A stretch of 64,000 nt of DNA from Bacillota bacterium. Lineage in GTDB: Bacteria; Bacillota; Limnochordia; DTU080. The DNA lies in contig DULU01000086.1 of assembly GCA_012840225.1 (NCBI GenBank), positions 1 to 64,000 of the forward strand, given 5' to 3'. Positions 1-64,000 of the stretch are shown piece after piece. Below the pieces are notes generated by a model, which was given only the letters and a program-made list of their open reading frames with translations, ran no database searches and had not been told where the DNA came from. The first letter of the stretch is position 1, and each line of letters starts with the position of its first letter. The translations under genes and the position numbers were made by a program.

Positions 1-185
1 AGCGCTCGTTGAGCGCTGCCGACATAAACATACCATCCGGCCGGAAAGCGGCACTCACCCAAAGCTCCTATGGTGAGCCGACAACCGGCGGTCATTTGCA
101 TCCAGATCAGATATATGCCCCGCTCCGGCAGGCGGCACTGCGCAGGGTGAGGTCCCTCCACCGGGATCGTCTTCTCAGCCCTCAT
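1..185 (-). CDS. DUF123 / GIY-YIG-like protein, truncated by left edge
   Basis: Not in ORF track. Reverse strand from ATG at 185 reads MRAEKTIPVEGPHPAQCRLPERGIYLIWMQMTAGCRLTIGALGECRFPAGWYVYVGSAQRA, open to the edge; GIYL...GALG..FPAGWYVYVGSA matches the DUF123 pattern. Confidence 0.75.
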   Translation of the reverse strand, partial: MRAEKTIPVEGPHPAQCRLPERGIYLIWMQMTAGCRLTIGALGECRFPAGWYVYVGSAQRA

Positions 186-201
186 GCCGGCCGGCGGCGG
201 C

Positions 202-849
202 TCAGCTTCTGGCCTGACGTACGGCATCGAGGTATTGTCCCGCCAATGCCGCCAGATCATCCCAGCGCTTCTCGGCCACCATCTTCTTGTCCACCAAAGC
301 GGTGCCGACGCCCACAAAAGCCGCTCCGGCTTTGATGAACTGCGGCGTAGTCTGGAGATTGACCCCGCCGGTCGGGGTGAGCCGCACCTGAGGCAGGGGA
401 CCCAGCACGTCTTTGAAGAACTCCGGTCCCAGCTTGGTGGCCGGGAAGACCTTGACGGCATCTGCGCCGGCCTCCCAGGCGGTGAGGATCTCCGTGGGGG
501 TGAAGGCGCCCGGAACCACCAGCTTGCTGTAGCGTTTGCAGAGCTTGATCACTTCCAGATTGAGGGTGGGAGCGACGATGAATTCAGCACCCGCCAGGAT
601 GGCGGCCCGCGCCGTCTCCGGATCCAGAACCGTGCCTACCCCTACCACCACTTCTTTCCCGAAACGCTCGGCGGCCTCCTTGATGGCCTCCAGAGCATTG
701 GGAGTGGTCATGGTGATTTCCAAAGCTCTGATGCCGCCATTTTTCAGCGCCTGGACGATATCCATCAGCTGGGCCGAGGTATTGGCCCTGATGACGGCCA
801 CCACACCGGTGTCGATGATCAACTGCAGGTTTTCCGCTCTTTTATCCAA
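202..849 (-). CDS. eda: 2-dehydro-3-deoxy-phosphogluconate (KDPG) / KHG aldolase
   Basis: VVAVIRAN..., VGVGTVLDPE, FIVAPTLN, KVFPA, PTGGVN class I KDPG aldolase motifs; TTG start preceded by AGGAGG. Confidence 0.9.
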   Translation of the reverse strand: MDKRAENLQLIIDTGVVAVIRANTSAQLMDIVQALKNGGIRALEITMTTPNALEAIKEAAERFGKEVVVGVGTVLDPETARAAILAGAEFIVAPTLNLEVIKLCKRYSKLVVPGAFTPTEILTAWEAGADAVKVFPATKLGPEFFKDVLGPLPQVRLTPTGGVNLQTTPQFIKAGAAFVGVGTALVDKKMVAEKRWDDLAALAGQYLDAVRQARS

Positions 850-882
850 ATCGGTTACCTCCTCTTCCCCATCCTACCTTTA

Positions 883-1908
883 TTAGCGCTGCACCCGGCC
901 GGAAGCATCCCCGCCGGCCAAGGTTTCCACTTCGGCGGCGCTGACCAGGTTGAGGTCGCCGAATATGGTGTGCTTGAGGCAGGAAGCGGCCACGGCGAAC
1001 TGTACCGCCTGGTCGGGAGACTTGCCGGTGAGATAAGAATAGATCAGCCCGGCGCCGAAGGAATCGCCGCCGCCCACTCTGTCCACAATGTGCACCTTAT
1101 ACTTGCGCGAATTATAGAAGGTGCCGCCGTCATACAAAAGCGCCGACCAGTTGTTGTCCGAGGCGGAAATGCTCTCCCGCAGGGTGATGGCCACCTGTTT
1201 GAAGCCGAACATCTCCTGCAGCTGCTTGGCCACATCCTTATACCCCTCGGAGCTCAGTGCCCCGGCGGTGACATCGGTGTCCCGGGCTTTGATGCCGAAC
1301 ACCATCTCGGCATCCTCTTCATTGGCGATGGCCATATCGACATAAGGCATCAACTTGGACATCACCTCTCTGGCTTTCTCCCGCGACCAGAGCTTCTTGC
1401 GATAGTTCAGGTCGGCACTCACCGTGAGACCCAGTTTCTTGGCCGTCTGCACGGCGGCCAGGCAAGCCTCTGCCGGACCGTCGCCCAGCGCCGGGGTGAT
1501 GCCGGTGAAATGGAACCAGCCGGCTCCGGCCAATATCTTCTCCCAGTCAAAATCGCCGGGTTTCACCTGCGAAATGCTGGAATTGGCCCGATCGTAGATC
1601 ACTTTGGAAGGCCGCTGCGAGGCCCCGAATTCCAGGAAGTAGATGCCCAACCGCTCGCCCTGGCGCAAAATGAAGCTGGTGTCGACACCGAAGCGGCGCA
1701 GCCAGTTCACCGCGCAATCGCCGATCTCATGCTTGGGCACGGCGGTGACGAAACTGGCCGGGAGGCCGAACTGGGCGAGAGAGGCAGCCACGTTGGCTTC
1801 CCCGCCGCCGAAGGTCAGATCAAAGGATTGTGCCTGTACAAAGCGGAGATAACCCTGAGGGTTCAACCTCATCATGATTTCCCCGAAAGTAACCACTCTT
1901 TTGCTCAT
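883..1908 (-). CDS. kdgK: 2-keto-3-deoxygluconate kinase (PfkB family)
   Basis: GEIMMRLNP, FGGGEANVA, DRVGGGDSFGAGL; ATG at 1908 has upstream AAGGAG (ORF track start 1929). Confidence 0.88.
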   Translation of the reverse strand: MSKRVVTFGEIMMRLNPQGYLRFVQAQSFDLTFGGGEANVAASLAQFGLPASFVTAVPKHEIGDCAVNWLRRFGVDTSFILRQGERLGIYFLEFGASQRPSKVIYDRANSSISQVKPGDFDWEKILAGAGWFHFTGITPALGDGPAEACLAAVQTAKKLGLTVSADLNYRKKLWSREKAREVMSKLMPYVDMAIANEEDAEMVFGIKARDTDVTAGALSSEGYKDVAKQLQEMFGFKQVAITLRESISASDNNWSALLYDGGTFYNSRKYKVHIVDRVGGGDSFGAGLIYSYLTGKSPDQAVQFAVAASCLKHTIFGDLNLVSAAEVETLAGGDASGRVQR

Positions 1909-1954
1909 GTTCTCCGGCTCCTTTCTCAAGCTGTCTGTGGCGCATGCCCCACCG

Positions 1955-2998
1955 TCACTCGGCTACCGTGACTTCCCGGCCGCCGTTGTCGGCGGATTCA
2001 TACATCGCTAAGGCGATGGCCAGGGTGTGACGGGCGGAAGCGGCGCTGACGAACGGTTCACGATCTTCCCGCACCGCTTCAATCATGTCGTTGATGATCC
2101 TGGTATGCTCTTCCACACCGAAGTCGGCTGCTCCTCCGGCGGCGGTGGCCTGAGCCGCCGAGCCGATCTTACGGATCTCGGCGTCCTCCGGCCGCTCTTC
2201 TTTAAATTTCCAGGTATCTATACGCTCGCCGACCATGATAGCCGTACCGTTCTCGCCGTTGATCTCAATGCGGATATCGGTGCCCGGATAGAGGGCCGTG
2301 CTGGCCTGCAGCAAGCCGAAGGCCCCGCTTTTATAGGTGAAAAAGGCGGCGGCCGTATCCTCAAGCTGCACTTGCGGATGGGCTAAGTTCAGGGTTTTGG
2401 CCATCACTTTCTCCACCGGTCCCGCCAGGTATTGCAGGAGGTCGAAGTAATGGAAAGCATGCTGGATGATCACTCCGGCCCCGGCGGCTCTGGAACTGCG
2501 CCAGTCGTCCATAAAATAATACTCCGTAGAGCGATACCATTTCATATAAGCATCGGCCGCCAATATCTTGCCGAAGCGCCCTTCATCGATAGCTTTCTTG
2601 ATGGCCTGGATGGCGGTGCGGGTGCGCACGTTCAGCACCACGCCCAGCTTCACACCGGCCTTTTGGCAGGCGGCGATCATCGCATCCACTTTTTCCAGGG
2701 TCAGCTCCGGCGGTTTCTCCACCAGCACATGTTTCCCGGCTTCCGCCGCTTTGATCACATATTCCCCATGATAGGCATTGGGTGTGCATACATTGATCAC
2801 ATCGATGTCCGGGGAGGCCAAAAGTTCGTCGATGGTCATGGCCCGGCCGCCATATTTTTGCACACAAGCCTCCGCCCGCTCCGCACGCATGTCGGCGGCG
2901 GCGACCAACACCCCTCCCCGGCTGGCATTGATGGCCTTGCCGTGGAAATCGGAGATCAAGCCGCAGCCTATCAGGCCGAAGCGCACTTTGTCAGCCAA
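1955..2998 (-). CDS. Gfo/Idh/MocA family oxidoreductase
   Basis: FGLIGCGLISDFH Rossmann motif and VLVEKP; TTG at 2998 with AGAGGTG upstream (track start 3031). Confidence 0.9.
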   Translation of the reverse strand: MADKVRFGLIGCGLISDFHGKAINASRGGVLVAAADMRAERAEACVQKYGGRAMTIDELLASPDIDVINVCTPNAYHGEYVIKAAEAGKHVLVEKPPELTLEKVDAMIAACQKAGVKLGVVLNVRTRTAIQAIKKAIDEGRFGKILAADAYMKWYRSTEYYFMDDWRSSRAAGAGVIIQHAFHYFDLLQYLAGPVEKVMAKTLNLAHPQVQLEDTAAAFFTYKSGAFGLLQASTALYPGTDIRIEINGENGTAIMVGERIDTWKFKEERPEDAEIRKIGSAAQATAAGGAADFGVEEHTRIINDMIEAVREDREPFVSAASARHTLAIALAMYESADNGGREVTVAE

Positions 2999-3034
2999 GA
3001 CCGGCTCACCTCTTTCTTCATGTATTATCATCGG

Positions 3035-4069
3035 TTACGGAATGAATACCGCTTTTAACCCTTTCTGGTTCTCCAGATCCTCAAACACCTGCGCCCAGTT
3101 GGTCAACGGTTCGCTGAAGGAGATCAAGGGCTTGACATTCACCGCACCCCGGGCGATCAACGATATAGCCCTGTCCCAGCTGGTGTAGCTGGTGGACATA
3201 TTGAAAATGATATCGATGGCCTTATAGATGGCTTTGTCCCAGGCGAAGCCGATCTTGTCCTTGCCGGTCATGCCGATCACGGCGATGCGGCCTTTTTTGC
3301 GCACCAGTTCCACCGCCGAGTTGATAGCCGGTTCGGCACCACTGGCTTCCACCACCAGATCGGCGCCCCGCCCGCCGCTGAGCTCCATGACCAGGTCGAG
3401 CGGGCTCTGCTTGGCCAGGTTCACCACATAGCGAAACCCTAGTTCCATGGCCACAGGCAGCCGGAACTCCTCGTCCCTGGGGGCGCCCACGATCACCACT
3501 TCCCGGGCGCCGCCGGCTCTGGCCGCCTGGGCCGCCAGCAAGCCGATGGGTCCCGGACCAAGGACCACCACCAGGTCTTCGGATTCCACCCGGCCCCGCT
3601 CCAGCACATCATGGACCACGTTGGCCGTCGGTTCCACGAGGGCGGCCTCCTCATAGGAGAGATGGTCCGGGATTTTATGCAAAAGGTGATCGGGCATGAC
3701 CAGATACTTGGTAAAGGCACCGTCGATGCCCCAGCCGATCGATCTCTTCTCCGGGCAGATCTGTATGTTCCCCGACCGGCACAACCAGCACTTGCCGCAG
3801 GCTTTGGTGTGGGGCTCGCCCACCACCCTGTCGCCGGGCTTGACCGTGGTCACTTCCGCTCCAGTTTCCACCACCTGGCCGGAGAATTCATGACCCAGCA
3901 CCACCGGCGGCCAATAGGGGAAACGGTCGTGCTTGACGTGCAGGTCGGTGCCGCACACCCCGGCCGCCTTCACGGCGATCAACGCTTCCCGCGGCCCAGG
4001 TTTCGGCTCGGGGATATCGCGCAGTTCAATGTTGTCCGGACCCTTGGCGATCTTCATCAGTGCCAACAT
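3035..4069 (-). CDS. Zn-dependent alcohol/polyol dehydrogenase (MDR, threonine/iditol dehydrogenase-like)
   Basis: GVCGTDLH, GHEFSGQVVETG, CGKCWLCRSGNIQIC structural zinc motif, GPGPIGLLAAQ. Confidence 0.9.
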   Translation of the reverse strand: MLALMKIAKGPDNIELRDIPEPKPGPREALIAVKAAGVCGTDLHVKHDRFPYWPPVVLGHEFSGQVVETGAEVTTVKPGDRVVGEPHTKACGKCWLCRSGNIQICPEKRSIGWGIDGAFTKYLVMPDHLLHKIPDHLSYEEAALVEPTANVVHDVLERGRVESEDLVVVLGPGPIGLLAAQAARAGGAREVVIVGAPRDEEFRLPVAMELGFRYVVNLAKQSPLDLVMELSGGRGADLVVEASGAEPAINSAVELVRKKGRIAVIGMTGKDKIGFAWDKAIYKAIDIIFNMSTSYTSWDRAISLIARGAVNVKPLISFSEPLTNWAQVFEDLENQKGLKAVFIP

Positions 4070-4085
4070 GTTCAGGAAAACCTCC

Positions 4086-5318
4086 TTAAAAAGCAGTGGC
4101 CAGCCAGGTGACCAGCACCTGCGCCGCCTTCAGGATCTCGTCCACGGCGATCTGTTCTTCCCGGCTGTGAGCGTATTTCAGATCTCCCGGTCCGAACACC
4201 ACGGTGGGGATATCCAGCTGATTCCGGTAAAACCAGGCATCGCAGGAAGCGGTCATGGCGGTGATCTGCGGGGTGAGGTCGGAGAGGGTACAGGCCTGTT
4301 TCAACCCCTGTACCAGCGGGTGATCGATGGCGGTGACGCTGCTGTCGTGCCGGTAGATGAATTTCATATCGAAATTATCTCTCAGCCAGGCGTCGCCTTT
4401 CTCGGCCACTGCGCTGCGGAGGCCGGCCATCACTTCTTCCTTGGTCACATTTGGGAGAAAGCCCATCACGCCCCGGAAACGGGCGGTGTTGGGCGCCGAG
4501 GCCGGCCAGTTGCCGGCATGCATCTCCCCGAAGGTGATGGGCATAGGATTGGCATATCCGGAGAAGAGAGGCACCTCCCGGCTGCGGCCGAGCAGGGCGG
4601 CATGGTATTCTTCCATAATATTCATGGCCTGCACGGCTTTTTTCAGAGCGCTCACCACGTCTCCGGCCCGGCCGGAATGACCGCTGCGCCCATAGCAGGT
4701 GACGTCGAACCACACCGCTCCCCGCACCGAAGGCTGAATGGTGAGCACCGACGGCTCCAGCACGATGCAGGCGTCGGCCCGGCACTCCCGCCTGATCATG
4801 GCCAGCGTGCCATTGCCGCCGCACTCCTCTTCCACGACAAAATGATAATCCACCCCGGCGGGAAACGGTCCGAGCTCAGCCACCGCCGCTGCCACCAGGG
4901 CCATGGTCACCGCCTGACCCTTGGCGTCACAGGCCCCCCGGCCGAAAACAGCGCCGTCCTGCACTTCCGGGCTAAAGGCTTTGTCCTGCCCCGGCGAGGG
5001 TGGCACGGTGTCCAGATGCGTGTTGAGAATCACCGTCTTCCCCTTAGTGCCGTCCTGCTTTACCAGGAGGTTCGCCCGCCCCTCGTAGGTCAGGTCCTCG
5101 ATTGGCGATGAATAGTCCGGATCCTCTTTTATCTTGTCCGAGAGGGCGATCTCTTCCACCCGGCCGGGGATCTCCTTCATCCTTTGCTCCATATAGCGCA
5201 TGGCGGCACCTTCCTGCCCCGGGAGCGAAGGAATGGCGATCAGATCGCACAGCATCTCCTCCACCCACCGTCTTTTGCTTTCCAGGAAAAGCGTCGCCTT
5301 CTGTGCAGAAAAACTCAA
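4086..5318 (-). CDS. M20 family metallopeptidase (ArgE/DapE/CPG2-like)
   Basis: NTHLDTVPP, GRGACDAKG, VEEECGGNG; TTG at 5318 behind AGGAGG is preferred over track start 5378. Confidence 0.85.
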   Translation of the reverse strand: MSFSAQKATLFLESKRRWVEEMLCDLIAIPSLPGQEGAAMRYMEQRMKEIPGRVEEIALSDKIKEDPDYSSPIEDLTYEGRANLLVKQDGTKGKTVILNTHLDTVPPSPGQDKAFSPEVQDGAVFGRGACDAKGQAVTMALVAAAVAELGPFPAGVDYHFVVEEECGGNGTLAMIRRECRADACIVLEPSVLTIQPSVRGAVWFDVTCYGRSGHSGRAGDVVSALKKAVQAMNIMEEYHAALLGRSREVPLFSGYANPMPITFGEMHAGNWPASAPNTARFRGVMGFLPNVTKEEVMAGLRSAVAEKGDAWLRDNFDMKFIYRHDSSVTAIDHPLVQGLKQACTLSDLTPQITAMTASCDAWFYRNQLDIPTVVFGPGDLKYAHSREEQIAVDEILKAAQVLVTWLATAF

Positions 5319-5404
5319 ATTCCGATCCTCCTCTTGACCGGCCGCCGCCGGCAGCCGCGGCGGCCTCACCCGCCTCACCCTGCCGTCATCTCTGCCAAAG
5401 CGGC

Positions 5405-6715
5405 CTAAAACTCGACAAACACCGACTCCAGGACATCCATAGCCTCTTCCGCCTGCTCCATCGTGATCACCAACGGCGGCGCCACCCGCAGCACGTTGCC
5501 GGCCACCCGGCCCATCACCACGCCGCGGTTGGCCGCTCTCCTGATCACTTCCATGGTCAGCTCGGGTGACGGCTCATTGTCTACCTTGTCTTTGACGATC
5601 TCCACGCCGATGACCAGACCCCGGCCGCGCACATCGCCGATGATCTTCGCTTTCTCCTGCACCTTTTCCAGCCGGCTCTTGATGTAGCCGCCCACCGTCA
5701 GGGCGTTGTCGGCCAGCTTCTCTTCCTGCAGGATGTCCAGCACAGCCAGGCCGGCGGCGCAGGAAACCGGGTTCCCGCCGTAAGTGCTGCTCATCTCGCC
5801 CGGACCCAAGGATTTGATGAGACGGGTCTCGGTGAGCAAGGCGGCGTGGGGGATACTGCTGCCTATGCCTTTGCCCAGGCAAAGCAGATTGGGCCGCAGG
5901 CCTTCCCACTCCAGAGCGAACATCTTGCCGGTGCGCCCGAAAGAGGACTGCACCTCATCCAGGATAAAGAGAATATCCTTCTCTTTGGCCCACTGCTCGA
6001 GCCCTTTCAGGTAGCCTTCCGGCGGAAAGATGAAACCTGACGCGCCCTGATAGGGTTCCACGATCAGGGCAGCCAGATCGCCGGTGGATTGGGCGGCGAT
6101 CACCCGGTCCAGAATGGAGAGGCACAACAGGCCGCAGTTCTCTTTCTTCATCTTGAAGGGGCAGCGGAAACAATAGGGATAGGGAGCGCAGATGTTACCG
6201 GGGATGAGCGGGCCGAATTTGCGCTTGGTGCCCATGGTGCCGGCCACGGACATCGGGCCGAAAGTGCGGCCGTGAAAACCGCCCCAGAAGGAGAGGATCT
6301 CATGCCGGCCGGTGGCTCTTTTGGCCACGCGCATGGCGGCGTCGGTGGCTTCACTGCCGGTGGTGACCATGAAAGCCCGGTCCAGGTTCTCCGGCGCCAG
6401 CTCCACCAGGCGCCTGGCCAGGGTGACCCGTTCCGGGGTGGGAAAGTCGTAGCAGTTCATCAGGCGCCCCGCCGCTCTCTGCACGGCAGCGGTCAGCTTG
6501 GGATGGCAGTGACCGACATTGGTGACCAACACCCCGGAGGTCAGGTCGATGAAGCGGTTGCCGTCCACATCGGTGATGATCACGCCGCTCGCCGTATCCC
6601 AGACGATCGGGGCCTGCTGGCTGGTGGTACCGGATTCGAAACGGGCCGACTCCTCCAGGAACCTTTTCGAATTCGGGCCGGGCAATGGGCCATTAACACT
6701 TATATATTTCAACAT
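5405..6715 (-). CDS. Class III (GABA/acetylornithine-type) PLP aminotransferase
   Basis: TTGSEATDAAMRVAK, SFWGGFHGRT, ILDEVQSSFGRTGKMFA, CLGKGIGSSIP. Confidence 0.9.
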   Translation of the reverse strand: MLKYISVNGPLPGPNSKRFLEESARFESGTTSQQAPIVWDTASGVIITDVDGNRFIDLTSGVLVTNVGHCHPKLTAAVQRAAGRLMNCYDFPTPERVTLARRLVELAPENLDRAFMVTTGSEATDAAMRVAKRATGRHEILSFWGGFHGRTFGPMSVAGTMGTKRKFGPLIPGNICAPYPYCFRCPFKMKKENCGLLCLSILDRVIAAQSTGDLAALIVEPYQGASGFIFPPEGYLKGLEQWAKEKDILFILDEVQSSFGRTGKMFALEWEGLRPNLLCLGKGIGSSIPHAALLTETRLIKSLGPGEMSSTYGGNPVSCAAGLAVLDILQEEKLADNALTVGGYIKSRLEKVQEKAKIIGDVRGRGLVIGVEIVKDKVDNEPSPELTMEVIRRAANRGVVMGRVAGNVLRVAPPLVITMEQAEEAMDVLESVFVEF

Positions 6716-7716
6716 TTGGCCTCCTCACCAAACACTTCGGGGTTGACCACAAAGCGCGGCCTCTCCCCGTTTCTAAACCTCTTGATGTCTTCCACTATCT
6801 TCACACGAATATCCCAGCCGGCTTCCACGGAGCACCATCCCAGATGGGGGCTGAGCACTACATTATCCATCCTGAAAAGCGGGAAATCGGGCGGCGGCGG
6901 TTCTTTGTCATAGACGTCTATGCCCGCCCCGGCAATCTCGCCCTGCTCTAGCGCTTCAATCAATGCCTGGGTATCCACCAGACCGGCCCTGGCCGTGTTG
7001 ACCAGGAAGGCGGACTTCTTCATCATTTTAAACTGTTCCCGGCCGATCATGTGGTGGGTCTCTTTATTCAGGAGAGCATGGAGGGTGACCACATCCGAGC
7101 GGCGCAAGAGCTCATCCAGGGGGACAAGCTTCTCGCCCAGCATATCGCGGCGCTCCTGCGTGAGGTAGGGGTCGGTGACTAAGATGTCCACCCCGAAACC
7201 GGCGAGTCTGTTGTAGACCCGGCTGCCGATGCGGCCGAAACCGACGATACCTATGGTCTTGCCTTCCAGCCGGTGGATGGGCGGCAGGGTGGAGAAATCC
7301 CACTGCCCGCGGCGGGACGATTCTTCCAGAATGCGCCGGCCGATGCCGAGACCCCGCCAGACACCCATAATCAGGGCGATAGCCTGTTCCGCCACTTCAT
7401 CAGGGCAATAGTCGGGGATGTTGGCCACGGTGATGCCCTTGGCCGTGGCGGCGGCCACGTCCACATTGTCGTAGCCGATGCCGTGCCTGATGATCAGCCG
7501 GCACCGCTTCAGGCCGGCGATCACCTCGGCGGTCATCGGGGCCATGTTGACCACAATCACATCGGCATCATGGATCTTTGCCAAGAGCTCCGCCACCGGG
7601 GCAAATTTCATCTGATAAGCCTGGAAATCCACATCGCCAAGCTTGGCTAGCTCCTCCCGTTCCCACTCCAGATCGGGCTCAATATAATCGGTGACAACCA
7701 CCTTTATCGCACTCAT
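6709..7716 (-). CDS. D-isomer-specific 2-hydroxyacid dehydrogenase (CtBP/SerA-like)
   Basis: GKTIGIVGFGRIGSRVYNR, NTARAGLVDTQALIEAL; ATG 7716 with GGAG upstream. Confidence 0.9.
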   Translation of the reverse strand: MSAIKVVVTDYIEPDLEWEREELAKLGDVDFQAYQMKFAPVAELLAKIHDADVIVVNMAPMTAEVIAGLKRCRLIIRHGIGYDNVDVAAATAKGITVANIPDYCPDEVAEQAIALIMGVWRGLGIGRRILEESSRRGQWDFSTLPPIHRLEGKTIGIVGFGRIGSRVYNRLAGFGVDILVTDPYLTQERRDMLGEKLVPLDELLRRSDVVTLHALLNKETHHMIGREQFKMMKKSAFLVNTARAGLVDTQALIEALEQGEIAGAGIDVYDKEPPPPDFPLFRMDNVVLSPHLGWCSVEAGWDIRVKIVEDIKRFRNGERPRFVVNPEVFGEEAKC

Positions 7717-7740
7717 GACATCCACTCCTTGCACCTATCC

Positions 7741-8790
7741 TCAGGACAGCGAAACCGGCCGGCCCAGGGCGGCGGATTGATAGACGGCCTCCACCACCTG
7801 CAGAGCCTTCAGCCCTTCCCGGCCGGGAATGACGGGCGGTCTCCCCGCCGTCAGAGATTCCGCCAGATCGCGGAGGTAGCTCACGCCCAGAATGCCGCAA
7901 TAGCCCGGCACCACCAGGTTGTCGAAGGCATAACGGCGCCATGGGGCATCTTTATACTCTTTCTTCTCCGAGCTCAGGAACATCTCGTCCGCCGCGCCCT
8001 CAAAAGCCGGGCTCCAGGCTATGGTGCCGGCGGTGCCTCTGATGCCGACGAAGAGATCCCGGCCGTGCGGGTAGGAAGCCGGCACCGTGTAGGAAATGTC
8101 GAGATAGGCGCGGGCCCCCCGGCTGAAAGTCAGCAAAGCGAAAGATTGATCTTCCACATCGATGCCGGGAGTGATGATGCGGATGTCGCCATAGGCCGAG
8201 ACCACCTCATCCTCTAAAAGCCAGCGGAACAAGTCGATCCAGTGGACGCCCAGGTTGTGCATGGCTCCGCCGCCGCTCTTCTTTTTCTCCAGCATCCAGG
8301 GGGAGGCTTGCTGGTAGCGCACGGGCTTGCCGGCGGCCATCCGTCCTTCCAGAGCGATCACCTCACCGACGACGCCGTCGGTCACCAATCTTTTGATTTC
8401 CCTCGACATCTGATGATACCGCCAGAGATAGGGCGTAGTCAAAACCACTCCGGCCCGCTCGCAAGCGGCGATCATGCGCCCGATCCCCGCCGCGTCGGCA
8501 GCCATCGGCTTTTCCACCAGCACATGGGCGCCGGCGGCGGCGGCAAACTCCACTGCCTCAGGGCACTCAGCATGGGGCAGGAAAATGGCTGCCAGCTGTA
8601 CGTCGTGCTTTTCCAGCGCCTCCTGGTAGGTGGTATACACCGGAACCCCAAATTTGGCGGCAAATTCCCGGCGTCTTAATTCGTCCGCTTCCGAGGCCGC
8701 CACCACCCGCATCTCGGGCACCTGGGCAAAAAGGGCCATATAGCCGTCGGGGTGCAGGTGGCGCAACCCGCACAGAGCCACATTGATCAT
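7741..8790 (-). CDS. Gfo/Idh/MocA family oxidoreductase
   Basis: N-terminal Rossmann fold and HVLVEKPMA motif. Confidence 0.85.
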   Translation of the reverse strand: MINVALCGLRHLHPDGYMALFAQVPEMRVVAASEADELRRREFAAKFGVPVYTTYQEALEKHDVQLAAIFLPHAECPEAVEFAAAAGAHVLVEKPMAADAAGIGRMIAACERAGVVLTTPYLWRYHQMSREIKRLVTDGVVGEVIALEGRMAAGKPVRYQQASPWMLEKKKSGGGAMHNLGVHWIDLFRWLLEDEVVSAYGDIRIITPGIDVEDQSFALLTFSRGARAYLDISYTVPASYPHGRDLFVGIRGTAGTIAWSPAFEGAADEMFLSSEKKEYKDAPWRRYAFDNLVVPGYCGILGVSYLRDLAESLTAGRPPVIPGREGLKALQVVEAVYQSAALGRPVSLS

Positions 8791-8914
8791 CTATCAAACC
8801 GCCTCCACATCTTAAAAATGGCAATAAGGCGCACCTCTCAGCGAGGGCGCCGGTTTATCATTTTCCGGCTGGGGTGCCGGAGAGACCCGGCAGGGCATCA
8901 GGTCGTGTTTATAA

Positions 8915-9943
8915 TTAAAACTTACCTTCCCTCTCCTGGAAATGAGTCGGTTTCCCCAATGTGGGGCCACCGGCTTTCACCCATCCGGCTACGAGCTCAA
9001 TCATCTCCCGCAAGGTGACCCGCGGGTAGCCGAACAGGCGATGGGCATTGGAAGCATTCCCCAGGAGAGCGGTAGGCGCTTCTGCCCCGCTGAACCGCGG
9101 CTCCACGCCGAGCAATTCCCCAAAGCGCTCCGCCAGCCAGCGGATGGAGATGGTTTCCGGACCGGTGACGTTCAGCACCCTGGGCGGGGAGGCACAATGG
9201 AAGAGGCTGCGCAAAGCCATCTCATTGGCATCGCCCTGCCAGATCACGTTGACATTGCCCATCGTCACATCGATGGGCCGCCCGTCCCGTACCGCCTCCG
9301 CCACCTCCAGGAGGATCCCATAGCGCAGGTCGATGGCATACATCAGGCGGAACAGGAGCATGGGAGTTTTATACTTATGGGAGAAGGCGGTGAACACCCG
9401 CTCACGCCCCAAAACGGACTGTGCATACTCCCCGACCGGACCCACTTCATTTTCCTCGGAGGCGCCGCCAAGATGGACGGGAGTCAGCGGGTAGACATTG
9501 CCGCTGGAGAAGACCACGATGCTCGAGCGGCGGAAGCGCTCGGCCACCCGGCCGGGCACATAGGAATTCATGAGCCACGTCAGGTGTTCGTTGCCCGTGG
9601 TGCCGAATTTCATGCCCACCATGAAGATGACGTTGGGCACTTCGGGCAAGGCGGCCAGATCGCTCTCGGAAGTGACATCGCAGACGATGGTCTCCACGCC
9701 GGCCTGCTCCAGCTCATCCACCAGGCTCTTCGTGGAGAAACGGGCGGCGCCGATCACCTTTTGCTTGCCTCCGGCCGCCACAATGGCATTCTTCGCCAGT
9801 TTGGCCAGGCTGGGCCCCATTTTGCCGCCCACGCCCAACACCAGGATGTCGCCCTCGAGACGGGCCATATCCTCCACCAGGGCAGGCGACGGCTGAGCCA
9901 GCTTGCGCTCCAGATCTTCTACAGTTTTAATCACTTCAGCCAA
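8915..9943 (-). CDS. NAD-dependent epimerase/dehydratase-like protein (extended SDR, atypical)
   Basis: ILVLGVGGKMGPSLAKLA, VVFSSGNVYP, GEYAQSVLGRE; conserved SDR layout but atypical active site. Confidence 0.8.
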   Translation of the reverse strand: MAEVIKTVEDLERKLAQPSPALVEDMARLEGDILVLGVGGKMGPSLAKLAKNAIVAAGGKQKVIGAARFSTKSLVDELEQAGVETIVCDVTSESDLAALPEVPNVIFMVGMKFGTTGNEHLTWLMNSYVPGRVAERFRRSSIVVFSSGNVYPLTPVHLGGASEENEVGPVGEYAQSVLGRERVFTAFSHKYKTPMLLFRLMYAIDLRYGILLEVAEAVRDGRPIDVTMGNVNVIWQGDANEMALRSLFHCASPPRVLNVTGPETISIRWLAERFGELLGVEPRFSGAEAPTALLGNASNAHRLFGYPRVTLREMIELVAGWVKAGGPTLGKPTHFQEREGKF

Positions 9944-9966
9944 ATATCACTCACCGCACTTTCCAA

Positions 9967-11208
9967 TTATGACGCCAGAGCTTTCAACTCGGATAGATGC
10001 TCTTTGATCTTTCTCACCGCACGGACAATATCCTCCATGTCCTCCTCATTTCCCAGCAACACATTTTGCGGCATCCAGCATCCTTCCTCATCGGCCAGCT
10101 TTTGGGCCACCGGCAGATGAGAGCCCATATAATCGATGGTGCCGGGATAGGCGGCAAACCCGTAGGTGCGCTCTCTTTGCACCACGGAGAAGACTTCCTG
10201 CTTGTTGAGCAGGCTGTAGCCCGGGGTCACCGGGATGCCCTCAGCCAGCATGGCCTTTATAAACAGGTTTCTAGGTACGCCGCCAAAAGCCTCCGGTTTA
10301 TATCTGAATACATATAAATGGAAACCTTGCCGCGTCACCCGGCTGTCCCTGGCCTGGGGTTCGATACCCTCGATGGCGCTCAACTGCTTGTCCAGATAGG
10401 CGGCCATGCGGGCCCGGTGCTCAGTCTGGGCCTCCAGCCGGCCCAGCTGGGCACAGAGCACGGCGGCGGCAAATTCGTTCATGCGGTGATTACCGCCCAG
10501 AATGACATGCTCATACCACTCGCCTTCGGGACGGCGGCCCACATTCATTATAGACCAGGCGCGGGCATAAAGCTCTTCATTGTTGGTCAAAACGGCGCCG
10601 CCTTCCCCACCGGTCATGTTTTTGCTCCACTGGAAACTGAAGCAGCCCATATCGCCCAGGGCTCCGACCTTCTTGCCGCGCCACTCGCTGCCGTGGGCGT
10701 GGGCGGCATCTTCTATCACTCTGAGGCCATACTGACGGCCGATTTCCCTGAAGGCATCCATGTCGGCGGGATGACCTCCCAGGTGGACGGGGATGACTGC
10801 TTTGGTTCTCGGGGTGATGGCCTGCTTCACCGCCTCCGGATCAAGGCAGAAGGTGTCGGGGGTGATGTCGGCAAAGACAGGCACCCCGCCGGCCGACAGC
10901 ACGGCGCTGGCGGTGGCAATGAAGGTGTAGGGCGGCACGATCACCTCATCTCCCGGCTTCACGCCCACGGCTTCGACGGCCACCTGCAAGGCGATGGTCC
11001 CGTTGGTCACACCCACACCGAACCTGGCATCCTGGGCCTGGGCAAACCGGACGGCAAAATCCTTGGCAAAATGACCGTTGAGCGAACCCCACCTGCCGCT
11101 CTCCAGGACCTCCAGAAGATTGTTCCGCTCTTCCGCCCCCCACACCGGCCATTTGGGATAGGCTTTCTTCCTGACCGGATCTCCACCTGTCAATGCCAAA
11201 CCGCTCAT
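9967..11208 (-). CDS. DegT/DnrJ/EryC1/StrS family aminotransferase
   Basis: GDEVIVPPYTFIATASAV, VIPVHLGGHPADMD, FSFQWSKNMTGGEGG (PLP-lysine region). Confidence 0.92.
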   Translation of the reverse strand: MSGLALTGGDPVRKKAYPKWPVWGAEERNNLLEVLESGRWGSLNGHFAKDFAVRFAQAQDARFGVGVTNGTIALQVAVEAVGVKPGDEVIVPPYTFIATASAVLSAGGVPVFADITPDTFCLDPEAVKQAITPRTKAVIPVHLGGHPADMDAFREIGRQYGLRVIEDAAHAHGSEWRGKKVGALGDMGCFSFQWSKNMTGGEGGAVLTNNEELYARAWSIMNVGRRPEGEWYEHVILGGNHRMNEFAAAVLCAQLGRLEAQTEHRARMAAYLDKQLSAIEGIEPQARDSRVTRQGFHLYVFRYKPEAFGGVPRNLFIKAMLAEGIPVTPGYSLLNKQEVFSVVQRERTYGFAAYPGTIDYMGSHLPVAQKLADEEGCWMPQNVLLGNEEDMEDIVRAVRKIKEHLSELKALAS

Positions 11209-11245
11209 ATCAACAGCCTCCTGTTTCAAATTAGTGATTGCTTTT

Positions 11246-12334
11246 TTACCGGCCGTGCACGGTCTTGATATGCTCCGGATCTTCCTTCAACGGCAACTCT
11301 ACTTCCCCGCCTTCGGCGGCGGACTTATAGATGGCCATGATGATCTCTATGGATTTGCGCGCCTCTTCCCCATCGACAAAGGGCCGGCGATCTTCTTTTA
11401 TGGCCCGGATCAGGTCTTCGATCTGCTTTTTGTGACCTTCGAAGGAAAAGGCCATGGGATCCCGGAAGTTGCGGGCCGCTTCCTTGTCCGCCATCTTCCT
11501 GAACAGCTCCTCCTTCTCGCTTTCCGTGAAGCGGTCGCCGTTCAGTTCGGTGACGCGATCGTCTACGGCAATAGAGCTGCCCAAAGCGCCGTATATTTCC
11601 AACCTTTTGGGATAGCCGGGGTAAAAAGAGGTGGCGCACTGGATGACGCCCAAGGCTCCGCCGGCAAACTGCAGAACGGCGGCGGCCAGATCCTCCACCT
11701 CCAGGCGCTCATGAGCCAGGCAACCGGTATACGCCTTGACCGCCTTAACAGGACCCATCAGCCACTGGATCATGTCCACCGAATGGATACCCTGGTTCAT
11801 CAAAGCGCCCCCACCGTCGAAGCGCCAGGTGCCGCGCCAGCCGCTGGCATCGTAATAATGCTGATCACGGTACCAAGGCACGAAAGCGTTGGCCGCCACC
11901 AGCCGGCCGAATTTGTCCTGTTGTATTGCGTCATATAGAAAACGGGCGCAGTCGGTGAAGCGTGACTGGAAAATGCAGGCCAATTTGACGCCGCTCTCCC
12001 GGCAGGCCCGGATGATGGCATCTGCTCTCTCCAGGGTGACCTCAAGCGGCTTCTCCACGATCACATGCTTCCCGGCTTTGGCCGCCGCCACCGCCGGCTC
12101 CATGTGCACCCCGCTTCCCGTGCAGATGTTTACCACCTGTATGTCGGCTGTCGCCAACATCTCATTATAATCACCGTAAGCCTTGCATCCCCACCGGGCG
12201 GCCGTCTGCACGGCTTTCTCCTCCACCACATCGGCCACCGCCACAAGTTCCGCCTCCGGTATGCTTTTTATGGCTTCAATATGAGCCTGAGAAACCGCCC
12301 CGCAACCAATGATGCCGAATCTGATCTTTTCCAT
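11246..12334 (-). CDS. Gfo/Idh/MocA family oxidoreductase
   Basis: FGIIGCGAVSQAHIEAI, HVIVEKPLEVTLE; ATG at 12334 behind GGAGG. Confidence 0.9.
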   Translation of the reverse strand: MEKIRFGIIGCGAVSQAHIEAIKSIPEAELVAVADVVEEKAVQTAARWGCKAYGDYNEMLATADIQVVNICTGSGVHMEPAVAAAKAGKHVIVEKPLEVTLERADAIIRACRESGVKLACIFQSRFTDCARFLYDAIQQDKFGRLVAANAFVPWYRDQHYYDASGWRGTWRFDGGGALMNQGIHSVDMIQWLMGPVKAVKAYTGCLAHERLEVEDLAAAVLQFAGGALGVIQCATSFYPGYPKRLEIYGALGSSIAVDDRVTELNGDRFTESEKEELFRKMADKEAARNFRDPMAFSFEGHKKQIEDLIRAIKEDRRPFVDGEEARKSIEIIMAIYKSAAEGGEVELPLKEDPEHIKTVHGR

Positions 12335-12419
12335 GAGAAGGGCCTCCTTCCACGCAAGGATTTCTTTACCCAATAATTGCGCCTACCTTAGTAATTCAGG
12401 TTGCGGGGTATTATTCCTT

Positions 12420-13709
12420 CTACTTTAATAATGAAAACAGAGCTTCCGCCTCTTTTATGATGGTCATATGACCGGCAAGGCTCTCTCTCATCAGGTCCAG
12501 GGAGATACTGTCCTCCACCGTGTGGGCCAGGTGCTCCTCACCGGGCGCATAACCCACCACCGGTATACCTTTGGCGGCTAAATAACCGCCGTCGGTGGCG
12601 AAATGCCAGATGCCGACGGGCACTTCAGGCCCGGCCTGAGGGGCGAGGAGCTGCTGCAGTTTCTTCACCAGCGGCGCTTCGGCCTCGAGGTAATATGCGG
12701 GCGCCGCAGGTATCCAGCTTACCCCCCTGCCGTTCCAGGTCCGGCCCGTCTCCTGGGGGAAGCTGATCTTCCCTGCCAAGCCGGCAACTCCGCCATCCGG
12801 TCTCTTGAGTGCGGCCATGACCTCCGCCATCAGGGCGACCAGGCGTTCCCGCACCATCTCGGCACTTTCTTGCGGGAGCGAGCGGTAGTCGATGGTCAGC
12901 CCGATCATCCCTGGCACCACATTCGTCGAGGTCTGATCGGTCCAGACCGTGGTGGGGACGGCGGAACTCTCACCCAGAACCGGATGCCTGGTCGGCGGCA
13001 GCTCGGCCAGGCGGCAGAGGAAGGGACCAAGCAGGTGGTGCGGGTTGGCTCCCCGCCAGGCCTGGCTGGCATGGCAGGATACGCCGGTGAACTCGGCAAT
13101 GAAGCCATAACGGCCTCGATGGCCCACTCGGAGCTCGTTTTTGGTCGCTTCGCCCAAAATGACCAGATCGGAGGAGACGGTTTCGGCGAGATGGCGGCTG
13201 CCCACGCCGCCGGTCTCTTCCATCACCACGCAGCACATCAGCACATTGCAGGGTGGAAGGCCGTATCTTTTTTTGTATAAAGCGGCGGCATAAAGCTGCA
13301 CGGCCAACGCCCCTTTGACATCGGACGCCCCCCGGCCCCACAGACGGCCGCCCTCAATCACCCCGGCATAGGGCGGATGGGGCCAGCGGCTCTCCTCCCC
13401 GGCCGCCACGTGGTCCATATGGGAGTTAAAGGCCAGCGTGCGATGGCGGTTCTTGCCATAAATCAGACCCAATACATTCCCTACTTCGTCTATCCACACC
13501 CGGTCATAGCCCAACTGCCGCATCTGCGCCTCGCACAGGGCGGCCACTGGCCCTTCTTCTCCCGGAAGGCTCCGCGTGCGGATCAATTCTGCCGCAAAAC
13601 AGAGGCACGGCCGGAAATCCTCTTCCGGAGGCAAAGGCAACAGGCCCATGATGCTCACCGCTTTCTTTAATGTATTTTTAACTGTGTTGTCGCATTCAAC
13701 ATAAAGCAT
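12420..13709 (-). CDS. M20 family peptidase/deacylase
   Basis: NSHMDHVAAG, GRGASDVKGALA, VMEETGGVGSRH; start may be ATG at 13649. Confidence 0.85.
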   Translation of the reverse strand: MLYVECDNTVKNTLKKAVSIMGLLPLPPEEDFRPCLCFAAELIRTRSLPGEEGPVAALCEAQMRQLGYDRVWIDEVGNVLGLIYGKNRHRTLAFNSHMDHVAAGEESRWPHPPYAGVIEGGRLWGRGASDVKGALAVQLYAAALYKKRYGLPPCNVLMCCVVMEETGGVGSRHLAETVSSDLVILGEATKNELRVGHRGRYGFIAEFTGVSCHASQAWRGANPHHLLGPFLCRLAELPPTRHPVLGESSAVPTTVWTDQTSTNVVPGMIGLTIDYRSLPQESAEMVRERLVALMAEVMAALKRPDGGVAGLAGKISFPQETGRTWNGRGVSWIPAAPAYYLEAEAPLVKKLQQLLAPQAGPEVPVGIWHFATDGGYLAAKGIPVVGYAPGEEHLAHTVEDSISLDLMRESLAGHMTIIKEAEALFSLLK

Positions 13710-13747
13710 ACCTGAAGAGAAACCGTGGCGCCAGGCAGTGATTATGA

Positions 13748-13753
13748 TATAAT
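13748..13753 (+). promoter_or_regulatory. candidate -10 box (TATAAT) for nadA
   Basis: GATATAATG 25 bp before the nadA ATG; no convincing -35 seen. Confidence 0.35.
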
Positions 13754-13777
13754 GAGCAACAAAAATAAACGCGGGGG

Positions 13778-14749
13778 ATGAGGATAGTGTCCGCCACTCC
13801 GTCTGTAAAAATGGAACTGCACCAGGAGATCAAGCGGCTCGCCAAAACCAAAAACGCCGTTATTTTAGCTCACAACTATACTTTGCCCGAAGTTCAGGAA
13901 GTGGCCGACGTGGTGGGCGATTCTTTGCAACTGGCCCAGGCGGCGGCCAAGACCGACGCGGCCATCATCGTGTTGTGCGGGGTGCATTTCATGGCGGAAA
14001 CCGCCGCCCTGCTGAATCCGGATAAAAAAGTGTTGATTCCCGATCTGGAGGCCGGCTGTTCCCTGGCCGACACCATCAACGCCGAACAACTGCGGGCCTG
14101 GAAAGCGGAACATCCTGGGGCCGTGGTGGTTTCCTATGTTAATACCACCGCCGAAGTGAAAGCGGAGTCCGACATTTGCTGCACGTCCAGCAATGCCGTG
14201 GCCGTAGTGCAGTCCATCCCGCCCGATAAGGAGATCCTCTTCTGCCCCGACTTGTTCCTCGGGAGTTACGTTAAAAAAGTGACCGGCCGGCAAAACATGC
14301 ACATCTGGTTGGGAGAGTGCCATGTCCACGCCGGCATCAAGCCCGAAACCATCGCCGCCGCCCGCCAGGCCCGGCCGGGAAGCGATTTTCTCATCCATCC
14401 GGAATGCGGCTGCATCACCCACTGTCTGGACTTTCTGGCCCACGGACAGGTCGACGCCGCCAATACTCATGTCCTTTCCACCTCAGGCATGCTGCGGCAT
14501 GCCCGGCAGGCTCCCGGTCCGGACTTTGTCGTCGCCACGGAGGTCGGCATGCTCTACCCGCTGCAGAAGGAGAACCCGGAGAAAAGATTCTACCCCGTCG
14601 ATCCGGAGGCTTCTTGCCGTTATATGAAGATGATGAGCCTGGAAAAAATACACAAATCCCTTACCGACGAAATATTCGCAGTGACGGTACCTCCGCAAAC
14701 AGCGGCGAAAGCGCGCCTCGCCGTCCAGCGCATGCTGGAGATAGCTTAA
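13778..14749 (+). CDS. nadA: Quinolinate synthase
   Basis: LAHNYTLPEVQEVADVVGDSLQLAQ, CGVHFMAETA, HPECGC; Fe-S cysteines present. Confidence 0.95.
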   Translation: MRIVSATPSVKMELHQEIKRLAKTKNAVILAHNYTLPEVQEVADVVGDSLQLAQAAAKTDAAIIVLCGVHFMAETAALLNPDKKVLIPDLEAGCSLADTINAEQLRAWKAEHPGAVVVSYVNTTAEVKAESDICCTSSNAVAVVQSIPPDKEILFCPDLFLGSYVKKVTGRQNMHIWLGECHVHAGIKPETIAAARQARPGSDFLIHPECGCITHCLDFLAHGQVDAANTHVLSTSGMLRHARQAPGPDFVVATEVGMLYPLQKENPEKRFYPVDPEASCRYMKMMSLEKIHKSLTDEIFAVTVPPQTAAKARLAVQRMLEIA

Positions 14750-14786
14750 GAGCGAAAGACGTATGTTAGCGGTGCCGTGACACCGC

Positions 14787-15062
14787 TTAATCGTCGTCGT
14801 CGTCGGGGCGCAATTCCACCAAAGCGTCGGGCATGCGAATGAAATACTTGCGATCTTCGCTGGCAAAGGAAATGTGTTCTATGTCGTTGAGGTCGATTTT
14901 TATCTGTCCTTCTTCGCTTTTTATCGTGATCGCAGAATCACCTGAGGCCACCGAGGCACCCAAGAGACGCAAGCTTTGACCGCGGCGAGGCAAGTATTTG
15001 GCCCGCACCGGTCCGAAACTAGTCACCGTCTGGACAAATTCTGCGATCGCAGAGCGATGCAT
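14787..15062 (-). CDS. Hypothetical 91-aa protein with poly-Asp tail
   Basis: Complete ORF filling the gap between nadA and the CCA transferase; ends RPDDDDD. Confidence 0.6.
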   Translation of the reverse strand: MHRSAIAEFVQTVTSFGPVRAKYLPRRGQSLRLLGASVASGDSAITIKSEEGQIKIDLNDIEHISFASEDRKYFIRMPDALVELRPDDDDD

Positions 15063-15092
15063 GGCTGACCACTCCTTATTTAGTTTTCTATA

Positions 15093-16484
15093 TTATTGTT
15101 TGCTTACATCATTTCCACATGAGGGGCCTTTCTCCCTGTTTTTCCGGTCCTCATTGCGCAGAATTTCCTGGGCCCGCAAAAGCAGCACCTCCCGCCGGTT
15201 GGCTGCCGGATCAGCCAGGACATAGGCGAAAAGGTCCTCCAAGAGGCGGCCGACCAGCGGTCCGGGGTGGAGCTTCAGCTCACGCATGAGATCATGGCCG
15301 TCGACAGCCAGATCCTGGCGGCGCAGCACTTTTTCTTCGCTCAATATCCGCTCCAGTTCCGCCTGCCACCCCTCGCTGACGCTGCCGCCGGCGTCGGCAT
15401 CCCAGAGGGCTAAAAGGTGGCGGACCCAGGCAGCGCCGTATTTGCCGAGCCAACGCCGCAAGGTCCCGGCCTGGGGTGGACCCGGCACCATGTGCTGCCT
15501 GACCAGCGCCGTGATGCAGGTAATCTGCTCACGGCTGAAGCGGAGCCGTTCCAGAGCCCGGCAGGCCAGCTCAGCGCTTTCGACTTCATGGCCATGAAAG
15601 GTGACCCGTCCGTCCGCTCGCACGGTGCCGGTGGAGAGCTTCCCCACGTCGTGCAGCAAGGCGGCGAGGCGCAGCTCTGTTTCGGCCGGACAGCGGTCCA
15701 CCGTATCTATCAGGTGTTCGAGCAGGCTCGGCGCTCCTCTTTTCCCCTGGAGCAGGCGGTCACTACCTCGCAGCTCAGGCAGGATCTGGAATAATATACC
15801 CAGCTCCACCAGCATCCACAAGCCGGCGGCACCGTCCCGGCAGGAGAGCATTTTCACCAGTTCGTCCCGGACCCGCTCCCGGCTCAACCTATCGACCAGA
15901 GAGGCGGTCTGGCCGGCGGCTTCCCAGGTCTCCACCTCGATGGTGAAAGAGAGCTGCACCGCCAAGCGCACCAGGCGCAAGAGCCGCAGCGCATCCTCGG
16001 CAAAGCGAGCTTCCGCCTCCCCCACCGCCCGCAGCACGCCGGCCTCCAGATCGACCAGGCCTCCCGTCGGGTCTATTATTTCCCCATTTTGCGGATCCCA
16101 GGCCATGGCATTGACGGTAAAATCCCGGCGCCGGAGGTCTTCCTCGATATCGGTACCGAAGACCACCACCCCAGGATGGCGGCCGTCCCGGTAGGCACTC
16201 TCCCGGCGGAAGGTGGTCACCTCCACCTGGCCGAGGTCGGGAAAGGCCACCGTGCCGTATATCGCCCCAGTCCCGCCAGCCCCCATAGCCCCCGGAAAGA
16301 GACGCATCACGACCTCAGGGCGAGCATCGGTGGCTATATCCCAATCCGCCGGCGCCTTGCCCAAAAGGGCATCCCTGAGAGAGCCGCCGACCAAAAAAGC
16401 TTTATATCTTTCCATATGCAAGGTGCGGAAGATATTGGCCACAAAAGGCGGCAACTCGATGGCTAACTTCCTAGCGGCGGACAT
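15093..16484 (-). CDS. cca: CCA tRNA nucleotidyltransferase (class II poly(A) polymerase fold with HD domain)
   Basis: FLVGGSLRDALLGKAPADWDIATDA, RRDFTVNAMAW, LLHDVGK; ATG 16484 behind GGAGG is preferred over the TTG of the track ORF at 16595. Confidence 0.9.
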   Translation of the reverse strand: MSAARKLAIELPPFVANIFRTLHMERYKAFLVGGSLRDALLGKAPADWDIATDARPEVVMRLFPGAMGAGGTGAIYGTVAFPDLGQVEVTTFRRESAYRDGRHPGVVVFGTDIEEDLRRRDFTVNAMAWDPQNGEIIDPTGGLVDLEAGVLRAVGEAEARFAEDALRLLRLVRLAVQLSFTIEVETWEAAGQTASLVDRLSRERVRDELVKMLSCRDGAAGLWMLVELGILFQILPELRGSDRLLQGKRGAPSLLEHLIDTVDRCPAETELRLAALLHDVGKLSTGTVRADGRVTFHGHEVESAELACRALERLRFSREQITCITALVRQHMVPGPPQAGTLRRWLGKYGAAWVRHLLALWDADAGGSVSEGWQAELERILSEEKVLRRQDLAVDGHDLMRELKLHPGPLVGRLLEDLFAYVLADPAANRREVLLLRAQEILRNEDRKNREKGPSCGNDVSKQ

Positions 16485-17175
16485 CGGCTTCGCCTCCGGA
16501 ACCACCGGCGCCTCCGGCATCGGTCTTGCTTCCGGCATCGGTCTTGCTTCCGGCATCGCCTCCACTCGCGGCGCCTTCCTCGCTGGTCGGGACAATGGCC
16601 CCGCCGGAGATGATCATCTTAAAGCCGTCCTGCACCGAAAGGGGCACCCTGTGGCACTCTTCCTCGGGCACGGCCACAAAATAGCCGGTGGTCGGATTGG
16701 GCGTGGTGGGTATAAAGATGCCTACCAGGCGACTCCCCACCTCTTTGGATAAGGGAGCTATATCCTCTGAAGTCAGAAAGCCGATGGACCAGACACCCCG
16801 CCGGGGATACTCCACCATCACCACATATTTGAAAGCCGCCTTTTTCGGGGAGACAAACGCCTCCACCAACTGGCGCACGGAACCGTAGACACTGCGCACC
16901 AGCGGTACCTGCTCCAGAGTCCGGCTCAGCGCGGCAAAGAGCCGCTTGCCGACAATGTTGGTGGCAACGGCCCCTGTGGCGGTGATGGTGATGATGGCCA
17001 GAACAAAACCGATTCCGGGTATCTTCCGGCCGAAGAGATTTTGCGTGCTGCTGGCCGCCCAGGCATCCAGGATATTGAAGACATAGACCATCACCCAGAT
17101 GGTGACGGTCAAGGGGAGAAGAGCCAATATGCCGGTGATAATGTAGCGTCGCCATTGCATCAAAAGTTTCTTCAA
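16471..17175 (-). CDS. DUF502 family membrane protein
   Basis: Two N-terminal TM segments, YGSVRQLVEAF, VEYPRRGVWSIGFLT, VGIFIPTTPNPTTGYFVAVPEEE; TTG 17175 behind GGGGGAG. Confidence 0.88.
   Translation of the reverse strand: MKKLLMQWRRYIITGILALLPLTVTIWVMVYVFNILDAWAASSTQNLFGRKIPGIGFVLAIITITATGAVATNIVGKRLFAALSRTLEQVPLVRSVYGSVRQLVEAFVSPKKAAFKYVVMVEYPRRGVWSIGFLTSEDIAPLSKEVGSRLVGIFIPTTPNPTTGYFVAVPEEECHRVPLSVQDGFKMIISGGAIVPTSEEGAASGGDAGSKTDAGSKTDAGGAGGSGGEADVRR
16513..16557. repeat. 18-bp tandem repeat (about 2.6 copies) TCCGGCATCGGTCTTGCT
   Basis: Two perfect adjacent copies at 16513-16530 and 16531-16548 plus a partial third. Confidence 0.95.
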
Positions 17176-17222
17176 TCTGCACTCCCCCGGGAAAAGGCTT
17201 GATACCGCTCTGTGTAAACTTG

Positions 17223-17657
17223 CTACCAATCCTCCACTTCAATGCCGGCCCGCCTGAGCAGGGCGGCCGTCACTCCCTCTCCCCGGCGCAGGCGGCCGCT
17301 GTAGGTGCCGTCATAGATCAGCGTGGCGGAGCAAGAAGGACTGCGGCTTTTCAGCAAGGCTTTTTTAATACCTCTTTGCCGGCAGAGGGACAGAGCTTCC
17401 TCCGCCCCGGTCAGGAACTCTTTGGTGACATCAGTGCCGGTGTTGGTTACCACCCTGGCCCGGCCGTCGAGCACATCCTTTCCTTCTCCGCCCACAATTT
17501 CTGCCGGCGGCCGCGGCGTGGGCAATCCTCCGGCCACTTCCGGACAAAAGGGCACCACCTCTCCCTTTCCGGCGAGGCAGGGCAGGTGGGCGGGCACTTT
17601 TCCGTCATACCGGCATCTGTGCCCCAAAAGGCAGGCCGAAACCAGGATGGCGGCCAT
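17223..17657 (-). CDS. DUF523 family protein
   Basis: VSACLLGHRCRYDGK, PFCPEVAGGLPTPRPPAEI, KSRSPSC; ATG at 17657. Confidence 0.88.
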   Translation of the reverse strand: MAAILVSACLLGHRCRYDGKVPAHLPCLAGKGEVVPFCPEVAGGLPTPRPPAEIVGGEGKDVLDGRARVVTNTGTDVTKEFLTGAEEALSLCRQRGIKKALLKSRSPSCSATLIYDGTYSGRLRRGEGVTAALLRRAGIEVEDW

Positions 17658-17659
17658 GG

Positions 17660-18898
17660 CTAGGCAATGTTGAAAAGGTAGCTCCGCAAGGCGATGCGGG
17701 CGGCGCCGGTCATGGATTTCTCCGCCGCATCGGTAGCCACCTTTATCTGAATATGCGCGGCTGTGGCTGGCAAGCACATCTCTTTAACCACCTGCTCCAC
17801 CTGGGGCATGATATATTTCTGCGCTTCCATCACCCGGCCGCCGAAGACCAGCATACTGGGATCGACGGCCACCGCCAGGGAGGCTGCCGCCCGACCCAGG
17901 GCAGAAGCCGTCCGGTTGAGGGCGGCCAGAGCTTTCTCCTCTCCCCGTTCGGCGGCCAAAAGAAGCTTTTTCCACATCGTGAGGTCCACTTCCCCTTCCG
18001 ACCCATCCGCCGCTCCGGCCGAGCCGGTAAAAGCCCGCCGCGTCGTGTTGCGCCCGGAGGCAATGGCTTCCAGGCAGCCCCGCTTACCGCAGCGGCAGAG
18101 CGGACCGTCCGGCTCCACCTGCAGGTGGCCGATTTCGGCGGCGCGCAGGTTGGCGCCTCTATAGACATCGCCGTTGAGCACCAAACCGGCTCCCACACCC
18201 CGCCAGCCGACATGGATGAAAGCAAAATCATCCACCCCGCCGGCCACCCCGTTCCAGGCTTCGGTGAGCGACAGGCACACCATATTCGACTCCACCACGG
18301 TGGGAATGCCGGTCTCCCTGGCAATCATCATGCCCAGAGAGACATCCGTCCACTCCAGATTGGTGGAGTTCAGAACGATGCCCGAGGTCGGATCGACCTC
18401 CCCCGGAACACTGACACCGATAACCAGCGGCGGTGGTGCCGTCTTGGTCATAGTTTCCACTTCCGTCTTGATCAGCTGCACCACGTCCTGGGGCGACGGG
18501 CGTTTTTCGGGCTGATAGGCGCTGTTGATGTCTATAGGCTTCAGATGCAGGTCGAAAAGGCCGATGCTCATATCGTTGACATCCACCGCCAGCACCGTAC
18601 CTGCCCCGGCATTGATGCCGATGGCGATGGGCTTGCGGCCGCGATCGGAGGATCCGGCTCCCGACTCCATCAGAATACCTTTTTCGATCAGCTGGTTGAC
18701 AATCAGACCCACGGTGGAGGCGCTCAGCCCCGTGGTGCGGCACAAATCCTTGCGCGAGGTCTGTCCGGCATGGAGAATGGCCTCAATCACCGCCTGCTGG
18801 TTTTGGGTTCTCACTTCATTCATTGATGATTGAGCCCGGCGCACCTGATAATGCTTCAAGGTCCCGAGCGAATGCAGATTCAGCGGCGGGTTATTCAC
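17660..18898 (-). CDS. ROK family transcriptional regulator (NagC/XylR-like)
   Basis: N-terminal wHTH (TSRKDLCRTTGLSASTVGLIVNQLIEKG) plus ROK domain with CRCGKRGCLEA zinc motif; start may be 18823. Confidence 0.9.
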   Translation of the reverse strand: MNNPPLNLHSLGTLKHYQVRRAQSSMNEVRTQNQQAVIEAILHAGQTSRKDLCRTTGLSASTVGLIVNQLIEKGILMESGAGSSDRGRKPIAIGINAGAGTVLAVDVNDMSIGLFDLHLKPIDINSAYQPEKRPSPQDVVQLIKTEVETMTKTAPPPLVIGVSVPGEVDPTSGIVLNSTNLEWTDVSLGMMIARETGIPTVVESNMVCLSLTEAWNGVAGGVDDFAFIHVGWRGVGAGLVLNGDVYRGANLRAAEIGHLQVEPDGPLCRCGKRGCLEAIASGRNTTRRAFTGSAGAADGSEGEVDLTMWKKLLLAAERGEEKALAALNRTASALGRAAASLAVAVDPSMLVFGGRVMEAQKYIMPQVEQVVKEMCLPATAAHIQIKVATDAAEKSMTGAARIALRSYLFNIA

Positions 18899-19027
18899 GA
18901 TTCCACATCCTTTTTTGCTACCTGTTCCCGGCTTGTCCTTCCGTTCGGGAAGGTCGGCCGCTTAAAATTATTGCTATGATAAAATCATTCTCTATTGATG
19001 CCGATGGTCCTTCTATAGCGTCTGCCG

Positions 19028-19255
19028 CTAGTCGCTTTCCCCCTCATGGCGGATGGACCGCCCGTCCGGGGTGAATTGGGCCTGCTCTTTGAGCAGATCG
19101 TCAAGGAGTTTGATCTGCTCCTGCTTCAGCCGGATCAGGCGCTGCACTTTCTCTCTCAGCTGATCGGCTCTGGTGTGCAACAGGAGTTCATGATAATCAT
19201 GCCGCAGGAGCAGGCGCTCCAACAGCAAGAGTTTCTCCGTAAGGTAGTCGTGCAC
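19028..19255 (-). CDS. Small coiled-coil protein (75 aa)
   Basis: GTG at 19255 behind AAGGAG: VHDYLTEKLLLLERLLLRHDYHELLLHTRADQLREKVQRLIRLKQEQIKLLDDLLKEQ; N-terminal part of the longer track ORF (to 19576) looks spurious. Confidence 0.6.
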   Translation of the reverse strand: MHDYLTEKLLLLERLLLRHDYHELLLHTRADQLREKVQRLIRLKQEQIKLLDDLLKEQAQFTPDGRSIRHEGESD

Positions 19256-19278
19256 TGCTGCTCTCCTTCGCTTATAAT

Positions 19279-19602
19279 TTACCGGCACAGCATATATTCC
19301 ATGTGCCACTCCGTGCGCGGGGCCTCTTCCAGGGAGTAGACTTTTTCGATCATAAAGTGAAGGCGGATAAATTCGGGAAACCAGTGGACGGCAAAAACCT
19401 CGCCTGTGGCGGCCAGAAGGGCGGAATTGTCGTCCGAGAGAAGATAGATGTTTATTTTCCCATAATCGCTCTCGTTTTTCAGCTGCTGAATGAACTGGGG
19501 ACAGATCTGGTTGTGGGCATAGGCCAGGTGGTAGAAGCCGCCGGTGCCTATGGCCTCGAGATTGTTGAGCACCCACGCCCGCCGCACCGCTGCTTTCATC
19601 AT
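19279..19602 (-). CDS. Hypothetical protein (107 aa)
   Basis: Protein-like composition; immediately upstream of the coiled-coil ORF. Confidence 0.6.
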   Translation of the reverse strand: MMKAAVRRAWVLNNLEAIGTGGFYHLAYAHNQICPQFIQQLKNESDYGKINIYLLSDDNSALLAATGEVFAVHWFPEFIRLHFMIEKVYSLEEAPRTEWHMEYMLCR

Positions 19603-19704
19603 GTCGCCCCCTTGCGCTAATTTATTATTTATATATGATATGGCACCGGGCGGATGCGGGTGTTAGGGCGGCATTGGGGGCGAAGAATTGCGGGTGAATT
19701 ATTG

Positions 19705-19745
19705 GGGGCGTCCGACCCGGCGAGGGAGGCCAGGCGGGACGCCCC
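19705..19745 (-). terminator. candidate stem-loop terminator after 19795..20793
   Basis: Inverted repeat GGGGCGTCC (19705-19713)/GGACGCCCC (19737-19745); weak T-tract. Confidence 0.35.
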
Positions 19746-19794
19746 TCTTCTCTTCTCCCGACAAGACGGTGGGAGGCACAGGCTAGGTTCCGCC

Positions 19795-20793
19795 TTATTT
19801 GCCGCGGCTGGCCAAAGCGGCTTCGAAGCTGATGCTGGACGGCGGGAAATCCAGCTCGCGCACGAATCTGACGGCTTCGGCGGCGCCATGCTCCCGGTCC
19901 ATGCCGCTGTCTTCCCACTCCACCGAAAGCGGTCCTTGATAACCGATCTGGTTCAAAGCCCTGATGATCTCTTCAAAATTGACTTCGCCCCGGCCCGGCG
20001 AGCGGAAATCCCAGCCCCGGCGCGGGTCGCCAAACGGCAGGTGCGAGGAGAGAATCCCGGCGCGGCCATCCAGCATGGTGGCGGCATCCTTGACGTGGAC
20101 ATGGAAGATGCGGTCGGGGAACTCCCTGATAAACTGCACCGGATCCACCATCTGCCACAGGAGATGGCTGGGGTCGAAATTAAAGCCGAAGGCCGGATGA
20201 TTGCCGACGGCGTCCAGCGCCATGCGGGCGGAATAAAGGTCGAAAGCGATCTCGCTGGGATGCACTTCCAGGGCGAACCTGACGCCGTTGGCATTGAACT
20301 CGTCGAAGATGGGACCCCACTTTTCTGCGAATAGGTCATACCCTTTTTTGATATCGTCCGGTCCCAGAGGCGGCCAGGGATAGATATACCGCCAGATGGA
20401 GGAGCCGGTGAAGCCGTTCACCACATCCACCCCGAACAGGCGGGCAGCTTTGGCCGTGCGCTTCATCTCCTCAACAGCCCAGGCGGATTTCCCCTCGGCA
20501 TCTCCGGCCAATTCCTTGGGCACCCAGGCATCGGAGCGATGGTCATTGGGATCCAGCACCATCTGCCCCACGGCATGGTTGCTGATAGCCCACACGGACA
20601 AATTCTTACCGGCCAAAAGCTCCTTGTGCTTTTGGCAGTATGTGGCCTCATTTATGGCTTTGGCCACATCGAAATGGTCGCCGCTGCAGGATAACTCCAG
20701 CCCGTCGTACCCCCACCGGCTGCACTTGTCGGCCAACTCCAAAATAGGTAGATCGCCCCACTGGCCCGTAAATAAGGTCACCGGTCTGCTCAT
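19795..20793 (-). CDS. Sugar phosphate isomerase/epimerase (xylose isomerase-like TIM barrel)
   Basis: YDGLELSC, FALEVHPSEIAFD, FNFDPSHLLWQ, HVHVKDA, SVEWEDSGMDRE. Confidence 0.88.
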   Translation of the reverse strand: MSRPVTLFTGQWGDLPILELADKCSRWGYDGLELSCSGDHFDVAKAINEATYCQKHKELLAGKNLSVWAISNHAVGQMVLDPNDHRSDAWVPKELAGDAEGKSAWAVEEMKRTAKAARLFGVDVVNGFTGSSIWRYIYPWPPLGPDDIKKGYDLFAEKWGPIFDEFNANGVRFALEVHPSEIAFDLYSARMALDAVGNHPAFGFNFDPSHLLWQMVDPVQFIREFPDRIFHVHVKDAATMLDGRAGILSSHLPFGDPRRGWDFRSPGRGEVNFEEIIRALNQIGYQGPLSVEWEDSGMDREHGAAEAVRFVRELDFPPSSISFEAALASRGK

Positions 20794-20974
20794 TAACATC
20801 AGTCTCCTTTCGGAAGAGTTATAGGCTCCCGCCGCTTTCACAAGCGCCGGAACGGTTATAATTCACTTCCTCACCTAAAGCGGTCTTCCTTCTCCGACAT
20901 GAGCAGGTTAAAGTCCGTATAGTCCAGAATGAAATGCATATTAACTATTGGGGAGTCCATTGGAGGCCGGAGAA

Positions 20975-22312
20975 GTGGATGAAGAGACCAGGCGACGCGC
21001 CGTCAAGTACCTGCAGTGGTCCAAAATGATCCGCAGCGTCGGCCAGGGCGCCTTAGCCGTCGCTTTCAGCCTTTACCTGAAGGACTTGGGCTGGTCGGCC
21101 ACCGGCATCGGCTTACTTTTGAGCAGCGGCGGCATATTGAACGCCGGGCTCAGCCTGGTGATCGGGGCGGCAAGCGACAGAACAGGTCGCAAATCTTATG
21201 TTCTCTGGTATGAAGTGGTCACTCTCGTGGCCGCCGTCGTCATGATGCTCTACACCGGCTGGCCGGCAATTGTGTTTGGCTGTCTCTTCGTGGGCATCGG
21301 GCGCAATCAATCCGGCGTCCCCGGACCGATGAACCCGGCCGAGCAGGCTTGGATCGCCGAGGTGGTGCCGCCGCTGGAGCGCGGCATGGTCTACAGCACC
21401 AATTCGGCGCTCGGCTTTTTCGGCATGGGCACCGGAGCGGTGATCGTCGGGCAGATGAAATGGTGGCAGACTTGGCTGCCCGGCATCCAGAGCTATCAAC
21501 CTCTGTTTTTGCTGGTGGCTTTGTCAGCCCTGGGGAATTTTTTACTTTTGTGGCGTACCCCGGGAGGTGAAGTGGTGGCCGCCAAAGACCCTGCCGGAAC
21601 GAAGGATCGAGGCAATGCCCAAGGCAATGACGGAGCCAAAGCCAAAGCCGAGGTTGCTGCCGCGGCTGCTCTCGGCAGTGAGCCAGCAGGCCGCCAGAGA
21701 AACGTTGATGCCGTCACCCGGGAGGAAAACATCCTGATGCTGAAGATGGCCATGGTCAATGCTCTGAACGGCATCGCCGTAGGCCTGACGTCGCCGCTAC
21801 TCTCCTACTGGTTCTCCCTGCGTTTCGGCGTGGGGGCTGACGCACTAGGTCCGGTCTTTGCCCTCACCTTCTTTATCACCGGGCTGACCACCCTCTTCAC
21901 CGGCCGGCTCAGCCAGCGCATCGGCATCGTCCGGGCGGTGGTGTCGGTGCGCATGGCCTCCGTCATCTTCATGCTCCTGCAGCCGGTGATCCCCCAATTC
22001 TACCTGGCTTCCGCAGTCTTTACCATCCGCTCCGCCCTGGCCAGAAGCTCGGTGGGAGCGCGACAGGCTTTGGCGGTCAGTTTGGTGCGCCAAGAGCGGC
22101 GGGGGCTCGCCAGCAGCCTAAACGGTATCTCCATGCAGCTGCCGAACGCATTGGGCCCCTCTCTGGCCGGAGCGATGATGGAAGCCGGCTTTATGGCCCT
22201 GCCGTTTTTCTCCGCCGCCGGCCTGCAGTTCCTCTTCGGCGTCCTATATGGCCGGCTGTTCCAAAGATACGATCCGGTGCACCGGGCTGGAGGTGAAACC
22301 ACATGTGCTTGA
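20975..22312 (+). CDS. MFS transporter
   Basis: 12-TM-like pattern, GAASDRTGRKSYV loop motif; GTG at 20975 behind GGAGG (track start 20948). Confidence 0.85.
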   Translation: MDEETRRRAVKYLQWSKMIRSVGQGALAVAFSLYLKDLGWSATGIGLLLSSGGILNAGLSLVIGAASDRTGRKSYVLWYEVVTLVAAVVMMLYTGWPAIVFGCLFVGIGRNQSGVPGPMNPAEQAWIAEVVPPLERGMVYSTNSALGFFGMGTGAVIVGQMKWWQTWLPGIQSYQPLFLLVALSALGNFLLLWRTPGGEVVAAKDPAGTKDRGNAQGNDGAKAKAEVAAAAALGSEPAGRQRNVDAVTREENILMLKMAMVNALNGIAVGLTSPLLSYWFSLRFGVGADALGPVFALTFFITGLTTLFTGRLSQRIGIVRAVVSVRMASVIFMLLQPVIPQFYLASAVFTIRSALARSSVGARQALAVSLVRQERRGLASSLNGISMQLPNALGPSLAGAMMEAGFMALPFFSAAGLQFLFGVLYGRLFQRYDPVHRAGGETTCA

Positions 22313-22545
22313 TGGTCACCGGGATAGCTTTTGCCGTCTTGGGACTGTTGCTTTCCTTAACCGGGATCGGCGCCGTGGTCGGCTTACCCCTCGCCGCCTT
22401 CGGCCTCCTTTTGATCATCTCCGGGTTTGCCGGTACCTTGATCGGCCTGGCCTTTTACCTGCTCAAGCTGGTTGTGATGATTATCTTTTCTCCCGTGATC
22501 CTCCTTTTCTGGCTGGTGCGCTGGTTGTGGCAAATCATCTTTTAG
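22303..22545 (+). CDS. Small membrane protein (80 aa, two TM segments)
   Basis: Hydrophobic ORF overlapping the MFS stop by 10 nt; GAGGTG upstream. Confidence 0.6.
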   Translation: MCLMVTGIAFAVLGLLLSLTGIGAVVGLPLAAFGLLLIISGFAGTLIGLAFYLLKLVVMIIFSPVILLFWLVRWLWQIIF

Positions 22546-22550
22546 CCTGT

Positions 22551-24230
22551 TCAGCCTTGAGCCTGGTGAGAGACGGCCACCCGCATTCTTTCGGCTTCCT
22601 GCACTGCCAGTAGCGGCATATACATCAAATTGTAATATTGCGAGACCATCCTCCTGGCGGAAAAGAGGTGCAAGGCCGTGTCGATGCTGGAGAACATCAT
22701 GTCTTCCCAGCGCTGCCGGTCCCGGCGAAAGACGGGCAGTACCTCATTCAGCAAGGTTTCATATAAAGAGACGAGATCGCGTTCATTCTGATCGGGCCCC
22801 TGGTAGCCGTAGCCGATCTGCCAGCCGTTCACCCCATGCAGGCAGGCTTCGGGCCACCAGCCGTCCATGGTGCTGACATTGAGCACCCCGTTGACCGCCG
22901 CCTTCATGCCGGAGGTGCCGGAAGCCTCAAGCGGCCGGCGGGGGTTGTTCAACCAGACGTCGCAACCGCGCACCAGCATTTTGGCGATGCGCATGTCGTA
23001 GTTCTCCAGAAAGACCACGCTCCCCGGAAACTGCGCCGCCACGCTGTATAAATTGGCGACGATATTCTTGCCCACCTCATCCTGCGGGTGAGCCTTGCCG
23101 GCAAAGATGATGGCCACCTCGCCCGACTGCAGGAGCGGCTGGATCACGTCCGGACGGCGCAATATCAGATCGCTGCGCTTATAGGGCGCCGCCCGCCGGG
23201 CAAATCCGATCAGGAGGGCGTTCTGCGGCAGACGCCGCCCGGTCAGCCTTTCCACTTCCTGCAGCAGTTCGGCTTTCAGCGTTTCGTGCACGCTTAACAA
23301 GCCCCGCCCCGCCTCATGGGCAGTTTTTATGCGCCTGTCCTGCCAGGTGGGCACATGGATACCGTTGGTGATGGACAGGATGGGCGCCGCCCCGGCAATG
23401 TCGGCCCACATCTCCCTGGCGGTGACACCGTGGGTGATGGACACGCCGTTGGCCATCTGGGACAGGCGCAGCCCCGTCACGGTCATGGAAAAAGGATCGC
23501 CGCCGATCTCCACCATCTGTTCATAGGTCAAACCGTTGTTGGCTTTCATGCTGAAGAGCAGATCATGGGGGTGCGACTCGTTGCCGGCCATCACCGGGGT
23601 GTGCGTGGTGAAAACGGTGTGCGTGCGCACCTCGTGCCAGGCGGCGGTAAAAGAGCTGCCGGCCGCCAGGCGCTCCCGCAACAGTTCCAGACCGGCCAAA
23701 ACGGCATGGCCTTCATTGAAGTGATATATATCCACGGGGCAGTTCAGGCTGCGCAGCGCCCTGATCCCACCGATGCCCAGCACGATCTCCTGCGCCACCC
23801 TGTCCACATTGCTGCCCCCATATAATCTCCTGGTGATCCAGCTGTGCGGGCTGCCGGGAATATTGGTATCGAGGAGGTAAAGCGGCACATTGCCCAATCC
23901 CTCCACCAGCCAGACCCGGCAAGGGACCTGCTCCTGCCCCACCGTCACATGGACGACGACTCCGGTATCCTCAAGGAAACGGGACAACTCCCCGGTGTCG
24001 ATGGTCCGGTAGCTATCTTCCGGGTAGCCGCCGGGACCTATCCTCTGGATCACATAACCTTCCTGCCAGAGAATCCCCACACCCACCATGGGGTAGCCCA
24101 GATCATGAGCGCCTTTTAAGATGTCGCCGGCCAGAATGCCCAAGCCGCCGGCATAAATCGGCAAGTCCTCATGCAGTCCGAACTCCATGGAAAAATAGGC
24201 TACCCGCGGCAATCCTTCCCAATGCTCCAT
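22551..24230 (-). CDS. Alpha-glucan phosphorylase (short form, GT35)
   Basis: VAYFSMEFGLHEDLPIYAGGLGILAGD, FNEGHAVLAGLE, PRRPLEASGTSGMKAAVNGVLNVSTMDGWW (PLP site). Confidence 0.93.
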   Translation of the reverse strand: MEHWEGLPRVAYFSMEFGLHEDLPIYAGGLGILAGDILKGAHDLGYPMVGVGILWQEGYVIQRIGPGGYPEDSYRTIDTGELSRFLEDTGVVVHVTVGQEQVPCRVWLVEGLGNVPLYLLDTNIPGSPHSWITRRLYGGSNVDRVAQEIVLGIGGIRALRSLNCPVDIYHFNEGHAVLAGLELLRERLAAGSSFTAAWHEVRTHTVFTTHTPVMAGNESHPHDLLFSMKANNGLTYEQMVEIGGDPFSMTVTGLRLSQMANGVSITHGVTAREMWADIAGAAPILSITNGIHVPTWQDRRIKTAHEAGRGLLSVHETLKAELLQEVERLTGRRLPQNALLIGFARRAAPYKRSDLILRRPDVIQPLLQSGEVAIIFAGKAHPQDEVGKNIVANLYSVAAQFPGSVVFLENYDMRIAKMLVRGCDVWLNNPRRPLEASGTSGMKAAVNGVLNVSTMDGWWPEACLHGVNGWQIGYGYQGPDQNERDLVSLYETLLNEVLPVFRRDRQRWEDMMFSSIDTALHLFSARRMVSQYYNLMYMPLLAVQEAERMRVAVSHQAQG

Positions 24231-24357
24231 GTCTGTCAGCCTCCGTGTACAGGGTGCCCGATTTTCCTCTGCCTCAAAACCGAGGAAGGAGAAGGTGGGA
24301 GGATGGAGGGTCTGTAGTTTTTCTCACCTTGACCAGAAATAGGCAATAATGAATCAA

Positions 24358-24399
24358 GCCGGCACTGGACCCGTAGGCAGGCAGGGTCCAGGTGCCGGC
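24358..24399 (-). terminator. candidate rho-independent-like stem-loop after fba
   Basis: GCCGGCACTGGACCC (24358-24372)/GGGTCCAGGTGCCGGC (24384-24399), followed on - strand by TTGATTCATTATT. Confidence 0.5.
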
Positions 24400-24418
24400 T
24401 GTGAAGTCCCGGTTCGGC

Positions 24419-25333
24419 TTATATGCGCCCGGCCGAACCGAACTGGCGCATCCGCAAGCCTACCAGTTCGGCGACGGCCTCCCGTGCCGGCCGCAGGTAA
24501 TCCCGGGGATCGAATTTTTCCGGTTGCTCGGCAAAGACCCGGCGTATGGCGGCGGTGATCGCCAGGCGAATGTCCGTGTCCACATTGATTTTGGCCACAC
24601 CGTTGCCTATGGCCGCCTGCAGCGCTTCCACCGGTATGCCCTGGGTGTGAATGAGCCGGCCGCCATATTTATTGATCTCGGCCACGAGTTCGGCCGGCAC
24701 CGAAGAGGAGCCATGCAGCACCAGCGGCAGCTTGGTGCGCTGGAAAATCTCCGTCACGAGCCACAGCTCCAGTTTCGGTTGCCCTTTGAATTTATAGGCG
24801 CCGTGCGAAGTGCCGATAGCCACCGCCAGGGCGTCGCAGCCGGTGCGGGCCACGAAATCCACCGCCTGGTCGGGATCGGTGAGCTGCACCTGACCGTTGA
24901 CATCCTCTTCGATGCCGCCTAAGGTACCGAGCTCCGCTTCCACCGAAACACCGGCTTTGTGGGCTTTTTCCACCACTCTGGCGGTGAGGGCCACATTCTC
25001 TTCATACGGCAGGCTGGAGCCGTCTATCATGACGGAGGTGAAGCCCAGTTCGAGCGCTTGATCCACCGCTTTTTCCGTACCATGATCCAGGTGCACTACC
25101 ACCGGTATATCCTCATTTTCCTCCACGGCGGCCTGCATGAGGTGTTTCAGGTACACCAGATTGGTATATTCCAGCGCCCCCCGGCTGGCTTGCAGGATCA
25201 CCGGCGAGCGGTTCTTCCTGGCTGCCATCATGATACCCTGCACCTGCTCCATATTATTGACGTTGAAAGCCCCCACCGCATAGCCTTCCCGGCGGGCTTG
25301 CTCCAACACGGTTTTCAAGTTGACTAACGGCAC
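24419..25333 (-). CDS. fba: Class II fructose-bisphosphate (ketose-bisphosphate) aldolase
   Basis: YAVGAFNVNNMEQVQ, VHLDHGTEK, SVMIDGSSLPYEEN, VEAELGTLGG, LVLHGSSSVP. Confidence 0.93.
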   Translation of the reverse strand: MPLVNLKTVLEQARREGYAVGAFNVNNMEQVQGIMMAARKNRSPVILQASRGALEYTNLVYLKHLMQAAVEENEDIPVVVHLDHGTEKAVDQALELGFTSVMIDGSSLPYEENVALTARVVEKAHKAGVSVEAELGTLGGIEEDVNGQVQLTDPDQAVDFVARTGCDALAVAIGTSHGAYKFKGQPKLELWLVTEIFQRTKLPLVLHGSSSVPAELVAEINKYGGRLIHTQGIPVEALQAAIGNGVAKINVDTDIRLAITAAIRRVFAEQPEKFDPRDYLRPAREAVAELVGLRMRQFGSAGRI

Positions 25334-25389
25334 AATAATCCTCCTCTATACTATTCGCCGCAAACAATACGACACGCCATGGTTAATTC

Positions 25390-26958
25390 TTAATCCATCA
25401 AGGTCCTCCTGCCCAGTATGCCCACTTTTCGGCGCCCGAAAATGAAAGCTGCCGTCAGAGCGAGAAGAGCCAAAAGAGGCAGGTGCCGGCCGCCCGCCAT
25501 ATAGGGAGTCTTCCCGGTCGCCGGAGGCAGGAACGCCACGATGAGCCCCTCCCCGCGGGTAGTGAGAGTTGGTCCCACCGTCCCGTCCGGCGCCACCATC
25601 ATCGTGATGCCGGTGGATCCGAGCAAGGCAACGGACCGGCCGCTTTCTGCCGCCCGGAAGGGAGCGAAAGCGGCGTGCAAGGCGGGGGCTGTCCGGCCCG
25701 GCAGGTGATCCAGGCTGGACAAAAAGATCAGGGCCTGAGCGCCGGCGGCGGTCATGGCCATGGCCGGCAGGGGGTCGATCAGCTCCGAACAAAGCCCGAC
25801 GCCCAGGCTCATGCCGGCCACCTCCAGCGGGGCGAAGCTCCGGCCTGCCGCCGCCCAGCTTTCGGCTACCGGTATGGGTTTGACCTTGTAATATAAACCG
25901 GTCAGCCTGCTTTGCGGATCATATAAGGCTATGGCGTTGTAGTATTTTTCGCTGTCATAATCATACCAGGGCAAGCCGAGCAGCATCCAGGTCCGGCGCT
26001 CCGCCTGCCACTGTCTGAGCCTCTCCAGGTAATAATAATCCTGCAGGATCGGCTCATGCAACACGGTTTCCGGCCAGGCGACTATCACTTCCGGCTCCGG
26101 CGCCTGGTCGCCCGGCGAGGCACTGAGGCGGCGGCCGGCTTCCTCCAGCCCGGCCGCTGATTGGGCCAGCAAGGCCTCAAACATTTGCACCTGCTTGCCG
26201 GTGTCCGTATAGGTAGCCAGATATTCTTCCAGGGCAAAGCCCGGCTGCACCATCACCAAGAGCACCCCGCCCCGAGCCTCCTGCGCCGGCGGGGCGGAGA
26301 GCCCTGTGGCGACCAGCAAGCTTATGGCCAGAAAAAGCGCCGCCGCTCCCCGCCGCTTGGCCCCTTTGGCCTTGAGCAGGGTGAAAAGCAGCGCATTGAG
26401 CAAAAACACCGCCGCCGACACCCCATGAATGCCCGTCCACCTGGCCAGCGCCAAAGCGCCGGGCAGCCGCCACTGGGTGACGCCCAGATAAGAGCATAAA
26501 CCGAAGGCCACCTTGGCGATCAGCCATTCGCTCAGCAGCCAAAAGCCGGCAAGATAAAGAGGCAGATACCAATTTATTGGTTCAAGGCGGTGGCGGAACA
26601 ACACCGCGAGCAGGCTGAAAAGGGCGAGCTCTGCGGTGAAGACGCCCCAGAAAGCCAGGAAAGCGCCCAGGCGCTCCACCGGAGAGGCGGTGGCAATGTA
26701 TAAAGTAAAATGACCGACGCCCAGTACCCACAAAAAGGCCAGCCCGGCGGCGGGAAGGAGGAAGGCACCTAAAGAAGGAGGCCGTTTTTCGCCGAGCCGG
26801 GTGAAAATCAGGTATAAAAAGGGCAGGAAAGCTACGTAACTCAGCCAAAATAGATTGACCGGCGGATAGGAAAGGATGAGGAGCCCTGCGGATAGACCGA
26901 CCGGCCAGTACTGCCGGCCGAGCGAAGCGATAAATGATCTCGTGCTGGCAACTCGCAT
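25390..26958 (-). CDS. lnt: Apolipoprotein N-acyltransferase
   Basis: Multi-TM N-terminus then CN-hydrolase domain: VIVAWPETV, YYKVKPIPVAE, GVGLCSELIDP (E-K-C triad). Confidence 0.85.
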   Translation of the reverse strand: MRVASTRSFIASLGRQYWPVGLSAGLLILSYPPVNLFWLSYVAFLPFLYLIFTRLGEKRPPSLGAFLLPAAGLAFLWVLGVGHFTLYIATASPVERLGAFLAFWGVFTAELALFSLLAVLFRHRLEPINWYLPLYLAGFWLLSEWLIAKVAFGLCSYLGVTQWRLPGALALARWTGIHGVSAAVFLLNALLFTLLKAKGAKRRGAAALFLAISLLVATGLSAPPAQEARGGVLLVMVQPGFALEEYLATYTDTGKQVQMFEALLAQSAAGLEEAGRRLSASPGDQAPEPEVIVAWPETVLHEPILQDYYYLERLRQWQAERRTWMLLGLPWYDYDSEKYYNAIALYDPQSRLTGLYYKVKPIPVAESWAAAGRSFAPLEVAGMSLGVGLCSELIDPLPAMAMTAAGAQALIFLSSLDHLPGRTAPALHAAFAPFRAAESGRSVALLGSTGITMMVAPDGTVGPTLTTRGEGLIVAFLPPATGKTPYMAGGRHLPLLALLALTAAFIFGRRKVGILGRRTLMD

Positions 26959-27068
26959 GGCGCCATCTATCTTCGGCCTCTCAGGGGCAATAACCTGCCG
27001 CGGCGCAGGAAAGGATGGAAAAATGGCGAAGGGCTGTTAAGTTAAGAAACGGCGGGGGTGAACATGGA

Positions 27069-27578
27069 ATGACCGGACGGCGGCTTTGGCCGGTGTTGGT
27101 GCTGGTGCTGGTGGCGGGCGCCATAATCATCATCGCTATTTCCTACTTTTATCTCCTTCCCAGGTACCGGCAAGCCATATCACTAGTTGATCCCGGGCAT
27201 GAGCTCGTCACCCAAGGGACTCCGGGATGGGAGTATCACAAGATCCTCGCAGCCGACTTAGACGGGGACGGCGAAACGGAACTGGTGCATATGCTGGCCC
27301 GCCTGGCTGAGGATCCCATGCGTCCCGGGGAATACCAGTGGGACGACGGTCAGCCCTGGCAGGTATATATAGAGGACGGGACGGAGATCACGCACATCTA
27401 TGCCCGCTATGTACAACTGGGCAAGCTCCTGGCTTTGCTCACGGCCGAGACCAGCCCCCGCCTGGCTCTCCTGGAAATCCAGGGAGCCGGCGTCGCTCTC
27501 TATACCATCGATTACCGGGGACCGGAACGCTTCCGGGTGATCCGCTTGGCGGAGTTGTCCGCCCTGCGCATAGAGTAA
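27069..27578 (+). CDS. Hypothetical membrane-anchored protein with Ca-binding-like DLDGDGETE motif
   Basis: N-terminal TM, AADLDGDGETELVHML (FG-GAP/EF-like); ATG 27069. Confidence 0.6.
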   Translation: MTGRRLWPVLVLVLVAGAIIIIAISYFYLLPRYRQAISLVDPGHELVTQGTPGWEYHKILAADLDGDGETELVHMLARLAEDPMRPGEYQWDDGQPWQVYIEDGTEITHIYARYVQLGKLLALLTAETSPRLALLEIQGAGVALYTIDYRGPERFRVIRLAELSALRIE

Positions 27579-27607
27579 ATTGAAAAATATATAGGGCGAC
27601 ACATGCC

Positions 27608-28363
27608 TCATTCCCAGCGCAGGCAGTATACGGCCACCAGAAAAGTGACGGCAAAAATGCCGCAGAGGACCAGGATGTCCACGGACAGGGCAAAAAGCGG
27701 CGCCACGCCCACCATGATCTGACGCAGCCCGTCGGCAAGGTAGGTCAGAGGCATCAGGGCGGCGAGCGGGCGCAGGAAAGCGGGTAAAGCCTCCACCGGG
27801 AAAAAGATGCCGCTTAAGACCATCATGGGGAACTGCACCAGCTGAAAGGCGATCAGAGCCGTCTCTTCCGAGCTCACAAGCATGGCGATCATATAGCCGA
27901 GACCGACGAAGGCCAGCGCTCCGAGGAAAAGGAGGGCCAGCGCCGAGAACAGGCTCCCCGCCGGCCGGACCTGGTAGAAGAGGCGACCGCAGGCGATGAG
28001 CAGGAAAGCCTGCATAAAGGCCATGAGCAGGCGCACGGTGATTTCCGCCAACACAAAAACGGCCGGGTGCACCGGGGTGGTCCCCAGGCGCTTGAACACT
28101 TTGTTTTCCCTGAGCGATATAAAGCGCAAAGAGCCGAACAAGCCCAGCTGCATCAGCGCCATACCCAAAACGCCGGGCAAAAGAAAATCTATGTTGCGCA
28201 CCGGGCTGCCGTCGCTTTTTTGGACCCAGTCCGTCCCGCCGGCAAAGATGGCTCCAAAAAAGAGCATGAAGACGACGGGAAAGGCGAGAAACATGAAGAC
28301 CGTCATGCGGTTGCGCATCCACTCTCTGAAGTTGCCGAGCATCAGATGGAAATAGGCCTTCAT
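27608..28363 (-). CDS. ABC-2 type transporter permease
   Basis: NRMTVFMFLAFPVVFMLFFGAIF, ALIAFQLVQFPMMVLSGIFFPVEALP. Confidence 0.88.
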   Translation of the reverse strand: MKAYFHLMLGNFREWMRNRMTVFMFLAFPVVFMLFFGAIFAGGTDWVQKSDGSPVRNIDFLLPGVLGMALMQLGLFGSLRFISLRENKVFKRLGTTPVHPAVFVLAEITVRLLMAFMQAFLLIACGRLFYQVRPAGSLFSALALLFLGALAFVGLGYMIAMLVSSEETALIAFQLVQFPMMVLSGIFFPVEALPAFLRPLAALMPLTYLADGLRQIMVGVAPLFALSVDILVLCGIFAVTFLVAVYCLRWE

Positions 28364-28399
28364 TCCCGGATCCTCCTGCCGGTATGGTGAGGCTCCATC

Positions 28400-28906
28400 T
28401 CAGCTGCGGAACTCCTTTTCATGCGGCTTTTCTCCATATTCCACCTGAGCTTTGGTGTGCAGGCCGCCTCTTACGCTGAAGTCGCCGGTGATGCGCATCC
28501 AGCGCGGGGCGCAAGCGTCCACCAAATCCTGCAGGAGCTTGTTGATGATGTGTTCATAAAACATGCCGACATTGCGCCAGGTGTAAAGATAGTACTTTAA
28601 AGACTTCAACTCTATGCATTGCTCGCCGGGAATATATTCAATGGTCAAAGTGGCAAAGTCCGGCAACCCAGACCAGGGGCAGACGGAGACGAATTCATCG
28701 GTGGTGATGGTGATGACGGCATCGCTCCCGGCATACCAATAGGGAAAGGTTTCGATGATTTCCGGCTTCACGGCCTCCGGGCCGTCGACATCGAAACGCA
28801 TCTTCTCCCACGCCTGCTCATGACGGCGGCGCAGGAAGTCCTGGTAGCCGTGCCAATATTTGTCCAGATCTTCCGGTGTTCTCTTTACGATTCCGATGGC
28901 TGCCAC
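28400..28906 (-). CDS. queF: NADPH-dependent 7-cyano-7-deazaguanine reductase
   Basis: DEFVSVCPWSGLPDFATLTIEYIPGEQCIELKSLKYYLYTWRN...; GTG at 28906; the longer ORF N-terminus lies over the transporter gene and is rejected. Confidence 0.93.
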   Translation of the reverse strand: MAAIGIVKRTPEDLDKYWHGYQDFLRRRHEQAWEKMRFDVDGPEAVKPEIIETFPYWYAGSDAVITITTDEFVSVCPWSGLPDFATLTIEYIPGEQCIELKSLKYYLYTWRNVGMFYEHIINKLLQDLVDACAPRWMRITGDFSVRGGLHTKAQVEYGEKPHEKEFRS

Positions 28907-29490
28907 CCCTCTTCGGCAATATGACGGGCCAGGTAAATGAGCGGCACCGACAGCACCGTGACGGCCATTTTCACGCTGTACTGCCCGATCATCACCGGCC
29001 ACACCGGCAGTACGCCGGCAAAGGCGATGGTCACAAAAAGAACGGTGTCGACAGCCAGCCCCACCCCGTTGGAGATGAGCACCCTGGCCCAAGGTCGGGT
29101 GCGGCGGCTGAGCCAGGCATATGCCGTGACATCCATGTTGCTGGAGACCAGGTAGGCCACCAGGGAAGCGAAGACGATGCGCGGCGTATTGCCTATCACG
29201 GCGGCAAAGGCTTCCTGGGCGGGCCAACCGGCAGCCGGCGGCAGCTGCACGGCGAAGAGGCTATAGCCGGCCAACACGGCGTTGCCAATAAAGCCGGCGA
29301 GCACCACCCGGCGGGCTTCCTGCGGACCCAGGGTATGATTGATCAGATCGAGAAGAGTGTAGGTCAGGGTGAATATATACACAGCAGCCGGCACGCTAAA
29401 AGGGCCGAGCACCGTCACTTTGGAGGCCGTCACATTGGCCGTCAGTTCACAAGCCAGATATAACCCCACCAGGTAAATGGGATAGCGCAT
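28885..29490 (-). CDS. Queuosine precursor transporter (YhhQ/DUF165/VUT family)
   Basis: LACELTANVTASK, SNMDVTAYAWLSRRTRPWARVLISNGVGLAVDTVLFV; ATG at 29490. Confidence 0.9.
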   Translation of the reverse strand: MRYPIYLVGLYLACELTANVTASKVTVLGPFSVPAAVYIFTLTYTLLDLINHTLGPQEARRVVLAGFIGNAVLAGYSLFAVQLPPAAGWPAQEAFAAVIGNTPRIVFASLVAYLVSSNMDVTAYAWLSRRTRPWARVLISNGVGLAVDTVLFVTIAFAGVLPVWPVMIGQYSVKMAVTVLSVPLIYLARHIAEEGWQPSES

Positions 29491-29509
29491 GGAATCCGTA
29501 CTCCTCACT

Positions 29510-30601
29510 TCACGAAGTCCGGGCCGCCGGCCCGCCGGCTGCAAGGCAGCGCTGCAGGATTCTCAGGCTCATCTCTTTCTTTCCCGAGCGCCAAAGCTCC
29601 TGAGGCTCCATCGTCGACAGGGCGGCAAGCCAGGCGACGAGGACCTCCTCCTGCCCGGAGAGGCGTTTTATTTCTGCCTCACATTGTTCGGCAGGGATGC
29701 CGCTCTCCTTATGGAGGAGCGCCGCGGCGGCCGCTTGCCCCAGCAGATAATACCCCCGGTCAATAGCGGCGGCAGCCTCCCGGCATAACTTCCGGGCCTC
29801 TTCCGAATAAGCGAACATCCCGGCTTCCACCTCGTCTTCCAGCTTAGCAAGGAAGCGATCCCGCTGCAGCGCTTCCCAGACGCCGCGCCAGACACCGGGG
29901 CGTTCGTACTGCCACTGGATGGGAGCGAGAAAAGCGGCGGCAAGCGGTGAAGGGGCGATCTCCGGCACCTCCGGCTCTCCCGCGAGCTTGAGGCCGAGCG
30001 CCGCGGCAAGCTTTTCCCAGCGGTTTTTCTTTTCCTTATATATTTCCGCCACTGCCGCCTCTGCTGCCTCTGCCGCCGGCTGGTCCTGCCAGACCAAGTC
30101 GACCAAGAGCAGGCGGAAAGCCGCCGGCTCATAACGCTTGGCGAACAAATCGGCGGCCGCCAGCTGCAACCGCTCCCTGATGCCTGCTTTTATATTTTCC
30201 ATAATAGCGGCTGTCCGCTCAGGCCACAACTCTTTTTCGGCAGTGTCGTCCACCGGACGGGACAAAGCGGCCAATAGCCGGCAGTAGCGCTCCCAGGCCG
30301 CCTGCAGCTCTTCCCTTCTGGACCTGAGCTCGTCCAAAGCTTGGCGGCCGCTTTTTTCCAGTGCCAACCGGAGCCGCCAAGCCACCTCCGGGTCCGGCCC
30401 TTTCACCCCGGGCCAGGCGAAGCGAAACGGCGCATCCAGGCGACGCATCAGGGCGGCATGACTTGCTGCCGTCCGGTTAATGGCCTCCCGGGTGAGGAAA
30501 GCCGCCGTGCGCCGGTAAAGACGACTCATCCCGGCGGCATATTGATTGATCCAGCCCTGCGCCTCCATCAATCTCCTCCACACATCTAGGCACTTAACCA
30601 T
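29510..30601 (-). CDS. Hypothetical mostly helical 363-aa protein
   Basis: Long ORF with protein-like composition between the transporter and a coiled-coil gene. Confidence 0.6.
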   Translation of the reverse strand: MVKCLDVWRRLMEAQGWINQYAAGMSRLYRRTAAFLTREAINRTAASHAALMRRLDAPFRFAWPGVKGPDPEVAWRLRLALEKSGRQALDELRSRREELQAAWERYCRLLAALSRPVDDTAEKELWPERTAAIMENIKAGIRERLQLAAADLFAKRYEPAAFRLLLVDLVWQDQPAAEAAEAAVAEIYKEKKNRWEKLAAALGLKLAGEPEVPEIAPSPLAAAFLAPIQWQYERPGVWRGVWEALQRDRFLAKLEDEVEAGMFAYSEEARKLCREAAAAIDRGYYLLGQAAAAALLHKESGIPAEQCEAEIKRLSGQEEVLVAWLAALSTMEPQELWRSGKKEMSLRILQRCLAAGGPAARTS

Positions 30602-30604
30602 ATA

Positions 30605-31480
30605 TTATAGCCGGGTGATGAGATAGAGCAAACCGCCGGCCAGCAACACCTCGCCCAGCACCACAATGATGGTGTTGGTGCGCAGCGCTTTCCGCCAGCG
30701 CTCTTCCATGGCGGCAATCTGCCGCTCGCCGGCCTGGCGGAGGAAAGTCGTGCTCTCCCCCAAGTCCTTTTTAATGCCGGCTCCGGCAGCCTGCACTTCG
30801 CTGCGCAGGTCCGATAATCTCTGAGACAACGCGGCGCGGGTCTCCTCGGCGAGCTTGCTTTGGGTTTCTATGGCTTTGGTGAGCTCTCCCGCCCGGGCAG
30901 CTAAAGCGTCCTGCACCAAGGTGGTCTGCCCTTCGCTGTGATTTTTGATCTCGCTCAAGAGCTTCCCGGCATTCTGCTCCAGCTGCGCCTGGTATCTCGC
31001 CAGCTCGCTGATGATGTTCCGCACCACTCCGGTCAGGCGGGTAGATTCCACCGACAGCTCTTTATAATGCTCCTCAAGCTGGGACAGATGCCTGTCCACC
31101 TGGCTCTGCCAGGCCAGTTGGTCCCGCCGCTCTTTCTGAAAAGCGGCCATCTCCGCCAGCAGCCTGGAGTGGGTGGCATAGACCTCCTGAGTCAACTCAT
31201 GCTGGCGGTCCAGTATGTTCTCCAGATGCTGGCGGCTGGTGTTGACCCTGGCGATCCACTCCGCCGTGGCTTTGCGCAGTTCACCGGCTTCTTCCCGCCA
31301 GCGGGCATGCATAGCGGAGAGGGCCGGTTCCACGGTGTTCCGGGCCAGCTCTCCGGACAGCTCTTTGATCAGGTCGGCAAAGGCTGCCTCCAGCTCTGCG
31401 CTCTTTTCCGCAAAATCCTGCTCCAGTGTCGATTCGGACATCGGCCAGGCCCCCCATCTTTTTATAATCGAATTCGGCAT
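30605..31480 (-). CDS. Coiled-coil protein with C-terminal TM anchor
   Basis: Long heptad-like helix and C-terminal TNTIIVVLGEVLLAGGLLYLITRL; ATG 31480 or 31441. Confidence 0.65.
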   Translation of the reverse strand: MPNSIIKRWGAWPMSESTLEQDFAEKSAELEAAFADLIKELSGELARNTVEPALSAMHARWREEAGELRKATAEWIARVNTSRQHLENILDRQHELTQEVYATHSRLLAEMAAFQKERRDQLAWQSQVDRHLSQLEEHYKELSVESTRLTGVVRNIISELARYQAQLEQNAGKLLSEIKNHSEGQTTLVQDALAARAGELTKAIETQSKLAEETRAALSQRLSDLRSEVQAAGAGIKKDLGESTTFLRQAGERQIAAMEERWRKALRTNTIIVVLGEVLLAGGLLYLITRL

Positions 31481-31550
31481 AGGTTGTGCTCCTCCCTCTG
31501 TCGAACTAAATGAGCACCGGAGAAAGATATATAGACAAGGAGGATGGTGC

Positions 31551-33245
31551 TTGGTAACGAGGTTGACCACCGTCGCCGATGTCCAGGCCTTTGCGCAGAG
31601 AGCCTGGCCGCTGCCGGTTTTGGCTGTTTACCTTGAATATGGGGGTCCCGATCCACTGCAGCACACTGTCACCCGCTGGACCCTCGCCACCGAAGAAGAG
31701 GTCGTCCAGCTCAACACGGCCGACTTTTCCGGAGCAGAGAAGGTGGCCGCCCTGCTCTCGCCGCTATTGACCGGCCGCTCCCGGGTCAAAGCTTTCCACG
31801 ACGCCAAAAAAGCCCTGCGCTACCTATTGCGCCTGCAGCTTTATCCCGAGCGCCTTTTCGACAGCATGCTGGCCGATCAGTTGTTGTCGGCCGGGGGGTT
31901 GCTCAGTGAGCCGAAGCTCGTGGAGACGGCCGCCCGCCACCTTGACGCCTCGTTCTCAAGCCTCAAGGAGGAGCCTCCTCCGGCAGTGGCGGCCACCTTG
32001 ATCTACAACCTGCGCAAAGCTTTGGTGCCGCAACTGGTTCAGGCCGGTCTGGTCAGAAGTGCCGAACTGGAATTTGAGTGCACCCTGGCCACCGCCGAGA
32101 TAGAAAACAACGGCCTGCGCCTCGACACGGCCAGGCTGAGAGAGCTAACGGCGCGGGCAGCACAAAAGATGGCCGCCGCCGCCCAGGCTTTCGCTCTGGC
32201 CTTCGGCCTGGAAAGCCCTCATCTCTTCGGGACCGACTTCACCAGCGGCGTCAACCTCAACTCCGACAGCCAGCTCCTCTCTTTCCTGCAGAAACAAGGC
32301 CTGCCCCTGCGCCGGGTGAGCGCCAAGGCGTTGCAGCCATTTCTCTCTCAATACCCGGTTTTGCAGCACATCCTCGATTACCGGCAGGGAGCCGTCGAAT
32401 ACCGTCTGGAAAGCTTTCTCTCGGCGGTGTCGCCCGTCACCGGCCGCCTCCACCCCACCTACTCCCAGCTGGCAGCGGCCACAGGCCGCTTTTCCTGCTC
32501 CAATCCCAACATCCAGAGCTTCCCCCGCGCCAGGGAATATCGGGCTTGCATCATCCCGGCGCCGGGAAAACTCTTCGCCATCGCCGACTACTCCCAGATC
32601 GAGCTGCGCATCGCCGCCCAGATCTGCAAGGATCAGCGCATGCTGGAAGCTTTCCGATCAGGTCAGGACCTGCATCGCCTCACCGCCGGCATCCTGATGG
32701 ATAAGCCGCCTGAAACCGTCACCCCAAAGGAGCGGCAGGCGGCCAAGGCCGTCAATTTCGGTTTGATCTATGCTATGGGCGCCGCGGGGCTGGCCGCTTA
32801 TGCCACTCAGCAATATGGCGTGGAGATGACATTAGAAGAAGCCACTCGCTTCCGGGAGCGCTATTTCCAGGCCTATCGCGGGGTGGCCGCCTGGCATGCC
32901 CGGGCCAAGCGGGAGCAGCCGACCATGGTCCGCTCTCTTTCCGGCCGCTTGCGGCGCGTGCCGAAAGGGGCTTTGACCAACGTTCTGAACTCCCCGGTGC
33001 AGGGCACGGGAGCAGACATCCTCAAAAAAGCGCTGCTCCTGCTCAGCCGGGCGCTGCGCCCGCTCGGGGGGCAGATTGTGGCTATGATCCACGACGAGAT
33101 TCTGGTGGAAACCACCGCCATACAGGCCGAGGTCGTCGCCAGGGTGATGAGCCGGGCTATGGAAGAAGCCGCTGCCGCCTTCCTGCCCGACGTGCCCTGT
33201 CCCGTCTCCGTCACCTTGGCCAGAAGCTGGGCGGAGAAAGAGTAA
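31551..33245 (+). CDS. Family A DNA polymerase (PolI-like), lacking 5' nuclease domain
   Basis: Motifs A (ADYSQIELRIAAQ), B (RQAAKAVNFGLIYAMG), C (IVAMIHDEILVE); TTG at 31551 behind AAGGAGG. Confidence 0.9.
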   Translation: MVTRLTTVADVQAFAQRAWPLPVLAVYLEYGGPDPLQHTVTRWTLATEEEVVQLNTADFSGAEKVAALLSPLLTGRSRVKAFHDAKKALRYLLRLQLYPERLFDSMLADQLLSAGGLLSEPKLVETAARHLDASFSSLKEEPPPAVAATLIYNLRKALVPQLVQAGLVRSAELEFECTLATAEIENNGLRLDTARLRELTARAAQKMAAAAQAFALAFGLESPHLFGTDFTSGVNLNSDSQLLSFLQKQGLPLRRVSAKALQPFLSQYPVLQHILDYRQGAVEYRLESFLSAVSPVTGRLHPTYSQLAAATGRFSCSNPNIQSFPRAREYRACIIPAPGKLFAIADYSQIELRIAAQICKDQRMLEAFRSGQDLHRLTAGILMDKPPETVTPKERQAAKAVNFGLIYAMGAAGLAAYATQQYGVEMTLEEATRFRERYFQAYRGVAAWHARAKREQPTMVRSLSGRLRRVPKGALTNVLNSPVQGTGADILKKALLLLSRALRPLGGQIVAMIHDEILVETTAIQAEVVARVMSRAMEEAAAAFLPDVPCPVSVTLARSWAEKE

Positions 33246-33365
33246 ACCAGGCCGGACGGATTAAGGCCAGATTAAAGGAGTATCATCATCGGTGTATAAA
33301 ATAAAAACTACGGCTCGCCGTGAGAAACTATTGCCAAAATGGACCAAGGCAGGTTATGCAGGAAA

Positions 33366-35195
33366 ATGAATAATAATGAGGATGGCAAGACGAAAAAGCG
33401 TTTACCCAAAAGAGCTGAAATCCCCGACCAATATAAATGGCGCCTGGAAGATTTGTTCGCCACCGATGAGTTGTGGGAAGAAGAATTCCGGCGCGTCAAG
33501 ACCCTTCTGCCCCAGGCCGAGCAGTATAAAGGGCACCTGAGCGAGAGTGCCGACCGATTATTGGCCGCTTTGCAACTCGCCGACGAGATAAACCGCGCCG
33601 TGCATAAAGTGTATGTCTATGCCCGCATGCGCAAAGATGAAGACAACACTTGCGCCAAGTACCAGGCGCTGAGCGACAGGGCCCAAACCCTGGCCACCCA
33701 GGCCAGAAGCGCCCTGGCCTTCCTCAATCCGGAAATACTGGCTATCCCTGAAGAGATTCTGAAATCCTATCTGGCGGAAAATGCCGCTCTAGAGGTCTAC
33801 CGCCAGGCCATTGACGACCTGCTTCGGCAAAAGCCTCACGTCCTCTCCCAGGTCGAAGAGGAACTCCTGGCTGAGACAGCCGAACTGGCCCAGGCCCCCG
33901 CCAACATCTTCGCCATGATCAACAATGCCGACATCAAATTCCCCACCATCATCGATGAGAACGGCGAAGAGATCGAGGTGACCAAAGGCCGCTACATACA
34001 GCTGATCGAATCGAAAGATCGCCGGGTGCGCCACGATGCTTTCAAAGCACTCTATTCCAGTTACGAAAAGCAGAAAAACACTCTGGCCGCCACCTTGCAT
34101 GCCAGCGTGAAACGGGATTGCTTCTATGCCAGAGTGCGCAAATATCCTTCAGCCCTGGCCGCGGCGCTGGATGAGGACAACATCCCCACGGAAGTTTACA
34201 CCAACCTGATCCAGGCGGTACGGGCCCACCTGCCGCTCATGCATCGCTACCTGGCTTTGCGCAAAAAGGCTTTGGGCTTGGATGAGCTGCATATGTACGA
34301 CATCTATACCCCGCTGGCCCCGCCGGCCGAGGCGAAGATTCCCTATGAGACGGCCAAGGAAAAGGTGCTGGCCGGCCTGCGCCCCCTGGGGGACGACTAC
34401 ATGGCCGTCCTGGAGAAAGGGTTGGCCTCGGCCTGGGTGGATGTCTATGAAAACGAAGGGAAAACTTCCGGAGCCTATTCCTGGGGCACCTATGGCAGCC
34501 ATCCTTATGTCTTACTGAACTACCAGGAGAACCTGGACAATGTGTTCACACTGGCTCACGAAATGGGTCATGCCCTCCACAGCTACTACTCCAACCAAAA
34601 GCAGCCTTTCATCTACGCCGGCTACTCCATCTTCCTGGCCGAGGTGGCCTCCACCGTAAATGAAAACCTGCTTTTACATCATCTCCTGCAGCACACCGGA
34701 GAACGCAGCCAGCGCCTTTATCTGCTCAACCATCACCTGGAGAGTTTCCGCACCACGGTTTTCCGCCAGACCATGTTTGCCGAATTTGAAAAGATCATTC
34801 ATGAGGCCGTCGAAAACGGCCTGCCGTTGACTGCCGACTTTCTCTGCCGTACTTACCTGCAACTGAACCGCGACTATTATGGCGAGGAGGTGGTGAGCGA
34901 TCCGGAAATCGCTATGGAATGGGCGCGCATCCCGCATTTTTACAATGCCTTTTATGTATATAAATACGCTACCGGTTTTTCGGCAGCCACGGCTTTGTCC
35001 ATGCAGATACTCAATGACGGCGCCGGCGCCGTCCGCCGTTATATCGATTTTCTCTCGGCCGGATCGAGCGATTATCCGCTCGTGCTGCTGGGGAAAGCCG
35101 GGGTGGACATGAGCAGCCCGGAACCGGTAAATGCCGCTTTGCGCCTTTTTTCCGAACTGCTAACCCAACTGGAGGAACTGCTGCATATATCATAA
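33366..35195 (+). CDS. pepF: Oligoendopeptidase F (M3 family)
   Basis: TLAHEMGHALHSYYSN zinc motif, GTYGSHPYVLLNY, YKYATGFSAA; ATG at 33366. Confidence 0.94.
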   Translation: MNNNEDGKTKKRLPKRAEIPDQYKWRLEDLFATDELWEEEFRRVKTLLPQAEQYKGHLSESADRLLAALQLADEINRAVHKVYVYARMRKDEDNTCAKYQALSDRAQTLATQARSALAFLNPEILAIPEEILKSYLAENAALEVYRQAIDDLLRQKPHVLSQVEEELLAETAELAQAPANIFAMINNADIKFPTIIDENGEEIEVTKGRYIQLIESKDRRVRHDAFKALYSSYEKQKNTLAATLHASVKRDCFYARVRKYPSALAAALDEDNIPTEVYTNLIQAVRAHLPLMHRYLALRKKALGLDELHMYDIYTPLAPPAEAKIPYETAKEKVLAGLRPLGDDYMAVLEKGLASAWVDVYENEGKTSGAYSWGTYGSHPYVLLNYQENLDNVFTLAHEMGHALHSYYSNQKQPFIYAGYSIFLAEVASTVNENLLLHHLLQHTGERSQRLYLLNHHLESFRTTVFRQTMFAEFEKIIHEAVENGLPLTADFLCRTYLQLNRDYYGEEVVSDPEIAMEWARIPHFYNAFYVYKYATGFSAATALSMQILNDGAGAVRRYIDFLSAGSSDYPLVLLGKAGVDMSSPEPVNAALRLFSELLTQLEELLHIS

Positions 35196-35271
35196 GAGGA
35201 CTATGTAGTGAACATATGGAATTAACTGTCTGCGATGCGCACATATAAATGCATCAGAGGAGGTCGCCAAG

Positions 35272-36177
35272 TTGAAAGCATCAATCAGTCTGGTACTTAC
35301 ATTAATCCTGGCGGTGGGCGGTGCCTTTGGCGCTCAGGCCGCCGACAAGCTGGCGGTGGCCATATTGACCTTCGCTCCAGGGCACATCGACGATGCCTGG
35401 CATGGCTGGTCCCTGGAAGAAGGGGTCACCAACCTGGTCACCGACGAGCTGGTCAACAGAAACAAGTTCATTGTCGTGGAACGCAACCGCATTGAGCAGA
35501 TCCAGGCCGAACAGCGCCTGGGAGCCTCAGGAGCATTGGAAGTGGAGACGGCTTCACAGATCGGCAAGATGTTGGGAGCCAGGCTGGCCGTGATGGGCAC
35601 CATCACCGAATGGGACATGAAGCAGACCGCAGGCATAGGCATCAGCTTTTTGCGGGTGTCGGGATCGCAGGCCAAAGTGACGCTCACCGGAAGGGTGGTC
35701 GACACCGAAACCGGGCAGATTCTCGGCTCGCTCAGCGGTTCGGGCAGCAAAACGGGGGCAGGTATCTCCATCGACAATTTCAGGGGCATATCCTTCGATG
35801 CCGAGCAATTCCGGAGCTCCACGCTGGGTCAGGCGACTATGGCTGCCGTCAAGCAATTTGTCGACAACCTGGTCGAGGTGATTGAGAAAGCCGACCTCGC
35901 CGTGACGAGCGCCGCAGCCGCCGTGACGAGCGAAGGCGTCGTGCTGGTGGTGCTGCCCGGTGATCAGATCGTCATCAACCTGGGCTCCAAGCACGGCATG
36001 AAAATGAACGCCACCGTCAACATCTACAGCCTGATGTCCATTCCCGGCCTGAAAGATCCGGTGAGAATTCCCGTCGGCACGGCCAAGGTGATCAATGTCG
36101 ATCCCGAGGCCAGCGTGGCTAAGATCGAATCAAAAACCCAGAACATCAAGCAGGGAGATGCCGTGTCTGTGCAGTAA
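35272..36177 (+). CDS. CsgG-family secreted protein with FlgT-C-like tail
   Basis: Signal peptide, VAILTF..., VTDELVNRNKFIVVERNRIEQIQAEQRLGASG, LGARLAVMGTIT; C-terminal IVINLGSKHGMKMNATVNIY; TTG start. Confidence 0.8.
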   Translation: MKASISLVLTLILAVGGAFGAQAADKLAVAILTFAPGHIDDAWHGWSLEEGVTNLVTDELVNRNKFIVVERNRIEQIQAEQRLGASGALEVETASQIGKMLGARLAVMGTITEWDMKQTAGIGISFLRVSGSQAKVTLTGRVVDTETGQILGSLSGSGSKTGAGISIDNFRGISFDAEQFRSSTLGQATMAAVKQFVDNLVEVIEKADLAVTSAAAAVTSEGVVLVVLPGDQIVINLGSKHGMKMNATVNIYSLMSIPGLKDPVRIPVGTAKVINVDPEASVAKIESKTQNIKQGDAVSVQ

Positions 36178-36207
36178 AAAGAACGGCAATAGAAAGAGGT
36201 GATCGGC

Positions 36208-36555
36208 ATGCCGGAAACAGTTATGGTAGTGGAGCCCCATTCGGAGTATATTGCCCAAGGTTGCCCAACCTGTCATCGAGGGATCGAAGAAGGACAGACC
36301 ATCGTCCTGTGTCCTCGCTGCAAAACAGCGCATCATGAAAACTGCTGGTTTACCAGGGGCGGCTGTGGAAAAGTGGGTTGCAGAGGCGTGGCTTCCAAAA
36401 AAGAGCAGCTCGGACGGCCGTCAGCCAAAAGCGGCGATGGCCCGGACGAGATCCAAGCCGTCGCCGACCCCAGAGCCAGCCAGCTACCGGTTCCCGTCAT
36501 GATCGGCATCGGCTTGATCGTCATCTTCATCGCTTATCTGATTTTTGTGCGCTGA
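36208..36555 (+). CDS. RING/zinc-finger-like protein with C-terminal TM
   Basis: CPTCHRGIEEGQTIVLCPRCKTAHHENCWFTRGGCGKVGC, then PVMIGIGLIVIFIAYLIFVR. Confidence 0.75.
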   Translation: MPETVMVVEPHSEYIAQGCPTCHRGIEEGQTIVLCPRCKTAHHENCWFTRGGCGKVGCRGVASKKEQLGRPSAKSGDGPDEIQAVADPRASQLPVPVMIGIGLIVIFIAYLIFVR

Positions 36556-36574
36556 TGACGACCGGCTGAGCCGG

Positions 36575-36628
36575 AAAGCGGCGTCCGCTCTCCTGCCGCT
36601 GCGGGCGGGTAAGGCGGGCGCCGCTTTT
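36575..36628 (+). terminator. candidate stem-loop terminator
   Basis: AAAGCGGCG (36575-36583)/CGCCGCTTTT (36619-36628) after the RING-like gene. Confidence 0.45.
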
Positions 36629-36652
36629 GCTATATCAGGCTAAGTTAATCAT

Positions 36653-38908
36653 TTATTTATCCTTAAAGGCTGCCACCGTCCGCCGCTCTTCCGGCTTTAG
36701 CTCATACAGGGCATAGACCAGATCATCCGTCTTTTCCCGTATCTCCCGCGCTCTTTCACCTCTGTCCGCACTCATATCCGGATAGGCCTGCTCCAGGTGG
36801 CGAATTTCCTCCCGGTGGGCGGCCAGGCTCTCCATCTCCGGGAGAGGAAAGGCGGCCAGGGCGGTGGCAAAAAATTCTTTTTGCTCGCCTTTGGCTTTGG
36901 CCCGGTGAGCAAACCAGAAGCCGGCGAAGGTACTGTTCAGCACCATAGTCAGAGCTTTTAGGCTGAGCGGAGGGCTGGTGCCGCCCTCTCCCGGCGGCGG
37001 GAGGAGGACGTAATACACATCCGTGGCGGCATAAAGAGGTCCGGCGTGATAGGCAAAAGCCGGACTCTTGCCCCTTTGCGAGGTGACCACCTTTTCACCG
37101 GTGAAGATGCCTTCCTCGCGGGGCCAGTGCAGGTGGAACCACTGGCGGCGACCGCTTTTATATTCCCGCTTGCGGGTGAGGAGGGGCTTGAAGCGCTGCA
37201 GGTGCAAAAGGAGGTGGGGGCAGTCGGCGGCTTCTACCTCTTCGTGATGTAAATAGATCAGCCACAACCCGGCCTCGGTAATGTAATAGGGCTTGATGTG
37301 CGAATTCTTGATGAACGGCTTCAGAAACCTTTGCTCGGCCGGAGGAAGGTGCAAGGCCTTGACCTCCGCGGTGGTGAGCACAAAAATGCCTTCGTTGAGG
37401 GTGATGCGCTGCGCTTCCACCCACTCCGGGCCCAGGAATTCCAGGTTTTTTCTGGTCACCTTCTGCGCCCCGGGCGCCACCCCCTGGCGGGTGAGATAAA
37501 ACCGCCTGAGCTGTGGCAGCTCGTCCAACCGGTCCAGGAAGGGCGCGTCCTCTCTGGCTCCCAAGAGATGCCATGGCCGCCCGACCAGGCGCTCCGGATG
37601 ATAGGGAATCTCCACCTGCCTCGCTCCCCAGCCCCCGCCATGGGCGGCGGCAGCAATGCGGCAAGACAGGGGTATGTGGCTATTCCCCTCCAGTTCTACC
37701 AGCTTCACCGTGTGGCGGTGCCCGGGTGGACAACCCGTCTTCAGGATAACGATGGCATTGTGCAGCTTTGGGACGTTGGGAAACGGAGAGAAGCGGTGAA
37801 AAGAGATCACCTGGTCGATGTAGGCCCCGGAGAGGAGAACATCCCTGGTTTTGGCGGCGCCTTCGGCCGTGAGCCAATAACTGGAGGTGACAAAGCCCAA
37901 AGTGCCGCCCTCCGCCGCCAGCTTATGCAGGCCGAGCACCAGGAAATATTGCAAAAAGTTCATCTTGCTCTCGGAATAATGCCTCCAGAATCGGTGGCGG
38001 CGATAAGCAGCGAAAAGTTCCCGGTGCCCGCTTTCGCCCACATAGGGAGGATTACCTATCACCCAGCGGAAGTCGTTCTTCCCGGCTATGGCCACAAAGA
38101 GCGGGCCATATGCCGCAGCCTTCTCATCCACGAGCAGTTCTCCCCCCTCTCCGGGTAGGCTGTAGGAGAGCAAAGCATCTCCTGCGGCGACGGAGAAAGC
38201 CGGCGGCCGGCAGCCTCTTTTCCAGCCGGATTCGGTGCCGGAAAGCGCCGCGGCTGCAGCCCACTGGATGGCCATGTTGATCTTCAGCAGCGCTGAGGCC
38301 GATGGAGCCGACTCGACGGCATAAAGGCGGGGCACAAGGTGGCTCAAGACACTTAAGCCGTCCCGGCGACGCCAGCGGCGGGCCAAAGCCATGAGGCGCA
38401 CTATAAAGGCTCCTGTGCCCGCCGCCGGGTCGAGAAGGCAGCCCTCCCCGGTCATTCCCTCGCTGCTCAAAACATTGGCGGCATATATGACGGCGTCCAC
38501 CAGCTGTGGCGGGGTGAAGAAGACCCCTTTTCCCTTCCTTTCGCCCGAGGCCACCGCCGTTTCATACAAAGGAGCGAAAAGATCGCAGGAAATCGCCGTC
38601 AGGTCAAGGTGCAACAGCCGCTCCGCCACCTGTTCCGCCAGGTCCTGTGGCCACCGGATTGGTTCCCGCTCCCGGCCGGCCGGATCCGCAGCAGGCGGTG
38701 GCGGCTCGCTCTCACCCGGCTCCAGGGCTGAGAAGCTTCTCTCCAGGGCGCCGGCCAAAAAGAAAGCCGCTCCACCACGCACCGGCCCCTGCCTGGGCCT
38801 TTGCAGCAATGTGCCGTGCACCAGGCGGGCTGTGGTGAATAGCGCCGGCAAGCGGCAGCCGTCATAATAGGTCGCCAAGCGCTCGGAAATAAAGTGCAAG
38901 TGGGTCAA
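36653..38908 (-). CDS. N6-adenine DNA methyltransferase (Eco57I/TaqI-like with target-recognition C-terminus)
   Basis: GVFFTPPQLVDAVI, LLDPAAGTGAFIV (motif I), WVIGNPPYVGES (motif IV); start uncertain (38908 TTG or 38956). Confidence 0.88.
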   Translation of the reverse strand: MTHLHFISERLATYYDGCRLPALFTTARLVHGTLLQRPRQGPVRGGAAFFLAGALERSFSALEPGESEPPPPAADPAGREREPIRWPQDLAEQVAERLLHLDLTAISCDLFAPLYETAVASGERKGKGVFFTPPQLVDAVIYAANVLSSEGMTGEGCLLDPAAGTGAFIVRLMALARRWRRRDGLSVLSHLVPRLYAVESAPSASALLKINMAIQWAAAAALSGTESGWKRGCRPPAFSVAAGDALLSYSLPGEGGELLVDEKAAAYGPLFVAIAGKNDFRWVIGNPPYVGESGHRELFAAYRRHRFWRHYSESKMNFLQYFLVLGLHKLAAEGGTLGFVTSSYWLTAEGAAKTRDVLLSGAYIDQVISFHRFSPFPNVPKLHNAIVILKTGCPPGHRHTVKLVELEGNSHIPLSCRIAAAAHGGGWGARQVEIPYHPERLVGRPWHLLGAREDAPFLDRLDELPQLRRFYLTRQGVAPGAQKVTRKNLEFLGPEWVEAQRITLNEGIFVLTTAEVKALHLPPAEQRFLKPFIKNSHIKPYYITEAGLWLIYLHHEEVEAADCPHLLLHLQRFKPLLTRKREYKSGRRQWFHLHWPREEGIFTGEKVVTSQRGKSPAFAYHAGPLYAATDVYYVLLPPPGEGGTSPPLSLKALTMVLNSTFAGFWFAHRAKAKGEQKEFFATALAAFPLPEMESLAAHREEIRHLEQAYPDMSADRGERAREIREKTDDLVYALYELKPEERRTVAAFKDK

Positions 38909-38927
38909 AATGGTTTCCTGACGGTCG

Positions 38928-39482
38928 TTATAACCCGCTGGACACATCTTTGTCACGGCCGGGAGACGGCTCCCACTCCTTCAGGGATAAAGTCATGAAA
39001 AGATAGCCGATCATCGCAGCTTGACGCCGCACATTGAATCCCAGGGCCCGGTAGAAGTCCACAGCCGGGTTGGTCTCGGCCACCAGCACCGTAGCCTGCC
39101 ACAAGCCTTCCTCTTTGGCTTCGGCCAGGGCGGTCTCCACCAAAAGGCGACCGATGCCCCGCCGCCGGTATTCCGGGGTGACATAAAGGCCGGAAAGTAC
39201 GGCCGTCCGGCCGCCTTCCCCCCCGGCAGCGATGCGCACCAACCCCAGCGGGCGGCTCTCCTCCGGACCCCTCTCCTGCCGGGCCACCCACCAACCGGCT
39301 TCGCTCCATTCCAGGCTGCGGACGAGATCGGCTTCCCCGATCTTCAGCAGTTCCTTGGCTTCCGGGGCATATTTCTGCTCTTCCAGGCAGGCTTCGTGAA
39401 TATAGGCCGCCAAAATGCGCAACTCCTCCTGGTCCACGGATTTCAGCGGCACCACCTTGACTTGCAAGCGATCACATCCCAT
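38928..39482 (-). CDS. GNAT family N-acetyltransferase
   Basis: LSGLYVTPEYRRRGIGRLLVETALAEAKEEG, NPAVDFYRALGF; ATG at 39482. Confidence 0.88.
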   Translation of the reverse strand: MGCDRLQVKVVPLKSVDQEELRILAAYIHEACLEEQKYAPEAKELLKIGEADLVRSLEWSEAGWWVARQERGPEESRPLGLVRIAAGGEGGRTAVLSGLYVTPEYRRRGIGRLLVETALAEAKEEGLWQATVLVAETNPAVDFYRALGFNVRRQAAMIGYLFMTLSLKEWEPSPGRDKDVSSGL

Positions 39483-39565
39483 CGGCCACCCGCCCTTTCG
39501 ACAGCAGGACACAGGTGGGCATTGCCGTAAATAACACAAGGGAACGAGGAGGACGAAACCTTTCG

Positions 39566-39934
39566 ATGAACAAACACGACCGCACCACGAGCTCCTTTTT
39601 CCGGGACGCGATGGAGTTGTTGGCGGCAGAGCTGGCCGACGACGCCCCCGATGAGGCTTTGGCCGCCGTGGTGGCCCAATGGCTGGCCGTCCTGCCGAAA
39701 CCGGTGATCAGATATGCATTGCGGCAGGTGCGGCAGTCTCCGGAACCTTTGCACGATTTCCGCGCTCTGATCACGAAAATCCACTCAGGCGAGCACCGGA
39801 TAACCGCCGACCTGCCGCCGGAGCCTCTGTCCCAATCCGATCTCGAGGCGCTGAAAAAACAGGACCGGCTGGAGGCCATGTCCGATCAGGAATATATCGC
39901 CGAATTAACCCGCCGCCTCAACATCCACATATAA
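39566..39934 (+). CDS. Hypothetical protein (122 aa)
   Basis: Complete ORF MNKHDRTTSSFFRDAMELLAAELADD...; AGGAGGACG upstream. Confidence 0.55.
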   Translation: MNKHDRTTSSFFRDAMELLAAELADDAPDEALAAVVAQWLAVLPKPVIRYALRQVRQSPEPLHDFRALITKIHSGEHRITADLPPEPLSQSDLEALKKQDRLEAMSDQEYIAELTRRLNIHI

Positions 39935-40660
39935 GACGGCACGCTCGTGCGTGCGCAGTATGGACGCCGGGCACACTTCGCCGACCGGGCCATAGAGCGT
40001 GTCGTGCACTGCTTTGGTTTTGGTCGGGCCCGGCACGATGCAATGTATTTCCTTGGCTGCCATGATGGCCGGGATTGTCAAGGTCAAAGCATGAGTCGGC
40101 ACCTGATCCAGGCTGGCAAAACAGCCGTCATGCACCTGCTGTTCCCGGCAGCGGCTCTCCAGCTCCACTTTTTTCACCAACTGGGGATCGCGGAAGTCGG
40201 CCACCGGCGGGTCGTTAAAGGCGATGTGCCCGTTCTCGCCGATGCCGATGCAGGCGATATCCAGCGGGTGGGTCTCCAGAAGCCGGGAATACCTCTTGAT
40301 CTCGGCTTCGATATCCGGGGCGTTACCGTTGAGATAATGCACCTCTTTGAAAGGCACCAAAGAGAACAGGCGCTCTTTCAGGAAAGTGGCGAAGCGTTGC
40401 GGAGCACTCTCAGGCAGGCCGATATATTCATCCAGATGAAAAGCATATACTTTAGTCCAGTCGACATCGGCCTCCCTGACCAGCGCCGCCAGGAATTCGT
40501 TTTGCGACGGAGCGGCGGCAAACACCATATTCACCCGCCCCAGCGTTTTGACACAGCGCCTGATGCTTTCCGCCACAGCTTTGGCAGCCGCTTCCCCCAT
40601 GCCGGCCCTGCTGTCGTAGACCAGCACGCGGAGCTTATCCACTAGAAAATCACGGACCAA
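39905..40660 (-). CDS. Glucosamine-6-phosphate deaminase-like protein (paralogue 1)
   Basis: AFHLDEYIGLP, CIGIGENGHIAFNDPPVADF. Confidence 0.85.
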   Translation of the reverse strand: MVRDFLVDKLRVLVYDSRAGMGEAAAKAVAESIRRCVKTLGRVNMVFAAAPSQNEFLAALVREADVDWTKVYAFHLDEYIGLPESAPQRFATFLKERLFSLVPFKEVHYLNGNAPDIEAEIKRYSRLLETHPLDIACIGIGENGHIAFNDPPVADFRDPQLVKKVELESRCREQQVHDGCFASLDQVPTHALTLTIPAIMAAKEIHCIVPGPTKTKAVHDTLYGPVGEVCPASILRTHERAVLYVDVEAAG

Positions 40661-40708
40661 CTTACCGATTTTCTTTTTCCTCCTCCCGGATAAATTGGCT
40701 GGGCTAAA

Positions 40709-40736
40709 GCATGCGGGAGGAAGCCGTCCCGCATGC
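40709..40736 (-). terminator. stem-loop terminator downstream of cold-shock gene
   Basis: Perfect 10-bp inverted repeat GCATGCGGGA/TCCCGCATGC, then TTTAGCCC on - strand. Confidence 0.6.
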
Positions 40737-40759
40737 CGTCTATTGCCGTCACGTTCTCT

Positions 40760-40963
40760 TCAGTCGACTACCCGGACATTTTGCGCCTGGGGACCTTTTT
40801 GCCCTTGGGTGACCTCGAACTCTACCGACTGCCCTTCATCCAGGTTGCGGTAACCGGTTCCCTCGATGGCGCTATAGTGTACGAACACATCCCCCTGACC
40901 ATCGGCGCGGGATATAAACCCATATCCTTTTTCCCCACTGAACCATTTGACAGTTCCTCGCAT
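40760..40963 (-). CDS. Cold shock protein (CspA family)
   Basis: [31 protein letters not shown] (RNP motifs). Confidence 0.97.
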
Positions 40964-41085
40964 TAATTAGCCTCCAAACTTCCCCCATATAGGGTTCTTC
41001 GCGGATAAGGCTTAGCCGAATCCTACATTCTTATTCAGCATCAAGAGTGAAATTCATGCCTGCCCGAGAAAATATATTTCCCACT

Positions 41086-41610
41086 CTAGACTTCTTTCTC
41101 CACCAAGCTCTGACTGCGCTTGTCCAGTTTGGTGAAGTCGGGGATTTCGTAGCGGTTGCCGTCGGCATCGCGGATCACCACTTTTTTGCCGACCATAAAG
41201 GTTTCCCGCCTGGTGTTCAGCTCCAGGATGTGGGGCCCGCGATCGGTCTCCACATCCCACACCGGCAGGTAGCCTCTGACGGTGATGTTGTTCACTTTGG
41301 TGATCTGCGGCACCAGATAGGCATCCTGCAAAGCCTTCTTCAGGAGGGCGGCCACCTCCGGTCGGCAGGCCTCCACATCCTCGATCAGGCCGATTTCGGT
41401 ACCGTCGGCGGCGAGCACCGTGATATATTTGTTCTCTTCGGTGATGGGAAAACAGCGCACCAGGCGGACATTTACATAGGTGCGTCCCCCGGTGGTAAGC
41501 ACAAGTTCATTGAGCTCGTTATATTTAATATCGATGGTTTCGGCAGGCAAAATGCCGAGCTCATTATCCAGCCTGGCGCTCAATTGGCCGTTTCCTTCGC
41601 TCCAGACCAT
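41086..41610 (-). CDS. DUF1854 family protein
   Basis: VRLVRCFPITEENKYITVLAADGTEIGLIEDVEA..., WDVETDRGPHILELNTRRE, VVIRDADGNRYEIPDF; ATG 41610. Confidence 0.85.
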   Translation of the reverse strand: MVWSEGNGQLSARLDNELGILPAETIDIKYNELNELVLTTGGRTYVNVRLVRCFPITEENKYITVLAADGTEIGLIEDVEACRPEVAALLKKALQDAYLVPQITKVNNITVRGYLPVWDVETDRGPHILELNTRRETFMVGKKVVIRDADGNRYEIPDFTKLDKRSQSLVEKEV

Positions 41611-41627
41611 GACCAATTCCCCCTCTC

Positions 41628-43976
41628 TCACACCGCCCGCAGTTGGGCCAGCGCCGCCTGCATCTGACACAATCTGGCGTAGACACCGCCGGAGTTGATC
41701 AGCTCATCGTGGGTGCCCACCTCTACCAGCTCGCCGCGCTCCAGAATAAACAGGCGATTGGCATTGCGCAAGGTGGAGAGGCGGTGGGCGATAGCAAAGG
41801 TGGTACGGCCCTTGATCAACCGGTCCAGGGCTTCCTGGATCTTGGCTTCGGTTTCGGTGTCGACGGAGGCCGTGGCTTCGTCCAGGATGAGGATTTTGGG
41901 ATCTTTCAATATCGCCCTGGCGATGGCCAGCCTCTGCCTCTCCCCACCCGAGAGCCTGGCTCCCCGCTCACCCACTCTGGTGTCGTAGCCGTCGGGGAAC
42001 CTGATGATGAACTCATGGGCGTTGGCCGCCTTGGCGGCGGCGATGATCTCCCTGAGCGACGCCCCCGGCTTCCCGTAGGCGATGTTTTCGGCGATGGTGC
42101 CGTTGAAGAGGAAGGGTTCCTGCAGCACCACCCCGATCTGGTCGCGCAGGGAACGGGGATCCACTTTGCTCAGATCATGGCCGTCGACCAAAACCTGTCC
42201 GTCGTCGGCAAAGTAAAAGCCGGTGATCATATTGATCAAAGTGCTCTTGCCGGCGCCGCTGTGCCCGGCCAGGCCGATCATCTCCCCCGGCTCGACCGTA
42301 AAGGACATATTCTTCAGCACCGGCTCGCCCGGCTCATAGGCAAAGGTGACGTTGCGGAACTCCACCCGGCCGCGGATGGGCGGGATAGGCGGCAGTTTCT
42401 CCTCCTCGCTCACTTCCGGCTCGGTATCAAGCACATCGAAGACCCGCTCGGCTGAGCTCGCCGTCTGCTGGAAGGTGCGGTTCAGATTGCACAGGTTGCG
42501 CACCGGTTGATAAAACTGGGCCATATAGGAGTTGAAGGCTGTGAGGGCGCCTAAGGTGAGGGTGCCGCTCAACACCCGCTCGCCGCCCAGCCACCAGATC
42601 AGCACCGTGGCCATGAAGGTGATCATGCCCATGGTCGGGCCGAAGATGGCGTTGATCTTGGCGGCGTTCATCTCGCCGTCCAGAAGTTCCCGGCTGCGCT
42701 GCTCAAACCTGGCCACCTCCCGGTTTTCCTGGGCGAAAGCTTTCACCACCCGCATGCCGGGGATGGTGTCGGCGAGGATCGAGCTGATGCCGTCATAGCG
42801 TTTCCACAAAAGGGAATACACCCTTCTCAGCCAGCGGCTGAAGAAGATGGTGGTGATGATGAGAAACGGCGTCGGGATCATGATCATCAAGGTGAGGCGC
42901 GGGCTCATCATCAATAGCATCGCCGTAATGGAGACGAGTTTAAGAATGTCCTGCAACAGATGCTGCAGGCCGTTGCTCAAAAAGTCCTGCAGCCGGCGCA
43001 CATCGCCGGTGACCCGCTGCATGATGCGTCCCGTATCTTCCTTGCTGAAATAGGAGAGCGATAAGGTCTGCAGGTGGCTATACATCTGATTGCGCAGGTT
43101 GAAAGTGATGGTCTGACCGAGGAGCGAGATGAGATAATGCCGCCAGGCCTCCAGGGTCGCATCCAAAAAATGGGTGGCAAAAAGGAGGAAGACCATCAGG
43201 TAAAGGAGTTGCCTGGTGCCGGGGGCGGCGAGCGGCGTCACCAGCCGGGTGATGAGATCACTCCCTCCGCCCTGCTCCAGTACTACCACCGTTTCGCCCT
43301 GGGAGGCGGGCAGAAGCACCGAGTCGATGATCGTCCGGTAAAAAAGGGGCGGCAGAAGGCCCAGACCCGTGGTGATCACTAAGAGCGCTGAAGCCACCGC
43401 GACCAGCTTCCAATGGGGCACGACATAGCTCAACAAGCGCATGATCAGCCGCCGCTGATCCAGGCAATTGGGGCATTGCCGGTGGCGCCGGGGCAGGACG
43501 CCGCCGCATTTCGGACAGCGGCTGCGCTGCTCGGCTTTGGCTTTCCAGCGGATCTCCCTGGGCACCAGTTCCCGGTCGTCATGGGCGGCTTCCTGGGCAT
43601 AGCGCTCGATGAGGATGGGCGCCTGGGCAAAGCGGGAATGCAAGGTGCGGGAATAGCGCACCAGGTCATGAGCCTGACCGTCCGCCGTCACCCGCAGGAA
43701 ACTGTTGCCCTGATAATCGATCACCGTCACCGAGGTCAACTGCAACAGCGGGATGATCACCATGTCGCCTTGGCGCACGGCCATCACCCGCCGGTTGGTG
43801 ACCACCAACCAGTCGGAGCCGTAACGGCCGTCCAGAGTATAATCGGTTTCCAGTTGTACTTTAACTACTTCGCCAGGTTCCAGCTGGTCCTTGATGCGGG
43901 CTTTGATGTTGGCCGGTGCTTCCATTATGTAGGATTGGGGCCGCCGTGCATCCTGAACTGCCAATGGCACATTCAC
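41628..43976 (-). CDS. ABC exporter (permease + ATPase) with N-terminal PH-like domain and zinc ribbon
   Basis: WLVVTNRRVMAV PH-like segment; CPKCGGVLPRRHRQCPNC; Walker A GHSGAGKST, signature LSGGERQRLAIARAIL, Walker B ILILDEATASVD. Confidence 0.93.
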   Translation of the reverse strand: MNVPLAVQDARRPQSYIMEAPANIKARIKDQLEPGEVVKVQLETDYTLDGRYGSDWLVVTNRRVMAVRQGDMVIIPLLQLTSVTVIDYQGNSFLRVTADGQAHDLVRYSRTLHSRFAQAPILIERYAQEAAHDDRELVPREIRWKAKAEQRSRCPKCGGVLPRRHRQCPNCLDQRRLIMRLLSYVVPHWKLVAVASALLVITTGLGLLPPLFYRTIIDSVLLPASQGETVVVLEQGGGSDLITRLVTPLAAPGTRQLLYLMVFLLFATHFLDATLEAWRHYLISLLGQTITFNLRNQMYSHLQTLSLSYFSKEDTGRIMQRVTGDVRRLQDFLSNGLQHLLQDILKLVSITAMLLMMSPRLTLMIMIPTPFLIITTIFFSRWLRRVYSLLWKRYDGISSILADTIPGMRVVKAFAQENREVARFEQRSRELLDGEMNAAKINAIFGPTMGMITFMATVLIWWLGGERVLSGTLTLGALTAFNSYMAQFYQPVRNLCNLNRTFQQTASSAERVFDVLDTEPEVSEEEKLPPIPPIRGRVEFRNVTFAYEPGEPVLKNMSFTVEPGEMIGLAGHSGAGKSTLINMITGFYFADDGQVLVDGHDLSKVDPRSLRDQIGVVLQEPFLFNGTIAENIAYGKPGASLREIIAAAKAANAHEFIIRFPDGYDTRVGERGARLSGGERQRLAIARAILKDPKILILDEATASVDTETEAKIQEALDRLIKGRTTFAIAHRLSTLRNANRLFILERGELVEVGTHDELINSGGVYARLCQMQAALAQLRAV

Positions 43977-44003
43977 CTCTTTTGTGTGATGGTGGTCCGG
44001 AAA

Positions 44004-44450
44004 TCACAGATTCCCGGCCAGCTTTTTCAGCAACTCCTGCAGCGTGGCCAACTCCTCCGCGGATAAAACGGCATATCTCTCCTCAATATGCTGGAGATGA
44101 ACGGGCATCACCCGCTGCCGCAGCGCCAAACCTTCCGGGGTAAGCTTGATATATACCACCCGCCGGTCGGAGGTGCAGCGTTCCCTTTTCACCAGCCCTT
44201 GTTTCTCCAGGCGGTTCACGATGCCGTTCACCGTGCTGATGTCCGAATACATCTTGTCGGCCAGGCGGGTCAGCGGCACTCCTTCTTCGCCGACCCGTAC
44301 CAGCACGGAGAACTGAGGGGGGGTGATGCCAAATTCTTCCAGCCGATTGCGGATGGCTCGCTGCAATTTCCAAAAGGTTCGCAAAAGCAAGCGGTGAGTA
44401 GTGCGTATCGGATCAACCGGTTCCTCCATACGTCCCCCCCCTTCAACCAT
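44004..44450 (-). CDS. MarR family transcriptional regulator
   Basis: GITPPQFSVLVRVGEEGVPLTRLADKMYSDISTVNGIVNRLEKQGLVKRERCTSDRRVVYIKLT. Confidence 0.93.
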   Translation of the reverse strand: MVEGGGRMEEPVDPIRTTHRLLLRTFWKLQRAIRNRLEEFGITPPQFSVLVRVGEEGVPLTRLADKMYSDISTVNGIVNRLEKQGLVKRERCTSDRRVVYIKLTPEGLALRQRVMPVHLQHIEERYAVLSAEELATLQELLKKLAGNL

Positions 44451-44485
44451 GTGCTAAAGGCTGTGAGCATATATTACGTCTACAC

Positions 44486-44515
44486 ATTATATGCACACAA
44501 ATTATATGTACGCAA
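44486..44515. repeat. Two 15-bp tandem imperfect repeats upstream of marR
   Basis: ATTATATGCACACAA (44486-44500) and ATTATATGTACGCAA (44501-44515), 13/15 identical; each holds TATAAT on - strand. Confidence 0.85.
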
Positions 44516-44527
44516 TATATTTGCCTG

Positions 44528-45739
44528 TTAAATTTTTGTGACTGCCCCGGATAGCTGCACTTTTGCCTGACGCTTCCAGCTTTGCACCAGGCGGTGCATG
44601 AAGAGGGCGCTGGCGACGAGGAAAAGCCCCAGCCAGACAAAGGTCCAGCGCGTCCCCAACAGCTCCCCCACTGCCCCGGTGAGGAGCGGTCCGGCAAAAC
44701 CGCCGAACATGAAGGCTGACTGCTGCAGGGCATATGCCCGACCTTGAAACCCTTCCTCCACTTTGAGGGCCACCAAAGCGGCAGCGGCCGGCCGCAGGGC
44801 GGCCACGCAGATGCCCATCACGAAATAGAGAAAAGCGAAACCATAAATGGAACGCGGCCAGGCCAAGATGGCGGCCAGCACGCCGGACAAAAGCAAGCCG
44901 AGCGGCATCAGCGGCTCAAAACCGGCCCGCTCTCCCCAGCGGGTCCAAAGGGAAGCGGTCAGCATGAAGGCCACCCCCGGAAGGGAGAAGATGGCCCCCC
45001 GCAGCCAGTTGGCTGCCTCCCCGGACAATTCCGTCAAATAAAGCGTCAGCACCGGTTGCAGCGACAAGGTGGCAAAAGCCGTAAATCCCATGGCCAGCAT
45101 GGTGCCGAAGAGCACGGGATGGCTGAAGGCCGTCTGCACATCCTGCCTGATGGTGGTGGGTGAAGCGATCACGGTTTTGTTGTGTTCCACCACGAACACC
45201 AGCACCAGGAGGACAGCGGTGAATACCATCAGGCCGGAGGCTTGCAAAGCGCCGCGAAAGCCGAAGAGGTCGGCCAGCGCCCCGCCGATGGCCGGGCCGA
45301 TGATAGTGCCGCCGGCGCTGGCGGTCTGTATGGCCGCCACATAGCGGCCGGTCAGCTCCCGCGGGGTATTGGTGGCGACGAGGGCGGTGGCCCCGGGAAT
45401 AAACCCGGTGAGAGCTCCGTTCAGGAAACGCACCACGGCAACGTGATAGGGACTTCTGGCGAACGACATGGCGAAATAAAGAAGGGAAAGGCAAATACCG
45501 GCGCGCAGCACCAGCGGCTTGCGACCGTAGCGGTCGGCGAGTTTACCCCAAAACGGCAGGAAGAAGATCGCCGAAATATAGTGCAGGGCATAGACCACGC
45601 CGGACCACTGATTCAGGCCCTCCTTCACTCCCAGATCCTGCAGGAAGAGGGGCAGAAAGGGCACCACCTGCTGCCAGGCGCTGGAGGCTAAAAATACGGC
45701 GACACACAGGGTGAGTAGATTGCGGCGATAATACGGCAT
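44528..45739 (-). CDS. MFS multidrug efflux transporter
   Basis: GKLADRYGRKPLVLRAG, FLNGALTGFIPGATALVATNTP; ATG 45739. Confidence 0.9.
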   Translation of the reverse strand: MPYYRRNLLTLCVAVFLASSAWQQVVPFLPLFLQDLGVKEGLNQWSGVVYALHYISAIFFLPFWGKLADRYGRKPLVLRAGICLSLLYFAMSFARSPYHVAVVRFLNGALTGFIPGATALVATNTPRELTGRYVAAIQTASAGGTIIGPAIGGALADLFGFRGALQASGLMVFTAVLLVLVFVVEHNKTVIASPTTIRQDVQTAFSHPVLFGTMLAMGFTAFATLSLQPVLTLYLTELSGEAANWLRGAIFSLPGVAFMLTASLWTRWGERAGFEPLMPLGLLLSGVLAAILAWPRSIYGFAFLYFVMGICVAALRPAAAALVALKVEEGFQGRAYALQQSAFMFGGFAGPLLTGAVGELLGTRWTFVWLGLFLVASALFMHRLVQSWKRQAKVQLSGAVTKI

Positions 45740-45950
45740 AGCAGTAACCTCCAACCATACCTCGAAAGAGACGGCCGGCAGAGCGCAGGCAGCCGGCACG
45801 GCGGTCTTTTTGGTGATTTTACACCAGCCTGAAGCGCCGGGCAACCTTCTTCTCCGGCCGAAAGCGCAGAAAAACGCAAATATAAAAGGGAGTTCCCGGC
45901 AGGGGAACGAATTCTTCATGACAGGATAGCTTCAGGAGGGGTACCAGTTC

Positions 45951-47147
45951 ATGTGGCGCGACAAACTGCTCTCATTGCTGATCTGGAGCGGCACGGCCGC
46001 TGTTTTTCTTGTCCTGTCGGCTTCCTCCATCCCGTTTCCCCAGCTGCCTTCGGGTATGGATCTGGCCGGCTTGCTGGGATTCCTGGCGGTGGTCATGGTC
46101 GGCACGGAACTATTGTCTCTCCTCACCATGTGGTGGATGGTGTTCAAGCAGAAGCCGGCCGTGGAAGGAGCCATGATCAACCGGTTATATAAACTGCTCG
46201 CCGTCATTGCGGCGGCGGTGGTGGTCACCTACAGCATCGGCCGCCTGGCCTCTTTCACCACCTTTTTCACCCTCTTCGGCGGCATGCTCCTGGGCTGGTC
46301 GCTGCAAGCGCCGGTGAGCGGCTTCGCCGCCTTCCTGCTCGTCTCCCTGAAGCGCCCGTTCCGACCCGGCGACCGGGTGCAGTTCCCCAATCTGGGGCTG
46401 ACCGGTGATATCCAGGAGATCGGCCCCATGTATACCGTATTGAACCAGGTGGGCGGCAGCATAGGCAGCGAGGAAGCCGTCGGCCGCTTTATATTGGTGC
46501 CCAACGCCATGCTGTTCAGCCAGGTGGCCATCAACTATACCATGAAGCAGGAGGCGGCTTACATTCTAGATGAAGTGGTCATCCGCGTCACCTACGATTC
46601 CAACTGGTCGGTAGCCGAGAAGCTGCTCTTGGAGGCGGCGCGGGAAGTGACGGCCGACATCATCGCCGCCACAGGCGTGGAGCCCTACATCCGTTCAGAC
46701 CTCTATGATTATGGTGTCTACATGCGGTTGCGCTATATGACGCGGGTGAAGGACCGCCCGGCCATCTCCTATGAGATCTCCAAACGCATCTTCAGCGCTT
46801 TCCAGAAGGAACAGGATGTGGACTTTGCCATCCCCTATGTCTATTCCTATAAGGCCGGAGCGGTGCGCAAAGAGGAGGAGCGCAGCCAGGATCCTGCTTT
46901 CCGCCACATCATGATCAACAAAATAAAAACTGAAGAACAGCCGAAGCTGGACCCGCACGATATCGAGATGCTGATGGCCAGCATAGAAGAGAAGGGACTG
47001 CTGCAGCCTATTGTGGTGGCCAAACCGCCCGGCGCGGACCACTATGAGATCCTGGCCGGTCATCTGAGATTTGAAGCGGCCAAACGCCTGGGATGGAAGT
47101 CGATACCGGCGCTGGTCCGGCAATACGACAACGAAGAAACCGCCTGA
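45951..47147 (+). CDS. Mechanosensitive channel (MscS) with C-terminal ParB-N-like domain
   Basis: MscS pore/beta domain (GWSLQAPVSGFAAFLLVSLKRPFRPGDRVQF...), then LLQPIVVAKPPGADHYEILAGHLRFEAAKRLGWKSIPALV. Confidence 0.88.
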   Translation: MWRDKLLSLLIWSGTAAVFLVLSASSIPFPQLPSGMDLAGLLGFLAVVMVGTELLSLLTMWWMVFKQKPAVEGAMINRLYKLLAVIAAAVVVTYSIGRLASFTTFFTLFGGMLLGWSLQAPVSGFAAFLLVSLKRPFRPGDRVQFPNLGLTGDIQEIGPMYTVLNQVGGSIGSEEAVGRFILVPNAMLFSQVAINYTMKQEAAYILDEVVIRVTYDSNWSVAEKLLLEAAREVTADIIAATGVEPYIRSDLYDYGVYMRLRYMTRVKDRPAISYEISKRIFSAFQKEQDVDFAIPYVYSYKAGAVRKEEERSQDPAFRHIMINKIKTEEQPKLDPHDIEMLMASIEEKGLLQPIVVAKPPGADHYEILAGHLRFEAAKRLGWKSIPALVRQYDNEETA

Positions 47148-47186
47148 AGCCAACTCAGCTATTAGCCTGAAAGGGGTATTTTATTC

Positions 47187-49160
47187 ATGCTTGAGAAAAT
47201 AGCCGATTGTGTCAGAGCCCTGTCTGCCGACGCCGTACAGAAAGCTGCCTCGGGACATCCCGGCCTGCCCCTGGGTTGTGCCGAAATCGGCGCCGTCTTA
47301 TACAGCGAGATCCTGCGTCACGACCCGCAGGCCCCGGATTGGCCCAACAGGGACCGGTTCGTCCTCTCCGCCGGCCATGGTTCGGCTTTCTTATATTCCC
47401 TGCTCCATCTGTGCGGCTATGATATCTCCCTGGACGACCTGAAAAACTTCCGCCAGTTGGGCAGCAAAACGCCCGGCCATCCGGAACACGGCTTGACCCC
47501 GGGGGTGGAGACTTCCACCGGACCGCTGGGGCAAGGTTTGGCCAATGCGGTGGGCATGGCGCTGGCGGAGGCCATGGCGGCGGCCCGCTACAACCGCCCC
47601 GGCTTCCCGGTGGTCGATCATTACACTTACGTGTTGGCCGGCGACGGCGACATGATGGAAGGCATCAGCTCGGAGGCCGCTTCCCTGGCCGGACACCTGG
47701 GACTGCATAAGCTGATCGTCATCTACGACGCCAACAATATCTCCATAGAGGGTCGCACCAATTTGACCTTCAGCGAAGCGGTAGGCGACCGCTTCCGCGC
47801 TTTCGGCTGGCGGGTCTGGGAAGTGGACGGTCATAACATCCCCGCCATCACCAGCACCCTGCAAAGCGCCCGCCGCCACACCAACGGGCCCTCCCTCATC
47901 ATCGCCCGCACCAAGATCGGCCGCAAAAGCCTGAAGGAGGACAGCGCCAAAGCGCACGGCGAACCGCTCGGGGTAAAAGAGGTGGCCGCCCTGAAAGACG
48001 CTTTAGGCCTGCCGCAGGAAGATTTTTATGTTTCCGGCGACATCCGCCATTATTTTACGGCGAAACAACCGGTCTGGACCAAAGCCCGGCTGGAGTGGGA
48101 GCTGATGTTCAACAGCTGGTCGGAGCAATATCCCGAGCTGCGCCGGGAGTGGGACGCCTCCCGACGGCTGGAACTGCCGGCCAACCTGGCCGCCCTGTTG
48201 CCGGCTTTTGAAATCGGCAAAGAGGCCGCCACCCGCGATGCCGGCGGCAGCGTCCTCCGTGTCCTGGCGCATCACCTGCCCTACCTGGTGGGCGGCTCGG
48301 CCGATCTCGCCCCTTCGACCAAAACCTATCTCGAAGGCTATGCCTCCGTGCAAAAGAATGAATATGGCGGGCGCAACCTCCACTTCGGGGTGCGCGAGCA
48401 CGCCATGGGCGCCATATTGAACGGCATGGCCCTGCACGGCCATTTCCGGGTCTTCGGCTCCACCTTCCTGGTGTTCGCCGATTATATGCGCCCGGCCATC
48501 CGCATGGCCGCACTGATGGAATTGCCCGTCATTTATGTGTTCACCCACGACTCCTTCTATGTCGGCGAAGACGGACCGACGCATCAGCCGGTGGAGCAGC
48601 TCGCCTCCTTGCGCCTCATCCCCAATCTGCAGGTGATCCGCCCGGCTGATGCCGTCGAAACCGCCGCCGCCTGGGTAGCGGCCCTGGAACGCCGGGATGG
48701 GCCGACAGCGCTCATCCTCACCAGGCAGAAGCTCCCGGTGGTGACCACCTGCCGCCCGGAGGAGATGCGCCGGGGCGCCTATGTGCTAAAGGAAACGACC
48801 GACGGCCTCCCGCTCAAAATAGTGCTGGTGGCCACGGGGAGTGAGGTGGCGCTGGCTTTGGCGGCAGCTGAAGAGCTCGCGGCCGGCGGCACAGGCGTCA
48901 GGGTGGTGTCGATGCCCAACCGGGAAGCCTTCCTCGCCCAGGAGCCGGCTTACCGGGAAGCTGTTCTGCCGTCTGGCGTGAAACGTCTGGTGATTGAAGC
49001 CGGCCACCCCTCAGGCTGGCATACCCTTTTGGCTCCGGGCGACGGTGTGATGGGCCTCGAGCGCTTCGGCACGAGCGGCAAAGCCGAACACCTGGCGGAG
49101 TATTTCGGCTTCACGCCGGCGAAAGTGGCGGCCATGGCCCGCTCGCTCATCGGAGCCTGA
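47187..49160 (+). CDS. tkt: Transketolase
   Basis: SGHPGLPLGCAEIGAVLY, GDGDMMEGISSEAASLAGHLGL, HDSFYVGEDGPTHQPVEQLASLR. Confidence 0.95.
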   Translation: MLEKIADCVRALSADAVQKAASGHPGLPLGCAEIGAVLYSEILRHDPQAPDWPNRDRFVLSAGHGSAFLYSLLHLCGYDISLDDLKNFRQLGSKTPGHPEHGLTPGVETSTGPLGQGLANAVGMALAEAMAAARYNRPGFPVVDHYTYVLAGDGDMMEGISSEAASLAGHLGLHKLIVIYDANNISIEGRTNLTFSEAVGDRFRAFGWRVWEVDGHNIPAITSTLQSARRHTNGPSLIIARTKIGRKSLKEDSAKAHGEPLGVKEVAALKDALGLPQEDFYVSGDIRHYFTAKQPVWTKARLEWELMFNSWSEQYPELRREWDASRRLELPANLAALLPAFEIGKEAATRDAGGSVLRVLAHHLPYLVGGSADLAPSTKTYLEGYASVQKNEYGGRNLHFGVREHAMGAILNGMALHGHFRVFGSTFLVFADYMRPAIRMAALMELPVIYVFTHDSFYVGEDGPTHQPVEQLASLRLIPNLQVIRPADAVETAAAWVAALERRDGPTALILTRQKLPVVTTCRPEEMRRGAYVLKETTDGLPLKIVLVATGSEVALALAAAEELAAGGTGVRVVSMPNREAFLAQEPAYREAVLPSGVKRLVIEAGHPSGWHTLLAPGDGVMGLERFGTSGKAEHLAEYFGFTPAKVAAMARSLIGA

Positions 49161-49197
49161 ACCATGAAGTTAGTGAGGGCGGTGGCCGACCACGGGG

Positions 49198-50559
49198 CTA
49201 AACCACCGTGTTCTTCCACCGCCCCTGCCGGAAGCGCCAACTGCACGCCGTGCCGCGGAAGACCAGATCAATGGCCATAGCCATCCAGGCTCCAAATAGG
49301 CCGTATCCCAACCGCACGAACAAAAGGGCCAGACAGACGCGCACGGCGCAGATGCCGAAGCCGGTGATCCACATCACCGAGCGGGTGTCGCCCGCCCCGC
49401 GCAAGCCGCCGGCCAGCACCATAGACAAAGCCAAAAACGGCTGCGAGAGGGCGATGAGGCGCAAGACCTGAGCGCTGGCCGCCAACACTTCGGCATCATG
49501 TGTGAATATGGAGACAAAGAGGGCGGGGAAAAGAAAAAAGGCCGCCCCCATCAAGCTCATGATACCCGCCGCCAGCCCCGCCGCCGTCAGGCCGGCGCGT
49601 TCAGCCTCCCTGGGCTCTCCGGCGCCCAGTTTTTGCCCGACCAGGGTGGTGGCGGCCAAGGCAAAGCCGAAGCCGGGCATGAAAGAGATGGACTCGGCGT
49701 TGAGGGCGATCTGATGGGCAGCATAGGCTACCGTGCCCAATGACGAAACGATGACGGTGTAGATAGTCTGCCCGGCCCGCATCAGTGCCTGCTCCAGGCC
49801 GGCGGGAATGCCGATGCGCAGGATGCGGCGGATGGTGGGGAAATCGGGACGGTAGTCGTCGTGAATTCCCAGCCTGATCAGGGTTTTCCCACTGAAGAGG
49901 ATGCAGGTGACGATCAGACCACCGCAAGTCTGGGCAATGGCGGAGGCGATAGCCGCCCCCCGCACTTCCAGGCGCGGCAGAGGACCGATGCCGAATATTA
50001 ACAGATAATTCATCATTACATTTATCACATTCACGACCGCCATCACCAGCATAGGGGTGCGGGTGTCGCCCGAGCCCCGCAGGACAGCATTAATGATGAT
50101 CAGGATGAAATTGGGCACCACCGATAAGGAAAGGATTTTGATGTAGGCGACAGCCAAAGCCAGCACATCGGTAGCGCTGGTCCTGAAGAGGACATGGACG
50201 ATCGCCTCGGCATTGAAATAGAGAAAAAACGACATAATGACCGCCAAGAGCGTGCCGAGGAGCAGCGATTGCCGGGCTACGGTACAAGCTTTGTCTACCT
50301 CGGAAGCCCCGGTGAAGCGGGCCACCAGGGCGCTGGTGCCTGTGCTCACGGCGGCAAAGCAGGTGATGGCGATCATCATCACCTGAGCGCCCAAGCCTAC
50401 TGAAGCTAATGCGACGGCACCCAGGCGTCCGACCATAGCGGTGTCGATGATACCTACGGTCATCATCAAAGTCTGCTCCACTATGGCCGGCCAGGCCAGC
50501 GCCATCACCCCGCTGATGACCGCCGGCCTATAAGCGCGCCTCTGCAGCAGTGTCGACAA
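49198..50559 (-). CDS. MATE family efflux transporter
   Basis: ALAWPAIVEQTLMMTVGIIDTAMVGRLGAVALASVGLG and RGSGDTRTPM. Confidence 0.93.
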   Translation of the reverse strand: MSTLLQRRAYRPAVISGVMALAWPAIVEQTLMMTVGIIDTAMVGRLGAVALASVGLGAQVMMIAITCFAAVSTGTSALVARFTGASEVDKACTVARQSLLLGTLLAVIMSFFLYFNAEAIVHVLFRTSATDVLALAVAYIKILSLSVVPNFILIIINAVLRGSGDTRTPMLVMAVVNVINVMMNYLLIFGIGPLPRLEVRGAAIASAIAQTCGGLIVTCILFSGKTLIRLGIHDDYRPDFPTIRRILRIGIPAGLEQALMRAGQTIYTVIVSSLGTVAYAAHQIALNAESISFMPGFGFALAATTLVGQKLGAGEPREAERAGLTAAGLAAGIMSLMGAAFFLFPALFVSIFTHDAEVLAASAQVLRLIALSQPFLALSMVLAGGLRGAGDTRSVMWITGFGICAVRVCLALLFVRLGYGLFGAWMAMAIDLVFRGTACSWRFRQGRWKNTVV

Positions 50560-50653
50560 GATATTTCACACCTATCCTGTTGCATGTTACTTCCGGTTAT
50601 CAGGGCTTCGTTTCTTCGTTCGTTATGTAATTAATAGAGCGCCGCCGGCGCCT

Positions 50654-51025
50654 TCAGACCCATTCCGTGCGGTATTCCGCCGTCTTCGGCACCAGGCAGA
50701 GAAAGACGGCCGGCTCCTTTTCCCTGTTTTCATACCAGTGTACCGTCCCGGCAGGAATAAAGACGATGCTATCGGGCCCTACTACGATCTCCCGCTCGTC
50801 GAGCCCCAGCACCAGCCGCCCTTGGAGCACATATTGCTCATGCTCGATATCCGGATGGCGGTGAGCGGCCATCCTGGCGCCAGGCTCGAGGACAAAGCGA
50901 CGCATGTAAAAATGGGGCGCCCCTTCCGCCTCGCCGATCAGCACTTCCATGAAAGCTTTACCGGAATCATCCACCGGCTCCTGTTTTCCCCAGCCTATTT
51001 TTACCAAACCACCACCAAAAGTCAC
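50654..51025 (-). CDS. Cupin domain protein
   Basis: MAAHRHPDIEHEQYVLQGRLVLGL, IPAGTVHWYEN. Confidence 0.9.
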   Translation of the reverse strand: MTFGGGLVKIGWGKQEPVDDSGKAFMEVLIGEAEGAPHFYMRRFVLEPGARMAAHRHPDIEHEQYVLQGRLVLGLDEREIVVGPDSIVFIPAGTVHWYENREKEPAVFLCLVPKTAEYRTEWV

Positions 51026-51188
51026 TTGCCCTCTCCTTTACTATTTTGTATGCCTCTTTTCCACACCGTTCCCGCTTCCCCTGCCTCCTCGCGACTGGTG
51101 AAAAACAGGATTGGATTACTATACCGCACAGCCGCTCCGGCACCTACCATAGTATTAGTTTATCAGGTCACCACAGGAGGCGCCTATA

Positions 51189-51686
51189 TTGGCAGCAGTA
51201 AAAAAAAGGCGGCAGCGGCGCCAACGCTCTCCCTCCATGATCGAGCTCATCAAGAACCGGGATTTTACCGCCGGCTTAAGCGGTTGGCACACCGGCGGCG
51301 CCATGATCCTGCCGGCAGAAGGCGACTCCGCCGGCAACTCGGTGCTGCTTTTCCGCCCGCACGCCTTTATCAGCCGCACGGTGCGGGTTTCCCCAGGCGA
51401 CAGGCTTTACTATACCATCGCCTGCCGCGCCCAATTCCCGGCAGCCAACAGCCCCTTCATCCTGCGCCTGAGATGGGTAAAAGCTTCCGGCAACTTCGCC
51501 GGCCTGGCCTTGGAGCACTATTTCCCACCCGGATCCATCGGCTCCGAGCCGGTGCTGCTCCAGGGCTTCTTAAGGACGGCCCCGCGCCAGGCGACCTGGC
51601 TCGACATCAGAGGCGACGCTCCCATGGCAGATAATGGCAGCGGCCTGATCATCGACCTGATCAGCCTGAAAAAAATGAGGCATTGA
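51189..51686 (+). CDS. Hypothetical protein with carbohydrate-binding-like beta-sandwich
   Basis: IELIKNRDFTAGLSGWHTGG pattern resembles N-terminus of CBM4/9-like domains; TTG behind AGGAGG. Confidence 0.5.
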   Translation: MAAVKKRRQRRQRSPSMIELIKNRDFTAGLSGWHTGGAMILPAEGDSAGNSVLLFRPHAFISRTVRVSPGDRLYYTIACRAQFPAANSPFILRLRWVKASGNFAGLALEHYFPPGSIGSEPVLLQGFLRTAPRQATWLDIRGDAPMADNGSGLIIDLISLKKMRH

Positions 51687-51846
51687 CTGCGGATCAGCAA
51701 AATCAATCTTGGATTCGCTTTGTGATCCCCATTCTCCGCCAGACGCCGGCAGCATGCAAATCAACATAAACAAGCCATTTCCGGGGTTCGCTATTCAACA
51801 AGCCAAGGACTAGAATCAATACGAATTTAACAATTTATCCGCTCTA

Positions 51847-52851
51847 GTGAGGTTGATAGGCTTGCGCATCGGATTAACCTATAATTTGAAAAGCGATGTT
51901 CCCGTAGTCGCCGGCGTGGAAGATTGGTCGGCGGAATGCGAAGAGCGCGCCACGGTCGAACTGATCGCCGGCGCGCTGGCGCACCTGGGGCATACGGTGA
52001 TCGACCTGCCCTATGGCCGCGATCTGGCGCTGAGAATCGCCGCCGCCCAGCCGGAGATAGTATTTAATATTGCCGAAGGATGGTTCGGCCGCAACCGGGA
52101 ATCGCTCGTCCCGGCCGTACTGGAATTGTTGGATGTGCCCTATTCAGGTTCCGATGCGCTCACTTTGGGCCTGGCGCTCGACAAATACCTGGCCAAAACA
52201 GTAGTGGCGGCGGCCGGGCTGCCGGTGGTGGCCTCCCACCTGGTGAGTAACCCGGCCCAACTCGCTGCTCTTTCCATAGACTTCCCGGCCTTCGTCAAAC
52301 CCAACTATGAAGGTTCCAGCAAAGGGATCCGCGGCGCTTCGCGGGTGAACAACCGAGAGGAACTGGCAGAGAGAGTAGGCTGGGTGTTGGCCAACTACCG
52401 GCAGCCGGCTTTGATCGAACCATTCCTTTCAGGCCGGGAATTCTCCATAGGCATTTTAGGAAACGATCCGCCTGTGGCGCTGCCGGTGCTGGAAGTAGTG
52501 GACGCCCAAAGCTCCGTGACGAGCGAGCAATTCGTCTATTCCTTCGAAACCAAAAGCGGCAACCTGGAGCGCCTCCTCTGCCCGGCGCCGCTGGAGGAGG
52601 AGGAAAAAAACAGGCTCACAGAGATAGCCGTCCGGGCCCACACCGCCCTGGGCTGCCGGGATTTCAGCCGGGTGGATATCCGCCTCGACGACAAGGGAGA
52701 GCCTTTCTTTCTGGAGATCAATCCTCTCCCCGGACTCTCGGCGCAAAGCTTGCTCACGGTACAAGCCAAAGCGGCAGGCCTAAGCTACGACCGGCTCATC
52801 GCCGCCATCTTGGGCAGTGCTTGCCGCCGTCTGGGAATAAATGTGGCGTAA
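51847..52851 (+). CDS. D-alanine--D-alanine ligase family (ATP-grasp) protein
   Basis: FNIAEGWFGRNRES, FVKPNYEGSSKGI, FFLEINPLPGLS. Confidence 0.85.
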   Translation: MRLIGLRIGLTYNLKSDVPVVAGVEDWSAECEERATVELIAGALAHLGHTVIDLPYGRDLALRIAAAQPEIVFNIAEGWFGRNRESLVPAVLELLDVPYSGSDALTLGLALDKYLAKTVVAAAGLPVVASHLVSNPAQLAALSIDFPAFVKPNYEGSSKGIRGASRVNNREELAERVGWVLANYRQPALIEPFLSGREFSIGILGNDPPVALPVLEVVDAQSSVTSEQFVYSFETKSGNLERLLCPAPLEEEEKNRLTEIAVRAHTALGCRDFSRVDIRLDDKGEPFFLEINPLPGLSAQSLLTVQAKAAGLSYDRLIAAILGSACRRLGINVA

Positions 52852-52878
52852 CCTTGCCTAATAGCCCATCCGGCATAA

Positions 52879-53667
52879 TCAGCCAATCCGGCATGAGGCG
52901 CCCGCTTCCTGGTCTGCCACCAGGAGAGCCGCCGCTTCCCGGTCCAGGATCAAGAGGACATCAGGATGCGACTGCAGGGCGGAGGCCGGAACTTGTTCCG
53001 ACATCTCGCCGCAGACGGTGGCGCGTATCGCCTGAGCTTTGCTTGCGCCTTTGGCCAGGAGCATAATGCGCCTGGCGGCGAGAATATTGCCTATGCCCAT
53101 AGTGATGGCCTGCTTGGGCACCTCATCCTCCGAGGCGAAAAACCTGGCATTGGCTTTGATGGTCGATTGGGTGAGCATAGCCGGATGCACCCCGCTCTTA
53201 AAGGAAGTGCCCGGCTCATTGAAGCCGATATGCCCATTCCTACCTATGCCCAGGATCATCAGGTCGATCGGTCCGTACTTGGCGAGGAGCTCTTCATAGC
53301 GCGCCGCCGCCAGTTGCGGATCGCCGATCCCCTCGGGCAGAAAGGTCCGCTCTTTCGGCAGGTCGATGCCGCCGAATAAGTGCTCTTGCATGAAGGCATG
53401 GTATGATTGCGGATGCTCGGGAGCCAGGCCGACATACTCATCCAGGTTGAAGGAAGTGGCCGCCCTCAGACTGATCCGCCCTTCCCGGTAACGCTTCCTC
53501 AGCTCGGCATATAGGCCGACCGGTGTGCTGCCGGTCGGGAGACCCAGCACGGCCTCCGGTTTCTGTTGCAAAAGCCGCGTCACTTCGTCGGCTGCCAGCC
53601 GGTCGAATTCCGCCTCGTCGTCTGCTACCACAACTTTAAAATTGCCGATCCGATATTCAGTAGACAA
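52879..53667 (-). CDS. nagB: Glucosamine-6-phosphate deaminase (paralogue 2)
   Basis: LGLPTGSTPVGLYAEL, TSFNLDEYVGL, ILGIGRNGHIGFNEPGTSF. Confidence 0.93.
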   Translation of the reverse strand: MSTEYRIGNFKVVVADDEAEFDRLAADEVTRLLQQKPEAVLGLPTGSTPVGLYAELRKRYREGRISLRAATSFNLDEYVGLAPEHPQSYHAFMQEHLFGGIDLPKERTFLPEGIGDPQLAAARYEELLAKYGPIDLMILGIGRNGHIGFNEPGTSFKSGVHPAMLTQSTIKANARFFASEDEVPKQAITMGIGNILAARRIMLLAKGASKAQAIRATVCGEMSEQVPASALQSHPDVLLILDREAAALLVADQEAGASCRIG

Positions 53668-53823
53668 AGCCCATCAAGCCTCCTGTTTTACTCCATGGGC
53701 TGCTTCGACATAATAATTAGCGGCTCCTCTCTTTTTATAACGTTTAATTTGCCTTCCGGCCTCCCGGGCAATAGGATCATATCCTATGGAAGGCGAATTA
53801 CAAGAAGTTATGAAGGTGATAGC

Positions 53824-54777
53824 TTGCAATCGTTTTATATAATCAATCCGGTGGCCGGCAGAGGCAAAAGCCGCCGGGTTTGGCAGCAACTGGAAGAACT
53901 GCTGAAGCAAAACGGCCGGTCTTATTCCTTTGCTTTCACTGAAGGCCCTGGTCACGCCTATGAGCTGGCCCGCTCGGCCGCAGAATCCGGTTGCCGCTTC
54001 TGCTTCAGCGTCGGCGGCGACGGCACTCTCAGCGAAATAGTCCCGGCGCTCTTGGGTAGCGATATGGTTCTGGGCTGCATTCCGGCCGGGACAGGCAACG
54101 ACTTCGCCCGCACTCTGAAGCTGCCGCGCCGGCTCCCCGGCATCCTGCACTCCATAAACCACCTCAAACCGGTACTCATAGACATCCCGTTTGTGAACGG
54201 CAAACCTTTCATCAATGCCGCCGGGGCCGGCTTCGATGCCATGGTGGCCGAGCGGGTGAACCAAGAACGCCACCACACCCGCTTCAACAACCTGGTCTAT
54301 ATCCAGGCGCTTTTCAAGACGCTCAACCATTACGAGAACGCCTGGTTGTCGCTCCAGATCGACGACCAGCCGCCCCTCCGCCTGAAGTCCCTCCTCGTGG
54401 CGGTCGGCAACGGGCAATATTACGGCGCCGGTTTCCGCATCTGCCCCAAAGCCGATCCCTGCGACGGCCTGCTCGATGTCTGCATCGCCGGCGACATCAG
54501 CAAACCCGATCTTGTCGTCACCCTGCCGCGGCTCGTAAACGGCACACACCTAAGCCATCGCAAGTGTCTTTATACCACCGCCAGGCAAATATATATCGAC
54601 GGTCCACCTCTGCCTATACAAACGGACGGACAGATCACCGCCCGCCTGCCGGCATTGATCACTATCAAGCCCCAAGCCATGCGCTTTCTGGTTACGCCGG
54701 AGTTTGCGCAAGGCGCCGGCTTTTCTGCAGCCGCGGCGGCAACCGGTGAAGATAGCGGCAGGATGAAAGGGAGATGA
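53824..54777 (+). CDS. Diacylglycerol kinase-family lipid kinase (YegS/DagK)
   Basis: FYIINPVAGRGKSRRVW, SVGGDGTLSEIVPAL, GCIPAGTGNDFARTLKLP; TTG at 53824 behind AAGGTG. Confidence 0.92.
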   Translation: MQSFYIINPVAGRGKSRRVWQQLEELLKQNGRSYSFAFTEGPGHAYELARSAAESGCRFCFSVGGDGTLSEIVPALLGSDMVLGCIPAGTGNDFARTLKLPRRLPGILHSINHLKPVLIDIPFVNGKPFINAAGAGFDAMVAERVNQERHHTRFNNLVYIQALFKTLNHYENAWLSLQIDDQPPLRLKSLLVAVGNGQYYGAGFRICPKADPCDGLLDVCIAGDISKPDLVVTLPRLVNGTHLSHRKCLYTTARQIYIDGPPLPIQTDGQITARLPALITIKPQAMRFLVTPEFAQGAGFSAAAAATGEDSGRMKGR

Positions 54778-54793
54778 TGACGTACTTCTTTAC

Positions 54794-54838
54794 GGTGCGC
54801 AAGCACCTTCCGCATTCGCCCATAACGGCGTGCGGAAG
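54794..54838 (+). other. Two adjacent hairpins upstream of 54858 gene
   Basis: GGTGC-GCAA-GCACC (54794-54807) then CTTCCGCA (54807-54814)/TGCGGAAG (54831-54838) with inner CGCC/GGCG. Confidence 0.6.
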
Positions 54839-54857
54839 ACAATGGAGGTGAAGCAAC

Positions 54858-56105
54858 ATGCCACCTCATGTGGCTATAATCGGAGGCGGTCCGGCCGGAC
54901 TGCTGGCTGCCATTGCGGCGGCGGAACACGGTGCCGCAGTTACCTTGCTGGAAAAAAACGATCGCCTGGGAGCAAAGATGCTCCTTTCTGGAGGCGGGCG
55001 GTGTAATATCACCAATACCGGAGACGTAAACCATCTGGTGCAATCTTTCCCAGGCAACGGTAAATTCCTTTATCACGCCTTCAGCAAGTTCACCAGCCGC
55101 GACATATTGGATCTTTTGGCTGAGGAAGGCGTAGCCACCCGGGAAGAAGAGAAAGGACGGGTCTTCCCCGCCAGCGACGATGCCGGGGAAGTGGTGGAAG
55201 CCTTAGCCCGCCGGGCTTACAGCCGCGGCGTAAATATCCGGCTCGACACCCAAGTGGTCGATATCCTGCGGCACCCGGATAAAGCCGAGGGCTTTCAGGT
55301 GCAGATCAAAGGCGGGGAAGTGCTGGAGGCCGACAAGGTGATCATTTGCACGGGCGGCGTCACCTACCCGCAGACCGGTAGCACCGGCGACGGCTACACC
55401 TGGGCTTCCCGGTTCGGCCATCACATCGTCACCGCCAGGCCGGCTATGGCCGCCCTGGAGACGGTGGAGGAATGGCCGGCCCGCGTTCAGGGCGTCACCC
55501 TGAAAAATGTGGAAGTGGTGGTGCGCAGCGAGACCAAGGTCGTCACCAAATATTGCGAAGACGTGCTGTTCACGCACTTCGGCCTCTCCGGCCCGGCGAT
55601 CATCAATATCAGCGGTCAGGCCGCCAAAGCATTGGAAGAAGGTCCGGTGAAGATCGGCATCCGTACCGACAGCGATCTGCGGGCCGACGACTGGGAAGCC
55701 CGCCTGCAGATGGCTCTGCGCGAGCATCCCCGCCAGCTGCTTAAAAGCCTGGTAGCCCGCTGGTGGCCCGCCTCCCTCGCCGAAGTGCTGCTGGAAGTGC
55801 ACGGAATCCCGCCGGAAGTGATGGCCAACCAGGTGACCAAGGTGCACCGCCGGCAGACGGCCGAGCTTCTGGATGAGTTCACCCTGCAGTTGAAAAAGGC
55901 CAGACCTCTGGAGACCGCTATGGTCACCGCCGGCGGCGTCGACACCAATGAAGTCGATCCGTATACCATGCAATCGCGCCTGGTGAAGGGGCTCTTCTTT
56001 GCCGGGGAAATCCTGGACGTGAACGGCATCAGCGGCGGCTACAACCTGCAGGAAGCTTATTCCACCGGCTATCTGGCCGGGAGTTCAGCCGCAGGCGCCT
56101 CTTAA
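54858..56105 (+). CDS. NAD(P)/FAD-dependent oxidoreductase, HI0933/BaiN family
   Basis: AIIGGGPAGLLAAIAAAEHGAAVTLLEKN, GGGRCNITN, TAGGVDTNEVDPYTMQSRLVKGLFFAGEILDVNG. Confidence 0.95.
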   Translation: MPPHVAIIGGGPAGLLAAIAAAEHGAAVTLLEKNDRLGAKMLLSGGGRCNITNTGDVNHLVQSFPGNGKFLYHAFSKFTSRDILDLLAEEGVATREEEKGRVFPASDDAGEVVEALARRAYSRGVNIRLDTQVVDILRHPDKAEGFQVQIKGGEVLEADKVIICTGGVTYPQTGSTGDGYTWASRFGHHIVTARPAMAALETVEEWPARVQGVTLKNVEVVVRSETKVVTKYCEDVLFTHFGLSGPAIINISGQAAKALEEGPVKIGIRTDSDLRADDWEARLQMALREHPRQLLKSLVARWWPASLAEVLLEVHGIPPEVMANQVTKVHRRQTAELLDEFTLQLKKARPLETAMVTAGGVDTNEVDPYTMQSRLVKGLFFAGEILDVNGISGGYNLQEAYSTGYLAGSSAAGAS

Positions 56106-56165
56106 CACAGCTTATCCCTTCCCCCTCTTCCCTCCACCCAACCGGAATCATTAGCATCATTAAAG

Positions 56166-56196
56166 GAAGGCGCCCCGGATCCTCCAGGGCGCCTTC
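56166..56196. terminator. stem-loop, candidate bidirectional terminator between convergent genes
   Basis: GAAGGCGCCC (56166-56175)/GGGCGCCTTC (56187-56196). Confidence 0.55.
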
Positions 56197-56221
56197 TCTA
56201 TTGCGGTCATCTCAAAGCGGT

Positions 56222-56566
56222 TCAGGTGTGGCTGGGATTAGCCCAATTTGCCGTACCGCTTTGCCCGGTGCCAAAGCTCTGTGTACTGGTGCCCGACATG
56301 CCTGTACCTACCTGGGATCCCAATGCCGATTTAAACTGCGCGCTGACTTGAGCAGAAGCCTGGCTTATCAAAGATTGCTCTGCAGCAGCTATCATGCGCC
56401 GTACCATATGGCCGCCCACCGCACCGTTGATGCGGGAAGGCAGGTCGCCCAGGTATCCCTGATAATTGGGGATTCCCAGCTCGGCAGCGACTTCTTGCTT
56501 AAAGCGTTCCAGAGCCAGTCCGGCCTGAGGGATGACAGGAGTGTTTCTGGACTGTCCTGCGGCCAA
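56222..56566 (-). CDS. Alpha/beta-type small acid-soluble spore protein
   Basis: ALERFKQEVAAELGIPNYQGYLGDLPSRINGAVGGHMVRRMIAAAEQSL; TTG 56566 spaced behind GGAGGTG (GTG 56575 alternative). Confidence 0.88.
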   Translation of the reverse strand: MAAGQSRNTPVIPQAGLALERFKQEVAAELGIPNYQGYLGDLPSRINGAVGGHMVRRMIAAAEQSLISQASAQVSAQFKSALGSQVGTGMSGTSTQSFGTGQSGTANWANPSHT

Positions 56567-56586
56567 AGAATTCACCTCCCGTTCCT

Positions 56587-56616
56587 TAGCATGTTGGGGG
56601 TGAGGGAGGTGCATAC
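56587..56616 (-). promoter_or_regulatory. candidate sigma-G promoter of SASP gene
   Basis: On - strand: GTATG (56616-56612) - 18 nt - CATGCTA (56593-56587), matching GHATR-N18-CATNHTA. Confidence 0.65.
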
Positions 56617-56682
56617 TCATATTTGTTTGGGGAGAAAGGAAATGAAATCCAGGGGCAGAATGAAAACCATGAGGTGACAAAC

Positions 56683-58185
56683 ATGCTTGAGGGACCAATA
56701 AGCCAAACAGTAGTCAATGAAGTCGACCTGACCACTGTCGACGGCCAGCGCACCTACCAGAGATCCGTCCTGCTGCTCTTGATCGCCGCCGTGCAGCGGC
56801 TCCTGCCCGGGGCCACGGTCTCTGTGGAGCACTCATTGAGCAACGGCGTCTATTGCGAAATCCATGGCCGGCGACCGCTGACCCCGCAGGACACGGCTCT
56901 TCTGGAACAGAGCATGCGGGAAATGGTGGCCACCAACATGCCGATCAAAGTGGAGCGGCTGCCGAAAGACGAGGCTCTCCAGCTACTGGCCAGGACCAAT
57001 CCTTCAGCAGTCCAGCTCCTTTCCGGATTGCCGGCGAGGGACATCCCGGTCACCTCATGCGGGGATTTCTGCGATTATTATCATTTTCCGGTGATGGCCC
57101 ATGCCGGGCTGGTCCCCCATTTCCGCCTGCACTTTTACCTGCCCGGCTTGATCCTGCAGATCCCGGAGGACAATTCCGGCACCATTCCGCCTTATAAAGA
57201 GCAGCCGAAACTGTTCAGCATCTACCGGGAAGCGGAAAAGTGGGCCCGCATCTCCGGGGTGGTCAATGCCGCGGCCTTAAATGAAGCCATTGAACGAGGT
57301 GAAGCCGGCGACCTGATCCGGGTCTCAGAGGCCCTGCACGAGAAGAAGATCGCCGCCATCGCCGACATGATCGTCACCAACCCGGAAATCCGCCTGATCA
57401 CCATCGCCGGGCCTTCCTCATCGGGTAAAACCACTTTCGCCCAGCGCCTGAAGATCCAGCTGAGGGTGAACGGCCTGCGGCCGGTGACCATCTCCCTGGA
57501 CGACTACTTCTTCGAGCGCGACAAAACACCCCTGGACGAAACCGGCAAGCCGGACTATGAAAGCATTGCCGCTTTGGACTTAGAGCTTTTAGGCGACCAC
57601 CTGAGCCGGCTGATACAGAACGAACCGGTGGACATTCCGGCCTTCGACTTCCACACCGGCAAACGCATCCCGGCGGCCCGCCGCCTGCAGATCGGCACCG
57701 ATCAGCCCATCATCATCGAAGGCATCCACGGTCTGAACGAACTCCTGACCGCTTCCATCCCCAAGGGCAATAAATTTAAGATCTATATCAGCGCCTTGAC
57801 GCAGATCAACCTCCATGATCATATTCGCATCCACACCACCGACGCCCGGCTCATCAGGCGCATGGTGCGTGATGCCCAGTTCAGATCGCATCCGGCCGAT
57901 GCCACCATCCGCATCTGGCCGATGGTGCGCCGCGGCGAGAGGAAATATATCTTCCCCTTCCAGGAGGAAGCGGACGTCATGTTCAACTCGGCGCTCCTAT
58001 ATGAGTTGGCCGTGCTGAAAGACAAAGCCGAGCCCCTGCTGCGGTCCATCCCCACCGGCTCACCTGAGCGCCTGACCGCCGACAACCTCCTGTGGCTTTT
58101 GTCGCATTTCCATGCTTTACCGGCAGACGAGATACCCAACAATTCCATCCTGCGGGAGTTCGTCGGCGGCAGCTGCTTTATGTGA
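56683..58185 (+). CDS. Uridine kinase-like nucleoside kinase with long N-terminal domain
   Basis: ITIAGPSSSGKTTFAQRLKIQL Walker A, SLDDYFFERDKTPLDE; ATG 56683 behind GAGGTG. Confidence 0.9.
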   Translation: MLEGPISQTVVNEVDLTTVDGQRTYQRSVLLLLIAAVQRLLPGATVSVEHSLSNGVYCEIHGRRPLTPQDTALLEQSMREMVATNMPIKVERLPKDEALQLLARTNPSAVQLLSGLPARDIPVTSCGDFCDYYHFPVMAHAGLVPHFRLHFYLPGLILQIPEDNSGTIPPYKEQPKLFSIYREAEKWARISGVVNAAALNEAIERGEAGDLIRVSEALHEKKIAAIADMIVTNPEIRLITIAGPSSSGKTTFAQRLKIQLRVNGLRPVTISLDDYFFERDKTPLDETGKPDYESIAALDLELLGDHLSRLIQNEPVDIPAFDFHTGKRIPAARRLQIGTDQPIIIEGIHGLNELLTASIPKGNKFKIYISALTQINLHDHIRIHTTDARLIRRMVRDAQFRSHPADATIRIWPMVRRGERKYIFPFQEEADVMFNSALLYELAVLKDKAEPLLRSIPTGSPERLTADNLLWLLSHFHALPADEIPNNSILREFVGGSCFM

Positions 58186-58220
58186 GCCGGCCGCACACTG
58201 AGACTCTTGGCGCTTTGCTC

Positions 58221-61200
58221 TCACAGGCGGCGCACCAGGCGGAAGTAGAACTTGAACGGAGCGGAGCCGTCGAGCGGTCTCGCGGCTCCCAGACACAACT
58301 CAGATAAGCTATAACCGAAATCGGCGCTGCCGGCGGCCACTAGCTCCAGCCCGGCGGTGGCCTGCCATCTGCTTTCCAGGAGGTGCCGACCGGTCACCCC
58401 GGCATCGACAAACAAGGTGGCGGAAAACCCGTCGACAAAAAACGGGTAGTCCACCAGGCCCCGCTTCACCGCCACGAGCGGTAGCGTGGCTTCAAAAGTG
58501 GTCAAAGCGGCATATTTACCACCCTGGGTCCGAGCCGCTCCCCTGATGCGCCAGGGTTCGTTCCGTTCGCCGAGGAGGATTTCTTCTTTCGTCTGCATCC
58601 CCAGGACGCCGCCGGCTTTCAGCCGCCAGCTGTTGATCCGGCCGTAATCCATCCACCACGAAGCTTCCATCCCGGCCTCTTTTTCTTTCAGAGGCCACCC
58701 CAGATGCGCCGTCACCTGCCAGCCTTTGCTCCTTTCGATCACCCCGGCGCCATGCTGTTCCGCCCAGGTCCAAGCCAGGGCCGTGCGGTTGACGGTGGAG
58801 TGCCCGGTTTCTTTCTCCCACTGCCACATCAGCTTGAGCCCGGATTGCCCGTCCGCCCGCGGCCAGGCGATGGAGGTATATAACTCACCATAATCTTTGC
58901 CGGACAAAAGGCGCCGCACCTCGTCGGTTTCCAGCTCGATCAGGCGCATGCCGCTCAGGCGGAGGCCGATGGTGCGCCGGTTGATCACCGGATCCGGGCT
59001 AAAGCGATAGTGCAAATCATAGGCCGCGAGGCTGCCTCCCACTTTCAGACCTATGTCGTAGGCATGATGGCGCAAAGCATCATGGTTGGCGGTGGCTATA
59101 CCGGTCAAGATGTTCCCGCTCTCATCATCCCAGACCGGCAACCAGTAGCGGGGTGTGAGGCTCAAGAGGGCATTATATGGCCTCACCTGGAAGCTCTCGG
59201 GATCAACCAGCTGCAAAAGGTCGATCTCCCAGGGAGCGAGACTCCGGCGGGAAGTGCGGGCTTCCTCCACTGTGCCTTCTCCAGTGCTCTGAAAGGCAGA
59301 AGCGGTCTCCTCCGGCGTCAGGCGGATGGTGGAGGTGAAAAGCGCCAAATCCTCTTCTGCAGCAGCAGGCCACCAGGCCGTCTCGCCGGCGCTGCCGGCC
59401 GCCGGCCCTGCCTCTTCTGCCGCCGGCCATCTCCGCCAACCCGCCGGCCGCCAATCCTCCCTCACCAGTTTAAAGCCGTCACCGCGGTAAACCACATAGA
59501 CCCAGCTTCTTCCGTCCGGGGAGACGGCCGGGGCAAAGGCTCCCAGCGGATCTTCCGTAACCTGGTAAAACACCTCCGTCTCCAGATCATAGGCCTGGAT
59601 GTTGTATGAACCCAGGCTATCCGAGGCAAAAAGCAGGTAGCGGCCGTCGGGCGACCAGGAGAGTTCCCGGTGGTCGGCATTTCCCTTATATATCACCTTC
59701 AGGCTCCCGGCGGCATAGGTGGATCCTCTCGCCACCAGGGAAAGCAGGCCAAGTTCACTTTCTCCCTCCGCCGTCGTGAGCGCCAAGGCCAGCGTATTGC
59801 CGCCCGGCGACCAGGACACATAGGTGATGCGCTCGGTGGCGGCACCGGACTCAGCCGGTTGCACCGGTGGCCAGAGCACCTGCGGCGGCGCGCTCAACCG
59901 GCCTCCCATCATCTCTCCGATCAGGAGGCGGGTGCGCTCGGCTTGCCTGGAAAGAAAGATGACATGGCGGCCGTCGGGAGAGACGGTGGGAGCAAAGGCT
60001 CTATACCCTTCCGTCAGGCGGTGTTCGCTTTTCTTTTTCAGGTCGTAGAGATATAAATCCGAGAGGAAACGACCTTGCCGGTCATATTCCAGCCGTGCAT
60101 AGATCACGCCCGAACCATCGGGGAGCCAAGCCACCCCATTGCTATACCCGATTTGCCCATCAACCAGGTGCCGGTCGCTATAGCCTCGGGCGCTGAAGGT
60201 TAAATACCTGAGAGAAGAGGTCACCCCGCCTTCGGCGCCATAAACCAACAGGCGGCCGTCGGGGCTAAAGGCCGGCCAGAGCACCCGGCGGCCCAGCACG
60301 GGAAGGGTTTCTCCTTTTGTCCGGGCGTCGATCTCCTCGGGGGACATGTCCCTAAAGCGGGCGACCAAGTCCTGTCGCCACTTGGCCCAAAGTTCCTTGA
60401 ACGGCAGGCCCAAACTCTTTTCCAGCGCGCTGCCGAACCCATAGAGCGGCAGCGCGGTAAAATGGCGATGCACCTCGGCGAGCTTATCTTCGCCCCAGAC
60501 GCGGGCTAAATAATCGATAAAATCGTAGCCGAACAAATAGGGAGGCGAGACCGGATACCACTGCTTAAGCTCGTAATAACCATTGATCTGATCCCAGGTG
60601 GGGATGTTGTCGTAGATGACGGCGGCCTTGAGAAACATCCTGTAGAGAGAGCCCTCGCCCCGACCGGAACCTTCCAATTCTTCCTGGTGCACGGCATAAC
60701 CTTCGATGACGCCCGGACCCTGGAAGCTGTTGGGAAAGGCCAAGGTCGGCACCCGGCCGAGCAGCTGCCTGAGGCCGGCTGTGGCCCCGTCTTTCATATC
60801 AATATGTAATATATGGGTATATTCATGCAGAAGCAAAGTGGCGAGCCACTTTTCGCCACCACCGGGCAAAACGCCGGTTTGATAGGCTATATTGTCGGGA
60901 TACACCGGATTCAGGACGATGCAGTTATATGGCGTCGGATGCGCTTCCCCGCCGAAGAGGTCGGTAGTGTCCGCCAGCACCAGGTGGGTCTTCTCATCCG
61001 GAATATGCTCCAAGAGCGGCACCAGGGAGCGATGGGCTGCTTCCGCCTCCACAGCCACCTTGCGGGCCAACTGTTCGCTTCCCGGAGGAAAATGGATGAA
61101 AAAATGCACCGTTTCCAGGGTCATCCAACCGCGTGCCGGCAAAGTGGCCGCCTTCCTGACCACCGGACGGGCCGTCACTCCGGCTCCGGCTGCCCACACT

Positions 61201-61298
61201 TCTCCGGCCGCCGGAGCCACCGCTGCCTGACAGGAAATGAAAACATATAGAAAGAGGATCACCCGCACCAGGGTGCGCAGCTCCTCCACCCCCCACAT
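58221..61298 (-). CDS. Secreted HExxH putative metallopeptidase with TolB-like propeller and BamA-like C-terminal barrel
   Basis: Signal peptide; LLHEYTHILHIDM; repeated FSPDGRLLVYG/VSPDGRHVIFLS blades; C-terminus LFVDAGVTG...LCLGAARPLDGSAPFKFYFRLVRRL. Confidence 0.8.
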   Translation of the reverse strand: MWGVEELRTLVRVILFLYVFISCQAAVAPAAGEVWAAGAGVTARPVVRKAATLPARGWMTLETVHFFIHFPPGSEQLARKVAVEAEAAHRSLVPLLEHIPDEKTHLVLADTTDLFGGEAHPTPYNCIVLNPVYPDNIAYQTGVLPGGGEKWLATLLLHEYTHILHIDMKDGATAGLRQLLGRVPTLAFPNSFQGPGVIEGYAVHQEELEGSGRGEGSLYRMFLKAAVIYDNIPTWDQINGYYELKQWYPVSPPYLFGYDFIDYLARVWGEDKLAEVHRHFTALPLYGFGSALEKSLGLPFKELWAKWRQDLVARFRDMSPEEIDARTKGETLPVLGRRVLWPAFSPDGRLLVYGAEGGVTSSLRYLTFSARGYSDRHLVDGQIGYSNGVAWLPDGSGVIYARLEYDRQGRFLSDLYLYDLKKKSEHRLTEGYRAFAPTVSPDGRHVIFLSRQAERTRLLIGEMMGGRLSAPPQVLWPPVQPAESGAATERITYVSWSPGGNTLALALTTAEGESELGLLSLVARGSTYAAGSLKVIYKGNADHRELSWSPDGRYLLFASDSLGSYNIQAYDLETEVFYQVTEDPLGAFAPAVSPDGRSWVYVVYRGDGFKLVREDWRPAGWRRWPAAEEAGPAAGSAGETAWWPAAAEEDLALFTSTIRLTPEETASAFQSTGEGTVEEARTSRRSLAPWEIDLLQLVDPESFQVRPYNALLSLTPRYWLPVWDDESGNILTGIATANHDALRHHAYDIGLKVGGSLAAYDLHYRFSPDPVINRRTIGLRLSGMRLIELETDEVRRLLSGKDYGELYTSIAWPRADGQSGLKLMWQWEKETGHSTVNRTALAWTWAEQHGAGVIERSKGWQVTAHLGWPLKEKEAGMEASWWMDYGRINSWRLKAGGVLGMQTKEEILLGERNEPWRIRGAARTQGGKYAALTTFEATLPLVAVKRGLVDYPFFVDGFSATLFVDAGVTGRHLLESRWQATAGLELVAAGSADFGYSLSELCLGAARPLDGSAPFKFYFRLVRRL

Positions 61299-61322
61299 AG
61301 GCGCAAGGTTCCGGACCGGAAC

Positions 61323-62477
61323 TCACAGGTTGGCGGCCAGGATTTCGGCCACATCGTCCCGGCCCACGGCCCGCGGATTGGCTTTGGTGGATCCTGAAGG
61401 CATGGTCTGGGCGATCAAATCGGGAAAATCCGCCTCCCGGAGGCCGACGGCGGCGAGCTTCGCCGGGATCTGCATCTGCCGGTTCATCTCTTCCACCATC
61501 TCTATCAGCCGGTGGGCCACAAGCGGCCCGGCTTCGGCAATGCCGATGACCTGGGCCAGTTCGGCATAGCCGGCACCGGCCACGCTCAAATTGAACCGCA
61601 TCACATGCGGCAGCAATATGGCACAGGCCAGACCGTGGGCGATTTTGTAGCGCACCCCCACCGGGTGGGCAATACCGTGCACCAGCCCCAGGCGGGAGTT
61701 GGCCAGGGCGATACCGGCAAGACAGCTGCCGACAGCCATAGCCTCCCGGGCTTCCAGATCGTCGCCCGCCCTATAGGAACGGATCAGATGGCGGCTGATC
61801 AAAGAAGCGGCCTGGGCGCTCAACGCTTTGGTCACCGGGGTGGCATAGAGCGCGGTGTGCGCTTCGATCGCCTGGGTGAGAGCATCCATTCCCGACCAGG
61901 CCGTCACCTGCGGCGGTGCCGAAGCATAAAGCTCCGGATCGATGATCACCACCCGGGCAAACCACCTTGAGCTGCGCATGCTCTGCTTGAGGCCATGGCC
62001 GGGATCTGTGACCACCACCACGTGAGTGGTCTCCGAACCGGTCCCTGCCGTGGTGGGCAGAGCCACCCACGGCAGGACTTGCCTGCTCCCGGGCTCAGGC
62101 CGGCGGCCGTAAAGCATGTCCGCCACCACCTCACCAGGCACGCCGGGCACCCCGTAAAGCCCGGCCACGGCTTTGGCCGTATCGAGCACACTGCCGCCGC
62201 CCACGCCCACAATCACTTCGGTGCGGGCATTCCGGGCTTTAGCTAAAGCTTCGGCTATATCGTCCAAGGTCGGCTCAGCTGGTGGACCGGGAATCACCAC
62301 CGCTTCCACTCCCGCCACACCCAGGATGGATTGCAGGCGGGCCGCCTCGCCGGCTTTGATCAAGTGGCGCCCGACAACGAGCGCCGCCCGGCGGCCTAAA
62401 GCGGCGGTCTCCACCCCCACCTCGCCGGCCGCCCCTCTGCCCGCCTTGATTTTCCCAGTGACATTAAAGGTCCACAA
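61323..62477 (-). CDS. Iron-containing alcohol dehydrogenase
   Basis: GVGGGSVLDTAKAVAGL, LPTTAGTGSETT, HGIAHPVGVRYKIAHGLACAILLPHVM; TTG 62477 behind AAGGAG. Confidence 0.92.
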   Translation of the reverse strand: MWTFNVTGKIKAGRGAAGEVGVETAALGRRAALVVGRHLIKAGEAARLQSILGVAGVEAVVIPGPPAEPTLDDIAEALAKARNARTEVIVGVGGGSVLDTAKAVAGLYGVPGVPGEVVADMLYGRRPEPGSRQVLPWVALPTTAGTGSETTHVVVVTDPGHGLKQSMRSSRWFARVVIIDPELYASAPPQVTAWSGMDALTQAIEAHTALYATPVTKALSAQAASLISRHLIRSYRAGDDLEAREAMAVGSCLAGIALANSRLGLVHGIAHPVGVRYKIAHGLACAILLPHVMRFNLSVAGAGYAELAQVIGIAEAGPLVAHRLIEMVEEMNRQMQIPAKLAAVGLREADFPDLIAQTMPSGSTKANPRAVGRDDVAEILAANL

Positions 62478-62502
62478 GATAACCGCTCCTTTCCGGAACC
62501 GC

Positions 62503-63066
62503 TCAGTCTCCCTCACCGGCAGCCTTTTTGATCTCCTCATCTTTAGCTACATGGTAGATGGTATAGGTGGCGCCGTCTATAGTGCGATTGGGAATGGTGT
62601 GCACATTCCCCTGATCGTCCATGATCTTCGTTTTGCGGATGGTCAGGGCTGCCACCTCGCCCTCGATGCCGGCGGCCTTCACTCTCTTGCCGATGCAAAA
62701 GTCATCATCGGAAAAGAGAAATATGCCGGCCAGCAGATCCTGGGCTATGCTGTTCAGGCCGGTAGCCAGAGCCATAGCCACCAGAGCGATGGAGCCGCCC
62801 AAGGCCAGAGAAATCTGCGTCAGGCCGAGGGCATTCAAGGCGCCGGCAGTGCCCAGAACCCAGGCGGCAAAGGAGATGGTGGAGAGCACCAAAGAGCGCA
62901 AAGTAGGATCGGCTTTGGTCAATTTCAACGTGGCTATGCTGACCTTTTTCAATATGCGCACCAGTATATAGGTGAAAAGGATGATGATCAGCGCCGCAGG
63001 AAGCCTGGCAGCATAGACAGCAGACTGCTCCCACATGGTGCGCCACCAGGAAAAGGCATATTCCAT
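62503..63066 (-). CDS. Small MscS-family mechanosensitive channel
   Basis: ALGGSIALVAMALATGLNSIAQDLLAGIFLFSDDDFCIGKRVKAAGIEGEVAALTIRKTKI. Confidence 0.88.
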   Translation of the reverse strand: MEYAFSWWRTMWEQSAVYAARLPAALIIILFTYILVRILKKVSIATLKLTKADPTLRSLVLSTISFAAWVLGTAGALNALGLTQISLALGGSIALVAMALATGLNSIAQDLLAGIFLFSDDDFCIGKRVKAAGIEGEVAALTIRKTKIMDDQGNVHTIPNRTIDGATYTIYHVAKDEEIKKAAGEGD

Positions 63067-63247
63067 ACAATTTCCTCCTCCGGAAGTTAGTATAGTAAAT
63101 ACCGATTCTGCTATTTATTTTTGTTTCGACATCAGCCGCACACCAGCCTGCCGCTATCGCCTTATTCCTAGCTTTTTACAGCAGCGGCAGGTAAACACCG
63201 GAATAATATTTAATAAAATTTCATCAGCCGGCGGAAGGAGACACCAG

Positions 63248-64000
63248 ATGAGAAGGACCAATTGGCGGCCAAGCTTTGTTTTACCCGCCGCTTTATTCAC
63301 TTTATTGATAAGTCTGACAGGAGCTGGTTTGCTCATGTTTTCACCGGCAGCATATGCGGAAACATCAGCCGGTCTTAATCTGTCCGGCCGGGAGTGGTAT
63401 GCCTCACCCAACGGCTCCCGCTTCGGCGACGGTTCCATCAATCGCCCCTGGGATCTGGCCACGGCGCTGAACCGGATCGCTGTGCGCCCGGGGGATATTC
63501 TCTGGCTGCGCGGAGGCACATACGGCAAAGGCGGCAGTACGGTCTTTGAATCCAAATTGTACGGCAATGCCGCCCAACCCATCATCGTGCGCGCCTATCC
63601 GGGAGAGAGGGCCATCATCGACGGGGGTCTGGTGGTCAGAGGTCAATATACCTGGTTCTGGGGCTTTGAGGTGACCAACACCCACACACTCCGCCATGTG
63701 GCTCCGGCGGAACGGCCAGCCGGCATCAACATCTATGCACCGGGAGTGAGGATCATCAACATGGTGATCAACAACACCGGGCATCCGGGCATCGGCTTCT
63801 GGAAAGATGCTGTCGGCGGGGAAATATACGGCACCATCATCTATGGCGTCGGTCTTTACGACAAGACCACCAAGGAAGACAATGCCGAGTGGATGCGGGG
63901 CTCGGCCATCTATGCCCAGAATGAAACCGGCGAGCGCCTCATCATGGACAATATCACCTTCCGCAACTTCACCACCGGCATGAAGGCCTATACCGAGGGC
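63248..64000 (+). CDS. Secreted right-handed beta-helix (pectate lyase-like) protein, truncated by right edge
   Basis: Not in ORF track; ATG 63248 opens MRRTNWRPSFVLPAALFTLLISLTGAGLLMFSPAAYAETSAGLNLSGREWYASPNGSRFGDGSINRPWDLATALNRIAVRPGDILWLRGGTYG..., no stop to 64000. Confidence 0.82.
   Translation, partial: MRRTNWRPSFVLPAALFTLLISLTGAGLLMFSPAAYAETSAGLNLSGREWYASPNGSRFGDGSINRPWDLATALNRIAVRPGDILWLRGGTYGKGGSTVFESKLYGNAAQPIIVRAYPGERAIIDGGLVVRGQYTWFWGFEVTNTHTLRHVAPAERPAGINIYAPGVRIINMVINNTGHPGIGFWKDAVGGEIYGTIIYGVGLYDKTTKEDNAEWMRGSAIYAQNETGERLIMDNITFRNFTTGMKAYTEG

Follow-up and report, generated by a model that had tools for sequence, protein, structure and literature searches.

An MscS-type channel joined to a ParB-CTPase-fold domain in a conserved bacterial protein family

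Does a single gene of a Bacillota bacterium really join a mechanosensitive channel to a ParB-type domain, and what could such a domain do on a channel? The gene lies in a window of 64,000 bp (contig DULU01000086.1, positions 1 to 64,000). A preliminary description, made from the sequence alone, had read its 398-aa product as one MscS channel followed by the ParB N-terminal fold; PF00924 and PF02195 were both matched above cut-off in this ORF.

The gene and its channel part

The ORF was open without break for 398 codons, from ATG to TGA. The following features were assigned.

45934–45939, forward strand: AGGAGG, Shine-Dalgarno-like, 11 nt 5' of the ATG (read from the sequence)
45951–47147, forward strand: complete gene, MscS channel with ParB_N tail, 398 aa (ORF reading and Pfam; the architecture recurs at 15 other loci)
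45954–46022, forward strand: predicted extra N-terminal membrane helix, residues 2–24, pLDDT about 84–92 (AlphaFold2 secondary structure, hydropathy)
46062–46235, forward strand: helices 38–65 and 70–95, equivalents of MscS TM1–TM2 (AlphaFold2; phmmer alignment to MscS)
46245–46349, forward strand: pore helix TM3a/b, residues 99–133, with GGMLLGWSLQAPVSG aligned to the MscS pore helix (phmmer to 2vv5 and 7dlu; local pLDDT low)
46314–46541, forward strand: MscS beta domain, PF00924 (Pfam)
46440–46487, forward strand: family-specific beta-domain insertion LNQVGGSIGSEEAVGR, residues 164–179 (family alignment)
46560–46847, forward strand: MscS alpha/beta cage domain and barrel-like end, residues 204–299 (PF21082 weak, E = 0.015; AlphaFold2 model)
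46848–46898, forward strand: variable linker, residues 300–316 (family alignment, 22% mean pairwise identity)
46899–47141, forward strand: ParB_N / ParB-CTPase fold domain, residues 317–397 (PF02195, E = 7.2e-17; tail model)

Pfam analysis placed PF00924 (MS_channel_2nd) at residues 122–197 (E = 7e-6; 26.5 bits, cut-off 20.2) and PF02195 (ParB_N) at residues 317–397 of the whole protein (61.7 bits, cut-off 26.3), the latter with E = 2.6e-18 when the tail was searched alone. The tail domain originally proposed was recovered, with its start moved to about residue 317, slightly ahead of the peptide first quoted. PF21082 (MscS C-terminal domain) was sub-threshold in the window protein and reached E ≤ 0.01 in 5 of the 15 aligned members (the window protein and 14 full-length relatives). 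PF00924 and PF02195 were both matched in all 15, at E ≤ 0.01 for PF00924.

The full-length structure was predicted by AlphaFold2 from an alignment of seven sequences. Helices were predicted at residues 2–24, 38–65, 70–95, and 99–133 (the last one broken), followed by the beta domain, the alpha/beta domain, and the tail; the N-terminus would have four membrane helices, and E. coli MscS has one fewer. The closest PDB sequences for the channel part were MscS, YnaI, and MscM. The RPFR.G and PN..NY motifs and the TM3 pore helix aligned to MscS (phmmer, 2vv5 and 7dlu), with Q119 of the window protein opposite Q112 of E. coli MscS. The PF00924 match above cut-off and the aligned pore helix and motifs place the channel part in the MscS superfamily. 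The best Foldseek match of the full model was MscS (E = 2.6e-11), with a full-model TM of about 0.2–0.3 and a low-confidence TM3. Because TM3 (pLDDT below 50 at residues 107–135) and the linker were low-confidence, the placement of the tail relative to the pore was left uninterpreted.

In the phmmer alignment M112 and W116 fall at the gate residues L105 and L109 of MscS. W116 (46296–46298) was Trp in 12 of the 15 members and Leu in three planctomycete members; a Trp at this position could make the closed pore narrower. The insertion LNQVGGSIGSEEAVGR followed a highly conserved pattern, QVGGxIxSEExVGR, which was mostly missing from E. coli MscS in the alignment, and L164, QVGG, E175, and GR were invariant in all 15 members. 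At the other end of the channel part, VDFAIPYVYSYKAG appears to resemble the barrel strand found at the base of the cage in MscS, which would place the tail below the distal cage end, where bCNG channels carry their ligand domain.

Distribution and constraint of the fused family

A search for other MscS and ParB architectures, suggested in the preliminary description, returned 15 further loci (16 with the window). Fourteen of the 15 were full length, and these were 45–62% identical to the window protein. Six loci were found in 100 relatives, two more in a sample of 399 genomes of the phylum (four of the 399 were positive, the window's own counted), and seven among named genome contigs, which were labelled Clostridia, 'Lentisphaerae', Pirellulaceae, Rhodopirellula, Planctomycetota, and Verrucomicrobia, with one unassigned 3' fragment. 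Overall, the hosts were Bacillota-type, Planctomycetota, Verrucomicrobia, and 'Lentisphaerae' MAGs; single taxon labels may be wrong because the named records come from metagenome assemblies. With the channel part alone as query, 6 of 73 genomes of the class matched (own included), all with the tail, and neither this query nor the whole protein retrieved a tailless close relative of the channel. In the genomes searched, the family was rare, patchy, and always fused. The MscS-type channel joined to a ParB-CTPase-fold domain is a real, evolutionarily conserved bacterial protein.

Mean pairwise identity was 66–70% in the pore, beta, and cage domains, 43% in the tail, 25% in the first membrane helices, and 22% in the linker. 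The tail is therefore taken to be under constraint, given its identity relative to that of the linker and the first helices. The distance matrices of channel and tail were correlated (Mantel r = 0.80, p = 0.0001), and the sequences are consistent with one old fusion passed down as a unit. No relatives were found in plasmids or viral contigs of the collections searched, and a phage or plasmid origin was rejected.

All-against-all comparison of gene neighbours found none, such as parA, conserved across the family beyond near relatives. Matches occurred mainly between closely related planctomycete loci; the rest involved generic ABC transporters or a small number of isolated pairs. Downstream of the gene, a transketolase gene (47187–49160) starts 39 bp past the stop codon; it is not a conserved neighbour, and operon partners were rejected on this comparison. 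A DNA-proximal role with coupling to the nucleoid, as first suggested, found no support, the DNA-binding part of ParB being missing and no neighbour such as parA being conserved.

Other channels were also searched for in the genome. A second MscS-type protein of 187 aa is encoded on the same contig (62503–63066, reverse strand; PF00924, 49.8 bits); it stops soon after the beta domain, seemingly without the alpha/beta cage. A third MscS was located on another contig (C106). MscL (PF01741) had no match in this 96.6%-complete genome and was present in 10 of 14 control genomes; osmotic release may therefore rest on MscS-type channels.

The tail: fold, kept and lost residues, and alternative readings

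The similarity check recommended for the tail gave sequence matches to ParB, Noc, SerK, PadC, and sulfiredoxin. In the PDB, Noc and ParB came first (E about 1e-10 to 1e-11), followed by SerK, PadC, and sulfiredoxin. The tail-only model (mean pLDDT 84.5) had a TM of about 0.67–0.76 to CTP/CDP-bound ParB and Noc, 0.75 to SerK, and up to 0.76 to sulfiredoxin, the SerK and sulfiredoxin structures being ATP/ADP-bound. Identity to canonical ParB/Noc was 32–41% in the structural alignment. The HTH and C-terminal dimerisation domains were absent, in agreement with the first reading, as the protein stops no more than 10 residues past the last ParB_N strand. Because the tail ends after the last beta strand in the model, alpha3–alpha4 are missing as well. 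In ParB these helices provide P-motif 3 and are swapped between the two subunits in the closed state of the NTD dimer, and some of the contacts to nucleotide and Mg2+ come from alpha3 and P-motif 3 (PMC8367383); their absence here counts against nucleotide binding. Residue 377 of the tail (47079–47081) was Cys in 14 of the 15 tails and Ala in the window protein.

Two nucleotide motifs of ParB were located in the tail.

46953–47009, forward strand: Box I region, GLLQ invariant in 15 of 15 (family alignment)
47058–47069, forward strand: Box II (P-motif, GxxR), GHLR, residues 370–373 (family alignment, ParB comparison)

G370 and R373, the equivalents of G77 and R80 of B. subtilis ParB, were invariant in all 15 tails. 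In the B. subtilis protein, the substitutions G77S and R80A impair CTP binding, whereas E78Q and E111Q abolish hydrolysis (PMC8494293). Position 371, equivalent to E78, was Glu in two tails and had lost it in 13, the window protein included; the residue was His in most and otherwise E, Q, D, or R. The ENLQR box (Box III) was found in none of the 15 tails in the family alignment. By comparison, GERR and ENLQR/ENVQR were both kept in all 22 canonical ParB/Noc controls from related genomes, where GERR was counted by reading the sequences, including GERR preceded by V or T. Box III is frequently missing in non-canonical members of the fold (PMC12704722). This pattern of binding residues kept and hydrolysis residues lost is that of PadC, which is without both hydrolysis features and binds CTP without hydrolysing it (PMC8494293).

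From these residues, the tail likely binds an NTP. ParB-fold fusions bind CTP, ATP, or GTP, but 17 of 28 ParB-fold proteins tested bound no NTP (PMC12704722), and having the fold is thus not enough to show binding. By the same account, nucleotide specificity is unpredictable from sequence. G349 and S344 are the counterparts of C. crescentus ParB G79 and S74, which contact the cytosine amino group (PMC8367383); G349 was invariant and S344 was Ser in 9 of the 15 tails, a likeness of Box I to CTP binders that hints faintly at CTP. NTP hydrolysis is unlikely in most members. Of the nucleotide-responsive, CTPase-like module that had been proposed, the nucleotide-responsive part is therefore plausible, whereas the CTPase part is not supported, given the loss of the Glu and of ENLQR.

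A PadC-like role might account for the tail in another way. It would recruit a partner (a ParA-type ATPase, Noc/ParB, or a cytoskeletal protein) that places or regulates the channel at cell sites, and the nucleotide would gate this interaction and not the pore. PadC itself, a non-hydrolysing ParB-like scaffold, is a precedent; the tail is nearest in sequence to canonical ParB/Noc and could thus have kept an interaction surface of ParB, and the same genome encodes two other ParB_N proteins. However, gene neighbours are unconserved across the family, and the helices exchanged between ParB subunits are missing from the tail. We consider such an adaptor unlikely.

A similarly low probability is given to the tail being a structural remnant that folds and aids the assembly or stability of the cage and binds no ligand. 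The loss of Box III, the free drift of position 371, and the many ParB-fold proteins without NTP binding in vitro (PMC12704722) would fit this reading, but G370, R373, and GLLQ are invariant in 15 members that have diverged across several phyla, which would be difficult to account for if neither a ligand nor a partner were bound.

It is very improbable that the tail is a tethered enzyme acting like sulfiredoxin or the free-serine kinase SerK. The fold is alike (TM 0.76 and 0.75), and the SerK NCBIfam model was matched at E = 7e-10, but its equivalog score was 38.5 bits against a cut-off of 380. Position 371, which we take to correspond to the catalytic Cys of the sulfiredoxin GCHR motif, was Cys in none of the 15 members, and the strand-to-helix loop (residues 327–333) had no conserved acidic residue. 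Active-site residues and profile scores were the basis for rejecting both activities.

That a frameshift or an assembly error fused two genes, conceivable in a draft genome of 154 contigs, has a negligible probability and is refuted by the same single ORF at 15 other loci in independent assemblies, with 45–62% identity where aligned full length.

Proposed mechanism and comparison with known systems

The preferred reading, to which we give about an even chance, is a nucleotide-modulated MscS-type channel with a minimal ParB-fold domain as cytosolic ligand sensor. The channel would be heptameric, by homology, and its seven tail domains, each attached by a short flexible linker, would form a ring immediately beneath the cytoplasmic end of the cage. 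Each tail domain probably binds an NTP via the Box I loop (GLLQP) and Box II (GxxR), with CTP as the leading candidate and ATP next, and would leave it unhydrolysed in most members. Nucleotide occupancy may then alter the transmission of tension from the cage and beta domain to the pore, an effect on gating suggested by the position of the tail and the precedent of bCNG channels. Gating would thus be tuned by nucleotide, and the channel would not be a plain emergency valve.

The stronger form of this reading, a CTP-gated (or NTP-gated) ion channel in which the ParB-CTPase fold senses the ligand for an MscS-type pore and the CTP or energy-charge level is the direct gating signal, is less probable. 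If true, it would be a class of ligand-gated channel without earlier description as far as found. A conserved channel with an NTP-type module would connect membrane permeability or osmotic release with nucleotide levels. The tail also offers a ParB-fold domain free of the DNA-clamp parts, in which the kept binding residues and the lost hydrolysis residues are directly testable.

The ParB fold has recently been recognised as a general NTP-binding module, with the roles of its fusion proteins mostly open (PMC12704722). The fusions described there (HNH, methyltransferase, CBS, acetyltransferase) resemble the present protein in that fusion has brought in the ParB fold as a module for NTP binding; a channel, MscS, or transmembrane partner is unmentioned in the main text of that paper, and its supplementary domain list or InterPro may tabulate the architecture. 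The open-access literature searched held no relevant paper on MscS with ParB, and as far as found a ligand-domain MscS channel with this ligand domain has no earlier description there.

E. coli MscS (2vv5, 6vyk) shares the TM3 pore helix, the beta domain, and the alpha/beta cage with the window protein (Foldseek E = 3e-11 for the full model, rounded), whereas the window protein adds the N-terminal helix, the QVGG..EE..GR insertion, the Trp at gate position L109, and the ParB_N tail. The NTD of Noc/ParB (PF02195; 7nfu, 6t1f, 7bm8) is the best sequence and fold match of the tail, sharing the Box I GLLQP loop and the Box II Gly and Arg. Unlike it, the tail has no HTH, C-terminal dimerisation domain, alpha3–alpha4, or ENLQR, the hydrolysis Glu is mostly lost, and a DNA clamp is not expected. 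Myxococcus xanthus PadC (6ryk) likewise carries an orphan ParB-like domain without the hydrolysis Glu and ENLQR, fused to unrelated sequence; it is 26% identical to the tail and is a bactofilin/ParABS scaffold protein rather than a membrane channel.

The bCNG channels, said to have been described by Caldwell and colleagues in 2010 and Malcolm and colleagues in 2012, reportedly belong to the MscS superfamily and carry a C-terminal cyclic-nucleotide-binding domain. To our knowledge, MscS channels with a C-terminal ligand domain have only cyclic-nucleotide-type domains. They resemble the window protein in placing a nucleotide-sensing domain C-terminal to an MscS-type pore, at the distal cage end. 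The Pfam scan found no cNMP_binding domain in the window protein, whose tail is PF02195; the cyclic-nucleotide-binding domain of bCNG is unrelated to the ParB-CTPase fold, and the expected ligand here is an NTP instead of a cyclic nucleotide.
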